A DNA stretch of 38,805 nt from a virus, in the IMG/VR virus record IMGVR_UViG_3300015194_000008, positions 1 to 38,805 of that record; one strand, given 5' to 3'. This document shows, in pieces, positions 1-38,805 of the stretch. Made by a program: the position numbers and the translations under genes. Under the pieces are notes generated by a model. That model saw only the letters and a program-made list of their open reading frames with translations. It was not told where the DNA came from and did no database searches. Position 1 is the stretch's first letter, and every line of letters starts with the position of its first letter.

Positions 1-1
1 T

Positions 2-49
2 GTAGGAAGCGAATTTCATGCTTTTACCCCAGACTCCCCCAATTACTAA
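2..49 (+). CDS. Possible C-terminal end of a gene cut by the window edge
   Basis: The frame opening at base 2 reads VGSEFHAFTPDSPNY and then TAA. The composition is protein-like and the stop lies 15 bases before the next start, as expected for a rightward operon entering the window. There is too little to assign a function. It could be chance, since one other frame is also open for about as long. Confidence 0.25.
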   Translation, partial: VGSEFHAFTPDSPNY

Positions 50-64
50 CTAAGATATAAAGAT

Positions 65-310
65 ATGGCAACATCAACAGCATCAAATCATCACGAATTT
101 AGACCAAAGGTAGAGATAAAAGCGAAAAATCCTGTGTATCAAGACAGAATGTATATCAACGGATTCTTGGGATTTATCTCAACGACTTACAAAAAAGAAA
201 TGATTAGTTGTGATGGCTATGAAGAAATATGGACTTGTGCGTTTTGTGAGCAACCTTTTGAACACGAATATCACAGTCCTAGAGTTATTAGAACAGATAG
301 AATTAACTAA
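65..310 (+). CDS. Small hypothetical protein, 81 aa
   Basis: Not recognised. It is a soluble, mixed-charge protein with one CxxC pair (CAFC, residues 58-61) followed by HEYH, a possible partial zinc site. The ATG follows an A-rich stretch (AGATATAAAGATAT) that recurs almost unchanged before the next gene at 360, so the two probably share a translation-initiation style with no Shine-Dalgarno sequence. It is probably one of the last genes of the rightward early operon that leaves the window at 38805. Confidence 0.6.
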   Translation: MATSTASNHHEFRPKVEIKAKNPVYQDRMYINGFLGFISTTYKKEMISCDGYEEIWTCAFCEQPFEHEYHSPRVIRTDRIN

Positions 311-359
311 CCCCTCCCCAGCAATAAAGGGGGAGATTAGTAGCTAGATATAAAGATAT

Positions 360-764
360 ATGAAGAAGAAAGAAGTAATACCCTTTAAAGAAATTAGAGC
401 CAGCATGGGACTATTTGATTTTCAGGTTATCTGTATCATGGGAGACTATAAGCATGTAAATAAATATATGGCCTGGAAGTTTGATAGCCCTGATTTTGAT
501 ACAGAAGGATATGATATGGGCTACGATTGTAGAGGTAAGTGTTTCTATAAAACTGGCTATGTCCCTGTCGTTTGGATTCCACGAAAGCCAAAAACTCCAA
601 GAGAATATGCCACGCTTGCTCACGAATGTTTGCACGCCATCTTTCACCTATTTGAGTGGGCGTCAATTCCAATCACCAGAGATACCGAAGAAGTAATGAC
701 GCACTCAATGGCTCACCTTATAAATGAATTTCTCTCCCCTCCCAAGAAAAAGCCCACTAAGTAA
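360..764 (+). CDS. HExxH metallopeptidase-like phage protein
   Basis: 134 aa. Residues 83-95 read YATLAHECLHAIF, an HExxH zinc-metallopeptidase signature, followed about 20 residues later by DTEEVMTH, whose acidic residues could supply a third ligand. Many phages encode small proteins of this layout; the substrate is unknown. It has no signal peptide, so it should be cytoplasmic. The start sits behind the same AGATATAAAGATAT leader as the 65-310 gene. Its last codons overlap the leftward gene ending at 757 and the terminator of that gene. The metalloenzyme-like call is good; actual proteolysis is unproven. Confidence 0.65.
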   Translation: MKKKEVIPFKEIRASMGLFDFQVICIMGDYKHVNKYMAWKFDSPDFDTEGYDMGYDCRGKCFYKTGYVPVVWIPRKPKTPREYATLAHECLHAIFHLFEWASIPITRDTEEVMTHSMAHLINEFLSPPKKKPTK

Positions 765-774
765 TAGCGGGCTT
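749..774 (-). terminator. Leftward intrinsic terminator
   Basis: Read on the minus strand, AAGCCCGCTA (774-765) pairs with TAGTGGGCTT (759-750) and is followed by TTTTCTT. The stop codon of the 757-963 gene lies inside the stem, and the 3' end of the opposite 360-764 gene also covers it. Confidence 0.7.
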
Positions 775-963
775 GGGGGCGGATCGTTCATCAAACGTTA
801 CCCATCTGATCAGAGCGGTTTTGCATCTCTCTCGAGACTTCTGTAACTCAATAATACCCACCAGCTCAAGATAAAGTGCTTCAGCCTTACTTTGAACCAG
901 TTGATCTTCATGAAGCAGACATTCGTTGATGGTGAGGGCGCGGATTCGGGCAGAGGGGGTCAT
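757..963 (-). CDS. Small hypothetical protein, 68 aa
   Basis: Not recognised. It is charged and probably helical (residues 10-50 contain INECLLHEDQLVQSKAEALY). It is convergent with, and overlaps by 8 bases, the 360-764 gene. Reality is supported by an intrinsic terminator placed exactly at its stop. No Shine-Dalgarno sequence and only a weak promoter (TTGTAA, 16 bp, TAAAAT on the minus strand near 1000) are visible. It lies beyond the terminator that ends the main leftward operon, so it would be a separate unit. Confidence 0.5.
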   Translation of the reverse strand: MTPSARIRALTINECLLHEDQLVQSKAEALYLELVGIIELQKSRERCKTALIRWVTFDERSAPKPAIT

Positions 964-1023
964 TGAAAGCTCGGAAAATGGTCTAAGGGGTATTTTAATA
1001 CGCTTTCTGTTAATTACAAGCCC

Positions 1024-1032
1024 TTATCCACA
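1024..1032 (+). other. DnaA box (TTATCCACA)
   Basis: This is a perfect match to the bacterial DnaA box consensus, in the non-coding stretch 964-1305 and 31 bp before the -10 of the RNA promoter. Two more perfect copies lie at 30546 and 32339. A single 9-mer can arise by chance, so its function here is uncertain. Confidence 0.35.
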
Positions 1033-1062
1033 GCATTATTTGTCCTTTTGTTTTGTCTTTAA

Positions 1063-1071
1063 TGGTATAAT
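1063..1071 (+). promoter_or_regulatory. Extended -10 promoter for the 1078-1276 RNA
   Basis: TGGTATAAT is a perfect extended -10 element on the plus strand, opposite to the surrounding genes. No -35 is obvious. The predicted start is at about 1078, exactly where a 7-bp hairpin begins. It is the same motif that drives the late genes. Confidence 0.65.
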
Positions 1072-1077
1072 GTATAT

Positions 1078-1276
1078 TAGTGAGTTTTTAATCATTTACT
1101 CACTAGGTATGGGTGCAAGCTCTTACTATCGCCAGCCATAGTCTAATGTCCGTAGTCAATAATTTTTATATAAACCTACGTGTATAAAGGACACCGTGCT
1201 CAAAGCAGCGGTGGAGCCAAAATTTCATAGTTCTTCCAAAAGCCGTATCGCCTTAACCCGTCGTACGGCTTTTGTG
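1078..1276 (+). ncRNA. Candidate structured phage small RNA, about 200 nt
   Basis: This gene-free stretch is bounded by an extended -10 promoter and an intrinsic terminator on the plus strand and has no credible reading frame. Successive helices are visible: TAGTGAG (1078) with CTCACTA (1099); ACTAT (1125) with ATAGT (1138); CGTAG (1151) with CTACG (1176), enclosed by GTC/GAC (1148/1190); CACCG-TGCT (1192) with AGCA-CGGTG (1204-1213); then the terminator. It is not recognisably a tRNA, 6S RNA or known riboswitch. It may be a regulatory RNA or a decoy for a host factor. It also explains why the 342 bases at 964-1305 have no gene. Confidence 0.55.
1238..1276 (+). terminator. Rightward intrinsic terminator of the small RNA
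   Basis: AAAAGCCGTA (1238-1247) pairs perfectly with TACGGCTTTT (1264-1273), a 10-bp stem with a 16-nt loop; the U tract is built into the stem end and continues GTGTT. It lies back to back with the leftward terminator at 1280-1307. Confidence 0.75.
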
Positions 1277-1279
1277 TTA

Positions 1280-1307
1280 TAAAAACCACCCTCAAAAGAG
1301 AGTGGTT
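1280..1307 (-). terminator. Leftward intrinsic terminator of the main operon
   Basis: On the minus strand AACCACTCTC, a TTTT loop and GAGGGTGGTT form a stem with 9 of 10 pairs, followed by TTTAT. It begins inside the stop codon of the last operon gene (1306-1512), so it closes the long leftward transcription unit. Confidence 0.75.
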
Positions 1308-1512
1308 ACTGATTACAAGGGCGATACACAACAGCAGTTTTTGAATGATATAACATCATCTTAACTATTTCTGTTGAGGGATTGTCCCATTGAACAACTT
1401 CACCATGAATACCATTTTTGCCCATCATCTGAAACATGATGCAAATGAAGTGCTGGTGTGTTTCGTTGTTGAAGTCTCTGCAGGCCACAACAACACATGA
1501 TTTCATTTTCAT
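1306..1512 (-). CDS. Small hypothetical protein, 68 aa
   Basis: Last gene of the leftward operon. Not recognised; a compact soluble protein with several Cys and His residues (for example THQHFICIMFQ) but no clear metal motif. The ATG at 1512 follows GGAGG at 5-base spacing, a strong Shine-Dalgarno sequence that fixes the start. A terminator overlaps its stop. The good ribosome site and terminator make it a real gene although the function is unknown. Confidence 0.65.
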   Translation of the reverse strand: MKMKSCVVVACRDFNNETHQHFICIMFQMMGKNGIHGEVVQWDNPSTEIVKMMLYHSKTAVVYRPCNQ

Positions 1513-1527
1513 TGTAGCCTCCAGAGT

Positions 1528-1785
1528 TTAGAGTGGTAAGCCCGTTCTGCAAGAATGACACCTTGATTCGATGAATGTCCACTCGGTGAATGGGATGCAA
1601 ATTTCTTTGGCAATCTCAATCATCTCGTTGAACGAAGGGTCATCGTAAATAAATCCCCGACCATAAAACGCATAGCGAATCATAACCGTGGTGTGGTGCA
1701 TGTTCACGTTTGAGCAGATTACTGCCACTGGGACGCTCAAAGGCAGTGATAGTATCGGCTTCTTTGAGATTCTACGGGGGGTCAT
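1528..1785 (-). CDS. Small hypothetical protein, 85 aa
   Basis: Not recognised. The ATG at 1785 is chosen over an in-frame start at 1845 because GGGAGGTAATT lies immediately before it. The start overlaps the last codons of the 1772-2389 gene, so translation is probably coupled. The protein contains a CHSC pair near its C-terminus and no membrane segment or signal peptide. Confidence 0.6.
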   Translation of the reverse strand: MTPRRISKKPILSLPLSVPVAVICSNVNMHHTTVMIRYAFYGRGFIYDDPSFNEMIEIAKEICIPFTEWTFIESRCHSCRTGLPL

Positions 1786-2389
1786 AATTACCTCCCCCCG
1801 AAGCCCAGAAAATACACTTGTCATTGATGAGGCTGAATACTTCATCAGGGGTCATCTTTCCTCTTGTGTAAACATTGGCGAGGAATTTCGAGATGCTCCT
1901 AACACTTTCATTGGGCTTCATCATCGAACAATACGCCTCTGCTTCGTTTAAGATGTAGAGGTTTTGGTCTTTCTGAATAGCGTCTACAACCGCCCAACAT
2001 CCACCTGGATAGGCTTTGTATTGGCGAACATGAAAGTTCTCATGTGCGATTATCTCATTGTAGAGTTCGGACATGATGGGGATGTTTGGCTTGATGAGAA
2101 TGATTGGCTTGTTTGACTGAGTGCAGATTGTTACTGCTTCAGTCAAACCCCAAGGTGTTGCATCGAGGTATTCCCAGGGCACAACTTCGGCTTGTGGTTT
2201 GACATAGCCTTGTGCTTTCATCACACCCACAAAGCAGGTAGTGATAAGTGCTGTTGCGAGAAGCAGTACATAAAGCACTGCTCTCTTCTCTTTTTTATGC
2301 ACTGTCTTCTCCTTGTTGAGTGAGTTTTCAAACGCTGTAAACATGATGACCAAAAGAAGGCCACCAAGAAAGTTCTTGATAGCCTTCAT
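1772..2389 (-). CDS. Membrane-anchored HExxH metallopeptidase-like protein
   Basis: 205 aa. There are two hydrophobic segments (about residues 7-20 and 38-58) separated by a lysine-rich stretch, then a globular part with AHENFHVRQ (about 120-128), an HExxH signature, and NEAEAYCSM about 30 residues later as a likely third-ligand helix. The same HExxHxxRQ plus EEA/AY layout occurs in the smaller protein at 28966-29394. The active domain would face one side of the membrane, topology undetermined. AAGGAG five bases before the ATG fixes the start. The substrate is unknown; a role in host-envelope processing or superinfection control is speculation. Confidence 0.65.
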   Translation of the reverse strand: MKAIKNFLGGLLLVIMFTAFENSLNKEKTVHKKEKRAVLYVLLLATALITTCFVGVMKAQGYVKPQAEVVPWEYLDATPWGLTEAVTICTQSNKPIILIKPNIPIMSELYNEIIAHENFHVRQYKAYPGGCWAVVDAIQKDQNLYILNEAEAYCSMMKPNESVRSISKFLANVYTRGKMTPDEVFSLINDKCIFWASGGGNYDPP

Positions 2390-2409
2390 TGTTACTCCTT
2401 AGAAAGAGA

Positions 2410-2640
2410 TCACCTCCCCTTTTTGAGACAGTTATTGGCAGCTTGCCAATAGATTTGTTGATTATGGCGAAGGACTTCGTACTCAAGCCGACGTATTTCA
2501 TGTTCAACACAATCGTGACATGCACGACAGCAGTAAACACAAGCCTCGTTGCCTGTTTTAAGCTTCTGAGGGATGACATGATGGCGAGTTAGATTTCTTC
2601 TCTGCCCGCATCCCGAACATTTGCCTCGTCGTCGTTTCAC
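2410..2640 (-). CDS. HNH-like zinc protein, 76 aa
   Basis: It has CSGC at residues 8-11, then RHHVIPQK, then CRACHDCVEHE, matching the beta-beta-alpha metal layout of small HNH nucleases (HH plus two CxxC-type pairs). It is shorter than most homing enzymes and may be a DNA-processing HNH. It starts with GTG at 2640, overlapping the TGA of the upstream gene as GTGA, so the two are coupled. Nuclease activity is inferred from the motif only. Confidence 0.65.
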   Translation of the reverse strand: MKRRRGKCSGCGQRRNLTRHHVIPQKLKTGNEACVYCCRACHDCVEHEIRRLEYEVLRHNQQIYWQAANNCLKKGR

Positions 2641-2813
2641 TCTTCGGGATCTCCAAGACCTTCAGCCTCACGAATGTTCTCTTTGAACAGTTCGATCTGA
2701 ACGGCCTTTTCTTTGTTGACACATACGCGGCAAACTCCGCGAACATGCTCGGTGTTGTTGTCGCATTCCACACACCATTTCTGGTATGAGAACTCTTCGT
2801 CGAAACAAAGCAT
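2637..2813 (-). CDS. Small zinc-ribbon protein, 58 aa
   Basis: Two CxxC pairs, CVEC (about 14-17) and CRVC (about 28-31), make a small zinc ribbon, followed by an acidic helix. The ATG at 2813 is preferred to 2846 because AAGGAAGG lies six bases upstream. A hairpin plus boxA-like element lies in its leader at 2834-2884. It overlaps the next gene by GTGA. Function unknown; nucleic-acid or protein binding is typical of such ribbons. Confidence 0.65.
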   Translation of the reverse strand: MLCFDEEFSYQKWCVECDNNTEHVRGVCRVCVNKEKAVQIELFKENIREAEGLGDPEE

Positions 2814-2833
2814 TTGATACCTTCCTTGTAAAA

Positions 2834-2884
2834 AGTTAAAGAACAATTGAAGTGCTGGGGGTTTTACTCGGTTCGCGACCTGAG
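2834..2884 (-). promoter_or_regulatory. Leader hairpin plus boxA-like element, copy 1
   Basis: On the minus strand the 18-mer CTCAGGTCGCGAACCGAG (2884-2867) forms a hairpin with loop CGCGA. After 21 bases comes TGTTCTTTAACT (2845-2834), close to the ribosomal-operon boxA TGCTCTTTAACA. The same pair at the same spacing lies at 4836-4885. The order hairpin then boxA is that of bacterial rRNA leaders. An antitermination role is inferred. Confidence 0.5.
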
Positions 2885-2909
2885 CAAAGCTCCAAGAGCT
2901 TCGTCGTAT

Positions 2910-3257
2910 TTATTTGTCTAATTTTTCTTTAAGAAACTCCGCAGCTTGAATGTTGAACCAAACAGCTGCGGCGTGATCTTCATCCCCTTCGTCTTGAAAC
3001 CACTGCATGAAATGACGAAAGGCGGAAGATTTAAATCGAATATATTCTTCCTCGGAGTCGGCTTTCTCCCAGTTTCGATAACCGTATTTCGCCATGCCCC
3101 TTTCGAGTAACTCTGCGAAGCGTGTTAGAAGTGGGTATCTCATTCCAACCGGCATAATTAAATCGTATCGAGGTTTCCCCTCCTGAGTATCCCTCTTCAT
3201 GCCGGAATCAAATTCTTGCCTGACTCCTGAATCTTTTGTAATAAAGTTTTGTTTCAT
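2910..3257 (-). CDS. dATP/dGTP diphosphohydrolase N-terminal family protein (DUF5664-like)
   Basis: 115 aa. The run RQEFDSGMKRDTQEGKPRYD, then FAELLERGMAKYGYRNWEKA, then RFKSSAFRHFMQWFQDEGDE followed by DHAAAVWFNI is characteristic of the phage family formerly called DUF5664 and now named for dATP/dGTP diphosphohydrolase, with a MazG-like helical fold and acidic metal-binding residues. It probably adjusts purine dNTP pools. No adenylosuccinate-synthetase-like partner that would suggest a 2-aminoadenine genome is seen. It is length-typical and lies directly downstream of the spliced phosphoesterase gene. Family assignment is from motif memory. Confidence 0.7.
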   Translation of the reverse strand: MKQNFITKDSGVRQEFDSGMKRDTQEGKPRYDLIMPVGMRYPLLTRFAELLERGMAKYGYRNWEKADSEEEYIRFKSSAFRHFMQWFQDEGDEDHAAAVWFNIQAAEFLKEKLDK

Positions 3258-3300
3258 CTTCTTACTATAAAAAGGGAGTCGTAGTGACCTCCCAAGTCCA

Positions 3301-4817
3301 CTACCAGGATACGGATATATCGTGGTGATCAGACATAAACTTCACTTTCGGGCTACCAAGCTTGGAGGGTGGCAATCCAAAAGTTTTGGCGTAACCTCCG
3401 TATTTCAGGTATGAACCTGTAATAAGGAGATGCTTCTTGTGTTCAACTACAGAACCGTTGTGAACTCGCTGCATCAGAACTGACGAGGAGATACATTTGT
3501 GAGCCTTTTTCTGTTATCTCCAATTACTTGGAGTGTCGGACTTTCTCTTCATCCTTGATTTTGCTTCCTTTTGAAGCATTACAGTGTGAACACAAAGGCT
3601 GTAAGTTTGTTATGTGATTCGTACCACCCCTAGAGATGGGTACGATGTGGTCTATCTGTATTTTTTCAGATGAACCGCATTTCGCACACTTACCGCCAAA
3701 AGCCCTCAACTTCTTTAACCAAGCAATCTTATCTATCACACCAAGAGTTTTGTTTCTTCTCAACTGGCTATCTAATCTTTTGACCAGTTTTCCTTTCTCC
3801 GTTTTTCGGTACTGACGAGAACTTTTTAGATTCTCTCTCTGTATCCTTTCGGGGTTAGTTTCTTTGAGAAGATAATATCTTTCTCTCGATTTATCTAACA
3901 GAACTTGCTTGTTCTTAGAATAGTATTCTTGCCAAAGCCCCTTAAAAAGTTCTTTGTGTCGTGAGTAGAATAATCGGTTTTGATGAGTCTGCCGACACTT
4001 CACGGAACAGAACTTTCTGTTGGGTTCTGGTTTGAATGGCTTTTTACAATGTTCACATTGTTTCTCCATAAGTACATATTACATGCATTTGTGGAGAAAA
4101 TCAAGGAGGTTGCCGTCAAGTCTCTACACCTTCCCTTTCGGGCTTGGCTCGGGATTGTCCTTGTTAGGAGTTCCCCGACTTTGACAACGTTTTTTTACAG
4201 AGATTACTCTCTGGGGACACCCTCACGATTTAATGTCCCATTACTACGAGATCTGCATGGAATGGAGCAGCAAGGCGTTCTAATGCTAGTAACGCGGTAC
4301 CGTCGAACTTCGAACCTGTGCGACCGTGAAGGGAGTAAATCGCATAGACTTCGCTCCCAATTTTGAAAGTGTTCCAGCATGCGTCACCGAGGTACGGTAC
4401 ACCGAGCTCGCGCGCGATGACTTTGCTGATGTTGATGCCGGATTCTTTGTACACCCGCTCTTCGTGGTTACCCTGATGGGTTCCGAGAATGAGCTTCAGA
4501 TCGGCAAGGGGCATGAGCCACTCGACCATCTGTTCGTATTGAGACTGTCCGTTGAACGACTGCTGATACACGCCGCCACCGACTGAGTAACGCGTTGCAA
4601 GCTCGATCAGATCTCCCATTAGGAAGACGTAGATCTTGTTCTTAACGCAATAGTCAATCATCGCGTGAAAACGTGGTGCGTCGAACTCCGGAGATCCAAA
4701 GTGGCAGTCTCCGAGGAATACAACTTCAGCGTAGTGCTTTCCGCTTTTAGGCTTGAGCACCTGCTTGTTCAATTTGATAGGGCGACCGGCTATGCGGTCA
4801 TTGGGAACGGTCTTCAT
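3301..4817 (-). CDS. Metallophosphoesterase, two exons (4817-4233 and 3504-3301)
   Basis: Exon 1 encodes 195 aa ending VVMGH; exon 2 begins AHKCISS and ends HDISVSW with a TAG stop (67 aa), giving a 262-aa protein. Calcineurin-like phosphoesterase motifs run in order: GDCH (D37, H39), GDL (D69), GNHEE (N116, H117), SLHG (H164), and GH|AH (H195, H197) formed only by splicing. Exon 2 has the family-typical tail VVEHKKHLLITGSYLKYGGY. Expected to hydrolyse a phosphodiester or phosphomonoester; substrate unknown. The ATG has GAGG upstream; the leader carries a boxA-like element at 4836-4885 and a promoter at 4941-4949. Without splicing the protein would lack the last metal ligand and stop at TAA just after H195. 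Confidence 0.85.
3505..4232 (-). ncRNA. Group I self-splicing intron, 728 nt, with HNH ORF
   Basis: Core elements are readable on the minus strand. P1: exon GGGACAT pairs with guide GTGTCCC, with the expected U.G pair at the 5' splice site. P10: exon-2 CTCAC pairs with GTGAG beside the guide. P2: CAGAGA-GTAA-TCTCTG. P3: GTTG/TCAA with TTGA/CAAC. P5: TCCT-AACA-AGGA. P6: CCC-GAAA-GGG, after a Q-like CCCGAGCC. P7: GACTT in AGAGACTTGACGG pairs with AAGTC. P9: CTCCAA-GTAA-TTGGAG. The intron ends in G (AAAAAG) before GCTCAC. Splicing is phase 0 and restores GHAHK. P10 and frame restoration together make the splice sites firm. Confidence 0.9.
3524..4069 (-). CDS. Intron-encoded HNH homing endonuclease
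   Basis: 181 aa. An N-terminal zinc finger (CEHCKKPF then CSVKCRQTH, residues 5-29) is followed by a basic Tyr- and Arg-rich helical linker and a C-terminal HNH domain (CAKCGSS, IQIDHIVPISRGGTNHITN, CSHCNASKG, about 127-168). It would cut intron-less alleles of the phosphoesterase gene and spread the intron. The reading frame runs through the 3' strand of P7 and P9 of the intron; its stop codon is in the GTAA loop of P9. It has no obvious Shine-Dalgarno sequence. Confidence 0.88.
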   Translation of the reverse strand: MEKQCEHCKKPFKPEPNRKFCSVKCRQTHQNRLFYSRHKELFKGLWQEYYSKNKQVLLDKSRERYYLLKETNPERIQRENLKSSRQYRKTEKGKLVKRLDSQLRRNKTLGVIDKIAWLKKLRAFGGKCAKCGSSEKIQIDHIVPISRGGTNHITNLQPLCSHCNASKGSKIKDEEKVRHSK

Positions 4818-4835
4818 CTTGACCTCATAGTTGAG

Positions 4836-4885
4836 AGTTAAGGAACTGTTCTTGTATCGTGGCTTCAGCTCGGTTCGCGACCTGA
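4836..4885 (-). promoter_or_regulatory. Leader hairpin plus boxA-like element, copy 2
   Basis: On the minus strand TCAGGTCGCGAACCGAG (4885-4869) forms the same hairpin as copy 1, and AGTTCCTTAACT (4847-4836) sits at exactly the same distance. It lies in the leader of the phosphoesterase, downstream of the 4941-4949 promoter. The rest of the two leaders differs, so hairpin and box are the conserved parts. Confidence 0.5.
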
Positions 4886-4940
4886 ACTGAGGGCAATATG
4901 CAATGTCTTTTTATAAATAGAATTAAACCCGTTACATATT

Positions 4941-4949
4941 ATTATACCA
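4941..4949 (-). promoter_or_regulatory. Extended -10 promoter upstream of the phosphoesterase leader
   Basis: TGGTATAAT on the minus strand, just past the endolysin stop. The predicted RNA start near 4934 gives a leader of about 117 nt that contains the hairpin/boxA element. No -35 match is seen. Confidence 0.65.
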
Positions 4950-4953
4950 TTTT

Positions 4954-5310
4954 TTAAGCAAATAGGATTCTCCAACATGTCCACATGCGAGCATGTCCTG
5001 TTGAAAATTTTTGTACCATAAACAAAATAGCAAAGTCTGGATCATTTGCTTGTTTCAGGGTTACCTTTGGATTGTGTTTTAAATTTATTTGAGCCAAGCC
5101 AAAAGATCGTTCACGTTTTCCGTGTTTATCGATGTGATGACTTTGGACTATTGGGTCGAAACGAGACTCACACTTAATAGTTTGTGTGATTTGAATAGGA
5201 TCTACTCCGTAAAGAGAGGAATAGTAAGCTATTTTATTTTGGTAGATATTTATACTAGCCTCGGCAAACAGAGGGAAGAGGAATAGTATTAAGAGAAATA
5301 ACCATTTGAT
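4954..5310 (-). CDS. Secreted SLT-type transglycosylase/lysozyme (endolysin candidate), start codon abnormal
   Basis: The frame encodes a signal peptide (KWLFLLILFLFPLFAEA), then IAYYSSLYGVDPIQITQTIK and CESRFDP with catalytic-type Glu at about 48, then SFGLAQINL and FAILFMVQKF...MWTCWR, the order of SLT/lysozyme-fold transglycosylases. It should cleave peptidoglycan glycan strands after export. Length is 118 aa if counted from ATC at 5310. The frame is open from 5340, directly after TAA TAA, and has no ATG, GTG or TTG before the signal peptide; the ATG at 5306 is out of frame. Either ATC initiates, or a point change or sequence error destroyed ATG. It follows the holin gene, as lysins usually do. 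Confidence 0.8.
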   Translation of the reverse strand: MKWLFLLILFLFPLFAEASINIYQNKIAYYSSLYGVDPIQITQTIKCESRFDPIVQSHHIDKHGKRERSFGLAQINLKHNPKVTLKQANDPDFAILFMVQKFSTGHARMWTCWRILFA

Positions 5311-5343
5311 GAAATTGGGATTAAACGAGTAAGCCCAGTTTTA

Positions 5344-5541
5344 TTATTTCCCAGGTTGACCTCCTAGTTGAGCTTGTCCAACAACCTTTTTGTGCTGGAG
5401 TAATACAACAACACCAGAAATAAGAGAAACAATGACTTGTACAGTAGTTGTAAGCTCTGCTGACCCGATGTTTAGTCCTAATTTAGGAATAATAAGAGAA
5501 AGAAAACTAACTACTAATGATACAGGTACTATTGATGACAT
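5344..5541 (-). CDS. Holin-like small membrane protein, 65 aa
   Basis: Two hydrophobic segments (about residues 4-19 and 33-49) joined by a short turn, and a polar C-terminal tail (QHKKVVGQAQLGGQPGK), the layout of class II holins. The ATG at 5541 is chosen over GTG at 5565 because the predicted RNA start of the 5571-5579 promoter is at about 5564. Followed in the same frame, after TAA TAA, by the endolysin; preceded by a papain-like protease. It should form the membrane lesion that triggers lysis. Confidence 0.65.
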   Translation of the reverse strand: MSSIVPVSLVVSFLSLIIPKLGLNIGSAELTTTVQVIVSLISGVVVLLQHKKVVGQAQLGGQPGK

Positions 5542-5570
5542 AAATTTACGGTTATTTAGTAACACCTCTT

Positions 5571-5579
5571 ATTATACCA
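5571..5579 (-). promoter_or_regulatory. Extended -10 promoter for holin and endolysin
   Basis: TGGTATAAT on the minus strand, overlapping the last codons of the protease gene. The RNA start is predicted near 5564, about 23 bases before the holin ATG. Confidence 0.65.
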
Positions 5580-6453
5580 CCTTCTTGGTAGGTCCAGTTA
5601 TGGCATTAAGAGCCTTCTGTAGATAAGCGATCAGGGCCATCATGAGGGTCTTTTTCTGCACAATTAAAGGATTCTCCTTAGCAAATACCACTCCGCCTTG
5701 TAAAACATCACCAGAATTGAAGTAATCCTCTCCTATCCACTGCCAACCTGCTTCCCCAACAGCATCTCCCCAAGAGTTATGCACACCTATGTATTTCTTG
5801 CCGTCTATGAGCTTTGCTCTTCCGCAAAACATAAAATGAGACCAATCTGAATTACCGACTGGAGGTTTAGGATAAACGGATAACCATGTGCCATTGTTTT
5901 GTCCATCAATCTGCATAATTGCTCCGCGATTGTCCCTTATGGCTTGTGCATAAGAATCTATATTAGGATTAACGAAGGCGTAACCTAACGGTTTAACCTT
6001 AGCCGCTGAAAGGTCTGCTGAAATTGTATCTTGGCTCCTGTCTCGCATAAAGGCCTCTGTGGGAGGGTTGTTGTTCTCATATGAGGGAACTATTGCTTCT
6101 GTAGCATCCCCTTTGTTAACAAGAAAATTAAGGATATCGCGAAGAGTTGTCCCTCCATTAGGATAGTAGATTTGCGAGTAAATATACTTAGCTGACTTCT
6201 CTTCTACCGTCTCTGAATAGAGCATTTGTATAATTGAAGAATAATTACTTCCAGCTTGACCTCCGCATGAAAAGCTCTGGCCCTGATTTTTAGTATTGGT
6301 AGGCCCGCCAACGTCAGCATGAACATCGTAACCAATACTCCAATCAAAAGGAGTACTTGCTGTGGCTATTTTGCTATATTTGGTGTCTCTAAGATCTAAT
6401 TTCTGAGGAAGAGCACCGTTTCCAAATTGATTTTCTACGAGTATGTCGTTCAT
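5572..6453 (-). CDS. Papain-family (C1A) cysteine protease with C-terminal membrane segment
   Basis: 293 aa. Catalytic residues are in papain order: Gln57 and Cys63 in NQGQSFSCGGQ (six apart as in papain), His206 in DWSHFMFCGRA, Asn226 in GVHNSWG. There is no cleavable signal peptide; residues about 268-287 are hydrophobic and could anchor it. The start overlaps the upstream membrane-protein gene by ATGA. Its place between XhlA-like protein and holin suggests a part in host lysis, such as cutting envelope protein or cross-bridge peptides, but virion maturation cannot be excluded. Confidence 0.8.
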   Translation of the reverse strand: MNDILVENQFGNGALPQKLDLRDTKYSKIATASTPFDWSIGYDVHADVGGPTNTKNQGQSFSCGGQAGSNYSSIIQMLYSETVEEKSAKYIYSQIYYPNGGTTLRDILNFLVNKGDATEAIVPSYENNNPPTEAFMRDRSQDTISADLSAAKVKPLGYAFVNPNIDSYAQAIRDNRGAIMQIDGQNNGTWLSVYPKPPVGNSDWSHFMFCGRAKLIDGKKYIGVHNSWGDAVGEAGWQWIGEDYFNSGDVLQGGVVFAKENPLIVQKKTLMMALIAYLQKALNAITGPTKKVV

Positions 6454-6869
6454 TTTATTTTAAAGTTATTTGTTTTAAATATTACGTGTATTTCTCGGGC
6501 GGGATTCATTTTAAAATCAACATCTACCAAGAGATAGTATTGTCCGGGTACAATATTAGCAAATGTTTGAAGGGGAACCGTGGTTTTATTACATCCCTTA
6601 ACTGAAATCGTATTAACCGCAGGAAAGGGAATTACCTGTGTTTCATCCACTGAATGAAGGGTTCTGAAGACACTGGCGGGCTTGTCTGTGTATTTACAGT
6701 AATCCACAACGTAATTCAGAGTATCCCCAGCCAGAATGGAATGATCAACTGTGGCTGATTTAACTACTAGAGTTTTGTAAGGATAAAAAGATAAAAAGGC
6801 ATTGGATGCTATATTTAAAATAATCAGCATTATCAAGCCCATCATCACATAATATAAGCGCTTGTTCAT
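6450..6869 (-). CDS. Membrane-anchored protein of the lysis cassette
   Basis: 139 aa with one N-terminal transmembrane segment (about residues 8-28) and an outside domain rich in beta-type sequence (for example VDHSILAGDTLNYVVDYCKY and PGQYYLLVDVDFKMN) containing two Cys that could form a disulphide. Not recognised as a known spanin, though a type II membrane protein in a lysis cassette could act as one. Coupled by overlap to both neighbours. Confidence 0.6.
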   Translation of the reverse strand: MNKRLYYVMMGLIMLIILNIASNAFLSFYPYKTLVVKSATVDHSILAGDTLNYVVDYCKYTDKPASVFRTLHSVDETQVIPFPAVNTISVKGCNKTTVPLQTFANIVPGQYYLLVDVDFKMNPAREIHVIFKTNNFKIK

Positions 6870-7150
6870 TTGATTACTAATTTGATTAACGAGACCACCA
6901 CCGCACTAGCCAAAGCCCCAACCGTCCAATAAAGGACACGATTTAATAGGGTTACTTTCTCTAAAACGGTGGCGAACTGAGCTTGATATTTCTCATCAGA
7001 ATCTTTTGTTTGATTTTCAAATTCTCTACGAGATATAAAATCACTTTTGATTTCTTTAACATCAGATTTTATAATCTCAATATCCTTCTTTATATAATCC
7101 AATTTTAATTCTAGGATTGAATTGCTCGGTGTGTCTGCAGGGTCGCTCAT
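6866..7150 (-). CDS. XhlA-like lysis accessory protein
   Basis: About 94 aa from ATG at 7150: a long coiled coil with repeated charged heptads (KLDYIKKDIEIIKSDVKEIK) followed by one C-terminal transmembrane helix (RVLYWTVGALASAVVVSLIK). This is the layout of haemolysin XhlA-type proteins that work with holins. The start at 7150 is preferred to 7171 because the promoter -10 covers 7170-7175, so 7171 is upstream of the RNA start. Confidence 0.65.
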   Translation of the reverse strand: MSDPADTPSNSILELKLDYIKKDIEIIKSDVKEIKSDFISRREFENQTKDSDEKYQAQFATVLEKVTLLNRVLYWTVGALASAVVVSLIKLVIK

Positions 7151-7169
7151 TTTGTGTTTATTTCCTATC

Positions 7170-7178
7170 ATTATACCA
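7170..7178 (-). promoter_or_regulatory. Extended -10 promoter of the lysis cassette
   Basis: TGGTATAAT on the minus strand. The RNA start is predicted near 7163, 13 bases before the ATG at 7150. Confidence 0.7.
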
Positions 7179-7190
7179 TTTTATTGACTC

Positions 7191-8162
7191 CTAATCTAAA
7201 ATAACGACAAATGAATAGGATTTGCCAACAGCTCCTACTATCCTAGCTACCCCTGTTAGTGTTTGAGTAGTTTTCCCCGTAATTCTAGCTACTCCAGTTA
7301 GAGTTTGAAGGGTAGCTTTGGTAAGTCTGGCCACACCAGTTAATGTTTGAAGGACAGCTTTTTGTAGACGGGCCTTACCAGCTAGAGTCTGAAGAGCCGA
7401 AGCCGTAAGTCTTGCCACTCCAGTAAGAGTCTTTACGACAGTTCCTGTTACCAGAAGGTTGGCTACTCCAGTAAGAGTTTTTGTGGTTTTAGAAGTAAGT
7501 CTAGCAAGTCCTGTAAGCGTCTGTAGTGTGGCGGCTGTTATTCTTGCCTTACCAGTTAAAGTCTGGAGTGTCTTAGCCGTTATTCTGGCAACACCAGTTA
7601 AAGTCTGGGTTGTTTTGGCGGTTATACGGGCTAATCCTGTAAGCGTTTGAGTTGTTAGAAGCCCAATCCTCGCTTTTCCAGTAAGGGTCTGCGTAGCCTT
7701 TGCCGTTATGCGGGCCAATCCAGTTAAGGTTTTGGTGGCATTTGCAGTAATACGAGCAAGCCCCGTAAGAGTTTGCGGGGTAAGCAATCCAATGCGGGCT
7801 TTTCCTGTTAGGGTTTGAAGAGCAGATACTCGCAATCTTGCTACTCCTGTTAAAGTTTGAGTAGCTTTTGCTGTAAGTCTGGCAAGACCCGTTAATGTCT
7901 GAGTGGTTTTGGCTGTAATTCTCGACAACCCTGTAAGCGTTTGGAGAGTTTTGGCTGTTATCCTAGCTCTTCCAGTTAAGGTTTGAATAGCTGAGGCTGT
8001 GATTCGAGCAACTCCCGTTAAGGTTTGGAGAGTAGCCTTTGTAATGCGAGCTACTCCAGTAAGAACCTGTGTAGTAATAACAGTAACCGAAAGAGGTTTG
8101 TTGTTAAACTTGGGACTTCTTAATTGAAAAAATGAAATTTTAGTGGACGGTCTTAGCGTTAT
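7191..8162 (-). CDS. Tandem 14-residue repeat protein, no start covering all repeats
   Basis: The frame is open for 324 codons and holds about 20 copies of a 14-residue repeat, consensus R-I/L-T-A-K-T-T-Q-T-L-T-G-x-A, with one 16-residue variant (NLLVTGTVVKTLTGVA). It ends RIVGAVGKSYSFVVILD. Short Thr/Gly beta repeats suggest a fibrous or beta-solenoid surface appendage; it follows the virion genes. Between the in-frame stop at 8163 and a TTG at 7928 there is no ATG, GTG or TTG, yet about four repeats lie upstream of that TTG. The gene may start at TTG 7928, use an unusual start, or have lost its 5' end beside the HNH remnant. Confidence 0.65.
   Translation of the reverse strand: MTLRPSTKISFFQLRSPKFNNKPLSVTVITTQVLTGVARITKATLQTLTGVARITASAIQTLTGRARITAKTLQTLTGLSRITAKTTQTLTGLARLTAKATQTLTGVARLRVSALQTLTGKARIGLLTPQTLTGLARITANATKTLTGLARITAKATQTLTGKARIGLLTTQTLTGLARITAKTTQTLTGVARITAKTLQTLTGKARITAATLQTLTGLARLTSKTTKTLTGVANLLVTGTVVKTLTGVARLTASALQTLAGKARLQKAVLQTLTGVARLTKATLQTLTGVARITGKTTQTLTGVARIVGAVGKSYSFVVILD
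7235..8070 (-). repeat. 42-bp coding tandem repeats, about 20 units
   Basis: The unit codes for the 14-residue repeat. Nucleotide copies are diverged, mainly at third codon positions, while TLTG and AR(I/L) are kept, showing selection on protein and not a recent expansion. One unit has a 6-bp insertion near 7440-7465. Confidence 0.8.
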
Positions 8163-8355
8163 TTAATTGAGTAAAATTTCTACCCCAAGTCTTAATTTCC
8201 CTCGGTTTGGGCTTCCCGAAGGTAATTAAATAGTGGCAATTTTCACAAAGAGTTCTGCAATTATTTATATCAAAAGGAACTCTTCCAACACAAAGTTTGT
8301 TGCCAAACATGTGCCAATTTTTCTTTTTCTTTAGTTTGTTTATTTCTGGAGACAT
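8140..8355 (-). pseudogene. HNH endonuclease remnant
   Basis: 71 codons retain only the second half of an HNH motif (FDINNCRTLCENCHYLI), like the end of the intact enzyme at 24964-25425 (YELSNGRTLCHSCHK). The first CxxC and the catalytic His segment are missing. Its stop overlaps the repeat-protein frame by 23 bases in another register. Flanks are too short for a group I intron core. Probably the decayed trace of a homing gene that inserted between the 8383-9072 gene and the repeat protein. Confidence 0.5.
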
Positions 8356-8382
8356 GGGATTGTTGTGTTAAGCATTGGATTG

Positions 8383-9072
8383 TTATCTTGCTATACCTGG
8401 TGCAAAAGCACGGGGTCGGAGATTATTGCGTCTAAATGATGTCCCGCTCCCCGAACTTTTATAAGTTGTGATTACCTGCGAAGTCTGTCTACTTGTAGCA
8501 TTTGTAAGTGTCCAGCTATAAGTTCCCGTTGCAAAAACAATTCGGTATTGGGTCGCACAACTTGTATAGAGGTCAAAACCAGATTGAGTTAAAAGATTGC
8601 TCCATGTTGCATCTGCGGTAAAAGCAGGTGTACTTGAATCACTGGCTATTCCACCAATTAGTAGTTCATTAGCCTGAACATTTGTACCCGTAGGCCCACA
8701 AGCATAAGATGTTCCCGATGAGGTATTTGCTACGGCAAAAGTATCAAATGCACTAATTTTAGCTACACCATCCCATTCTTGAATAATAATTGCCGTATCT
8801 GAAAACTGCGATGCTCCCATAGTGACAGTGATAGTTGTTGCACCACCCACAACATTCATACTGCTCCAACTCTGTTCTTGTCGTTGAGCTGTCAAAACTT
8901 GAGACTTATTGAGAGTCCAAGTATTACTTTTGTCATCTGTAATGGTGCAAGTGTCTGTTGCTCCAATAGCAATTACAACAGTCAGAAAATTGCCAGCAGC
9001 AGGAGTAATTGATTTCGTATAAGTGTTTACATATCCCCCCCCGTTTCCTTGTACTGTTTGAATTAATGTCAT
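8383..9072 (-). CDS. Virion/tail-associated beta-sandwich protein with RPRAFAPGIAR tail
   Basis: 229 aa, Thr/Ser/Gly-rich beta protein (GNFLTVVIAIGATDTCTI, IIIQEWDGV, ANELLIGGIASD). The C-terminus FRRNNLRPRAFAPGIAR is a short motif that I associate with tail and head-fibre proteins of environmental phages. The core resembles the 9371-10129 protein (ANELVVIGIS and similar strands), suggesting duplication. Start ATG overlaps the upstream stop (ATGA). Confidence 0.6.
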   Translation of the reverse strand: MTLIQTVQGNGGGYVNTYTKSITPAAGNFLTVVIAIGATDTCTITDDKSNTWTLNKSQVLTAQRQEQSWSSMNVVGGATTITVTMGASQFSDTAIIIQEWDGVAKISAFDTFAVANTSSGTSYACGPTGTNVQANELLIGGIASDSSTPAFTADATWSNLLTQSGFDLYTSCATQYRIVFATGTYSWTLTNATSRQTSQVITTYKSSGSGTSFRRNNLRPRAFAPGIAR

Positions 9073-9263
9073 TGGATTCCTAATTTAGCTAATTCATTTA
9101 TTATGAAAGCAGAGGTAGTATCAAAATCTTGCGGTATATGTGGAACTATTATGTTTCGGGATTGTCCGAGTAGAGTAAAGAAAACCGTTACTGTGCCATT
9201 AAAATTAGGTACTATTTTTTGAACAATATTTTCTAATCCAGGCAAGGTAAAGTGGTTTTGCAT
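9069..9263 (-). CDS. Small hypothetical protein, 64 aa
   Basis: Not recognised. The ATG at 9263 (MQNHFTLPGLENIV) is chosen because it follows the TAA of the small membrane gene by one base. It overlaps the next start by ATGA, so it sits in a tightly coupled block of virion genes. No membrane segment; mixed alpha/beta composition. Confidence 0.55.
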   Translation of the reverse strand: MQNHFTLPGLENIVQKIVPNFNGTVTVFFTLLGQSRNIIVPHIPQDFDTTSAFIINELAKLGIQ

Positions 9264-9264
9264 C

Positions 9265-9369
9265 TTATTTAAAAGCAATTATTGCAAGTAGAATTGTCCA
9301 TATCACTATGACTGGTGCTAGTACGAATATCTCTACATGCCAATAATCTGCTACTTTGAATTTACGCAT
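9265..9369 (-). CDS. 34-residue single-span membrane protein
   Basis: It reads MRKFKVADYWHV and then a hydrophobic helix (EIFVLAPVIVIWTILLAIIA), ending FK. The basic N-terminus and one span fit a small inner-membrane protein. It fills the gap between 9371 and 9263 exactly (TAA then one base then ATG), which supports reality. No known family; a minor holin-like or virion membrane protein is possible. Confidence 0.55.
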   Translation of the reverse strand: MRKFKVADYWHVEIFVLAPVIVIWTILLAIIAFK

Positions 9370-9370
9370 G

Positions 9371-10129
9371 TTATTTTATTTTTTCAGAAACGGACATTCC
9401 GTCTCCGACTTTAAAGAATTGATAGTTATTTAAACTCTGAGTTAGGGGGGCTACTACGACTGCTGATAATAATGAGAATGTAATTCCTGCCAATCTTCCA
9501 CTTGCATTTGTAAATGTTGTCGCTCCGTATACTCCTGCTACTGCTAAATCGCCAGAAGCCATACCCATTTCTCCACGAGTTCCAAGAGTACAAGCTCCAT
9601 CAAATCTTTCTGTTACATTTGCTAAGTTCGCATTAGTCCATCCTGAGAAGTCTGCTCCTGGTGTTGTGTAGTCTTCACAAGAAATCCCTATCACAACAAG
9701 TTCATTAGCCGAACCAGTTGTTGCTCCAGCCACTGAGGTTACTCCTCCGAGGTATGCTCCAGAGGTAACATCCCAAGGCGTTCCTGAAGCAAGACATCCT
9801 CTAAAGGTCAAAATAACCCCGTGAATATAGTCATAAGCAGGTGTTACATTTCCGTCGTTTGGACATTGCACTATTGCGTTTCCCTCTGATGAGGAGGCTG
9901 CACGTTTCCAGTAAGCAGCAATACCCGTGTTTCCTCCACCTTGTTTTATGTTTATGAGTGTCCAACCAGAAGGTGTAGCAAGACCACCTGTACCTAAAGC
10001 AAAGTTATCGTTGAACTCACAGAAAAGAATCCCAATGTCATTAGTTGCGTGTGTTGGCCATGCACAGCTAATAGTAGCGTTTCCCGCTACTTGTTGAGCC
10101 GTTCCTGCTGCTTGAAATGCTGCTGCCAT
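9371..10129 (-). CDS. Virion protein, beta-rich, 252 aa
   Basis: A beta-sandwich-type protein resembling 8383-9072: VAGNATISCAWPTHA, PSGWTLINIKQGGGN, ANELVVIGISCED, GRLAGITFSL. Such proteins are common among tail and receptor-binding genes of phages. No catalytic motif is visible. Its stop is followed directly by the small membrane gene. Confidence 0.55.
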   Translation of the reverse strand: MAAAFQAAGTAQQVAGNATISCAWPTHATNDIGILFCEFNDNFALGTGGLATPSGWTLINIKQGGGNTGIAAYWKRAASSSEGNAIVQCPNDGNVTPAYDYIHGVILTFRGCLASGTPWDVTSGAYLGGVTSVAGATTGSANELVVIGISCEDYTTPGADFSGWTNANLANVTERFDGACTLGTRGEMGMASGDLAVAGVYGATTFTNASGRLAGITFSLLSAVVVAPLTQSLNNYQFFKVGDGMSVSEKIK

Positions 10130-10134
10130 AGAAG

Positions 10135-10713
10135 TTAGTTAAGAGCTTCTATTGTGTAATTGAGTCCTTGAATTGAGTTAGCAGCGGCTGCTGTTCCCCA
10201 AAGTGCTGTAAACGAGAGTGCTGTGTCAGCTGTTAAGTCTACTGTAACTGCTACTGGAGTTGTACCCCCTGTTGCACCAGATGCTAGTACTACTGGCATT
10301 CCGTAGTTAGTAACTGTACCCGCTGTACCAAGAGTTGATGTATAGAGATTGGCCTCTCCGTTTGTCATCAAAGTTCCAGTAGCTCCGTTTGAACGAACCT
10401 GAATAATTGCTTCAAATGACCACATTGCAGTCATTGAAGCACCTCCTCCAACGGCTGAAGTCGTTACGTTAGCAAATGACTTTGCGATAACTGTACCAGC
10501 TACTCCTCCCCATCTAAGAGCTAGTGTTAATGCTGGCGTTGCGGTTGTTCCGTAAGCTCCGAATGCTCGAAGTCTTAAACATCTTCCGTCTTGAAGGTAG
10601 TTTGCTGGAACTGTGACGTTGGGAAACAGGATTGTTTCAGTTGTGCTGTTTGCAATAGCTGTTCCAGCCGCTGTGGCCCATGTTAGTGTCTCATTCCAAA
10701 ATTGTCGTGACAT
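10135..10713 (-). CDS. Virion protein, beta-sandwich, 192 aa
   Basis: Ala/Thr/Gly-rich beta protein (FPNVTVPANYLQDGRCLRLR, ALTLALRWGGV, TPVAVTVDLTADTALSFTAL) with the look of a fibre-attached or capsid-decoration jelly-roll; similar in style to 11450-11977. ATG at 10713, AT-rich leader without a Shine-Dalgarno sequence. Confidence 0.55.
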   Translation of the reverse strand: MSRQFWNETLTWATAAGTAIANSTTETILFPNVTVPANYLQDGRCLRLRAFGAYGTTATPALTLALRWGGVAGTVIAKSFANVTTSAVGGGASMTAMWSFEAIIQVRSNGATGTLMTNGEANLYTSTLGTAGTVTNYGMPVVLASGATGGTTPVAVTVDLTADTALSFTALWGTAAAANSIQGLNYTIEALN

Positions 10714-10731
10714 ATTTTAATTTAATAATTA

Positions 10732-11148
10732 TTAATTGATTTCCATTACTCTCTCCACGTTTTTGCCATCTTTGTCCTTAGCTTTCCAGCCAATTCTCCA
10801 AACTCGCTCATGGCCAGCTTCTTCTGAGTGAAGAATCTGCCCCAATTTGTTTGAAGTGACATTGATATGGACTCTGTTCTTAATGAAGTAGATGAGTTTG
10901 AAATCTTTAAGTTCCTCATCGTGCATCTTGAACTTCCTTCCGTTTACTTCGAAGTGTCCGTCTTCGAGGTCTACCAGATAGCAGTTAAGCCATCTGTTTA
11001 TCTCGAAGGTTTTAACTTCATCTTGTTTTACGTCAAAAAAACAAGAACGGGTTGGGTCTGTTTTAGAAACGTCTTCTAATGTCTGCGTGTATTTAGAGCC
11101 ATCTTTGTAAGTGGCTGTAAATAAATATTTAAGTATTGGATTACTCAT
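10732..11148 (-). CDS. Hypothetical protein, 138 aa
   Basis: Not recognised. Mixed alpha/beta soluble protein beginning MSNPILKYLFTATYKDGSKY, with the segment EVNGRKFKMHDEELKDFKLI. It lies between virion genes, which suggests a minor structural or assembly role, but no motif shows it. Confidence 0.55.
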   Translation of the reverse strand: MSNPILKYLFTATYKDGSKYTQTLEDVSKTDPTRSCFFDVKQDEVKTFEINRWLNCYLVDLEDGHFEVNGRKFKMHDEELKDFKLIYFIKNRVHINVTSNKLGQILHSEEAGHERVWRIGWKAKDKDGKNVERVMEIN

Positions 11149-11163
11149 TGTTTAATTAGATTA

Positions 11164-11448
11164 TTATTGTGGTAAAACTTCTGCGTCTACTGCTTCGGTT
11201 ACAACACCAATTTCTTCTAGGATGCTTTCTTTCTTGGCTTCGAGTTCTGCCATGTTTATCTTTCCTTCGTTTTCTGATTTGTGTTCAGCTAGAGCGTCTT
11301 TTATTTCACTTGCTGACATAGAACCTGGGAATTTCAAGAATCGTCCACATGGGCAATTCAAAAGAAAATCTCCGTTTCCATCAATTTCAAGTGCTTGATT
11401 TGTTTCTACCTGTTCGCTAGAACAGAAAGCTAAAATTGTTTTATCCAT
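11164..11448 (-). CDS. Hypothetical protein with Cys cluster, 94 aa
   Basis: The N-terminal half has CSSEQ and CPCGRFLKFPG (about 32-42), a possible small metal-binding knuckle; the C-terminal half is a charged helix (NMAELEAKKESILEEIG) ending in acidic DAEVLPQ. Not recognised. Confidence 0.55.
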   Translation of the reverse strand: MDKTILAFCSSEQVETNQALEIDGNGDFLLNCPCGRFLKFPGSMSASEIKDALAEHKSENEGKINMAELEAKKESILEEIGVVTEAVDAEVLPQ

Positions 11449-11449
11449 G

Positions 11450-11977
11450 TTAGTTTTCTGAGTATTGAAGGGTTATTGTCACAGTTGCTGTGTCTCCCGC
11501 CGCTGCACCTGCTGCTGTTTGTAATTGAGTCGTAAGATAGTTAGTCCAACAAGGGTTAGTTGTCATGCTTGCTGCCTTTCCTACTGTTGAAGCTCCTGTA
11601 GCTCCGAACCATACTGCTGCACCTGAACCGATAGCGGTTACTGCGGTGATGTCTCTTGTGAGGTTTGCGTTTGTTGAAGCTGATGGAGTTGCGTAAGTTA
11701 GTCTGTCTCCGTCTACAGTCATTGCCTTTGCTCCTTTAAGAGTAAGGTTTGAACCAAAAGTTACTGCTGTGTGTTCGTAAAGTCCACTCAATACTTGGTT
11801 GAATGTTCCTGAGAACTTACCCGCTAACCAGATTTCGAAACTGTTATTGGGAACTGTTATTGGGGAAGCTGAATAGGCGGTTGAGTTATCGTCTATGTTC
11901 TTCCAGTTGAACTCGGTAGCTGTAGTGATTGTTTCACCTGCTCCGTGTGAACGTTGCCATGTAAATGTTGCACTCAA
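11450..11977 (-). CDS. Virion protein, beta-sandwich, 175 aa
   Basis: Beta-rich with ITVPNNSFEIWLAGKFSGTF, DGDRLTYATPSAS and a C-terminal AGDTATVTITLQYSEN strand pair, like the 10135-10713 protein; a duplicated fibre or decoration fold is likely. It starts with TTG at 11977, as no in-frame ATG is near the predicted RNA start of the 12008-12016 promoter. Confidence 0.55.
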   Translation of the reverse strand: MSATFTWQRSHGAGETITTATEFNWKNIDDNSTAYSASPITVPNNSFEIWLAGKFSGTFNQVLSGLYEHTAVTFGSNLTLKGAKAMTVDGDRLTYATPSASTNANLTRDITAVTAIGSGAAVWFGATGASTVGKAASMTTNPCWTNYLTTQLQTAAGAAAGDTATVTITLQYSEN

Positions 11978-12007
11978 AATTATTATTGTTAAATTCTTAT
12001 AATCTTA

Positions 12008-12016
12008 ATTATACCA
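12008..12016 (-). promoter_or_regulatory. Extended -10 promoter
   Basis: TGGTATAAT on the minus strand, between the 12020-13072 stop and the TTG start at 11977. The RNA start is predicted near 12001. Confidence 0.65.
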
Positions 12017-12019
12017 TAT

Positions 12020-13072
12020 CTAGCTCTTCGTTGCGACCAATGTGACCGTCAATCTTTGCACTGTCGCCATCGAAGATACGTTAAAAGATAGAATATCCCC
12101 CTTAAGTAGGGCTGTGGTCCATGTGGTTAGGGCCAGATTCTGATTATTCTGTGTTGCCGTAAGTGTGGGTTTTTCTGAGCCTGCTATACTGCCACCCACT
12201 ACTGGAGGAAAGCCGGCATAGGTGCTTCGCCATACGTCTACAACAGCCGAGCCGGATTGATCGGCAAAGATCTGCCATCCGGTAATCGTCATGTTGTATG
12301 CAATTTCCACAAATCCCCTTACTCCTGTGGTTATTACAGAGCCACCACCGTCAATAATGAAATTGATAGTGACATTTCCACCCCCATTAACGCTTACCTT
12401 TGGGTAGTTGGTGATGCTGTTATCAACGGTTATGCCTGTGCCCGCAACTATACCCACCACTCCGACTACACCCACGAAATTGTTTTTGCCTCCTCCTTTT
12501 CCGTTGTTTTTAAAAGCAGATAATGCTTCTTCGAGTCCTTTGATAGCGCTCATTGCAAGGCGATCGTCTCCAACGAGCATCTCAAGACCGTCCCTTATTT
12601 GAGGGCCAAGTCCGACAAGCTCATTTTCTTGTATAAAATCAATACCTAAGTTCATTGAAGCAAGTTCTGCCTTAGCTTCATCTAGGATTTCAGCCTTAAG
12701 CTTCTCTATATCAGGCGTTTCAGGGAGCATTCCGGCGATAAGCGCGCGGATTTCGTCGTCTGTTGGAGTGTGGCCGTGCTGCACTTCTGGTATCAAAGGT
12801 TCGATAAGAGCGACCAGTTCATCGTCTGTTGGGGTAATTCCGTCCTGAACTTCAGGAATAAGTGGGCGAATAAGGTTAAGAAGCTCCTCTGGAGTCGGAT
12901 TATCTCCTTTATCACCCTTACTTTTTGCGATAATGTCTTTGACTGAAGGCAAAAGCTCGTCGACTTTGTTCTCAAGTTCGACAAGGTGCTCCATCACTGC
13001 AATGTTTCCTCTATCTATAACGTCGGCTATCTTCTTTAACTTTGCGACCTCCTGTGGTGTTAGATTCTCCAT
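12020..13072 (-). CDS. Tail fibre-like protein with helical repeats, 350 aa
   Basis: An N-terminal coiled coil (about 1-55) is followed by three diverged copies of about 21 residues around TPTDDELVALIEPLIPEVQ (about 56-120), a Gly-rich linker, a trimer-type strand region (VAGTGITVDNSITNYPKVSV) and a C-terminal beta domain (residues about 245-350: GFVEIAYNMTITGWQIFADQ, VDVWRSTYAGFPP, WTTALLKGDILSFNV). The C-terminal domain is one commonly seen at fibre tips and probably contacts the host or carries a receptor-binding role. Confidence 0.65.
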   Translation of the reverse strand: MENLTPQEVAKLKKIADVIDRGNIAVMEHLVELENKVDELLPSVKDIIAKSKGDKGDNPTPEELLNLIRPLIPEVQDGITPTDDELVALIEPLIPEVQHGHTPTDDEIRALIAGMLPETPDIEKLKAEILDEAKAELASMNLGIDFIQENELVGLGPQIRDGLEMLVGDDRLAMSAIKGLEEALSAFKNNGKGGGKNNFVGVVGVVGIVAGTGITVDNSITNYPKVSVNGGGNVTINFIIDGGGSVITTGVRGFVEIAYNMTITGWQIFADQSGSAVVDVWRSTYAGFPPVVGGSIAGSEKPTLTATQNNQNLALTTWTTALLKGDILSFNVSSMATVQRLTVTLVATKS

Positions 13073-13085
13073 TTAGTTACTGTTA

Positions 13086-13094
13086 ATTATAACA
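13086..13094 (-). promoter_or_regulatory. Extended -10 promoter for the fibre gene
   Basis: TGTTATAAT on the minus strand, a TGn extended -10. The RNA start is predicted near 13079, only about 7 bases before the ATG at 13072. Confidence 0.65.
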
Positions 13095-13133
13095 TATCTT
13101 GCTTCTTTTCTTGATGTGTGGTATGGTAATAAA

Positions 13134-13262
13134 ATGTTAAGCGATATATTAACGTACGGTTTATTTGGATTGATGGTTTTGGTCATGATTTCAGATACCA
13201 AGATTGGAGATAAGATCATCTCATTTCTTTTTAGGTTGGTTGGTATTCGTCACAAATCCTAA
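13134..13262 (+). CDS. Possible 42-residue membrane peptide on the opposite strand
   Basis: ATG at 13134 opens MLSDILTYGLFGLMVLVMIS then DTKIGDKIISFLFRLVGIRHKS. It has one clear hydrophobic span and an amphipathic basic tail. It is the only rightward frame in this block, sits in a 148-bp gap and overlaps the end of the 13221-14957 gene. It has no Shine-Dalgarno sequence or clear promoter, so it may be chance. Confidence 0.3.
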   Translation: MLSDILTYGLFGLMVLVMISDTKIGDKIISFLFRLVGIRHKS

Positions 13263-14957
13263 TCCGTCGGCAAATCCCGTAATAAAAGCATTCGCTCCTC
13301 CCGGTGTGCTCATCACCTCCGTGATGTTTTTAATTGGCAATGGTTCAAAAAGATTCTGAACCTCTCCAAGAACTGTTGGCTTTTGGCCCTGAAAGGTTCG
13401 GCCTGTTAGCAGTACGTCGTTAACCACCTGCCCGCCCGGAGATAGTTTGTTCGTAAAGTAGTCAACAAAAACATTCTTTACTGTTTGAGATCCATATTTT
13501 CCAGAATTCAAAGGATTCACCTTGTGAGTTGTGGTGCTTTTTGATGATTGAGTCAGCATTCTTGAGGTAAGAGTAACCATTGAGCCCATACCGCCAGTTA
13601 CATCGAAGGTGGTTTTGCCAACTCTTATTTTTCCAAAGTCTGCACTGCGGGGATCCATTTCAACTTGGTAACCCAATGCTTTGGCCGTTAACATAACCGT
13701 CCCAACAAGAGCTGCTGTTTTTGCAAGATTTAGGGCGGCTTGTCTTCTAACGAATGGGCTAACGTTATCTTGTAGTTGGTGGGCGGTTAGAAAGTCGAAG
13801 TTTGATTTGAGAGATCTTGGAGAGAAAAAGGCAACGTTTAATTCCTTGGCCCCAACTTCAAGTTTGCCTAGATAACCTCTGCCCGTCATGGCATTAACCA
13901 TTTTGCCAATACTCTGAACCTCAACTGGGTTAGTTAGATCTACTCCAGCTTGTTGAGCTTTTGCAAGGACGGTGTCGGCGATTTCAGCTCTGAGTCTTAG
14001 GGCCGCTCCGGTGTAAGCTACTTCTGACGCTTTGAAAATTCTACCAACCAGAGGAATCTTTTCCGGTAATGACGTTGGGTAGGCTTCTTCATTCTTAACA
14101 AGAAGGTCGAATTTGCCCAGCTCATAGAGCCCGTTGATTGCATTTGGGCGTGAATAAATATCCGCCTTAATGCCGTGCATGACAGCATCATCTCCTGATT
14201 TATACCACTCACCCTTCGCGGTTACTTGTTTTGCCATATCTTTAAAAGATTTCCCGAAATCAGTGATCCAGGCACGGGGATGTGTCGCAATGGCCTTAAA
14301 TCCCTGTCGTCCCCAGAATGAGTTGTCGAATGCCGCGTTGAATGCTTTGGAGAATCCCAAAATATCGACAGTTAATTTTTTAATAGTTTTGTATGGATGA
14401 CTTTTCAGATCTTCAAGTGTTCCCTTGAATGTAAATTTATCGTTTGAAACTTTGAGTTGGCCCACTAACTCTTGGAGAGCCGCTTTTGCAGCACCATACT
14501 CAAGTCTATTTGCACTACCGATTGGTTCCGATGGATCTATTTTTACTTTAGCTTCTGTCGCTTGTTTGGCGAGATCGGCAATTTGCTGTGCTTCTTCAAG
14601 ACTCACATCTGTACCGAGTTTCTTTGATGCGAGATCTGCGAGGAAAGATTGCTCATCTGCTCCAGTCAGAACTCTGTCCATCTTTTGAATTTTGGTAATT
14701 AGATCTCTTCTTGCGCTTTCTGTTATTCCCCCAACCTTTTTAGCCCAAGCGATCATTCCGGCCTGCTGGTTCTTAAGAAGAAGTTTTGATTCAAACAGGG
14801 CATTAACCTCTTTTGCATCGGCTTCTCCAACTATCTTTTCAAAAAAACTGCGCCTTTCAGCACTCGACATCTCACTTAGTTTTCCAGGATCAATAACCCC
14901 ATCCTTAAGGGCTTGTATAAACTTATCAACTTGTTCTTTGGGTAGGCAGAATGACAT
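13221..14957 (-). CDS. Internal virion / ejection protein, 578 aa
   Basis: Long, mostly helical protein. Its middle has the pattern seen in large phage virion-associated polypeptides: helices around GFSKAFNAAFDNSFWGRQGF, then VAYTGAALRLRAEIADTVLA, then NVAFFSPRSLKSNFDFLTAH, then hydrophobic AALVGTVMLTAKALGYQ. This architecture occurs in ejected core proteins of short-tailed phages. No enzymatic motif was identified. It ends in NQPKKK. It is third in a row of three long helical proteins, like the internal core genes of T7-like phages. Confidence 0.55.
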   Translation of the reverse strand: MSFCLPKEQVDKFIQALKDGVIDPGKLSEMSSAERRSFFEKIVGEADAKEVNALFESKLLLKNQQAGMIAWAKKVGGITESARRDLITKIQKMDRVLTGADEQSFLADLASKKLGTDVSLEEAQQIADLAKQATEAKVKIDPSEPIGSANRLEYGAAKAALQELVGQLKVSNDKFTFKGTLEDLKSHPYKTIKKLTVDILGFSKAFNAAFDNSFWGRQGFKAIATHPRAWITDFGKSFKDMAKQVTAKGEWYKSGDDAVMHGIKADIYSRPNAINGLYELGKFDLLVKNEEAYPTSLPEKIPLVGRIFKASEVAYTGAALRLRAEIADTVLAKAQQAGVDLTNPVEVQSIGKMVNAMTGRGYLGKLEVGAKELNVAFFSPRSLKSNFDFLTAHQLQDNVSPFVRRQAALNLAKTAALVGTVMLTAKALGYQVEMDPRSADFGKIRVGKTTFDVTGGMGSMVTLTSRMLTQSSKSTTTHKVNPLNSGKYGSQTVKNVFVDYFTNKLSPGGQVVNDVLLTGRTFQGQKPTVLGEVQNLFEPLPIKNITEVMSTPGGANAFITGFADGLGFVTNTNQPKKK

Positions 14958-14961
14958 ATTT

Positions 14962-16701
14962 TTAATAGCTACATTTAATTTGTTCTACGAAATCCGACCA
15001 ATTTTGTTTTGTTGGTTTGATCTTCTTCGCTTCACCTGCAATTTCTTTGACGGTCGACTCTCGAAGTTGCTTGGCTGCACCCTTCGTTTCTGCGGTGGCC
15101 TTTCGAGACTTCTCAATGCTCTTAATAAGATCGACAGGCGAGTTCGGGTTATCGTTGTAACCGTGACCTCCAAGAATTTGACCCGCCTCTGAAGTTTTTG
15201 AAACTGGAGACTTCGCAAGATCACGAAGGAGTTCTGCGTTTCCTGTTTTTATGGCGTGAGCTTCGACTGCATTAAAAGCAATCTCTGGATTTCTTGCTAA
15301 TTTTTCTGACATTGGTATTTTCCCAGTCACCATATCTCTAACTTGATTAAAGTTGGTATCCATTTCATGCGCTACATCATTGGCGATTTCTTTAAATGAC
15401 TGTGGCTCGTACTTCGCCTGTAGTTCTTTTGGTAGAGCCTCGAAGCCTTGCTTAACAAGATTCTGGTTGATATCGCTTGCTGTTTTTGTAACTCCGGTTT
15501 CTCGAGGTGGCAGATCTAATGGCTTAACGTCAGCTTGCCCGACCATCGGAGCTGGTTCTGGTGGGGTTCCTCCAGCTTTTTGTGCGGTAGCGATTGTGTC
15601 TGAAACTTTGGGAATTGATGTATCCGGTGTAGCAGAAACATCAGAAACTTTCGGCGCCTGACTTTTGACTGCCGCATCGAAACTATTTATAGGTGCCGCA
15701 GGGGTATCTTTTATTGGTTCGTATGTGTATTCATTTGAAACGAGTCTTCCAACCTTGGGATCGGCAGCAATAACTGGCAAGCCGTCACTTATGGGCTTTG
15801 GTTTTGCTCCTGCTTGAATCGTTGGAAGCGATGAGTCCGGAACAATGGGTTCGTAACCCTGAGAGTTCGCGTAGTCAGCATGTTTTGTTTTTGGTGTATT
15901 TAGCTTAATGGTGCTGTCTCCTGGGGTTTCAGATTTTACTTGGAGTGTTTTTTCTTTATTTAAATTAACTTTATTTTCGCCAGTTTGAAAATCAACTCCA
16001 AGGGAGCGCGGAGTAAGATCTGCATTACCTAAATATTTGTTTGCCAAAACATGGCTTTCTTTTGCCATTCGAACTGGATCGATGGTTCCTTGTTCTCCTT
16101 TTGCCATAAACAAAGTAAGAATTCTGTTGAAGTCTTCGCCTGCATTAGGATGTTCCATTGCAAACTTTTGGAAAGCTTCGAGGTTTGTGATTCCGTTATG
16201 GTCAGCGATAACTTGGCCTGTTGAGTCAATCAGCTTTTGCCCACCTGTTGCATTTAACGCGGCACCAATAGCACTTGAAATTGGAGCAAAAACCGCAATC
16301 GCAGCATCTCCAGCTGTTCGTGTGGCGACCTTTGTGATGCCCTTCAAGAATCCAATCGACTGATCATTTGCAGATCCTCCAGTGTTCATATCCGCCGCCC
16401 CTGCGGCAATGTCTTCTTTTAGCTTTTGGGGTGTTTGGGCGTACGTATCATAAAGAGAGTGAGCGAAGTCAATGGGGATATTTTTAAGCTTGCTGCCGAG
16501 ATCACTGAAGGTGTTGCCCGCAATCGCACTTTTTGTGTTGACTGCCTCTGAATCTCTTTGTGCTTGAGTTGCTTGTGTATTTAATCCTGCGATTTTTGTA
16601 TCTTGTGGGGTCGGCAACTGAACATTCGATAAAAACCCTCCGCTTTTTCCAGACGTTGTATTCCCCCCGTTCGGTAAAGTTATTGAATCGAGGAATGACA
16701 T
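14962..16701 (-). CDS. Internal virion / ejection protein, 579 aa
   Basis: The N-terminal part has alternating helices and an Ala/Gly-rich hydrophobic stretch (TAGDAAIAVFAPISSAIGAA, about 125-155) that may insert in membranes. The centre is a long disordered Pro/Asp/Thr region. The C-terminal helical domain contains EAHAIKTGNAELLRDLAKSP, a motif I associate with large polyvalent phage virion proteins. Four bases separate it from the next gene. Likely packaged and ejected with DNA; not proven. Confidence 0.5.
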   Translation of the reverse strand: MSFLDSITLPNGGNTTSGKSGGFLSNVQLPTPQDTKIAGLNTQATQAQRDSEAVNTKSAIAGNTFSDLGSKLKNIPIDFAHSLYDTYAQTPQKLKEDIAAGAADMNTGGSANDQSIGFLKGITKVATRTAGDAAIAVFAPISSAIGAALNATGGQKLIDSTGQVIADHNGITNLEAFQKFAMEHPNAGEDFNRILTLFMAKGEQGTIDPVRMAKESHVLANKYLGNADLTPRSLGVDFQTGENKVNLNKEKTLQVKSETPGDSTIKLNTPKTKHADYANSQGYEPIVPDSSLPTIQAGAKPKPISDGLPVIAADPKVGRLVSNEYTYEPIKDTPAAPINSFDAAVKSQAPKVSDVSATPDTSIPKVSDTIATAQKAGGTPPEPAPMVGQADVKPLDLPPRETGVTKTASDINQNLVKQGFEALPKELQAKYEPQSFKEIANDVAHEMDTNFNQVRDMVTGKIPMSEKLARNPEIAFNAVEAHAIKTGNAELLRDLAKSPVSKTSEAGQILGGHGYNDNPNSPVDLIKSIEKSRKATAETKGAAKQLRESTVKEIAGEAKKIKPTKQNWSDFVEQIKCSY

Positions 16702-16705
16702 AGTT

Positions 16706-18103
16706 TTATAAAGCCCCTGTTACAAGTTTCTTTTCAATTGGAGTAAGCCCATATTTATCAGAGATTTCGCCAGCCCCGTTATAGATTAAATGTCCAAATT
16801 GGGTAATAAAATTTTGTCTAGTTAGACCATAATTTGATGCATCATTAAGTGCTGCTTTGAAAGCTACCGGAGTCGCAAAATTATCAGAGTCAAGGGTTGG
16901 GGTTCCGTCAGCCATTTTTGCTCCAGGAACAAACGCGGCACTAAATTTGGAAATAGCGGCTGATTTTTTTTCTGTTTCAGTCCCCACAACCTTCTTATTC
17001 CTATTAACAATCTCACTTTGTATATTTGCCATTTGAAGATTTTTTAACTTAACATCCAAAGGATTTTGTGTAATTTGCCCGCCTATTTTTGCGATGTCTG
17101 CCGAATATGTTGGAGACTTTGGATCCAGGGACATGATTTTACCAGCAAGATTGTGTTGGCCGCTATTGAGAGCCATTGTTGAAAGCGACTGAGCGTAATT
17201 AAGGTTGTTTGTGAGAAGTGAGAAATTCTGAGCATCTTTAGTTTTCTTTTCATCCAAAAGTCTTTGATCTGCTTTATCCGCAAGTTGGAGAGCAAAATCG
17301 GCAAGTTTGGTTTGGTATGTATTTTGAGCCAGTGCATCTTCAGAGTGAATCTTAAAGAGGGTGTCGAGATGATCTTGGGCCGTTTTCAAATCTCCTTGAG
17401 CGGCAGAAAGAAGAGCGGCGATAGGTAGCGATTTGATTGCTGCTTCTTTTTGTACCTGTGCTTGCTGTCCTCCGATTATAACGTCAGTGACTCCTCGTCC
17501 TTGCCCAGTAAGAGAGAGGGAATCAGCTTGAGACTTTGCAGTAATAGCATTGAGCTGATTTGTGTAGTTATTAACATCTGTTTGTTTTTGAGCTACACCT
17601 GAAGCTGCATAATCCTTTTGGTAAATATCGGCGGTATTTGGTGGGGCTTGAAATAATCCTTTGGCTTGATCTAAGTATTTTTGAAGTGTGCCGCCCGCAG
17701 TATCAGTTGGGGCAACCTTAGGAACAATGGATCCTGTAACTGGATCTTTTTGAGGTTGTTCATTGGGGCCATATCCAGCAGCAGTCTGAGCTTCTTTTTG
17801 GGCTTGAAGTGTGGCGAGTTGAGCTTGAATTCTTGTAATGGCATCTCCCCCTAAACTTGATGGAGTTGATGGGGTTGGAACGGTTGGGGTTGATGAGACC
17901 GGATTAAGACTCTCTGGAGTAATCGCAGTTGAGTGCTGTTGAGCATAAAGTCTGTCGTGATTATCAGAGTTCTGTTGAGCTGCTGTGGGTGGGTTTATTC
18001 CTACACTTTGACCAGCGGAAAGTCTTTGTCCTGTGTTGGGGTTAAAGTTGTTTATTCCTGATCCATCTGCTGATCTTTGTCCTTGGGTTACTACTATTGC
18101 CAT
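16706..18103 (-). CDS. Internal virion / ejection protein, 465 aa
   Basis: A disordered Pro/Ser/Thr-rich N-terminus (about 1-90) is followed by long helices and coiled-coil segments (AITRIQAQLATLQAQKEAQT, KTAQDHLDTLFKIHSEDALA, QLADKADQRLLDEKKTKDAQ). No enzymatic motif. Its place beside the two other long helical proteins and after the tail genes suggests an ejected or tail-channel component. It starts about 9 bases after a predicted RNA start. Confidence 0.5.
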   Translation of the reverse strand: MAIVVTQGQRSADGSGINNFNPNTGQRLSAGQSVGINPPTAAQQNSDNHDRLYAQQHSTAITPESLNPVSSTPTVPTPSTPSSLGGDAITRIQAQLATLQAQKEAQTAAGYGPNEQPQKDPVTGSIVPKVAPTDTAGGTLQKYLDQAKGLFQAPPNTADIYQKDYAASGVAQKQTDVNNYTNQLNAITAKSQADSLSLTGQGRGVTDVIIGGQQAQVQKEAAIKSLPIAALLSAAQGDLKTAQDHLDTLFKIHSEDALAQNTYQTKLADFALQLADKADQRLLDEKKTKDAQNFSLLTNNLNYAQSLSTMALNSGQHNLAGKIMSLDPKSPTYSADIAKIGGQITQNPLDVKLKNLQMANIQSEIVNRNKKVVGTETEKKSAAISKFSAAFVPGAKMADGTPTLDSDNFATPVAFKAALNDASNYGLTRQNFITQFGHLIYNGAGEISDKYGLTPIEKKLVTGAL

Positions 18104-18118
18104 GTTTGTTTATTACTA

Positions 18119-18127
18119 ATTATACCA
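18119..18127 (-). promoter_or_regulatory. Extended -10 promoter for the ejection-protein block
   Basis: TGGTATAAT on the minus strand in the 25-bp gap; the RNA start is predicted near 18112, about 9 bases before the ATG at 18103. Confidence 0.7.
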
Positions 18128-18128
18128 T

Positions 18129-18407
18129 TTATGATTGGGTACCTACGATTGTCCATGTATTGGCGGCTGAGCACACATATAGCTTGCCGTTATACTCGCA
18201 AATCTCACTTACTTCACAAGTTGAGGGCAATGCCGACTTGTGGGGAATCTTGAGACGAGTGTTGAAGCGTGAGTATTTATTAAAATCCTGACCAGCCGAG
18301 AAGTTGTTACGATAAAACTCATCGTTTAAGTCACCGAGATCCTTTTTTAATTTTTGGATTTCAGCTTCTATTGCACTTGTATCTGTTACGTTTTCTTCTT
18401 TAGGCAT
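18129..18407 (-). CDS. Small virion-associated protein with coiled coil, 92 aa
   Basis: Residues about 10-35 form a coiled coil (AIEAEIQKLKKDLGDLNDEF). The C-terminus EICEYNGKLYVCSAANTWTI is a short beta module often attached to tail-fibre proteins. Lies two bases downstream of the tail-propeller gene. Confidence 0.5.
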   Translation of the reverse strand: MPKEENVTDTSAIEAEIQKLKKDLGDLNDEFYRNNFSAGQDFNKYSRFNTRLKIPHKSALPSTCEVSEICEYNGKLYVCSAANTWTIVGTQS

Positions 18408-18409
18408 GA

Positions 18410-19921
18410 TTATAAGTTGTTAAAGAAGCTGGCATCTGAATCGAATCCCGTAACCTCCAACCCTCCCGTTCCTTCAAGTCGAAACTGGAACTCCTTGCCT
18501 GAAGCAAAGTCGGCTCCTGTTGATTCAATATTTACAAAGGTATGAGAAAGTTCCCCCACGGTGTTAAATGTTCCGATAGTTGTCCACGAAGTTGCTCCGT
18601 CAACCTTGTATTTCAAGGTAAGATTTTCTCCGGTAGCAAGTTTTCTAAAAGATACACGGACAGATTCAAGCACCTTATCAAGCATACTCGCTCCCCATGT
18701 GAAAATCTGACTTTCCCAAATTGATGTGAAAGTATAGTTAGCCACTTCATCTGTTTTGTCTATAGAGCCGTCTGCTGAGTGGGCAACAAAGAAGTAGTTG
18801 GCAGCTGATCCAAATGCTTGGATACCTGAGGTGTTGATGTTCTCGTCGATAAGATCGAGAGAGAGAATGTATGGGTAAGACGAACTTTTTCTTCCAAACG
18901 ACCAAATACCTTCGTTATATGTAGTGCCAGCTGAGTCGGTCATGATCTTAGCCGCAAAAAAGAGACGATTGTTTTTAACTGCCTTTGATTGAGGCATAGT
19001 TTTGCCAGTAATAGCAAGGGTGAAGATTTCTTTAACAACTTGAGGTGATCCTCCTTGGTATGTTTGAATAATCATTGATCCTCGTCCAGCTCCAGTCGAG
19101 TTATTAAGGTAACGATCAGTGATTCCAACGAGCATACCTTCAATCGTTTCAAGAATTCTTAGTTCTCCTTCTCCCCAATCGACAGCTTCCTGCACATCTG
19201 GCGATGTTAAGTTCCAGAGAAAAACTTTAGAAGCCCCGTTGAATGTTGAAATGGGGGCACAGGCGATAGCAAGGTAGTTTCCATAGTTGCATATCGAAGT
19301 GATCTTAAAGTTAGTAGGCAGTGTCAAAACGGCGTCATTGAATGTGCCTCCAGATGTTACTCGGGCGATGATGTTGTTGTATGGTAAATAAAGATTGTCG
19401 TCTTTTGCGATTACCCCCTGAGCTACTGAAGTTATTGCTGATGCTGTGGTGCTGACAGAGTTTGTTATTGCGGGAACACCCGAAAGTAATCCCCATTTAA
19501 AAACTTGATTAGCTCCTTGAAAGCCCCAAGCATAATCTTTGTATTCAACAAAACAGCCATTTTTAACTGCACCATTACCTGTAGCGGAGGCTGGTGTCCA
19601 GTTGCCAGTAGTGGCATCGGCTTTAATCGAGATTTCAGTCAGACCTCCTCCAGTTTGACCAAGTCCGTAAAGTTTTCCTGAAGCAGAGGGATAAAGAAAA
19701 TCTCGGATGAAATGTGCCTTCATTCCCGTTGGGGTAGATCCGTCGTTGGTATCGGCTTTAAAAGAACGGTAAGAAATCAAACGTCCTGGAGAAGAGAAAA
19801 TATCAAAATGTTTGGTTATTACAAAAGAGTTTACTAGAAATGTTCCACGAAAAAGACGCGCGGCCCGAGGGTCATCCGAGATTCCACCCTCCCATCCAAC
19901 CTGTCTGGTTAATGTTTTCAT
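18410..19921 (-). CDS. Tail protein, propeller-like, 503 aa
   Basis: The ATG at 19921 directly follows the TAA of the fibre gene and is preferred to an in-frame start at 19972 inside that gene. The protein shows repeated four-strand units around GKLYGLGQTGG, NLYLPYNNIIARV, YLAIACAPIS and NRLFFAAKIM, consistent with a beta-propeller, and a C-terminal beta domain (YKVDGATSWTTIGTFNT). Proteins like this sit at the tail hub or tip of short-tailed phages. No catalytic motif. Confidence 0.6.
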   Translation of the reverse strand: MKTLTRQVGWEGGISDDPRAARLFRGTFLVNSFVITKHFDIFSSPGRLISYRSFKADTNDGSTPTGMKAHFIRDFLYPSASGKLYGLGQTGGGLTEISIKADATTGNWTPASATGNGAVKNGCFVEYKDYAWGFQGANQVFKWGLLSGVPAITNSVSTTASAITSVAQGVIAKDDNLYLPYNNIIARVTSGGTFNDAVLTLPTNFKITSICNYGNYLAIACAPISTFNGASKVFLWNLTSPDVQEAVDWGEGELRILETIEGMLVGITDRYLNNSTGAGRGSMIIQTYQGGSPQVVKEIFTLAITGKTMPQSKAVKNNRLFFAAKIMTDSAGTTYNEGIWSFGRKSSSYPYILSLDLIDENINTSGIQAFGSAANYFFVAHSADGSIDKTDEVANYTFTSIWESQIFTWGASMLDKVLESVRVSFRKLATGENLTLKYKVDGATSWTTIGTFNTVGELSHTFVNIESTGADFASGKEFQFRLEGTGGLEVTGFDSDASFFNNL

Positions 19922-19922
19922 A

Positions 19923-21065
19923 TTAAGAGAATTCAGTGTTAGCTCCAGTGAATGAATAACCGGCGCCTCCATTCCCTCCAGTTCCGCCAGTTCCAGATCC
20001 AGTTGCTCCGGTTCCGCCAGTTACTGTCACGGTTCCGCTATTTGCCGTTAAGGTATTGTACGTGGCCCAAAATATTCCAGCCCCACCACCACCGCAACCT
20101 CCACCGTTAGCTCCTGAAGTGGCAGTTGCGTTAACACCCGCCACCGAAATTCCCGATGCCGTTGTAAAGTTCCATGCCCCCGCACATTCAATAATAAGAA
20201 CACCACCCCCACGACCAGGACTACCGGTTGCGGTATTGCCAGCATTCGCACCGTTAGCTCCTCCACCTCCTCCATTTATAGCCGAACCTCCGGCGCCACC
20301 TCCAGCTTGAGCTGAACTTGCTCCACCTGCACCGGGTATAAGGAATGGATATTTTCCAGAGAGTGCATTTTTTACAATGTTTGCTGAATTAAGTACAGGC
20401 AATGCACCACCGTTGCCAGGAACATTGTAGGCCACTGGGGCTGTACCAACATTTGATTTTAAAATTGAAAATGAATATCCGTCACCAGATGCCCCCATAC
20501 CTGAAGCGTCTATCATTGGTGCTACTGAGGATGTCAAAGTAACCGCTCCTTGAGATTTCAAAATTATCACCGTCCCATTGGTATTGGGATTTATAAAAGC
20601 CAAAACTCCAGTTCCAGTAATTGAAATCGACGTGTAGTTTTTTACAACAACAGCTGCATTTGCAAGATCTATTGTTGTTGTTCCAGAAGCAATCGCCAAA
20701 GCTCCATCAGCTCCAGTACCGCCAAACTTAAATAATCCAGCCGTAAGAAGGGTGGAGGGATTAACAAAAAGTCTTGCTCCGGTATTTCCAGCTGCTGTTC
20801 CCGCGGTCACCTGTGCGGCTGTTGCTTCTTGCACTATACCTTTTGCGGTAGTCGAAGCATTCGCATTTCCTCCACTATCAACATAAGCCTTAACTGCTTT
20901 CTGGGTTGCTACTTTAAGATCAGAGTTAGCGGCGAGAGTCGTATCGGTGTCGAGAACAGATGTTTCTATTTTGTTGGTATTTAAAGACGCAAAGTTGTTA
21001 TTGATATCAGTTCGACTGTTTGTAATCAAGTCGGTGCTGTTGATTGTGGTTATTGAAGTTGTCAT
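19923..21065 (-). CDS. Tail fibre with glycine-rich adhesin-like end, 380 aa
   Basis: The N-terminus TINSTDLITNSRTDINNNFA and VATQKAVKAYVDS are hallmarks of phage tail fibres. From about residue 255 there are runs of Gly/Ala (GGASSAQAGGGAGGSAINGG, GGGCGGGGAG), ending in Gly/Thr repeats. Such glycine-rich stretches form polyglycine-II sandwiches in receptor-binding tips of T-even-type adhesins, so this may be the host-contact protein. Middle beta region GVLAFINPNTNGTVIILKSQ. ATG at 21065. Confidence 0.65.
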   Translation of the reverse strand: MTTSITTINSTDLITNSRTDINNNFASLNTNKIETSVLDTDTTLAANSDLKVATQKAVKAYVDSGGNANASTTAKGIVQEATAAQVTAGTAAGNTGARLFVNPSTLLTAGLFKFGGTGADGALAIASGTTTIDLANAAVVVKNYTSISITGTGVLAFINPNTNGTVIILKSQGAVTLTSSVAPMIDASGMGASGDGYSFSILKSNVGTAPVAYNVPGNGGALPVLNSANIVKNALSGKYPFLIPGAGGASSAQAGGGAGGSAINGGGGGANGANAGNTATGSPGRGGGVLIIECAGAWNFTTASGISVAGVNATATSGANGGGCGGGGAGIFWATYNTLTANSGTVTVTGGTGATGSGTGGTGGNGGAGYSFTGANTEFS

Positions 21066-21069
21066 ATAT

Positions 21070-21261
21070 TTATGTTGCTCTTACGTCGTTTATTATCGCT
21101 GAGGATGTTTTTGAAATATTTCCTATCAACTGAGAGACTGCGGCCCAAGTTCGGGTCTCTATGCTCCACGAAGTTACGATGCTGGCCCAAGTCTCTCCAA
21201 TGGAAACCTTGGAAATGTTGGTCGTACTAGATGCGGTTTTTGCTATATTTATTATTGCCAT
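21070..21261 (-). CDS. Small virion-associated protein, 63 aa
   Basis: Thr/Ser/Ile-rich (MAIINIAKTASSTTNISKVS, GETWASIVTSWSIETRTW). A short protein of this type is often found beside the head-tail adaptor. It overlaps the adaptor stop by one base. Role unknown. Confidence 0.5.
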   Translation of the reverse strand: MAIINIAKTASSTTNISKVSIGETWASIVTSWSIETRTWAAVSQLIGNISKTSSAIINDVRAT

Positions 21262-21989
21262 TATCTGTTTGAATCCTTACTTATTCCAATTCGCCCCTTC
21301 TGGTCACGATTTCTGTTTCCTCCGAAATATTGAATCATCTTCTGTCGCTCCTTATCCATTTCTTTCGAAACAAGATTGGTGTTTTTAAGTCCAAGAGTAA
21401 TGGCGGCATCGTAGGCCGCTGCGATTATAAATCCTCGGTGAAGCAGGGGGGAAACGCCGGGGGCTTTTGTGGTATCGCCAATAACAAAATAAGAAGCTGT
21501 TCTCTCGAAGTAAAACTTCAATCCAGCAGTAATGTTTGCTGATGGTTGTGATTTCAGGCGAATGATGTTGTCGGCAATCTTAATATATTCAAGCGGGATA
21601 CCGGCGGTCTTTTGATATTCGTCAACGGCTTGAGTAATCTCACTTTCAATCTTTAAGGCAAGAGGAATGTAAATTCCACCAGTGGTTTGCAACAAATCGA
21701 CACGAGTAAGAGAGAGAATGGCATTGCCCTGTTCGTCAGTTAGGTATGAGTAATCTTGCTGGCCGGCAACGAGATTCGTTGTGCCGATGGGAAGTTTGGC
21801 GTGATTGGTATCATCCCAATTAAACCGTTTGTCTGCACCTACGGCATATCCAGTAACTTCATCGAGATAGTTATTAACGGAATTTAAAACCTTAACGGTT
21901 GGCCATTGGTTTGCGTCAACTCTGGCAAAGGATCGCGCTTGCTGTAGGATTCCTGTATTTCCCGCTACATCTGAAAATTGTATAGACAT
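21261..21989 (-). CDS. Head-tail adaptor protein, 242 aa
   Basis: Features typical of phage adaptor/connector proteins: N-terminal helix with FARVDANQWPTVKVLNSVNN, RFNWDD, then TTNLVAGQQDYSYLTDEQGN, a beta pair on VDLLQTTGGIYIPL, FYFERTASYFV, and a C-terminal helical bundle (HRGFIIAAAYDAAITLGL). It joins portal to tail. It follows the capsid gene as in other podoviruses. Confidence 0.65.
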   Translation of the reverse strand: MSIQFSDVAGNTGILQQARSFARVDANQWPTVKVLNSVNNYLDEVTGYAVGADKRFNWDDTNHAKLPIGTTNLVAGQQDYSYLTDEQGNAILSLTRVDLLQTTGGIYIPLALKIESEITQAVDEYQKTAGIPLEYIKIADNIIRLKSQPSANITAGLKFYFERTASYFVIGDTTKAPGVSPLLHRGFIIAAAYDAAITLGLKNTNLVSKEMDKERQKMIQYFGGNRNRDQKGRIGISKDSNR

Positions 21990-22045
21990 TATGTTTTGTT
22001 AAGTGTTCTATTCCCTCCACCACGAATGATGAAGAGGAAGAAAAC

Positions 22046-22312
22046 TTAAGCTGCTGTTGTTACGTTAGTCCAGCCCGTTGTTCCGTTAGTGTTAACGTAC
22101 AATCGAGTTGAGATAGACGAACCATCAGTCCTAAGAAATAGAGAACCTTGGGCCGCAGAAATAGTTGGTAGTCCTGAACCGAAAAAGATTCCTATTGATC
22201 CGATTCCCATAGAGATAGCCGCAACCGCTGCACCACCAGCTGTTGTTACAGTCTGTTGAGCAACGGTGACGCCTCCTGGAAATGTTGGATTTAAGCCGTT
22301 TGGATTTGCCAT
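22046..22312 (-). CDS. Small head decoration or fibre module, 88 aa
   Basis: The C-terminal half ISAAQGSLFLRTDGSSISTR then LYVNTNGTTGWTNVTTAA is a widespread virion module (a beta hairpin ending in TGWTNVTTAA) that occurs on decoration or fibre proteins. It lies directly after the major capsid gene behind a strong stem-loop, which suggests a capsid-associated product made at its own level. Confidence 0.55.
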   Translation of the reverse strand: MANPNGLNPTFPGGVTVAQQTVTTAGGAAVAAISMGIGSIGIFFGSGLPTISAAQGSLFLRTDGSSISTRLYVNTNGTTGWTNVTTAA

Positions 22313-22334
22313 GATTATTAGTTGTTATCCTTTC

Positions 22335-22397
22335 GGGGGGAGTTCTAGTAGCAGAATCGGTGGGAAGCTACTACCAGAACCCCCACAAAAAGGGGTA
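22335..22397 (-). terminator. Stem-loops after the capsid gene (attenuator candidate)
   Basis: On the minus strand, CCCCTTTTTGTGGGG is followed by a long imperfect stem (arms 22384-22367 and 22352-22335; GGGGG, TTCT and AGTAGC blocks pair). No U tract follows, so read-through, pausing or mRNA protection is more likely than full termination. Confidence 0.45.
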
Positions 22398-22403
22398 TTA
22401 AAG

Positions 22404-23255
22404 TTACGCTAGAGTAATCTTTACAAGTAGAGCTGCTTTTGTAGCCCATACTTTAAGACCAACGTAACCCCAAGTTACAACTTCTTTACCAGTCTTTCCT
22501 GAAACGCCCTTTTCATCGAATTGGACACCTCGAGGAGCTGCAAATGTTGCAACGTTCTTGACTCCGAAAAGTCGGCAAGCGTTGTTAACGAAAGTCTTTG
22601 TACCAACAGTTGCGGATACGAAAGTACCTGTTCTTACAACGTAAATATCAACTCCCATGTATGAAGTCATGAATCCGTTGTTAAGAGCTGCATCTGCGTA
22701 TGAGAAACCGTTAGTTGCTTGTGCTTGAACGATACCAACGATGTCGGTATTTTCAATAACAAGGAAAAGTCCTTTGTAAACATCAGCGTAACCGGAAACC
22801 TTAGAAATAAGGTTAGCCATAATTACGTTGACGTTTGCTGCTGTGGTGAATCCTCCTACTGGAGTTGTGTATGCACCTGTTGCACCAAGAGACATAGCGT
22901 TGATTACGAAGGAATCAATCGCTGTCATTACTGAGTATGCTTGTTCGTCAGTTCTGTCAGCAAATAGGTCGAATAGAGAAAGTGTTTGTTCCCAATCGAA
23001 TACTTGTTCAGAAACGATGAATTCATCAGATACAGTCAATGTGTCATCTGTAGTGGTGTAAGAAGCTGGGGTATAAGTTCCTACAATTGCCTGAATGACA
23101 GTTGTGGGTTGAGAACCGTAAGGGTTCTGGACAGTCTTTGCTTCAGAACGATCAACCATAGCAATTTTTTCAGCTACGAGACCGTTGCGAAGAAGAATAT
23201 CAAGGTTTGAAAGACGATACTTATCACGGTAGGTCTTTGTGGATATTGTGTTCAC
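22404..23255 (-). CDS. Major capsid protein (HK97 fold), 283 aa
   Basis: The N-arm region has TKTYRDKYRLSNLDILLRNG, then PYGSQPTTV, TLTVSDEFIVSEQVFDWEQT; helical spine FADRTDEQAYSVMTAIDSFV; A-domain and tail MGVDIYVVRTG, RLFGVKNVATFAAPRGVQFD and VTWGYVGLKVW. This order is typical of HK97-fold coat proteins of tailed phages. It starts with GTG at 23255, just after a 7-bp hairpin (GGGTTAA/TTAACCC, 23281-23260) that may expose the start site. Preceded by a scaffold-like gene. Confidence 0.85.
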   Translation of the reverse strand: MNTISTKTYRDKYRLSNLDILLRNGLVAEKIAMVDRSEAKTVQNPYGSQPTTVIQAIVGTYTPASYTTTDDTLTVSDEFIVSEQVFDWEQTLSLFDLFADRTDEQAYSVMTAIDSFVINAMSLGATGAYTTPVGGFTTAANVNVIMANLISKVSGYADVYKGLFLVIENTDIVGIVQAQATNGFSYADAALNNGFMTSYMGVDIYVVRTGTFVSATVGTKTFVNNACRLFGVKNVATFAAPRGVQFDEKGVSGKTGKEVVTWGYVGLKVWATKAALLVKITLA

Positions 23256-23292
23256 GTTAGGGTTAAATTAAATATTAACCCACCGATTGAAA

Positions 23293-23886
23293 TTACTTTC
23301 CTTTTTTAAGTTTCATTCGAGCCTCGGCTAGTTTGGATGGGTCAACCTCTTCGCCCTTATTAGCTTTCGCTATAAGTTGCTCTTCTGAAATCTTTGCAGC
23401 CGTACGTTGTGAGCTTCCACTATTTGTAGCTTGGGCTGTCTTACGCATTTCGGCTTTCTCTGCTAGAGAAGCTCTGATTAGAGGGGATTTAATGGCTTCC
23501 GAAATGGAAATCTTTTTAAATCTTGCGTATTCAGTAACTTCTTCTACGTCCTCTTCCTCTTTGACACCCGCGTTAACTAAAACGAACATGTCTCTTGAAG
23601 TAAGATCGCCGCTATTATCAGGGGAAACAGCAGGGGGTTCTTTCGCTTGGGTGGCAATCTTTTTGAGATCTTCACGCAACTTAGCTTTTTGCCCAATAGT
23701 CTTTGAGAGTCTCTTGCGATCCTCCAAATCCTTTTTTACAAGCTTATCAAGTCTCTCGGCGTCATCGGTTTCATCGAAACCAAATTCTTCGACAAACTTC
23801 GAACGAATTTCTTCCTCTGTTGGAAGCTTTAAAGCGGCTTCATCAGCTGCTATATCTTCCGGGTTTTGCACGTCTTTATTATCCAT
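23293..23886 (-). CDS. Scaffold-like protein, 197 aa
   Basis: Highly charged, helical and low in aromatics (DETDDAERLDKLVKKDLEDR, LREDLKKIATQAKEPPAVSP), with a basic C-terminus (EARMKLKKGK) suited to bind capsid protein. Size and position directly upstream of the capsid gene match phage scaffolds. The 5' end of its transcript carries a 7-bp hairpin (AAAGCAC/GTGCTTT) between promoter and ATG. Confidence 0.7.
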   Translation of the reverse strand: MDNKDVQNPEDIAADEAALKLPTEEEIRSKFVEEFGFDETDDAERLDKLVKKDLEDRKRLSKTIGQKAKLREDLKKIATQAKEPPAVSPDNSGDLTSRDMFVLVNAGVKEEEDVEEVTEYARFKKISISEAIKSPLIRASLAEKAEMRKTAQATNSGSSQRTAAKISEEQLIAKANKGEEVDPSKLAEARMKLKKGK

Positions 23887-23927
23887 TGGATATTTCTTTT
23901 AAAGCACAATGTGCTTTGTTACTTATA

Positions 23928-23936
23928 ATTATAACA
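23928..23936 (-). promoter_or_regulatory. Extended -10 promoter for scaffold and capsid genes
   Basis: TGTTATAAT on the minus strand. The RNA start is predicted near 23921; the first bases fold into a hairpin (AAAGCAC, loop ATT, GTGCTTT) before the ATG at 23886. Confidence 0.7.
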
Positions 23937-23957
23937 TATTCAGTCCGTTACCTAATT

Positions 23958-24527
23958 TTACTTAGATGAGTCCTGGAATAGTCTTTTTTTTACATCTTCT
24001 GTGCTCTCTCCGTTAAGGCCAGCGAGGAGTATGAATTGGGAGACCTGCATTTCTGTATGTCCGACAATGGTGTTTCTTGCCACAATGTCAGCATACGCTT
24101 CAACGGGGCTTTTGCCCTCAATGCCCTTAAGTGCCTCTAGGCGCATTTTTGGTGCTATGCCTTTTTCAAGAAAAACAATCTGTTCTTCAAGAAAGGTAAT
24201 AACCTTTTGCCGGGCAAGCAAATGTGGCCACGCATCCTCTGGTGCCTTATCTTTAATATCAACAGTAAGCCACAAGTCGACTAGCTGGTGAATGGGTGCT
24301 TTTTCATCGAGTTCTGGCAAAAAAGCCTTACGGATAAGAGCGAGTGTCGCCTTTTGCTTCCTCAATGTCTCAACCACCGATTTATCTATGGCGTCGAGAG
24401 GCATCTGAAGAAATACTTTTCTAACAGCACGTAATACATCCTCTTGGTCTCGGAATGTGTTTTGCATCAGCGAGAGTTCGTCGTCTGAATAGCGCATTTT
24501 CTGCGCTGGTTTTTTGGTATCTGCCAC
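23958..24527 (-). CDS. Hypothetical head-region protein, 189 aa
   Basis: Not recognised. Helical with RYSDDELSLMQNTFRDQEDV and FLEEQIVFLEKGIAPKMRLE; no Cys or catalytic motif. It starts with GTG at 24527. Located between portal and scaffold genes, where many podoviruses keep minor head proteins. Confidence 0.6.
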   Translation of the reverse strand: MADTKKPAQKMRYSDDELSLMQNTFRDQEDVLRAVRKVFLQMPLDAIDKSVVETLRKQKATLALIRKAFLPELDEKAPIHQLVDLWLTVDIKDKAPEDAWPHLLARQKVITFLEEQIVFLEKGIAPKMRLEALKGIEGKSPVEAYADIVARNTIVGHTEMQVSQFILLAGLNGESTEDVKKRLFQDSSK

Positions 24528-24538
24528 CGATTATGTGA

Positions 24539-24769
24539 TTAAAGTGCTTTTAATTTTGCGAGAAGTTGTCCTTTTTCAAGTTCGTCATCTCCCCTGTGAG
24601 GATTCTGTTTGTAGTAAGCTGCATAAACCAGCTTAAGCTTAAGAGCTGCTTCGCTATCTCCGTCAGCTGGTTCTATTAGGTCTTCAACTTTAATCGTTGA
24701 TGGCTTTACAGTTTTAACTTCTTCGGCTGCGGGAATAACTATCTCTTCTTCAGTTTTGTTTGTTGCCAT
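24539..24769 (-). CDS. Small acidic head-region protein, 76 aa
   Basis: Acidic, probably disordered N-terminal half (TEEEIVIPAAEEVKTVKP) and a helical end (ALKLKLVYAAYYKQNPHRGD). Not recognised. It follows the lysine-rich 49-aa gene by 11 bases; the opposite charges suggest they might interact, which is inference. Confidence 0.55.
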   Translation of the reverse strand: MATNKTEEEIVIPAAEEVKTVKPSTIKVEDLIEPADGDSEAALKLKLVYAAYYKQNPHRGDDELEKGQLLAKLKAL

Positions 24770-24780
24770 TTTTATTAAGA

Positions 24781-24930
24781 TTACTTTTTAATAGATCCTT
24801 TCTTGCTTGGCCCAACGTTGCCTTTGCCGAGAGACTTAGGCATGGCCTTGGCTCCGCCAGCAGGAATGAGCTTGCCTTTCTTAGCAAGAATCATCTTTCC
24901 TATAGCAGATGCTGTTTTTCCTTTTTTCAT
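24781..24930 (-). CDS. 49-residue lysine/glycine-rich protein
   Basis: Reads MKKGKTASAIGKMILAKKGK, then LIPAGGAKAMPKSLGKGNVG and PSKKGSIKK. Very basic and without aromatic residues. It sits alone between the HNH gene and 24769 with an ATG and A-rich leader. May be a small DNA-binding or head-packaged protein; no family known to me. Confidence 0.55.
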   Translation of the reverse strand: MKKGKTASAIGKMILAKKGKLIPAGGAKAMPKSLGKGNVGPSKKGSIKK

Positions 24931-24963
24931 GATATTTCTTTGTTAACTAATAAACCCCACCGA

Positions 24964-25425
24964 TTATGGTGCCAGTGCGGGGGCTTGGGATTCTATTTTG
25001 TTTTTTCTGCCGTAATTTGGTGTAGTTTTATGACAGGAGTGGCAAAGTGTTCTTCCATTACTTAATTCGTATCTTTGTTCTGGATAATGGGCAAAAGAAT
25101 TTATGTGGTCAGCATTTAAAATGCCCCCCACCTGTCCACACATTTGGCAAGTAAAATTATCTCTTTCGTAGACTGCCAGTCTCCACAGTTTATATTTGGT
25201 TGTTAGCCGTGCAAGTAAAATTTCAGGTGTTTTTGTTGGTTTACTCCATTTATAACCACCTAAATCTTTTCTACCCTTATTCCAAGGAATCCTTCCTATG
25301 CAACGGGTATTGCCAAGTAAACTTAGGCTTATTTTTTTTCTTGCCTCATCTGTTGGTTTGTGATTTCTGTGTGCCCAACTTAGTTTTTCTCTTTGTTGAA
25401 TTGTCATTTTGGAACCTTTAATCAT
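24964..25425 (-). CDS. Free-standing NUMOD3-HNH homing endonuclease
   Basis: 153 aa. The N-terminal half contains a NUMOD3-type DNA-binding motif (TDEARKKISLSLLGNTR, IPWNKGR); the C-terminal half is HNH (CQMCGQVGGILNADHIN, YELSNGRTLCHSCHKTTP). It lies between the intact portal gene and the 49-aa gene with short flanks, so it is not inside an intron. The start may be 25425 or ATG 25407, which has AAAGG upstream. Such genes spread by cutting near their insertion site. Confidence 0.85.
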   Translation of the reverse strand: MIKGSKMTIQQREKLSWAHRNHKPTDEARKKISLSLLGNTRCIGRIPWNKGRKDLGGYKWSKPTKTPEILLARLTTKYKLWRLAVYERDNFTCQMCGQVGGILNADHINSFAHYPEQRYELSNGRTLCHSCHKTTPNYGRKNKIESQAPALAP

Positions 25426-25429
25426 CTCT

Positions 25430-27379
25430 CTATTTTAGCATGGGTTGCGCATTACCTTCCGTTGCGGGTGTAAATCCAGCCTGAGACTCCATTTGCCTTT
25501 GGACTGAGGAGGGGGCATCTTTGTATGAGAGTGTCTCTATGAACTTTGGAGAAGGGCCACCTTGAGATGGAGCTGGGATAGATGCAATTTCAAGTGGTGA
25601 AACTCCTCCAGCCTTAGAGAGAATCTTGTTAAAGAGGAATTTGCCCGCTGGTGTTTGAAGGACTGCTGCTTTTCCTGGATCGGCAATTGTTTGGAATACA
25701 GTTGAGAGAGTGGTCATATCATCCTTGGCAGTTGAAGATTCTCCGGTAACATCCACCTCCATTTCCCATTCAAGATCTTTAAATGCTTCTTTCCATGTTT
25801 TGTCTGATATTTCAGACGGAGCGAAGAATCTCTGGTTACCGAGAGACGATAGGTTGCTTTGAACCTCACCCTGTGCGCTATCTTGAATTTGCTGTTGTTC
25901 TTGTGGTGTCGGCTGTTCTCCGTTAATAATCTTTTGTACTAAAATCTTGTTGGCTCGCTTAATCGCTTGGTTAGGAACAAACATTCCATCGATCTTGTTG
26001 ATGTCGTGCTCCTCAAGAGTTGCAGAAATCTCCTTTGAGTTATTTAAATATTTCTTCTTTATGTAGGGTATGACGTGAATTCTGAACATGTCTTCAACGT
26101 GAAGCCCTTTATTCTCGGTCATAAGCTCAAAAAGTGAGTGGTTCTCCTGTAGGAGCGCATCAATCTGTCTCCAAGGAGTTCCCGAAGGAGCAGTATTACC
26201 CTTCATGGAATCAGAGATACCTGTTGCCTCGTTACCCATCGCTCGCCACATGGCTGCGAAGTTGGTGTTTGAGGTGATGTCGTGAGAGCCGTTGTTAACT
26301 TGTTCGAGAGGCATGTTAACTGCGTGAGTCAAAATGTCGCCCGTCTCAATAGCAGTAATCGCATTTTGATTTATAAAGCTAACGTCCGCTGTCTGGAAGA
26401 ATAGTTTGGACGCAAGATCGAGTTGATCCTTGATGTTTTTAACCGTGTGATTAACCATCCACTGAGCGTCAAAGAGATGTTGCACTGCTCCCATAGAAAG
26501 TGTTTGTCCGTCCTCCTTGATGAGGTGAGTTATCATGTAGGGGTTCTTCTCTTCCTTCCCCATAACTAAAGTGAAATCGTCAAACTTGCCCTTCTCCTTT
26601 GTGGCCACAAACGTAACGACGTGCATCTGGTGAACGTAAATGTCCTCGTCCTTCATCTTTCCGGTAAGCTCTGAGAGTGGGAGTTCGCAGTGTACTTCGT
26701 AAAGTTTTATGTAGTCATTCTTGTTGTCTTTGCGCGTCTTGCCAACTGTTTCACGTACGGCTCTTGCTTCACAAAGTTTGTCGACCATATCCGCATCGTA
26801 TCCATGAGTAACAACCCTCTTTCGAAGCTGTGCTTCCGTCAATTCGATAATCTCAATAACAGGTGCTCCGTCAAAATCGACGGCATCTACAATCAGTCTG
26901 TTCCAAGGCACTACCGAAGGAATGAGTTGCCCTTCTTTCTCCACAAACTTAACAACCGTTGAGCCGTAAGTAGCAAGAGATCGTCCCCAATCATTCAAAA
27001 AGTATCCGAAGTTCACACGGCGCATCCAGTCCTGAATATGAACAGTGGCAAGAAATGCCGCAACTGTATCGCGCTGCTTTGTCGAACGTATTTTAATATT
27101 AGATCTATCAAGATCTGTAGCTCTGTACCAGATATTTCGTGCGGCTGTAACGATATTGAAAAACGGCTTCTCACGTCCGAGAGAATCAACCTCTCCGGTG
27201 GTGTGCTTTGAGTTAATGTAAGCGTCGATTTTGTCGAGATCATCGATCATCGACTTCTGCACGTACTTCGATAGCGTATTCGTTCCGCTTATGTAATTTA
27301 TCTCCTGCTTTCGAATAAGCTCGCCAATAGAACTGACGAGTAAATCTCCACCGTCCGACTCTCCTTTGAATTTAGCCAT
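25430..27379 (-). CDS. Portal protein, 649 aa
   Basis: Size, position after the large terminase and sequence fit a podovirus-type portal: GREKPFFNIVTAARNIWYRA, AFLATVHIQDWMRRVNFGYF, IPSVVPWNRLIVDAVDFDG, then the stem/crown region AQWMVNHTVKNIKDQLDLAS and LLQENHSLFELMTENKGLHV, and a disordered Gln/Pro-rich C-terminus. The dodecameric ring should hold the terminase and the adaptor. It starts 7 bases after a predicted RNA start. Confidence 0.85.
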   Translation of the reverse strand: MAKFKGESDGGDLLVSSIGELIRKQEINYISGTNTLSKYVQKSMIDDLDKIDAYINSKHTTGEVDSLGREKPFFNIVTAARNIWYRATDLDRSNIKIRSTKQRDTVAAFLATVHIQDWMRRVNFGYFLNDWGRSLATYGSTVVKFVEKEGQLIPSVVPWNRLIVDAVDFDGAPVIEIIELTEAQLRKRVVTHGYDADMVDKLCEARAVRETVGKTRKDNKNDYIKLYEVHCELPLSELTGKMKDEDIYVHQMHVVTFVATKEKGKFDDFTLVMGKEEKNPYMITHLIKEDGQTLSMGAVQHLFDAQWMVNHTVKNIKDQLDLASKLFFQTADVSFINQNAITAIETGDILTHAVNMPLEQVNNGSHDITSNTNFAAMWRAMGNEATGISDSMKGNTAPSGTPWRQIDALLQENHSLFELMTENKGLHVEDMFRIHVIPYIKKKYLNNSKEISATLEEHDINKIDGMFVPNQAIKRANKILVQKIINGEQPTPQEQQQIQDSAQGEVQSNLSSLGNQRFFAPSEISDKTWKEAFKDLEWEMEVDVTGESSTAKDDMTTLSTVFQTIADPGKAAVLQTPAGKFLFNKILSKAGGVSPLEIASIPAPSQGGPSPKFIETLSYKDAPSSVQRQMESQAGFTPATEGNAQPMLK

Positions 27380-27392
27380 TTATTTATCTTTA

Positions 27393-27401
27393 ATTATACC
27401 A
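27393..27401 (-). promoter_or_regulatory. Extended -10 promoter for the portal gene
   Basis: TGGTATAAT on the minus strand in the terminase-portal gap. The RNA start is predicted near 27386, about 7 bases before the ATG at 27379. Confidence 0.7.
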
Positions 27402-27406
27402 CGAAG

Positions 27407-28969
27407 TTACTTGTTCGAACGTAAATCCATCTTGCGCACATTCATCCGCATGCGCTCCACCTGCAACTCTGCAATCTTTGAGCGTGTCTCCTGTTTAAAT
27501 GTCGGTATCACTTTCCAGTAAGCGAGCATCATACCCATGACGCGGTCATCGTGGTACCCCTTCTGTGCTCCCGCCCCTTTCGACTGTGCCGAGTCCGTAT
27601 ATATAAATTTGTTTATCTCCTCTACCGTATCCGCATCAAAAACCTTCGGAAAGCCCTTTTGAAAAAGCTCCTTCATGTTCTCAATGAGCTGAGTCTTCGT
27701 GGCGTGCGTTGTGTAGAATCCAAGCTTCGATGTCTTCTTATCCTCAATGGCGGCATAAACCTCCCTGACGTAGATGTTTTCATAAATCGGCTTGATGGCT
27801 TCCACAATAGCCTGAACGTTTGCCTCTGGAACCATAAGAGGCGGAGCCTTAAGTGAGTACATCAGGGCCATCTGCACCGCCTTTTCTGCGATAACGTTAA
27901 TCGGAACGTGTGCGGTGTATGTAGCAACCATTCTGCCGCTCGCCTTTGAGGCGCAAGTGATGTTGCACGGATCCACCGCTCCAGTTGAAGGGTCGACCCC
28001 TATCTGATATTCCTCATCCTCTGGCTCCTCGAATATCCGTATCCCCCCCACAATACGAATCGGCGCCTTAACGAGTGCCCGTTGATTAAGTATCCACTCC
28101 TCAGCAAAGACACCTCCCTCGACCATCGACTTGTCGTCCCACTGTCCGTAAAGAAACTTCAGTTTATAAAGTTCAGGCTTTTGAAGTTCGCCTTCGAGAA
28201 AAGCCGCCCCGAGATTGGCCTTGTTCTCCAATGTGGATACCTCAATGAGGTGGGTGTTTGGCCGAGGGTTAACCTTGAAGAAGTCGTAGCCCCAAAAGTT
28301 CGCTGGGTTTGTAGTGGCACAAAACTGATTAAAGGAATATTCCCCGCATGTTCTGCATCGTGCAAATACTGCGTTACCTTTTTTATCTCGCACTGTATCC
28401 ATCTCCTCCTCCGTGTGGTTACACATCTTGGCCCTCATTCTCGACATCAGTGCGTCGTAAACCTTCTTCTCCTGCTCCTCCAACTGATCGCAAAACTCAA
28501 AGTGGAAGTTGTGCGACTTAAGCTTCTGCTCCGCTTTGGCAATATCCGACTCGGCTCCCGATTGTAGCGCATCCAATCCCCAAAACTCAGCTGTTGAACC
28601 ATTTGTAAAGATAATTTGATGTGCGCCCTTCGCGTGTATGTAAAGTTCTGGTGGACAAATCTTTCTAAAGTCTTTCATAAATGTCTCCTCAGCATTGCCC
28701 TGTGTCTTTCTTCCTATAAGAAAATTAGATCCAGGGAACCATTGGCTTAGGAGTATGAATTTAATTACAAACGCAAGGGTTTTGCCGGAGGCCATTCCTC
28801 CGCTGATTAAGGATGAGCGGGATTTGTCATTGATAAAGTCAATTTGCTTTGGATGGAATTTAAAACCGTTGAATTCCTCAATAATAATCTTGCCGTCGAG
28901 CCAATCGCGGCCCATTTGCTTATATTGTTCGAATTGATCTGACGATGGTGTAGTGCGATTTATGGTCAT
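27407..28969 (-). CDS. terL: Terminase large subunit, 520 aa
   Basis: ATPase: Walker A GGMASGKT (57-64), Walker B-like FHFEFCDQLEE (155-165), coupling motif ATTNPAN (218-224). Nuclease: GVDPSTGAVD as first acid, PEANVQ, and HDDRVMGMMLA as the last metal-binding acids. Between the ATPase motifs is a Cys/His cluster, CNH (183-185) and CRTCGEY (205-211), that looks like a zinc ribbon, an unusual insert. ATG overlaps the upstream TGA as ATGA. It packages DNA with the small subunit and portal. Confidence 0.92.
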   Translation of the reverse strand: MTINRTTPSSDQFEQYKQMGRDWLDGKIIIEEFNGFKFHPKQIDFINDKSRSSLISGGMASGKTLAFVIKFILLSQWFPGSNFLIGRKTQGNAEETFMKDFRKICPPELYIHAKGAHQIIFTNGSTAEFWGLDALQSGAESDIAKAEQKLKSHNFHFEFCDQLEEQEKKVYDALMSRMRAKMCNHTEEEMDTVRDKKGNAVFARCRTCGEYSFNQFCATTNPANFWGYDFFKVNPRPNTHLIEVSTLENKANLGAAFLEGELQKPELYKLKFLYGQWDDKSMVEGGVFAEEWILNQRALVKAPIRIVGGIRIFEEPEDEEYQIGVDPSTGAVDPCNITCASKASGRMVATYTAHVPINVIAEKAVQMALMYSLKAPPLMVPEANVQAIVEAIKPIYENIYVREVYAAIEDKKTSKLGFYTTHATKTQLIENMKELFQKGFPKVFDADTVEEINKFIYTDSAQSKGAGAQKGYHDDRVMGMMLAYWKVIPTFKQETRSKIAELQVERMRMNVRKMDLRSNK

Positions 28970-29394
28970 GTGTTTCTAATTAGTTTCCTTGCGTCTTGAT
29001 GAGAAATAAGAGAACCATAAAGAGACGAAGAAAGGGATTCTGCAAGCTTATTAAGAAACCATCCCACCTCTTCATGGTGTTTGACGTACCTTTTAACAAA
29101 TTGATACTGGTGCCTGTAAGCGAGGATTTCTTCCTCGAGTCTGAAAGCGTTATCTGAAAGATAGCGTGTCCACCAATCCGAGGGAGTGTTGGGATTGGCG
29201 AGCTGTCGTTTGGAGTGTATTGCCTCGTGTTCAATTAAATCAGGCCTAAGCTGTATGTTGTAAGGGTTATAAATCGTATCCCCATAACAAAAGATAGCCT
29301 CGTGTTCCTTTGTGGATGGAATCTTCAGCTCTATGTTTTTGAAGTTGGGAGGAAAGTCGTTGGAGATTTTCATATTGTCTGTGTTAAACACCAT
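28966..29394 (-). CDS. HExxH metallopeptidase-like protein between terminase genes
   Basis: 142 aa. IEHEAIHSKRQ (about 53-63) carries HExxH, followed by WWTRYLSDNAFRLEEEILAY, where the Glu residues could be the third ligand. The same motif layout is in the membrane protein at 1772-2389. No signal peptide, so it is cytoplasmic. Genes of this type are frequent in phages; activity unproven. Start at ATG 29394 (or 29373); its TGA overlaps the large terminase ATG. Confidence 0.65.
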   Translation of the reverse strand: MVFNTDNMKISNDFPPNFKNIELKIPSTKEHEAIFCYGDTIYNPYNIQLRPDLIEHEAIHSKRQLANPNTPSDWWTRYLSDNAFRLEEEILAYRHQYQFVKRYVKHHEEVGWFLNKLAESLSSSLYGSLISHQDARKLIRNT

Positions 29395-29662
29395 AATTTA
29401 TATATATTGTCAATGATTTCAAAATTGAGGTTTTTGCAGTGAAGGCTGAACCTTAACTTAACCAAAGGCTCAGCTTGGCCTGAGGTACTCCCCCCTCACA
29501 CCGCATACCCCACCACCCCTACCGCTTACAGCGTAAGCCTCAACGTTTATCCTCGACCCTCCGACTTCTTACTACTTAAGCCTGACATCCTCATTCGCAC
29601 AATATGCGTAATGCGAACGAGTATATCAGTGGCTCAACATAGCCATAGTTTAACCATTGACA
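29395..29662 (-). other. Structured, strand-biased non-coding gap near the terminase genes
   Basis: 268 bp with no credible gene. The plus strand is rich in C (29485-29520). Inverted repeats: GCTTACAGCGTAAGC (29524-29538), TTCGCA (29594) with TGCGAA (29612), and GAACCTT with a G.T-paired AAGGCTC near 29450-29475. On the minus strand a TATAAT (29667-29662) overlaps the small terminase stop without other promoter support. Candidate packaging (pac/cos) site or structured mRNA spacer. Confidence 0.35.
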
Positions 29663-30154
29663 TTATACGTCTTTATGGTCTTGTTGTGCCTCTATATTGT
29701 TAGCCGTATTTTCTGCTATTGACTTCACGTGTATTGTGTTATCAGTTTCAACACGTCTCACTGTTAGGTTTAAGACTGGAGCCTTGCTCTTTTGGCTGTC
29801 GTCGTCAGTCGTGAATGTTACGCCTAACTCTTTAGCAAAAGGGGTTAGAACTTTTAGGCGTGTGCTTAGGTCTTTCTCTTGTTCAGCTAGGTATTTAATG
29901 TTATTTAGTATATCTTCCCTAGAAAACCCCACGAGTTCAAACATAAAGCGTTTTACCTCTTTAGGTTCAATAGCTTTTCCCTCTAATTGTTGAACTATCT
30001 CTTTGGCTTGTTCTTTGACTGCACTTTGTAAAAGCATTTTACCTTGTTTATCAGCGTAACTCTCACTATAGCCGGCTTCAATAGCACTTCGCTTAACTAC
30101 TCCATTATTCTTATTCAGAGCCTTCAGAAAGGCTTTTTGTCTTGGTTTTAACAT
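29663..30154 (-). CDS. terS: Terminase small subunit, 163 aa
   Basis: From ATG 30154: LKPRQKAFLKALNKNNGVVK, then SAIEAGYSESYADKQGKMLL, a helix-turn-helix typical of small terminases, followed by a coiled oligomerisation segment and an Asn/Asp-rich tail. An in-frame ATG at 30172 is rejected because the promoter -10 ends at 30174. First gene of the late arm, with a HExxH gene between it and the large subunit. Confidence 0.75.
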   Translation of the reverse strand: MLKPRQKAFLKALNKNNGVVKRSAIEAGYSESYADKQGKMLLQSAVKEQAKEIVQQLEGKAIEPKEVKRFMFELVGFSREDILNNIKYLAEQEKDLSTRLKVLTPFAKELGVTFTTDDDSQKSKAPVLNLTVRRVETDNTIHVKSIAENTANNIEAQQDHKDV

Positions 30155-30173
30155 AACAAGGGTTATTTCCATA

Positions 30174-30182
30174 ATTATACCA
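30174..30182 (-). promoter_or_regulatory. Extended -10 promoter for the packaging genes
   Basis: TGGTATAAT on the minus strand. The RNA start is predicted near 30167, about 13 bases before the ATG at 30154. Confidence 0.7.
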
Positions 30183-30455
30183 TTATTCTTCTAAATGGAT
30201 TGAAAGTTGGAGTTTTTTTCATTAGGTCATGTAATTCGTGTTAAAATATGGCTCAACCACGTTAAATTACTTAACTACACGACCTACACGACCATTTCCT
30301 TATATATACCCCACATTGTACCACCTCTATACACCTGTCCCTTTCTCTTATACTCTTTTACTAATAAATAATAAGTAGGTTAAGTAATAAGAGAATAAGG
30401 CCTCAACCGCAACACAAAATCACTACTCAACCACATGCACAACCACCGACATACA

Positions 30456-30471
30456 TTGTGCAATTGCACAA
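30456..30471. repeat. Perfect 16-bp palindrome (operator candidate)
   Basis: TTGTGCAATTGCACAA is its own reverse complement. It lies 20 bp upstream of the -35 of the rightward promoter candidate, a position suited to an activator or repressor dimer. Confidence 0.5.
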
Positions 30472-30490
30472 CGTAAAGGCTAAACTCAAT

Positions 30491-30519
30491 TTGACTCATT
30501 TTAAAACATACCACATTAT
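30491..30519 (+). promoter_or_regulatory. Rightward early promoter candidate
   Basis: TTGACT (30491-30496), 17-bp spacer, CATTAT (30514-30519); TATACG lies three bases further on. It is the best -35/-10 pair upstream of the small genes at 30663 and 30769. Confidence 0.4.
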
Positions 30520-30545
30520 ACGGCTTAACAAAGCCACACTTTGAG

Positions 30546-30554
30546 TTATCCACA
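30546..30554 (+). other. DnaA box (TTATCCACA)
   Basis: Perfect 9-mer match in the non-coding junction, downstream of the promoter candidate. Confidence 0.4.
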
Positions 30555-30662
30555 CATTAAATAAAAGAAAATACAAAAGCCCATATACATCTAAAATAGG
30601 CGTGATATTCTTTAATTATCAGTTTACAACTTTAGCTAAACTGAATAAAACCATTACACCAT

Positions 30663-30767
30663 ATGAAGACAACACACATTTTATTCATAGCCTTAGTTAT
30701 AAGCTTCCTTGTATATGCTTATGCTATGAATACAGGCCACTTTTTACCCGATTATATAAACAACTAA
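30663..30767 (+). CDS. 34-residue membrane or secreted peptide
   Basis: Reads MKTTHILFIALVISFLVYAY and then AMNTGHFLPDYINN. A hydrophobic N-terminal segment ending AYA could be a signal anchor or cleavable signal. Its TAA is one base before the ATG of the next gene, which supports translation. First gene of the rightward arm; unknown role, possibly superinfection exclusion. Confidence 0.45.
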   Translation: MKTTHILFIALVISFLVYAYAMNTGHFLPDYINN

Positions 30768-30768
30768 T

Positions 30769-30915
30769 ATGGAAAACAAAATATATAAATGCGAGGTCTG
30801 TAAAGCAAGGGACGCTGACCGCTATAACGAGACGGTGAGAGACAGAAATACAAAGATAGTTAAAATCTTAACTATTTGTAATAGATGCTTAGAGAAAATT
30901 ACTGGAGTTAAATAA
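30769..30915 (+). CDS. 48-residue zinc-ribbon protein
   Basis: CEVC (8-11) and CNRC (37-40) with a charged basic middle (RDADRYNETVRDRNTKIVK) form a compact zinc ribbon. The ATG follows the previous stop by one base. Probable nucleic-acid or polymerase-binding early protein; no named family recognised. Confidence 0.6.
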   Translation: MENKIYKCEVCKARDADRYNETVRDRNTKIVKILTICNRCLEKITGVK

Positions 30916-31035
30916 AAGATTTCTTAAAACATCCTTGCGAGCGTCCTTGTAGGACGTTCCAAAGGGTATTTTATACAAATATCCCTAACTCGCTATCTAT
31001 GCGAGCGAGTACCTTAACAATTAAATAAAAAGATT
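30916..31035 (+). promoter_or_regulatory. Structured leader of the 31036 gene
   Basis: Three consecutive hairpins: CGTCCT-TGT-AGGACG, GGG-TATTT with AAATA-T-CCC (one bulge), and CTCGC-TATCTAT-GCGAG, followed by an A-rich stretch before the ATG. No promoter or U tract is evident, so this looks like an RNA leader or processing region. Confidence 0.4.
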
Positions 31036-31644
31036 ATGAAACTAAACAAAAACAAGTTTGACGATATTCAACTTGGATACTTAAACCAAGCCGAGAAACT
31101 ACAAGCCGAATTAATAAACATAGGCTTTATGGCCTCAAGGATAGAGAAGGGCGAGGATAGAACAGATTTTCAAGTGATATATTTTGACGGCGTACGCGAT
31201 TATTTAATAAGACGCGGGTATGATGGCAATATATATGCACATAGAAAAGAATATGCACATTATCCGAATGTTTCAAGCTCTACGCGAGGCGAAGTATACG
31301 CAAAATACAAAGGCGATAATATGAAAGTATTGACCGCCAAGAAGCTACAAGCCAAGCTAGACGCTGAAAACGCAAGCGAAAGCGAGCTGGAAGCAAAAGA
31401 AAAAGAAGCACAAGACAAAATCAACGCCTTTCTAAAAAGCATTGACGGCTTAGGCTTTAAATTCTCACGCGAGGATTACAAAGACGAAAAAAGCCCTATA
31501 AAGTCGGGCGAGCTAGTAAAGAACGGCGTAGAGTTTGAATTTACTATTAGTCAAGACGGCTATATAAGTAAGAAAATTAAAATACATTACGCCGTAGACA
31601 ATACGCTAGAAAACTTCTTAAAATTATCAGACAATAAACTATAA
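31036..31644 (+). CDS. Hypothetical early protein, 202 aa
   Basis: Not recognised. Residues 1-95 form an alpha/beta domain (DFQVIYFDGVRDYLIRRGYD). Then comes a long charged coiled coil (KKLQAKLDAENASESELEAK) and a C-terminal beta domain (GVEFEFTISQDGYISKKIKI). Two structurally similar beta parts joined by a coil suggest an adaptor or DNA-associated protein. Four bases separate it from the next gene. Confidence 0.6.
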   Translation: MKLNKNKFDDIQLGYLNQAEKLQAELINIGFMASRIEKGEDRTDFQVIYFDGVRDYLIRRGYDGNIYAHRKEYAHYPNVSSSTRGEVYAKYKGDNMKVLTAKKLQAKLDAENASESELEAKEKEAQDKINAFLKSIDGLGFKFSREDYKDEKSPIKSGELVKNGVEFEFTISQDGYISKKIKIHYAVDNTLENFLKLSDNKL

Positions 31645-31648
31645 TTTT

Positions 31649-32098
31649 ATGAAACTATACGCAGCAACAACAAGCGAGAGAGCTACAAAGGGACAGGGAG
31701 GAGAATATATCACGTTTGAATTGAAAGACGAGAAGCGATTGACGGCTTTGACTCTACAATTTGAAAGCGATAATGGCGAAATACTCCCGCAAGTTATGGG
31801 AGGCACGCCAGAGTTACTTCTGGCATTGCAAAATGAAGTTAATCAAGCGGTGAATAGCTTAGAATGGGACAAGACACAAGGACAAGAGGGCAACATAACT
31901 TGCGAATGTGGTAAAAGCTTTTATGGCCTAGAGGGCAAAGAGGACACATGTCCGAAGTGTTTAGAAAAAATAATCAAAGGTGAAAAGAAAAAAGACAAAT
32001 GCAATAATTGCGGTGAGAGTTTTGAAACTCTTATCACATTTAAAGACAATCAAGGCAAGGAATTGAGTTTCTGCCACGATTGTGCAGAAGCAGAATAG
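31649..32098 (+). CDS. Double zinc-ribbon protein, 149 aa
   Basis: An N-terminal beta domain (residues 1-80) is followed by CEC...CPKC (about 89-109) and CNNC...CHDC (about 122-146), two zinc ribbons. Together with 30769-30915 and 36904-37095 it belongs to a set of small Cys-rich early proteins. An intrinsic terminator follows at 32114. Function unknown. Confidence 0.6.
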   Translation: MKLYAATTSERATKGQGGEYITFELKDEKRLTALTLQFESDNGEILPQVMGGTPELLLALQNEVNQAVNSLEWDKTQGQEGNITCECGKSFYGLEGKEDTCPKCLEKIIKGEKKKDKCNNCGESFETLITFKDNQGKELSFCHDCAEAE

Positions 32099-32113
32099 TC
32101 AAAAATCAAAAGA

Positions 32114-32142
32114 CCGACACAGCATAGAGTGTCGGCTTTTTT
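32114..32142 (+). terminator. Intrinsic terminator of the first early unit
   Basis: CCGACAC (32114-32120), loop AGCATAGA, GTGTCGG (32129-32135), then CTTTTTT. It closes transcription after 32098 and isolates the origin region and the primase/helicase genes as a second unit. Confidence 0.85.
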
Positions 32143-32252
32143 GTATACCCAAAACCATACCGCTTAATCGTATTCAGAAACGCACGGCACAACGCACGAA
32201 ACTCAGACAGGGCAGGAAAATGCAAAATAATCACAACGGACGAAAGCCGGCA

Positions 32253-32380
32253 GGGACAGCTAAGCTCATTTATTTCAGGACATTGGACGGGCAAAACGAA
32301 AAAACCTACCGGGGACAGCTAAGATGATTTAAAACAGGTTATCCACATCTTTATCCCCACATGACATTGGACGGGCAAAA
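32253..32380. repeat. Candidate replication origin: duplicated motifs with DnaA boxes
   Basis: Two copies each of GGGACAGCTAAG (32253-32264, 32312-32323) and GACATTGGACGGGCAAAA (32279-32296, 32363-32380). Between the second pair lie TTATCCACA (32339-32347) and the near match TTATCCCCA (32351-32359), spaced 12 bp. The block is immediately upstream of the VapE-type primase/helicase gene. The stretch 32143-32407 holds no gene. Confidence 0.5.
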
Positions 32381-32396
32381 TGCATAGGCGTATAAT
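32367..32396 (+). promoter_or_regulatory. Promoter of the replication genes
   Basis: TTGGAC (32367-32372), inside the second direct repeat, 18-bp spacer, TATAAT (32391-32396). The RNA start is predicted near 32403, five bases before the small ORF at 32408. Overlap with the repeat means an origin-binding protein could also regulate it. Confidence 0.6.
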
Positions 32397-32407
32397 TATA
32401 AATACAC

Positions 32408-32521
32408 ATGAATAAACCATTACCATTTTCGATACTTAATTTAAAAGAGCGAGATCTCGTACTCCTTACGGAGCAGGCTGTAATGGGCCTGATTCAACGA
32501 GATCTCGCTCTTTTACGTTAA
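32408..32521 (+). CDS. 37-residue leader peptide candidate spanning an inverted repeat
   Basis: ATG at 32408 begins MNKPLPFSILNLKERDLVLL, followed by TEQAVMGLIQRDLALLR. The frame covers the whole 32443-32514 inverted repeat and stops five bases before the 32527 ATG, so it could couple translation. The helix is amphipathic. Coding through a perfect inverted repeat is unusual; the ORF may instead be incidental to an RNA or DNA structure. Confidence 0.4.
   Translation: MNKPLPFSILNLKERDLVLLTEQAVMGLIQRDLALLR
32443..32514. repeat. Inverted repeat with perfect 18-bp arms and two inner hairpins
   Basis: AAAAGAGCGAGATCTCGT (32443-32460) is the exact reverse complement of 32497-32514. The 36-base interior contains CTCC-TTAC-GGAG (32462-32473) and CAGGC-TGTAATGG-GCCTG (32474-32491), giving a three-way junction. 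Each arm also holds the palindrome CGAGATCTCG. It may act as a regulatory RNA fold, a cruciform or a double operator. Confidence 0.75.
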
Positions 32522-32526
32522 ATAGC

Positions 32527-33855
32527 ATGAAATCAAAAGCCAAATTAGAAGTTCCACAAAAAGTATTCTTGGGGGGAAGCGACAAAGCTCTTTCCTTAGA
32601 TGAGCAAACGGACTATATGGAAGGTCTCAATCTTTTGTACGTAGAAAAGGCCAAGCAACGAGTTTATACAATGTGCACGGAGAACATTTGCCGGATCCTC
32701 AGAGTACACAAGGTTTCAATCGCAGGGCTTAGATATGATGAGTTCAGAAATTTATACGAAATCAAATTTATTAGTAAGGATTGGCGAGCAATCGACGATC
32801 AAGACGCCGTTACGATTCAGACCAAGATTAGTATCCAGTATGAATTCTTTCAGAAGGTCGGCAAAGAAATGGTTCGAGATGCCATTGTTCAAGTCGCAAA
32901 TGAGAACACTTACGACTCCGCAAAGGACTACATCAAAGCCATCAAGTGGGATGAAACCCCACGCCTTGAGTCATGGCTCACACAAACATACGGCGTATCA
33001 GAAGATATTTACCACAAGGCGGTTGGTCCAATATGGTTGAAGGGACTTGTCAAAAGAATTGTAGATCCCGGATGTAAATTCGATTATGTTTTAGTGCTCG
33101 AGGGCGAGCAGGGATCTAAGAAAAGCACATCTCTTTCCATACTGGGTCGCGACTGGCATGTTGAAACAACAATGGGGACAGAGAACAAGGACTTTTTCAT
33201 GCAGTTTCAAGGCAAAGCCATTATCGAATTCTCGGAAGGAGAGACACTCTCGCGGACAGAAGTAAAAAGGATGAAGGCAATCATCACAACGCAAGTTGAT
33301 ACATTCAGACCTCCTTATGGTCGCGTTACCAAAGACTTTCCTCGTCGTTGCGTCTTTGCTATGACCACAAACCAAAACGAGTACCTGAAGGATGAAACAG
33401 GCAACCGTCGCTGGTTGCCGGTAACTCTACAACTCCCTCAAGCAAACATCGAATGGCTTAAAGAGAACCGCGATCAACTACTTGCTGAAGCTTATCATCG
33501 TGTTGTTGTTCTTGAAGAAGATGTCTACAACCTTCCGCAACAAGAGACAATCTTCCAGCAATCACTTCGACGCGTGCTTGATCCCAACTCCGATAGAATT
33601 GTTAACTGGTACTTTAACGACCTGACAGACGCTCACCGAGAGGCGGGGATTACCACAGAACAGGTTTATAAAGATTGTCTCAATAACGGCTTTACAAGTA
33701 GACCCAAAAGCCGTGCGGATGATATGTCCATAGCAAGTGTGCTCAGGGAAGTTTTAAAACTAGAGAAGAAACAGGTCATGATTGAATACGTGCGCATGTA
33801 CAGGTACTACGAAACAAACGCTACTGTCCTTGCCGGCGTAACAGGTAAATTTTAA
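32527..33855 (+). CDS. VapE/VirE-family primase-helicase (SF3-like ATPase), 442 aa
   Basis: The N-terminal 120 residues are a putative DNA-binding region. Then come AIKWDETPRLESWL, Walker A GEQGSKKS (193-200), KAIIEFSEGETLSRTEVKRM (Walker B-type), RRCVFAMTTNQNEYLKDETG (arginine/sensor region), NRRWLPV. This order is diagnostic of virulence-associated E family ATPases that serve phage and mobile-element replication. No separate primase or DNA polymerase gene is visible, so host polymerase is probably recruited. It lies just downstream of the candidate origin. Confidence 0.88.
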   Translation: MKSKAKLEVPQKVFLGGSDKALSLDEQTDYMEGLNLLYVEKAKQRVYTMCTENICRILRVHKVSIAGLRYDEFRNLYEIKFISKDWRAIDDQDAVTIQTKISIQYEFFQKVGKEMVRDAIVQVANENTYDSAKDYIKAIKWDETPRLESWLTQTYGVSEDIYHKAVGPIWLKGLVKRIVDPGCKFDYVLVLEGEQGSKKSTSLSILGRDWHVETTMGTENKDFFMQFQGKAIIEFSEGETLSRTEVKRMKAIITTQVDTFRPPYGRVTKDFPRRCVFAMTTNQNEYLKDETGNRRWLPVTLQLPQANIEWLKENRDQLLAEAYHRVVVLEEDVYNLPQQETIFQQSLRRVLDPNSDRIVNWYFNDLTDAHREAGITTEQVYKDCLNNGFTSRPKSRADDMSIASVLREVLKLEKKQVMIEYVRMYRYYETNATVLAGVTGKF

Positions 33856-33868
33856 GTATATACAAAGA

Positions 33869-35104
33869 GTGCTCTACAAACACCAAGAAAAAATAATTAA
33901 GGAAGATCGTAAGAAGTACGGCTTATTTCTTGGAACTGGCTCGGGGAAAACAAGGATAGCCTTACTTCTGGCACGAGGTAAGACTCTGGTCATATGTCCA
34001 AAGACTCAACGTGAAGACAAAAACTGGCAGCGCGAAGCAAAGAATAATAATCTCAAGATCGATTTAACCGTCATTTCCAAAGAAGACTTCCGCCGCGACT
34101 CGGCCACCCTACCCCGCTTTGATACCGTCATCATAGATGAAGCTCACACCTGCCTCGGTGTTAACCCGACCACTTGCTATGTCAAAGGCGTCCCTACACC
34201 AAAGACCTCAAAACTATTCTCTGGCCTTCAGTCATTTCTCAGCCGTACAAAGCCCGAGCGATTTTATCTCGTTACCGCAACCGTCATACGATCTCCGATG
34301 ACTGTTTGGGCGGCAGCCGTTCTCTTGGGTTACGACATAAACTTTTATCAGTTCAGAGACAGATTTTACACAAAACTCCCAATGCCCGGACGCGAAGTTT
34401 ATAGAGCCAAGAGCGACGATGGTAGCAAAGACTCACTGGCCAATCTCGTTAAGAAAATCGGTTACGTTGGAAGACTCGAGGATTACTTCGATGTGCCACA
34501 ACAGCAATTCAAAACCATTTATGTTGAGCTGACAGATGAACAGCGAACAAGACTGAAGACTCTACCTCTTGATTTTCCCGAACCAATAGTGCTCGTCGGC
34601 AAGAAGCATCAGGTGGAAAATGGGGTGCTTTCGGGTGACGAGTTTAATCCAAGCGAATCATTCCCCACAGAAAAGCTCCGGGTCATTCTCGATCTTGCTC
34701 TCGAATTTCCGAGAATGGTTGTCTTTGCTAAGTACAGAGGCCAAATTGACTACATGCAGAAGCTTATCACCGAACATGGGTACAATGTGCTAACACTCAC
34801 CGGAGACACCAAGGATCGAGGCTCAGTCCTCGCACAAGCCAATTCCATGAAGGAATGTATCTTCATAGCCCAGTCCCAAATAAGTGCAGGGTGGGAGCTC
34901 CCTCAATACCCCCTAATGGTTTTTGCTTCAATGAGTTACTCAGTAGTTGATCGAATACAAGGCGAAGGCCGCATCTTGCGCGCCAATGCTCTCAAGAAAA
35001 ATCTCTTTGTTGACATTGTTGTGCGGGGAGGAGTCGACGAGGCGGTGTATAAATGTATTAAAAACAAACAGGACTTCGACGAGCGTATATACTTAAAGAT
35101 ATGA
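33869..35104 (+). CDS. SF2 (SNF2-like) DNA helicase, 411 aa
   Basis: Motif I GTGSGKT (22-28), motif II IIDEAH (88-93), motif III-like LVTATVIRS, second RecA domain with MVVFAKYRGQIDYMQKLITE, TGDTKDR, SQISAGWEL and the QGEGRILR motif VI. Small phage helicases of this form remodel replication or recombination intermediates. It starts with GTG at 33869; its TGA overlaps the next ATG. Confidence 0.88.
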   Translation: MLYKHQEKIIKEDRKKYGLFLGTGSGKTRIALLLARGKTLVICPKTQREDKNWQREAKNNNLKIDLTVISKEDFRRDSATLPRFDTVIIDEAHTCLGVNPTTCYVKGVPTPKTSKLFSGLQSFLSRTKPERFYLVTATVIRSPMTVWAAAVLLGYDINFYQFRDRFYTKLPMPGREVYRAKSDDGSKDSLANLVKKIGYVGRLEDYFDVPQQQFKTIYVELTDEQRTRLKTLPLDFPEPIVLVGKKHQVENGVLSGDEFNPSESFPTEKLRVILDLALEFPRMVVFAKYRGQIDYMQKLITEHGYNVLTLTGDTKDRGSVLAQANSMKECIFIAQSQISAGWELPQYPLMVFASMSYSVVDRIQGEGRILRANALKKNLFVDIVVRGGVDEAVYKCIKNKQDFDERIYLKI

Positions 35105-35490
35105 TAAAACGCGAAGCTAAATTCACAACCCTTTTCCGTCACTGGCTCCGGGCCAACCCAATGTCGAGTGCGGCGTTTGAGTTGAAGCAGACTACGTCCG
35201 GCTCGATTCCCTTCGACGCAGTACAAGAACACCAGATTGTCGCACTTCTTGCAGCTAAATCAAGAAACGGAATTTTATATAAAGCACCAGATGATTCGCG
35301 CGGAGTGAAGCCGTTTGATCTTTTTTATCTCAGGAGCGCAGACGCTTACGTTGTCATCAAATATCCGGGCGTATTTTTCATAATTGAAGTAGAAGATTTC
35401 TTTCGTGAACAAACAGTCAGCAAAAGAAAATCCCTCACTCTCGAAAGAGCAAGGGAAATTTCTTTTATCGAAGTATTATCTAGCGACTAG
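35101..35490 (+). CDS. Holliday-junction resolvase / endonuclease-like protein, 129 aa
   Basis: Begins MIKREAKFTTLFRHWLRANP and contains FELKQTTSGSIPFDAVQEHQ, then GVKPFDLFYLRSADAYVVIK and FFIIEVEDF. The spacing of E, D and E/K residues fits a compact PD-(D/E)XK-type nuclease that many phages keep beside helicases, usually annotated as resolvase. It is translationally coupled to the helicase (ATGA). Its TAG lies opposite the stop of a leftward gene (CTAG shared). Confidence 0.6.
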   Translation: MIKREAKFTTLFRHWLRANPMSSAAFELKQTTSGSIPFDAVQEHQIVALLAAKSRNGILYKAPDDSRGVKPFDLFYLRSADAYVVIKYPGVFFIIEVEDFFREQTVSKRKSLTLERAREISFIEVLSSD

Positions 35491-35606
35491 ACTGCTACTG
35501 CGTCTCCTTCAGGAGCTGAACTTTCTTCGTCAGCCGCCTCTGCATTTTCAGCCGCTACTTCTTCCTCTGTTTTTACTTCTTCAACTTTCTTTTCTTCTTC
35601 TTGCAT
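35487..35606 (-). CDS. 39-residue acidic protein
   Basis: Reads MQEEEKKVEEVKTEEEVAAE and then NAEAADEESSAPEGDAVAV, almost entirely Glu, Ala, Val and Lys. It follows the SSB gene by 20 bases on the same strand and ends tail to tail with the resolvase gene. The acidic chain could mimic DNA or compete for basic partners; low complexity makes homology hard to judge. Confidence 0.5.
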   Translation of the reverse strand: MQEEEKKVEEVKTEEEVAAENAEAADEESSAPEGDAVAV

Positions 35607-35625
35607 AGTTTTATTTAATTAGTTA

Positions 35626-36162
35626 TTAGTCAAACGGAATTTCGTCGCTATCGCTTTTGATAGAATCAAAGGCTTTGTCGACTTCACTTGCGGGAGCGGC
35701 AGCCCCACCTTCTGCCATACTCTCTGAGTCTAATTCCTTAACTGTCTTATTGCCGTCGTTTGCTGGAAGTTTTGTTCCATAAAAAGCAATAACTTTTGTT
35801 GCTGATAATCCCTTTTCGCGTGCTGGGATTTCAGATTCAAATTTTACAGTAAGAGGATCACCAAGTCTAAGGTTATCCGTCTTATCAAGAACAAATGAGA
35901 GTCTCTTGATTCCGACGTTTATCATCTCTCCGTTCTGCTGCTCCAGAGTGACGCCTCGTTGATCTTTGAATTTACCTTCTGCGGCTCGGTAGAATACATC
36001 GCGGATATATCCCTGAACCATGTCGCCGACCTTCTCTGCTTTCCACCAATTATCCCATGCGAGATCTCTTGGTTTCGTCAAAGCGTCCTTTTCGAAATTA
36101 TTAAAATCGTAACCACTTTGTGGGGTAGCTTTTTTAGGAGCTCCTTCTATTTCTTTTGCCAT
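35626..36162 (-). CDS. ssb: Single-stranded DNA-binding protein, 178 aa
   Basis: The middle has OB-fold-like strands (VGDMVQGYIRDVFYRAA, MINVGIKRLSFVLDKTD, GDPLTVKFESEIP), and the C-terminus, after a low-complexity acidic linker, ends DSDEIPFD, the SSB tip that recruits replication proteins. ATG at 36162 is preferred to GTG 36192 because the latter lies upstream of the predicted RNA start. It is read leftward inside the rightward replication arm, with its own promoter. Confidence 0.7.
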   Translation of the reverse strand: MAKEIEGAPKKATPQSGYDFNNFEKDALTKPRDLAWDNWWKAEKVGDMVQGYIRDVFYRAAEGKFKDQRGVTLEQQNGEMINVGIKRLSFVLDKTDNLRLGDPLTVKFESEIPAREKGLSATKVIAFYGTKLPANDGNKTVKELDSESMAEGGAAAPASEVDKAFDSIKSDSDEIPFD

Positions 36163-36197
36163 GTTGCGTGTTGCGTTATTTTTAATGAGCACCTGTG

Positions 36198-36207
36198 TAT
36201 AATACCA
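36198..36207. promoter_or_regulatory. Overlapping divergent promoters
   Basis: TATAAT (36198-36203) on the plus strand and TGGTATTAT (36207-36199) on the minus strand share bases, serving the nuclease gene rightward and the SSB gene leftward. RNA polymerase can use only one at a time, so the two units should compete. Confidence 0.55.
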
Positions 36208-36223
36208 TTGCTTACCGCAAGCA
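36208..36223. repeat. Repeated operator-like element, copy 1
   Basis: TTGCTTACCGCAAGCA, with TGCTT/AAGCA arms, beside the divergent promoters. A second copy (TTGCTTGCCGTAAGCA) overlaps the -35 of the 37235-37263 promoter. Likely a protein-binding site shared by two early units. Confidence 0.5.
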
Positions 36224-36248
36224 CAAGTGATAAGCTGTGTATAACAAT

Positions 36249-36953
36249 ATGAGTTACGGATATAAATTTAATAAAGAAGGAGAGATAATCGGTGAGATAG
36301 ACACTCTTCGCTACTCAGCTCTCGACTCTTGGATGAAATCAAAATCAAGTTACCGAGGACGTTACTATGAAGGCAAATCATTTGCTACTCCAGAGACAAT
36401 GTTCGGCCACATTATGCACAAGGCACTTGAAAATGGTGAAGTGGTACTTGAGGGAATACCACGCCACACAAAGACCGAATACAATATAGAGATATTACTT
36501 CCCCGAAGTGATATCCGGATTGGAGGCTGTATTGATTCATTTGATCCAAAAGGACTTTCGCTTCTTGATTATAAATTCAGCCATCGAAACAAAGATGGCA
36601 AGGCCCCTTGGGATCAGGTCAAAGTTACCCGCCACATGCAACTTGTCTTCTACTCGCTTCTCGTAAAGCTTAAGCATGAGAAGGTCAACCCATACACAAA
36701 ACTTATTTGGGTTGAGACGACTTTTGGGAGGAATTCAATAGAATTTGATGGACACATTCTCGAGGGTGATACAAGAGAATTAAAATTAACAGGTAAGTAC
36801 GAAGTTTTTAATCGAAGAATAGCAAAATGGGAACTCGATGCTTTGATAAAGATTATTAAAAGATGTGCGGCTGAGATTGAAGAAGATTTTAACCAATATA
36901 AAAATGCCCCAGAACTATCTAACATACAAGGCCCAGTGCCAGCATTGCCGTAA
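36249..36953 (+). CDS. PD-(D/E)XK nuclease, RecB/Cas4-like, 234 aa
   Basis: Motifs in order: SYGYKF at the start, RYSALDSWMKSKSSYRGRYY, FGHIMHKALE (motif with His), IGGCIDSFDPKGLSLLDYKF (the D...ExK-type core, here D and DYK), and RHMQLVFYSLLV (QhxxY-like). This is the pattern of RecB-family exonucleases. No four-Cys iron-sulphur cluster is seen, so it is not a complete Cas4. The ATG at 36249 is preferred to GTG 36237. Probably acts in recombination or DNA-end processing with the helicase. Confidence 0.75.
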   Translation: MSYGYKFNKEGEIIGEIDTLRYSALDSWMKSKSSYRGRYYEGKSFATPETMFGHIMHKALENGEVVLEGIPRHTKTEYNIEILLPRSDIRIGGCIDSFDPKGLSLLDYKFSHRNKDGKAPWDQVKVTRHMQLVFYSLLVKLKHEKVNPYTKLIWVETTFGRNSIEFDGHILEGDTRELKLTGKYEVFNRRIAKWELDALIKIIKRCAAEIEEDFNQYKNAPELSNIQGPVPALP

Positions 36954-37095
36954 AACAGTTGAGAGAAAAACATGGAGACTGACGCAGAAGTTTACCTGCA
37001 TGAAATGTAAATTAAAAAGACAGACCGAATATGTGAAAGCCGAAAGAGCCGCGCATAAAATAAGAATAGCCAAATTCAATGAAAGATTTAAATAA
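36904..37095 (+). CDS. Small zinc-ribbon protein, 63 aa
   Basis: CQHC (12-15) and CMKC (32-35) form a zinc ribbon, followed by a long basic helix (KAERAAHKIRIAKFNERFK). The ATG lies inside the 3' end of the nuclease gene (50-base overlap), and its own end overlaps the next gene, so the three are translated in series. Confidence 0.6.
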   Translation: MPQNYLTYKAQCQHCRKTVERKTWRLTQKFTCMKCKLKRQTEYVKAERAAHKIRIAKFNERFK

Positions 37096-37234
37096 AAAAC
37101 AAATATCAAGAGTTATGAGTAAGATTGCCAAGAGCGGACACAAGAAAAAGCCACGATCAAAGGCTTTCTATAGAGCTATGCAGAAGAAAAGCGTGTTGGC
37201 GCGTAAGACCAAAACGCTATCCACAACTAAATAG
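37079..37234 (+). CDS. 51-residue basic protein
   Basis: Reads MKDLNKKQISRVMSKIAKSG, then HKKKPRSKAFYRAMQKKSVL and ends ARKTKTLSTTK. About one third Lys/Arg, suggesting nucleic-acid binding. ATG 37079 overlaps the preceding gene; ATG 37115 is an alternative start. Not recognised. Confidence 0.5.
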   Translation: MKDLNKKQISRVMSKIAKSGHKKKPRSKAFYRAMQKKSVLARKTKTLSTTK

Positions 37235-37263
37235 TTGCTTGCCGTAAGCAATGCATGTATACT
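37235..37263 (+). promoter_or_regulatory. Promoter with operator-like element, copy 2
   Basis: TTGCTT (37235-37240), exact 17-bp spacer, TATACT (37258-37263). The -35 is the first half of TTGCTTGCCGTAAGCA, the same element as at 36208, so a protein binding there would block this promoter. The RNA start is predicted near 37270. Confidence 0.6.
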
Positions 37264-37269
37264 TTAGAG

Positions 37270-37397
37270 GTTCTTCCCAGTTCCCGCTTTAGCCTCAATG
37301 CTCGTTATGATCTGAACACAGCGAAAGCTAAGTAAGAAGCAGACGGCACCAGAGGTTAGAGCAGGGGCTTGGGAGAATACGTTTAACAAAATTCAAA
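37270..37397 (+). ncRNA. Structured leader or small RNA with 26-nt helix arms
   Basis: Bases 37271-37296 pair in one continuous register with 37377-37352: 24 of 26 positions pair (G.U included), with two mismatches and no bulge. The 55-nt interior contains AGC-GAAA-GCT. The helix starts at the predicted RNA 5' end. No U tract follows, so it may be the leader of the 37398 gene or be processed from it. Not recognised as a known family; no gene fits in this stretch. Confidence 0.5.
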
Positions 37398-37700
37398 ATG
37401 AAAAATGATTTATTAGAGAAATATTATTCGGTAGATAAAATCTACCAGAATATAATGGTCGAACGCGAGATGCTTCGAGAAAAGATTATTGAGGATTTTA
37501 AAAAGAAGGGTGTGAAGACTCTTGAGAGTCCAGACATAGGGCGCTTCACTGTGGCGGAGAAAAGAATATGGAAGTATACGTCAGCAATAGAAAAAAAGAT
37601 TGAAACTTTGAAGGTTGCTAAGGCGAAAGAAGAGCAAAGCGGAAAAGCCAAAGCAGTTATTAGTGAGTATTTAGTATTTAAACCAACACAAAATGACTAA
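37398..37700 (+). CDS. Helical hypothetical protein, 100 aa
   Basis: Coiled N-terminal helix (KIYQNIMVEREMLREKIIED), a short strand KTLESPDIGRFTVAEKRIWK, a second helix (AIEKKIETLKVAKAKEEQSG) and the ending EYLVFKPTQND. Small proteins with a similar G-x-F-T-V-A plus W-Y-x-S centre recur in phages, without a settled function. First gene behind the structured leader; overlaps the next start. Confidence 0.6.
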   Translation: MKNDLLEKYYSVDKIYQNIMVEREMLREKIIEDFKKKGVKTLESPDIGRFTVAEKRIWKYTSAIEKKIETLKVAKAKEEQSGKAKAVISEYLVFKPTQND

Positions 37701-37911
37701 ATCACCCATCATGATCTCCATGCGTGAGTATTGCCCCGGGTGGAAGCGACCACTTAACGCTGCCGAGTTAATTCTCGAAGCGGTAACAAAAGAGGATGCT
37801 TATAATCACGCGCACATTCCAACTCCTGCGATACCAAAGCTAACGTACCCCAAACATTATCAGTGGAAAGTAGCTCCAAGTTATGCGTTTTTTAAACAAT
37901 TATTACCATGA
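37693..37911 (+). CDS. Hypothetical protein, 72 aa
   Basis: Not recognised. Reads SMREYCPGWKRPLNAAELIL with Trp/Tyr/Pro-rich second half (YPKHYQWKVAPSYAFFKQLL). Overlaps the stop of the upstream gene and the start of the next (ATGA), so it is one of three coupled genes. Confidence 0.55.
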   Translation: MTKSPIMISMREYCPGWKRPLNAAELILEAVTKEDAYNHAHIPTPAIPKLTYPKHYQWKVAPSYAFFKQLLP

Positions 37912-38105
37912 GACATCAACCAGGAGGAAGTGGGGGCGGATTACCTTGGGATGAAGATATAATGAACCCGGAAGAAGAAAGAGCCTTTTTCAGTCAAAAG
38001 AAAGAGAATCAAATCAGAAAGTTGATCGTTAAGCATTATAGACAGCGTTGGTATGAGAAAGCGACAGATAAGATTGTCGCGGCGCTAATGGGAAGATGGT
38101 ATTAA
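37908..38105 (+). CDS. Hypothetical protein, 65 aa
   Basis: Not recognised. The Gly-rich start MRHQPGGSGGGLPWDEDIM is followed by a charged helix (EEERAFFSQKKENQIRKLIV, HYRQRWYEKATDKIVAALM). ATG overlaps the previous TGA. The short stretch 38106-38174 after it is AT-rich and holds no gene. Confidence 0.55.
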   Translation: MRHQPGGSGGGLPWDEDIMNPEEERAFFSQKKENQIRKLIVKHYRQRWYEKATDKIVAALMGRWY

Positions 38106-38174
38106 AAATAATAATAAAAACAAAATCATTGCCGTTATTTACCTCTTAAGATTTGCTGGAATTCATATCTAAAA

Positions 38175-38342
38175 ATGGAACACTTCAACTTAAATTTAAT
38201 CTGGTGTGAAGTGTGTAAGTTCTTTTACTATGGCGATAACCATAAATGCATAGAAGATTCACAAGATACCGCCAGTGATTACGATGAAGTATTAAAACCC
38301 AAAGATGGTAGCACTCCTTGGGATATTAACCCACTTGGATAA
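38175..38342 (+). CDS. Small hypothetical protein, 55 aa
   Basis: MEHFNLNLIWCEVCKFFYYG, then DNHKCIEDSQDTASDYDEVL and KPKDGSTPWDINPLG. CEVC and HKC could bind one metal ion. Acidic second half. Stop is four bases before the next ATG, consistent with an operon. Confidence 0.5.
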   Translation: MEHFNLNLIWCEVCKFFYYGDNHKCIEDSQDTASDYDEVLKPKDGSTPWDINPLG

Positions 38343-38346
38343 CTAT

Positions 38347-38523
38347 ATGAAAAATAAAAACGCCAAACAAATAAAGAGTTTCACCAAATACTGTGAAGCC
38401 AACCCAAGTCAAAGATTCTGGCAAGCTCTGAGGAATTGGGCAGATGTTCCCTTCCTATATCAGCTAACAGAGAATGAGGAATTAAAAGATACGTTTTTCC
38501 TAGATGAACCAAAGAAGAAATAA
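38347..38523 (+). CDS. Small hypothetical protein, 58 aa
   Basis: Basic start (MKNKNAKQIKSFTKYCEANP), then SQRFWQALRNWADVPFLYQL and an acidic end. The RFWQALRNWADVPFLY segment is the kind of Trp-rich helix seen in small phage and plasmid proteins. The ATG at 38347 is preferred to GTG 38305, which would overlap the upstream gene by 38 bases. Confidence 0.55.
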   Translation: MKNKNAKQIKSFTKYCEANPSQRFWQALRNWADVPFLYQLTENEELKDTFFLDEPKKK

Positions 38524-38560
38524 TCATGAACCAAATAGAAATAAATAAGATAGTAAAAAT

Positions 38561-38805
38561 ATGAAAATAACAAAACAAGAAGCATTAGACAAAATAGAAG
38601 AACTTAAAAAGTATGTAGCCGAAGAAGATTTAAAGAAAGAAGAAAAAGTAGTTGGAATAGCAATAAACAGTCGTTATGGCGTTATCAAGTTTCAATCCAC
38701 TAAGACTATTTTTAAGGAGGCTGTTATAGAGGGCAAGGCTTACCTCAGTGATGCTTACCTCAGTGATGCTTACCTCAGTGATGCTAACCTCAGTGGTGCT
38801 AACCT
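38561..38805 (+). CDS. Pentapeptide-repeat protein, cut by the window edge
   Basis: Begins MKITKQEALDKIEELKKYVA with a coiled helix, then GIAINSRYGVIKFQSTKTIF, and from about residue 62 AYLSD-AYLSD-AYLSD-ANLSG-ANL, the A(D/N/Y)LxX pentapeptide repeat that forms a right-handed quadrilateral beta-helix. Such proteins can mimic DNA and act on topoisomerases; here the role is unknown. The repeats are also near-identical 15-bp DNA repeats, which is probably why the sequence stops. The ATG overlaps the end of a 12-codon ORF (38526). Confidence 0.7.
   Translation, partial: MKITKQEALDKIEELKKYVAEEDLKKEEKVVGIAINSRYGVIKFQSTKTIFKEAVIEGKAYLSDAYLSDAYLSDANLSGAN

Follow-up and report, generated by a model that had tools for sequence, protein, structure and literature searches.

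The viral record analysed here (38,805 bases, referred to as the window) very probably contains a mobile group I intron that carries an HNH gene in its P8 loop and interrupts the gene of a phage calcineurin-like metallophosphoesterase. Gene and intron lie on the minus strand. Judging by the sequences compared, the phosphoesterase family of PHROG 7339 is a recurrent intron host.

Interrupted phosphoesterase gene

Exon 1 (4233–4817, minus strand) encodes residues 1–195 of the metallophosphoesterase, ends in VVMGH and matches both Pfam Metallophos (PF00149) and PHROG 7339. The first codon of the intron is TAA, and the unspliced frame stops directly after H195. Exon 2 (3301–3504, minus strand; residues 196–262) begins with AHKCISS, runs for 67 codons to a TAG and provides the metal ligand H197; it is defined by the reading frame, PHROG 7339 and the alignment of homologues. 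The insertion is in phase 0 and separates H195 from A196 within the GHxH motif. Joining the exons results in an open frame of 262 residues and restores the sequence GHAHK, in agreement with the first-pass annotation, which had read the element as splitting GHxH of a calcineurin-like phosphoesterase into VVMGH and AHK.

With the exons joined, the score against PHROG 7339 ("DNA repair exonuclease") is 140.1 bits (1.6e-40) instead of 107.8, and the match crosses the junction. The residues that are invariant among 12 homologues (D37, H39, G68, D69, G116, N117, H118, H164, H195 and H197) are all present in the joined protein, and the predicted spliced product contains all of the calcineurin-like motifs DxH, GD, GNH, H and GHxH. 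"DNA repair exonuclease" is an annotation, and the activity and substrate of the enzyme are putative. Searches of solved structures with the phosphoesterase indicate a weak kinship to SbcD and to the small subunit of archaeal DNA polymerase II. No relatives of the phosphoesterase were found in a scan of bacterial and archaeal genomes.

Intron structure and splice sites

The intron spans 728 nt (3505–4232, minus strand), from TAAATCG to AAAAAG with a terminal G. Its limits are set by Rfam RF00028, P1, P10, the reading frame and a homologue with an empty site. The boundaries are those of the first-pass annotation, which had given the length as 727. RF00028 is the sole good Rfam match anywhere in the window and covers the full model (1–253) with 40.5 bits (E = 4.3e-7 for the whole window, 1.3e-8 for the 1.2 kb searched). 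A default Rfam search of the window returns nothing; the score lies below the gathering score of 50, and the match appears in E-value mode. The low score is probably caused by the HNH ORF of about 0.5 kb that is inserted in the P8 loop.

The internal guide strand of P1, GUGUCCC (4214–4220), pairs with GGGACAU at the end of exon 1 (4233–4239), with a U.G pair at the splice site. The P10 strand GUGAG (4222–4226) pairs with CUCAC of exon 2 (3499–3503) at the 3' splice site AAAAAG/GCUCAC, where the terminal G is present. When the first 70 nt are shuffled, a P1 on its own is obtained in 2.5% of cases and P1 together with P10 in 0.03% (30 of 100,000). Both pairings had been proposed from the letters alone, and they stand.

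P2 (CAGAGA-GUAA-UCUCUG, 4198–4213) and P9 (CUCCAA-GUAA-UUGGAG, 3518–3533) are perfect hairpins with GUAA loops, recognised by sequence and folding and by folding, respectively. P3 is formed by GUUGUC (4183–4188) and GGCAAC (4109–4114). The Rfam alignment, together with the recurrence of the core in viral contigs, places P4 (4174–4178 with 4149–4153), P5 and P6/P6a (4128–4148) within 4128–4178. The same alignment gives the P7 5' strand AGACU (4119–4123), which pairs within 3538–3544, as well as the P8 3' strand and P7 3' strand (AAAAUCAAGGAUGAAGAGAAAGUCC) at 3538–3562. The P8 5' strand UCCUUGAUUUU (4097–4107) pairs with AAAAUCAAGGA (3552–3562), enclosing the endonuclease ORF in the loop; this 11-bp duplex, found by folding, is reached in 7 of 20,000 shuffles.

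Covariation supports the core. When the window intron is aligned with 17 related ones, the P3 pairing is kept in 92% of cells and changes on both sides are seen in 7 of 7 pairs, while the covariation score of the whole structure is reached by none of 500 shuffles. The covariance search that the first-pass annotation had suggested bears out its assignment to group I with the full-length RF00028 match, as do the P3 covariation and P1/P10.

Endonuclease ORF and empty site

Most of the intron is filled by an ORF of 181 residues encoding an HNH homing endonuclease (3524–4069, minus strand), a feature missing from the first-pass description, which was accurate for P1, P10 and the splice sites. The protein retains an intact HNH motif, has CxxC pairs close to its two ends and matches Pfam HNH (PF01844, 2.2e-12), HNH_5 (8e-12) and PHROG 1271 (1e-18). 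Its last codons overlap P8', P7' and P9, so that protein and ribozyme core share sequence. Relatives of the protein comprise one weak match in viral contigs and otherwise distant phage proteins, none of them seen at a phosphoesterase gene. A scan for a promoter of the HNH gene inside the intron gave no site on the minus strand, and its numbers were those of chance.

The first-pass annotation had proposed a search for an uninterrupted homologue. L002, from an IMG/VR phage, is such a gene, with 71% amino acid identity over all 262 residues. It has an exact empty site (CAT/GCA) without a gap, GGGGCAT/GCACAC compared with GGGACAT/GCTCAC at the joined exons of the window. No near-identical pair of phages with and without the intron was found.

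The structure suggests how the element would work. P1 would set the 5' splice site after CAU, where guanosine would attack, and P10 with the terminal G would set the 3' site, the joining of the exons yielding an uninterrupted enzyme. The HNH protein presumably cuts the conserved DNA site of intron-less genes, and recombination would copy the intron in; the endonuclease ORF would in this way explain the placement of the intron. DNA conserved in many phages at the catalytic codons would be the reason for the location, and related phages carry other introns at GHxH and at further conserved motifs of the same gene.

The window and L002 also share a repeat. A hairpin rich in G+C (CCTCCCCAGCAATAAAGGGGGAG...TTAGTAACTAATATAAAGATATGAA), which probably serves as a repeated promoter or leader, occurs once in the window (301–368, minus strand) and five times close to gene boundaries in the sister phage L002 (4766–4794, 5485–5553, 5850–5896, 6347–6386 and 6605–6657). 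Copies from the two phages are 87–97% identical, with matching genes only about 66–69% identical in DNA. Two further repeats are found in the window: tandem 42-bp units coding for a degenerate 14-residue repeat (7244–8086, minus strand), and, right at the record's end, four tandem copies of the 15-bp unit GCTTACCTCAGTGAT (38738–38797).

Introns across the phosphoesterase family

Relatives of the phosphoesterase were collected from viral contigs, giving 111 distinct copies by exact 150-nt core, some of them remote. The searches used peptide patterns lying partly inside the motifs, and would tend to miss rather than favour genes that are split there. Group I introns are present in five of the 111 relatives (L087, L065, L085, L152 and L112). 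The L087 intron (868 nt; 46.2 bits, E 2.8e-10; P1 GGACAU/GUGUCC) has a different HNH ORF and sits at GH/TH, a junction identical to that of the window. In L065 the intron (82 bits, no long ORF) is located at GN/HEE. L085 (55.9 bits) and L152 (33.8 bits, E 1.3e-8) are both interrupted at MGD/L by related introns that carry HNH ORFs. The L112 intron lies at the boundary corresponding to G232/Y233 of the window (T/Y in L112); it is not reported by Rfam and has a core that is 78% identical to that of L065 over 118 nt. In all six introns, including that of the window, the U at the end of exon 1 is paired with G. Five of the six end in G. The L065 intron ends in A (3708) if the frame is kept, which represents a sequence error or an unusual 3' splice site.

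Behind GDxxE, the relatives L129 and L130 contain an in-frame insertion of 330 codons, with Cys as its first residue and GN/T at its end (2080–3069 in L129). The insertion appears intein-like, with a weak Pfam intein match (17.5 bits, E 0.004). Three candidates were set aside. L099 has a whole gene. The same is true for L100, which had looked interrupted by tblastn; its two group I introns (80–333 and 590–826; 92 and 107 bits) are less than 750 bp apart and upstream of the phosphoesterase gene. L116, in which neither a 5' part nor an intron core could be recognised, was not counted.

L087 and L152, which have different intron sites, group together in the protein tree (100/95), far from the window and separated from it by intact genes. 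The window intron has no blastn similarity to the other five introns, which share core similarity among themselves. Since L087 is distant from the window and the cores differ, the same codon boundary seems to have been invaded twice, by two independent intron lineages. A single ancestral insertion followed by loss in many lineages may also explain the shared junction, but is made less likely by the differences in cores and HNH ORFs.

At three of the four intron junctions, the codon just before the insertion (D69, N117 or H195) would encode a metal ligand, by the roles usual in the superfamily. When the 254 codon boundaries are ranked by 18-bp DNA identity over 31 aligned genes, the four junctions take places 1, 8, 13 and 19, and random sets of four boundaries do as well in 3 of 100,000 cases. 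The positions fit ordinary homing into conserved DNA, as the homing model predicts. The effects of ligand codons and of DNA conservation cannot be told apart in this set, and we do not claim metal ligands as such as targets. Insertion sites that span active-site codons are described as frequent in a review, which also reports one rRNA site invaded three times independently (PMC3943268).

Alternative explanations

Could the element be a non-splicing remnant, leaving a pseudogene with a stray HNH gene? The RF00028 score below the gathering threshold would be in line with such decay. However, the core helices are all intact, as are the U.G pair, P10 and the terminal G, the joined frame is open with every invariant residue kept, and the HNH ORF is undamaged. 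We consider a remnant very improbable.

The first-pass annotation had suggested that splicing gates the enzyme. In such a scheme splicing would be controlled and would decide when active phosphoesterase appears, and the unspliced frame, which ends at H195 and lacks H197 and the last 67 residues, would suit it. The same truncation, however, follows from every intron inside any gene. Closely related phages have no intron in the phosphoesterase gene or have one at another position of it, which gives no sign of a conserved switch, and the intron positions are accounted for by DNA conservation. We saw no switch, alternative structure or conditional splicing at the window intron, and there is little reason left to believe in a regulatory gate. 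An equally slight chance is given to a coupling of Mg-dependent splicing to the metal-dependent enzyme, in which introns behind ligand codons would time or limit its activity during infection.

An arrangement in which a free-standing HNH gene is flanked by two distinct genes, one for a short phosphoesterase-like protein and the other a small ORF unrelated to it, would match the listing of exon 1 and the HNH ORF as open frames of their own, but is practically precluded by the continuous frame of L002 over the site, the PHROG 7339 match across the junction and the group I core located exactly between the exons.

Comparison with known elements

A mobile intron in the phosphoesterase gene would mean that self-splicing elements have a further phage gene family among their known hosts. 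Together the relatives form a compact natural series within one enzyme gene, with introns at four junctions, an intein-like insertion at another, and one boundary shared by two intron lineages. Such a series allows a direct test of whether homing endonucleases choose their sites by DNA conservation or by protein function. In phage genomes, phosphoesterases of this kind are likely to be recorded as truncated or absent, because the default Rfam threshold misses some introns with long ORFs.

Among other viral contigs, the P4-P6(-P7) core of the window intron recurs in 4 with an identical P6a and in 37 with a variable one. Introns of this family elsewhere are found in capsid, DNA polymerase, reductase, tape-measure-like and tRNA-like contexts. 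IMG/VR introns and those of the uncultured phage Deep1-GF2-KM23-C739 (capsid) and Rhizobium phage RHph_N3_13 (ribonucleotide reductase) have a similar or identical core, with covarying P3. They differ from the window intron in their host genes (capsid, polymerase, reductase, tRNA-like), and the endonuclease is different or absent.

Further group I introns were seen in several records. In the L002 record, a group I intron of its own (G008:C1:6185-6442, L200; 54.7 bits), followed by an HNH ORF, is apparently inside the major capsid gene. L004, a published phage, has two group I introns (2454–2634 and 3163–3343; 78 and 77 bits) around capsid genes that are annotated separately. Same-core introns apparently interrupt tRNA genes, in anticodon-loop contexts, in the putatively viral, tRNA-rich IMG/VR contigs L016, L017, L018, L032, L036, L040 and L046. 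According to a 2014 review, phage introns were at that time known only from protein-coding genes (PMC3984707).

The window intron has the architecture of a familiar group of elements, with a group I core, an HNH ORF in a peripheral loop and a conserved site in an enzyme gene. HNH-bearing group I introns of this kind are reportedly found in the DNA polymerase genes of SPO1-like phages, Bastille (both among the references of PMC10580990) and Pf-WMP3 (PMC3428280); the host gene in the window is instead a PHROG 7339 metallophosphoesterase. The literature searched, largely that outside the subscription journals, contained no report of a phosphoesterase gene as a group I intron host. To that extent the first-pass view of the gene as an unusual target is correct, although it overlooked that the family has been hit repeatedly.

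In mycobacteriophages, inteins adjoin a conserved motif of the metallophosphoesterase domain in the recombination directionality factor (PMC5050341). These are cases of protein rather than RNA splicing, in a different phosphoesterase protein. Jug phages contain about 18 group I introns per genome, and splicing is reported in RNA, from metatranscriptomes, for 37 of 76 predicted introns (PMC12363816). As in the window, phage genes are split by group I introns; Jug phages are, however, huge gut phages, and the intron hosts named are terL, nrdD and polymerase rather than a phosphoesterase (PMC12363816). Group I introns are common in phages and the kind of element is already known; what looks new is the host gene and the fact that it has been invaded repeatedly.
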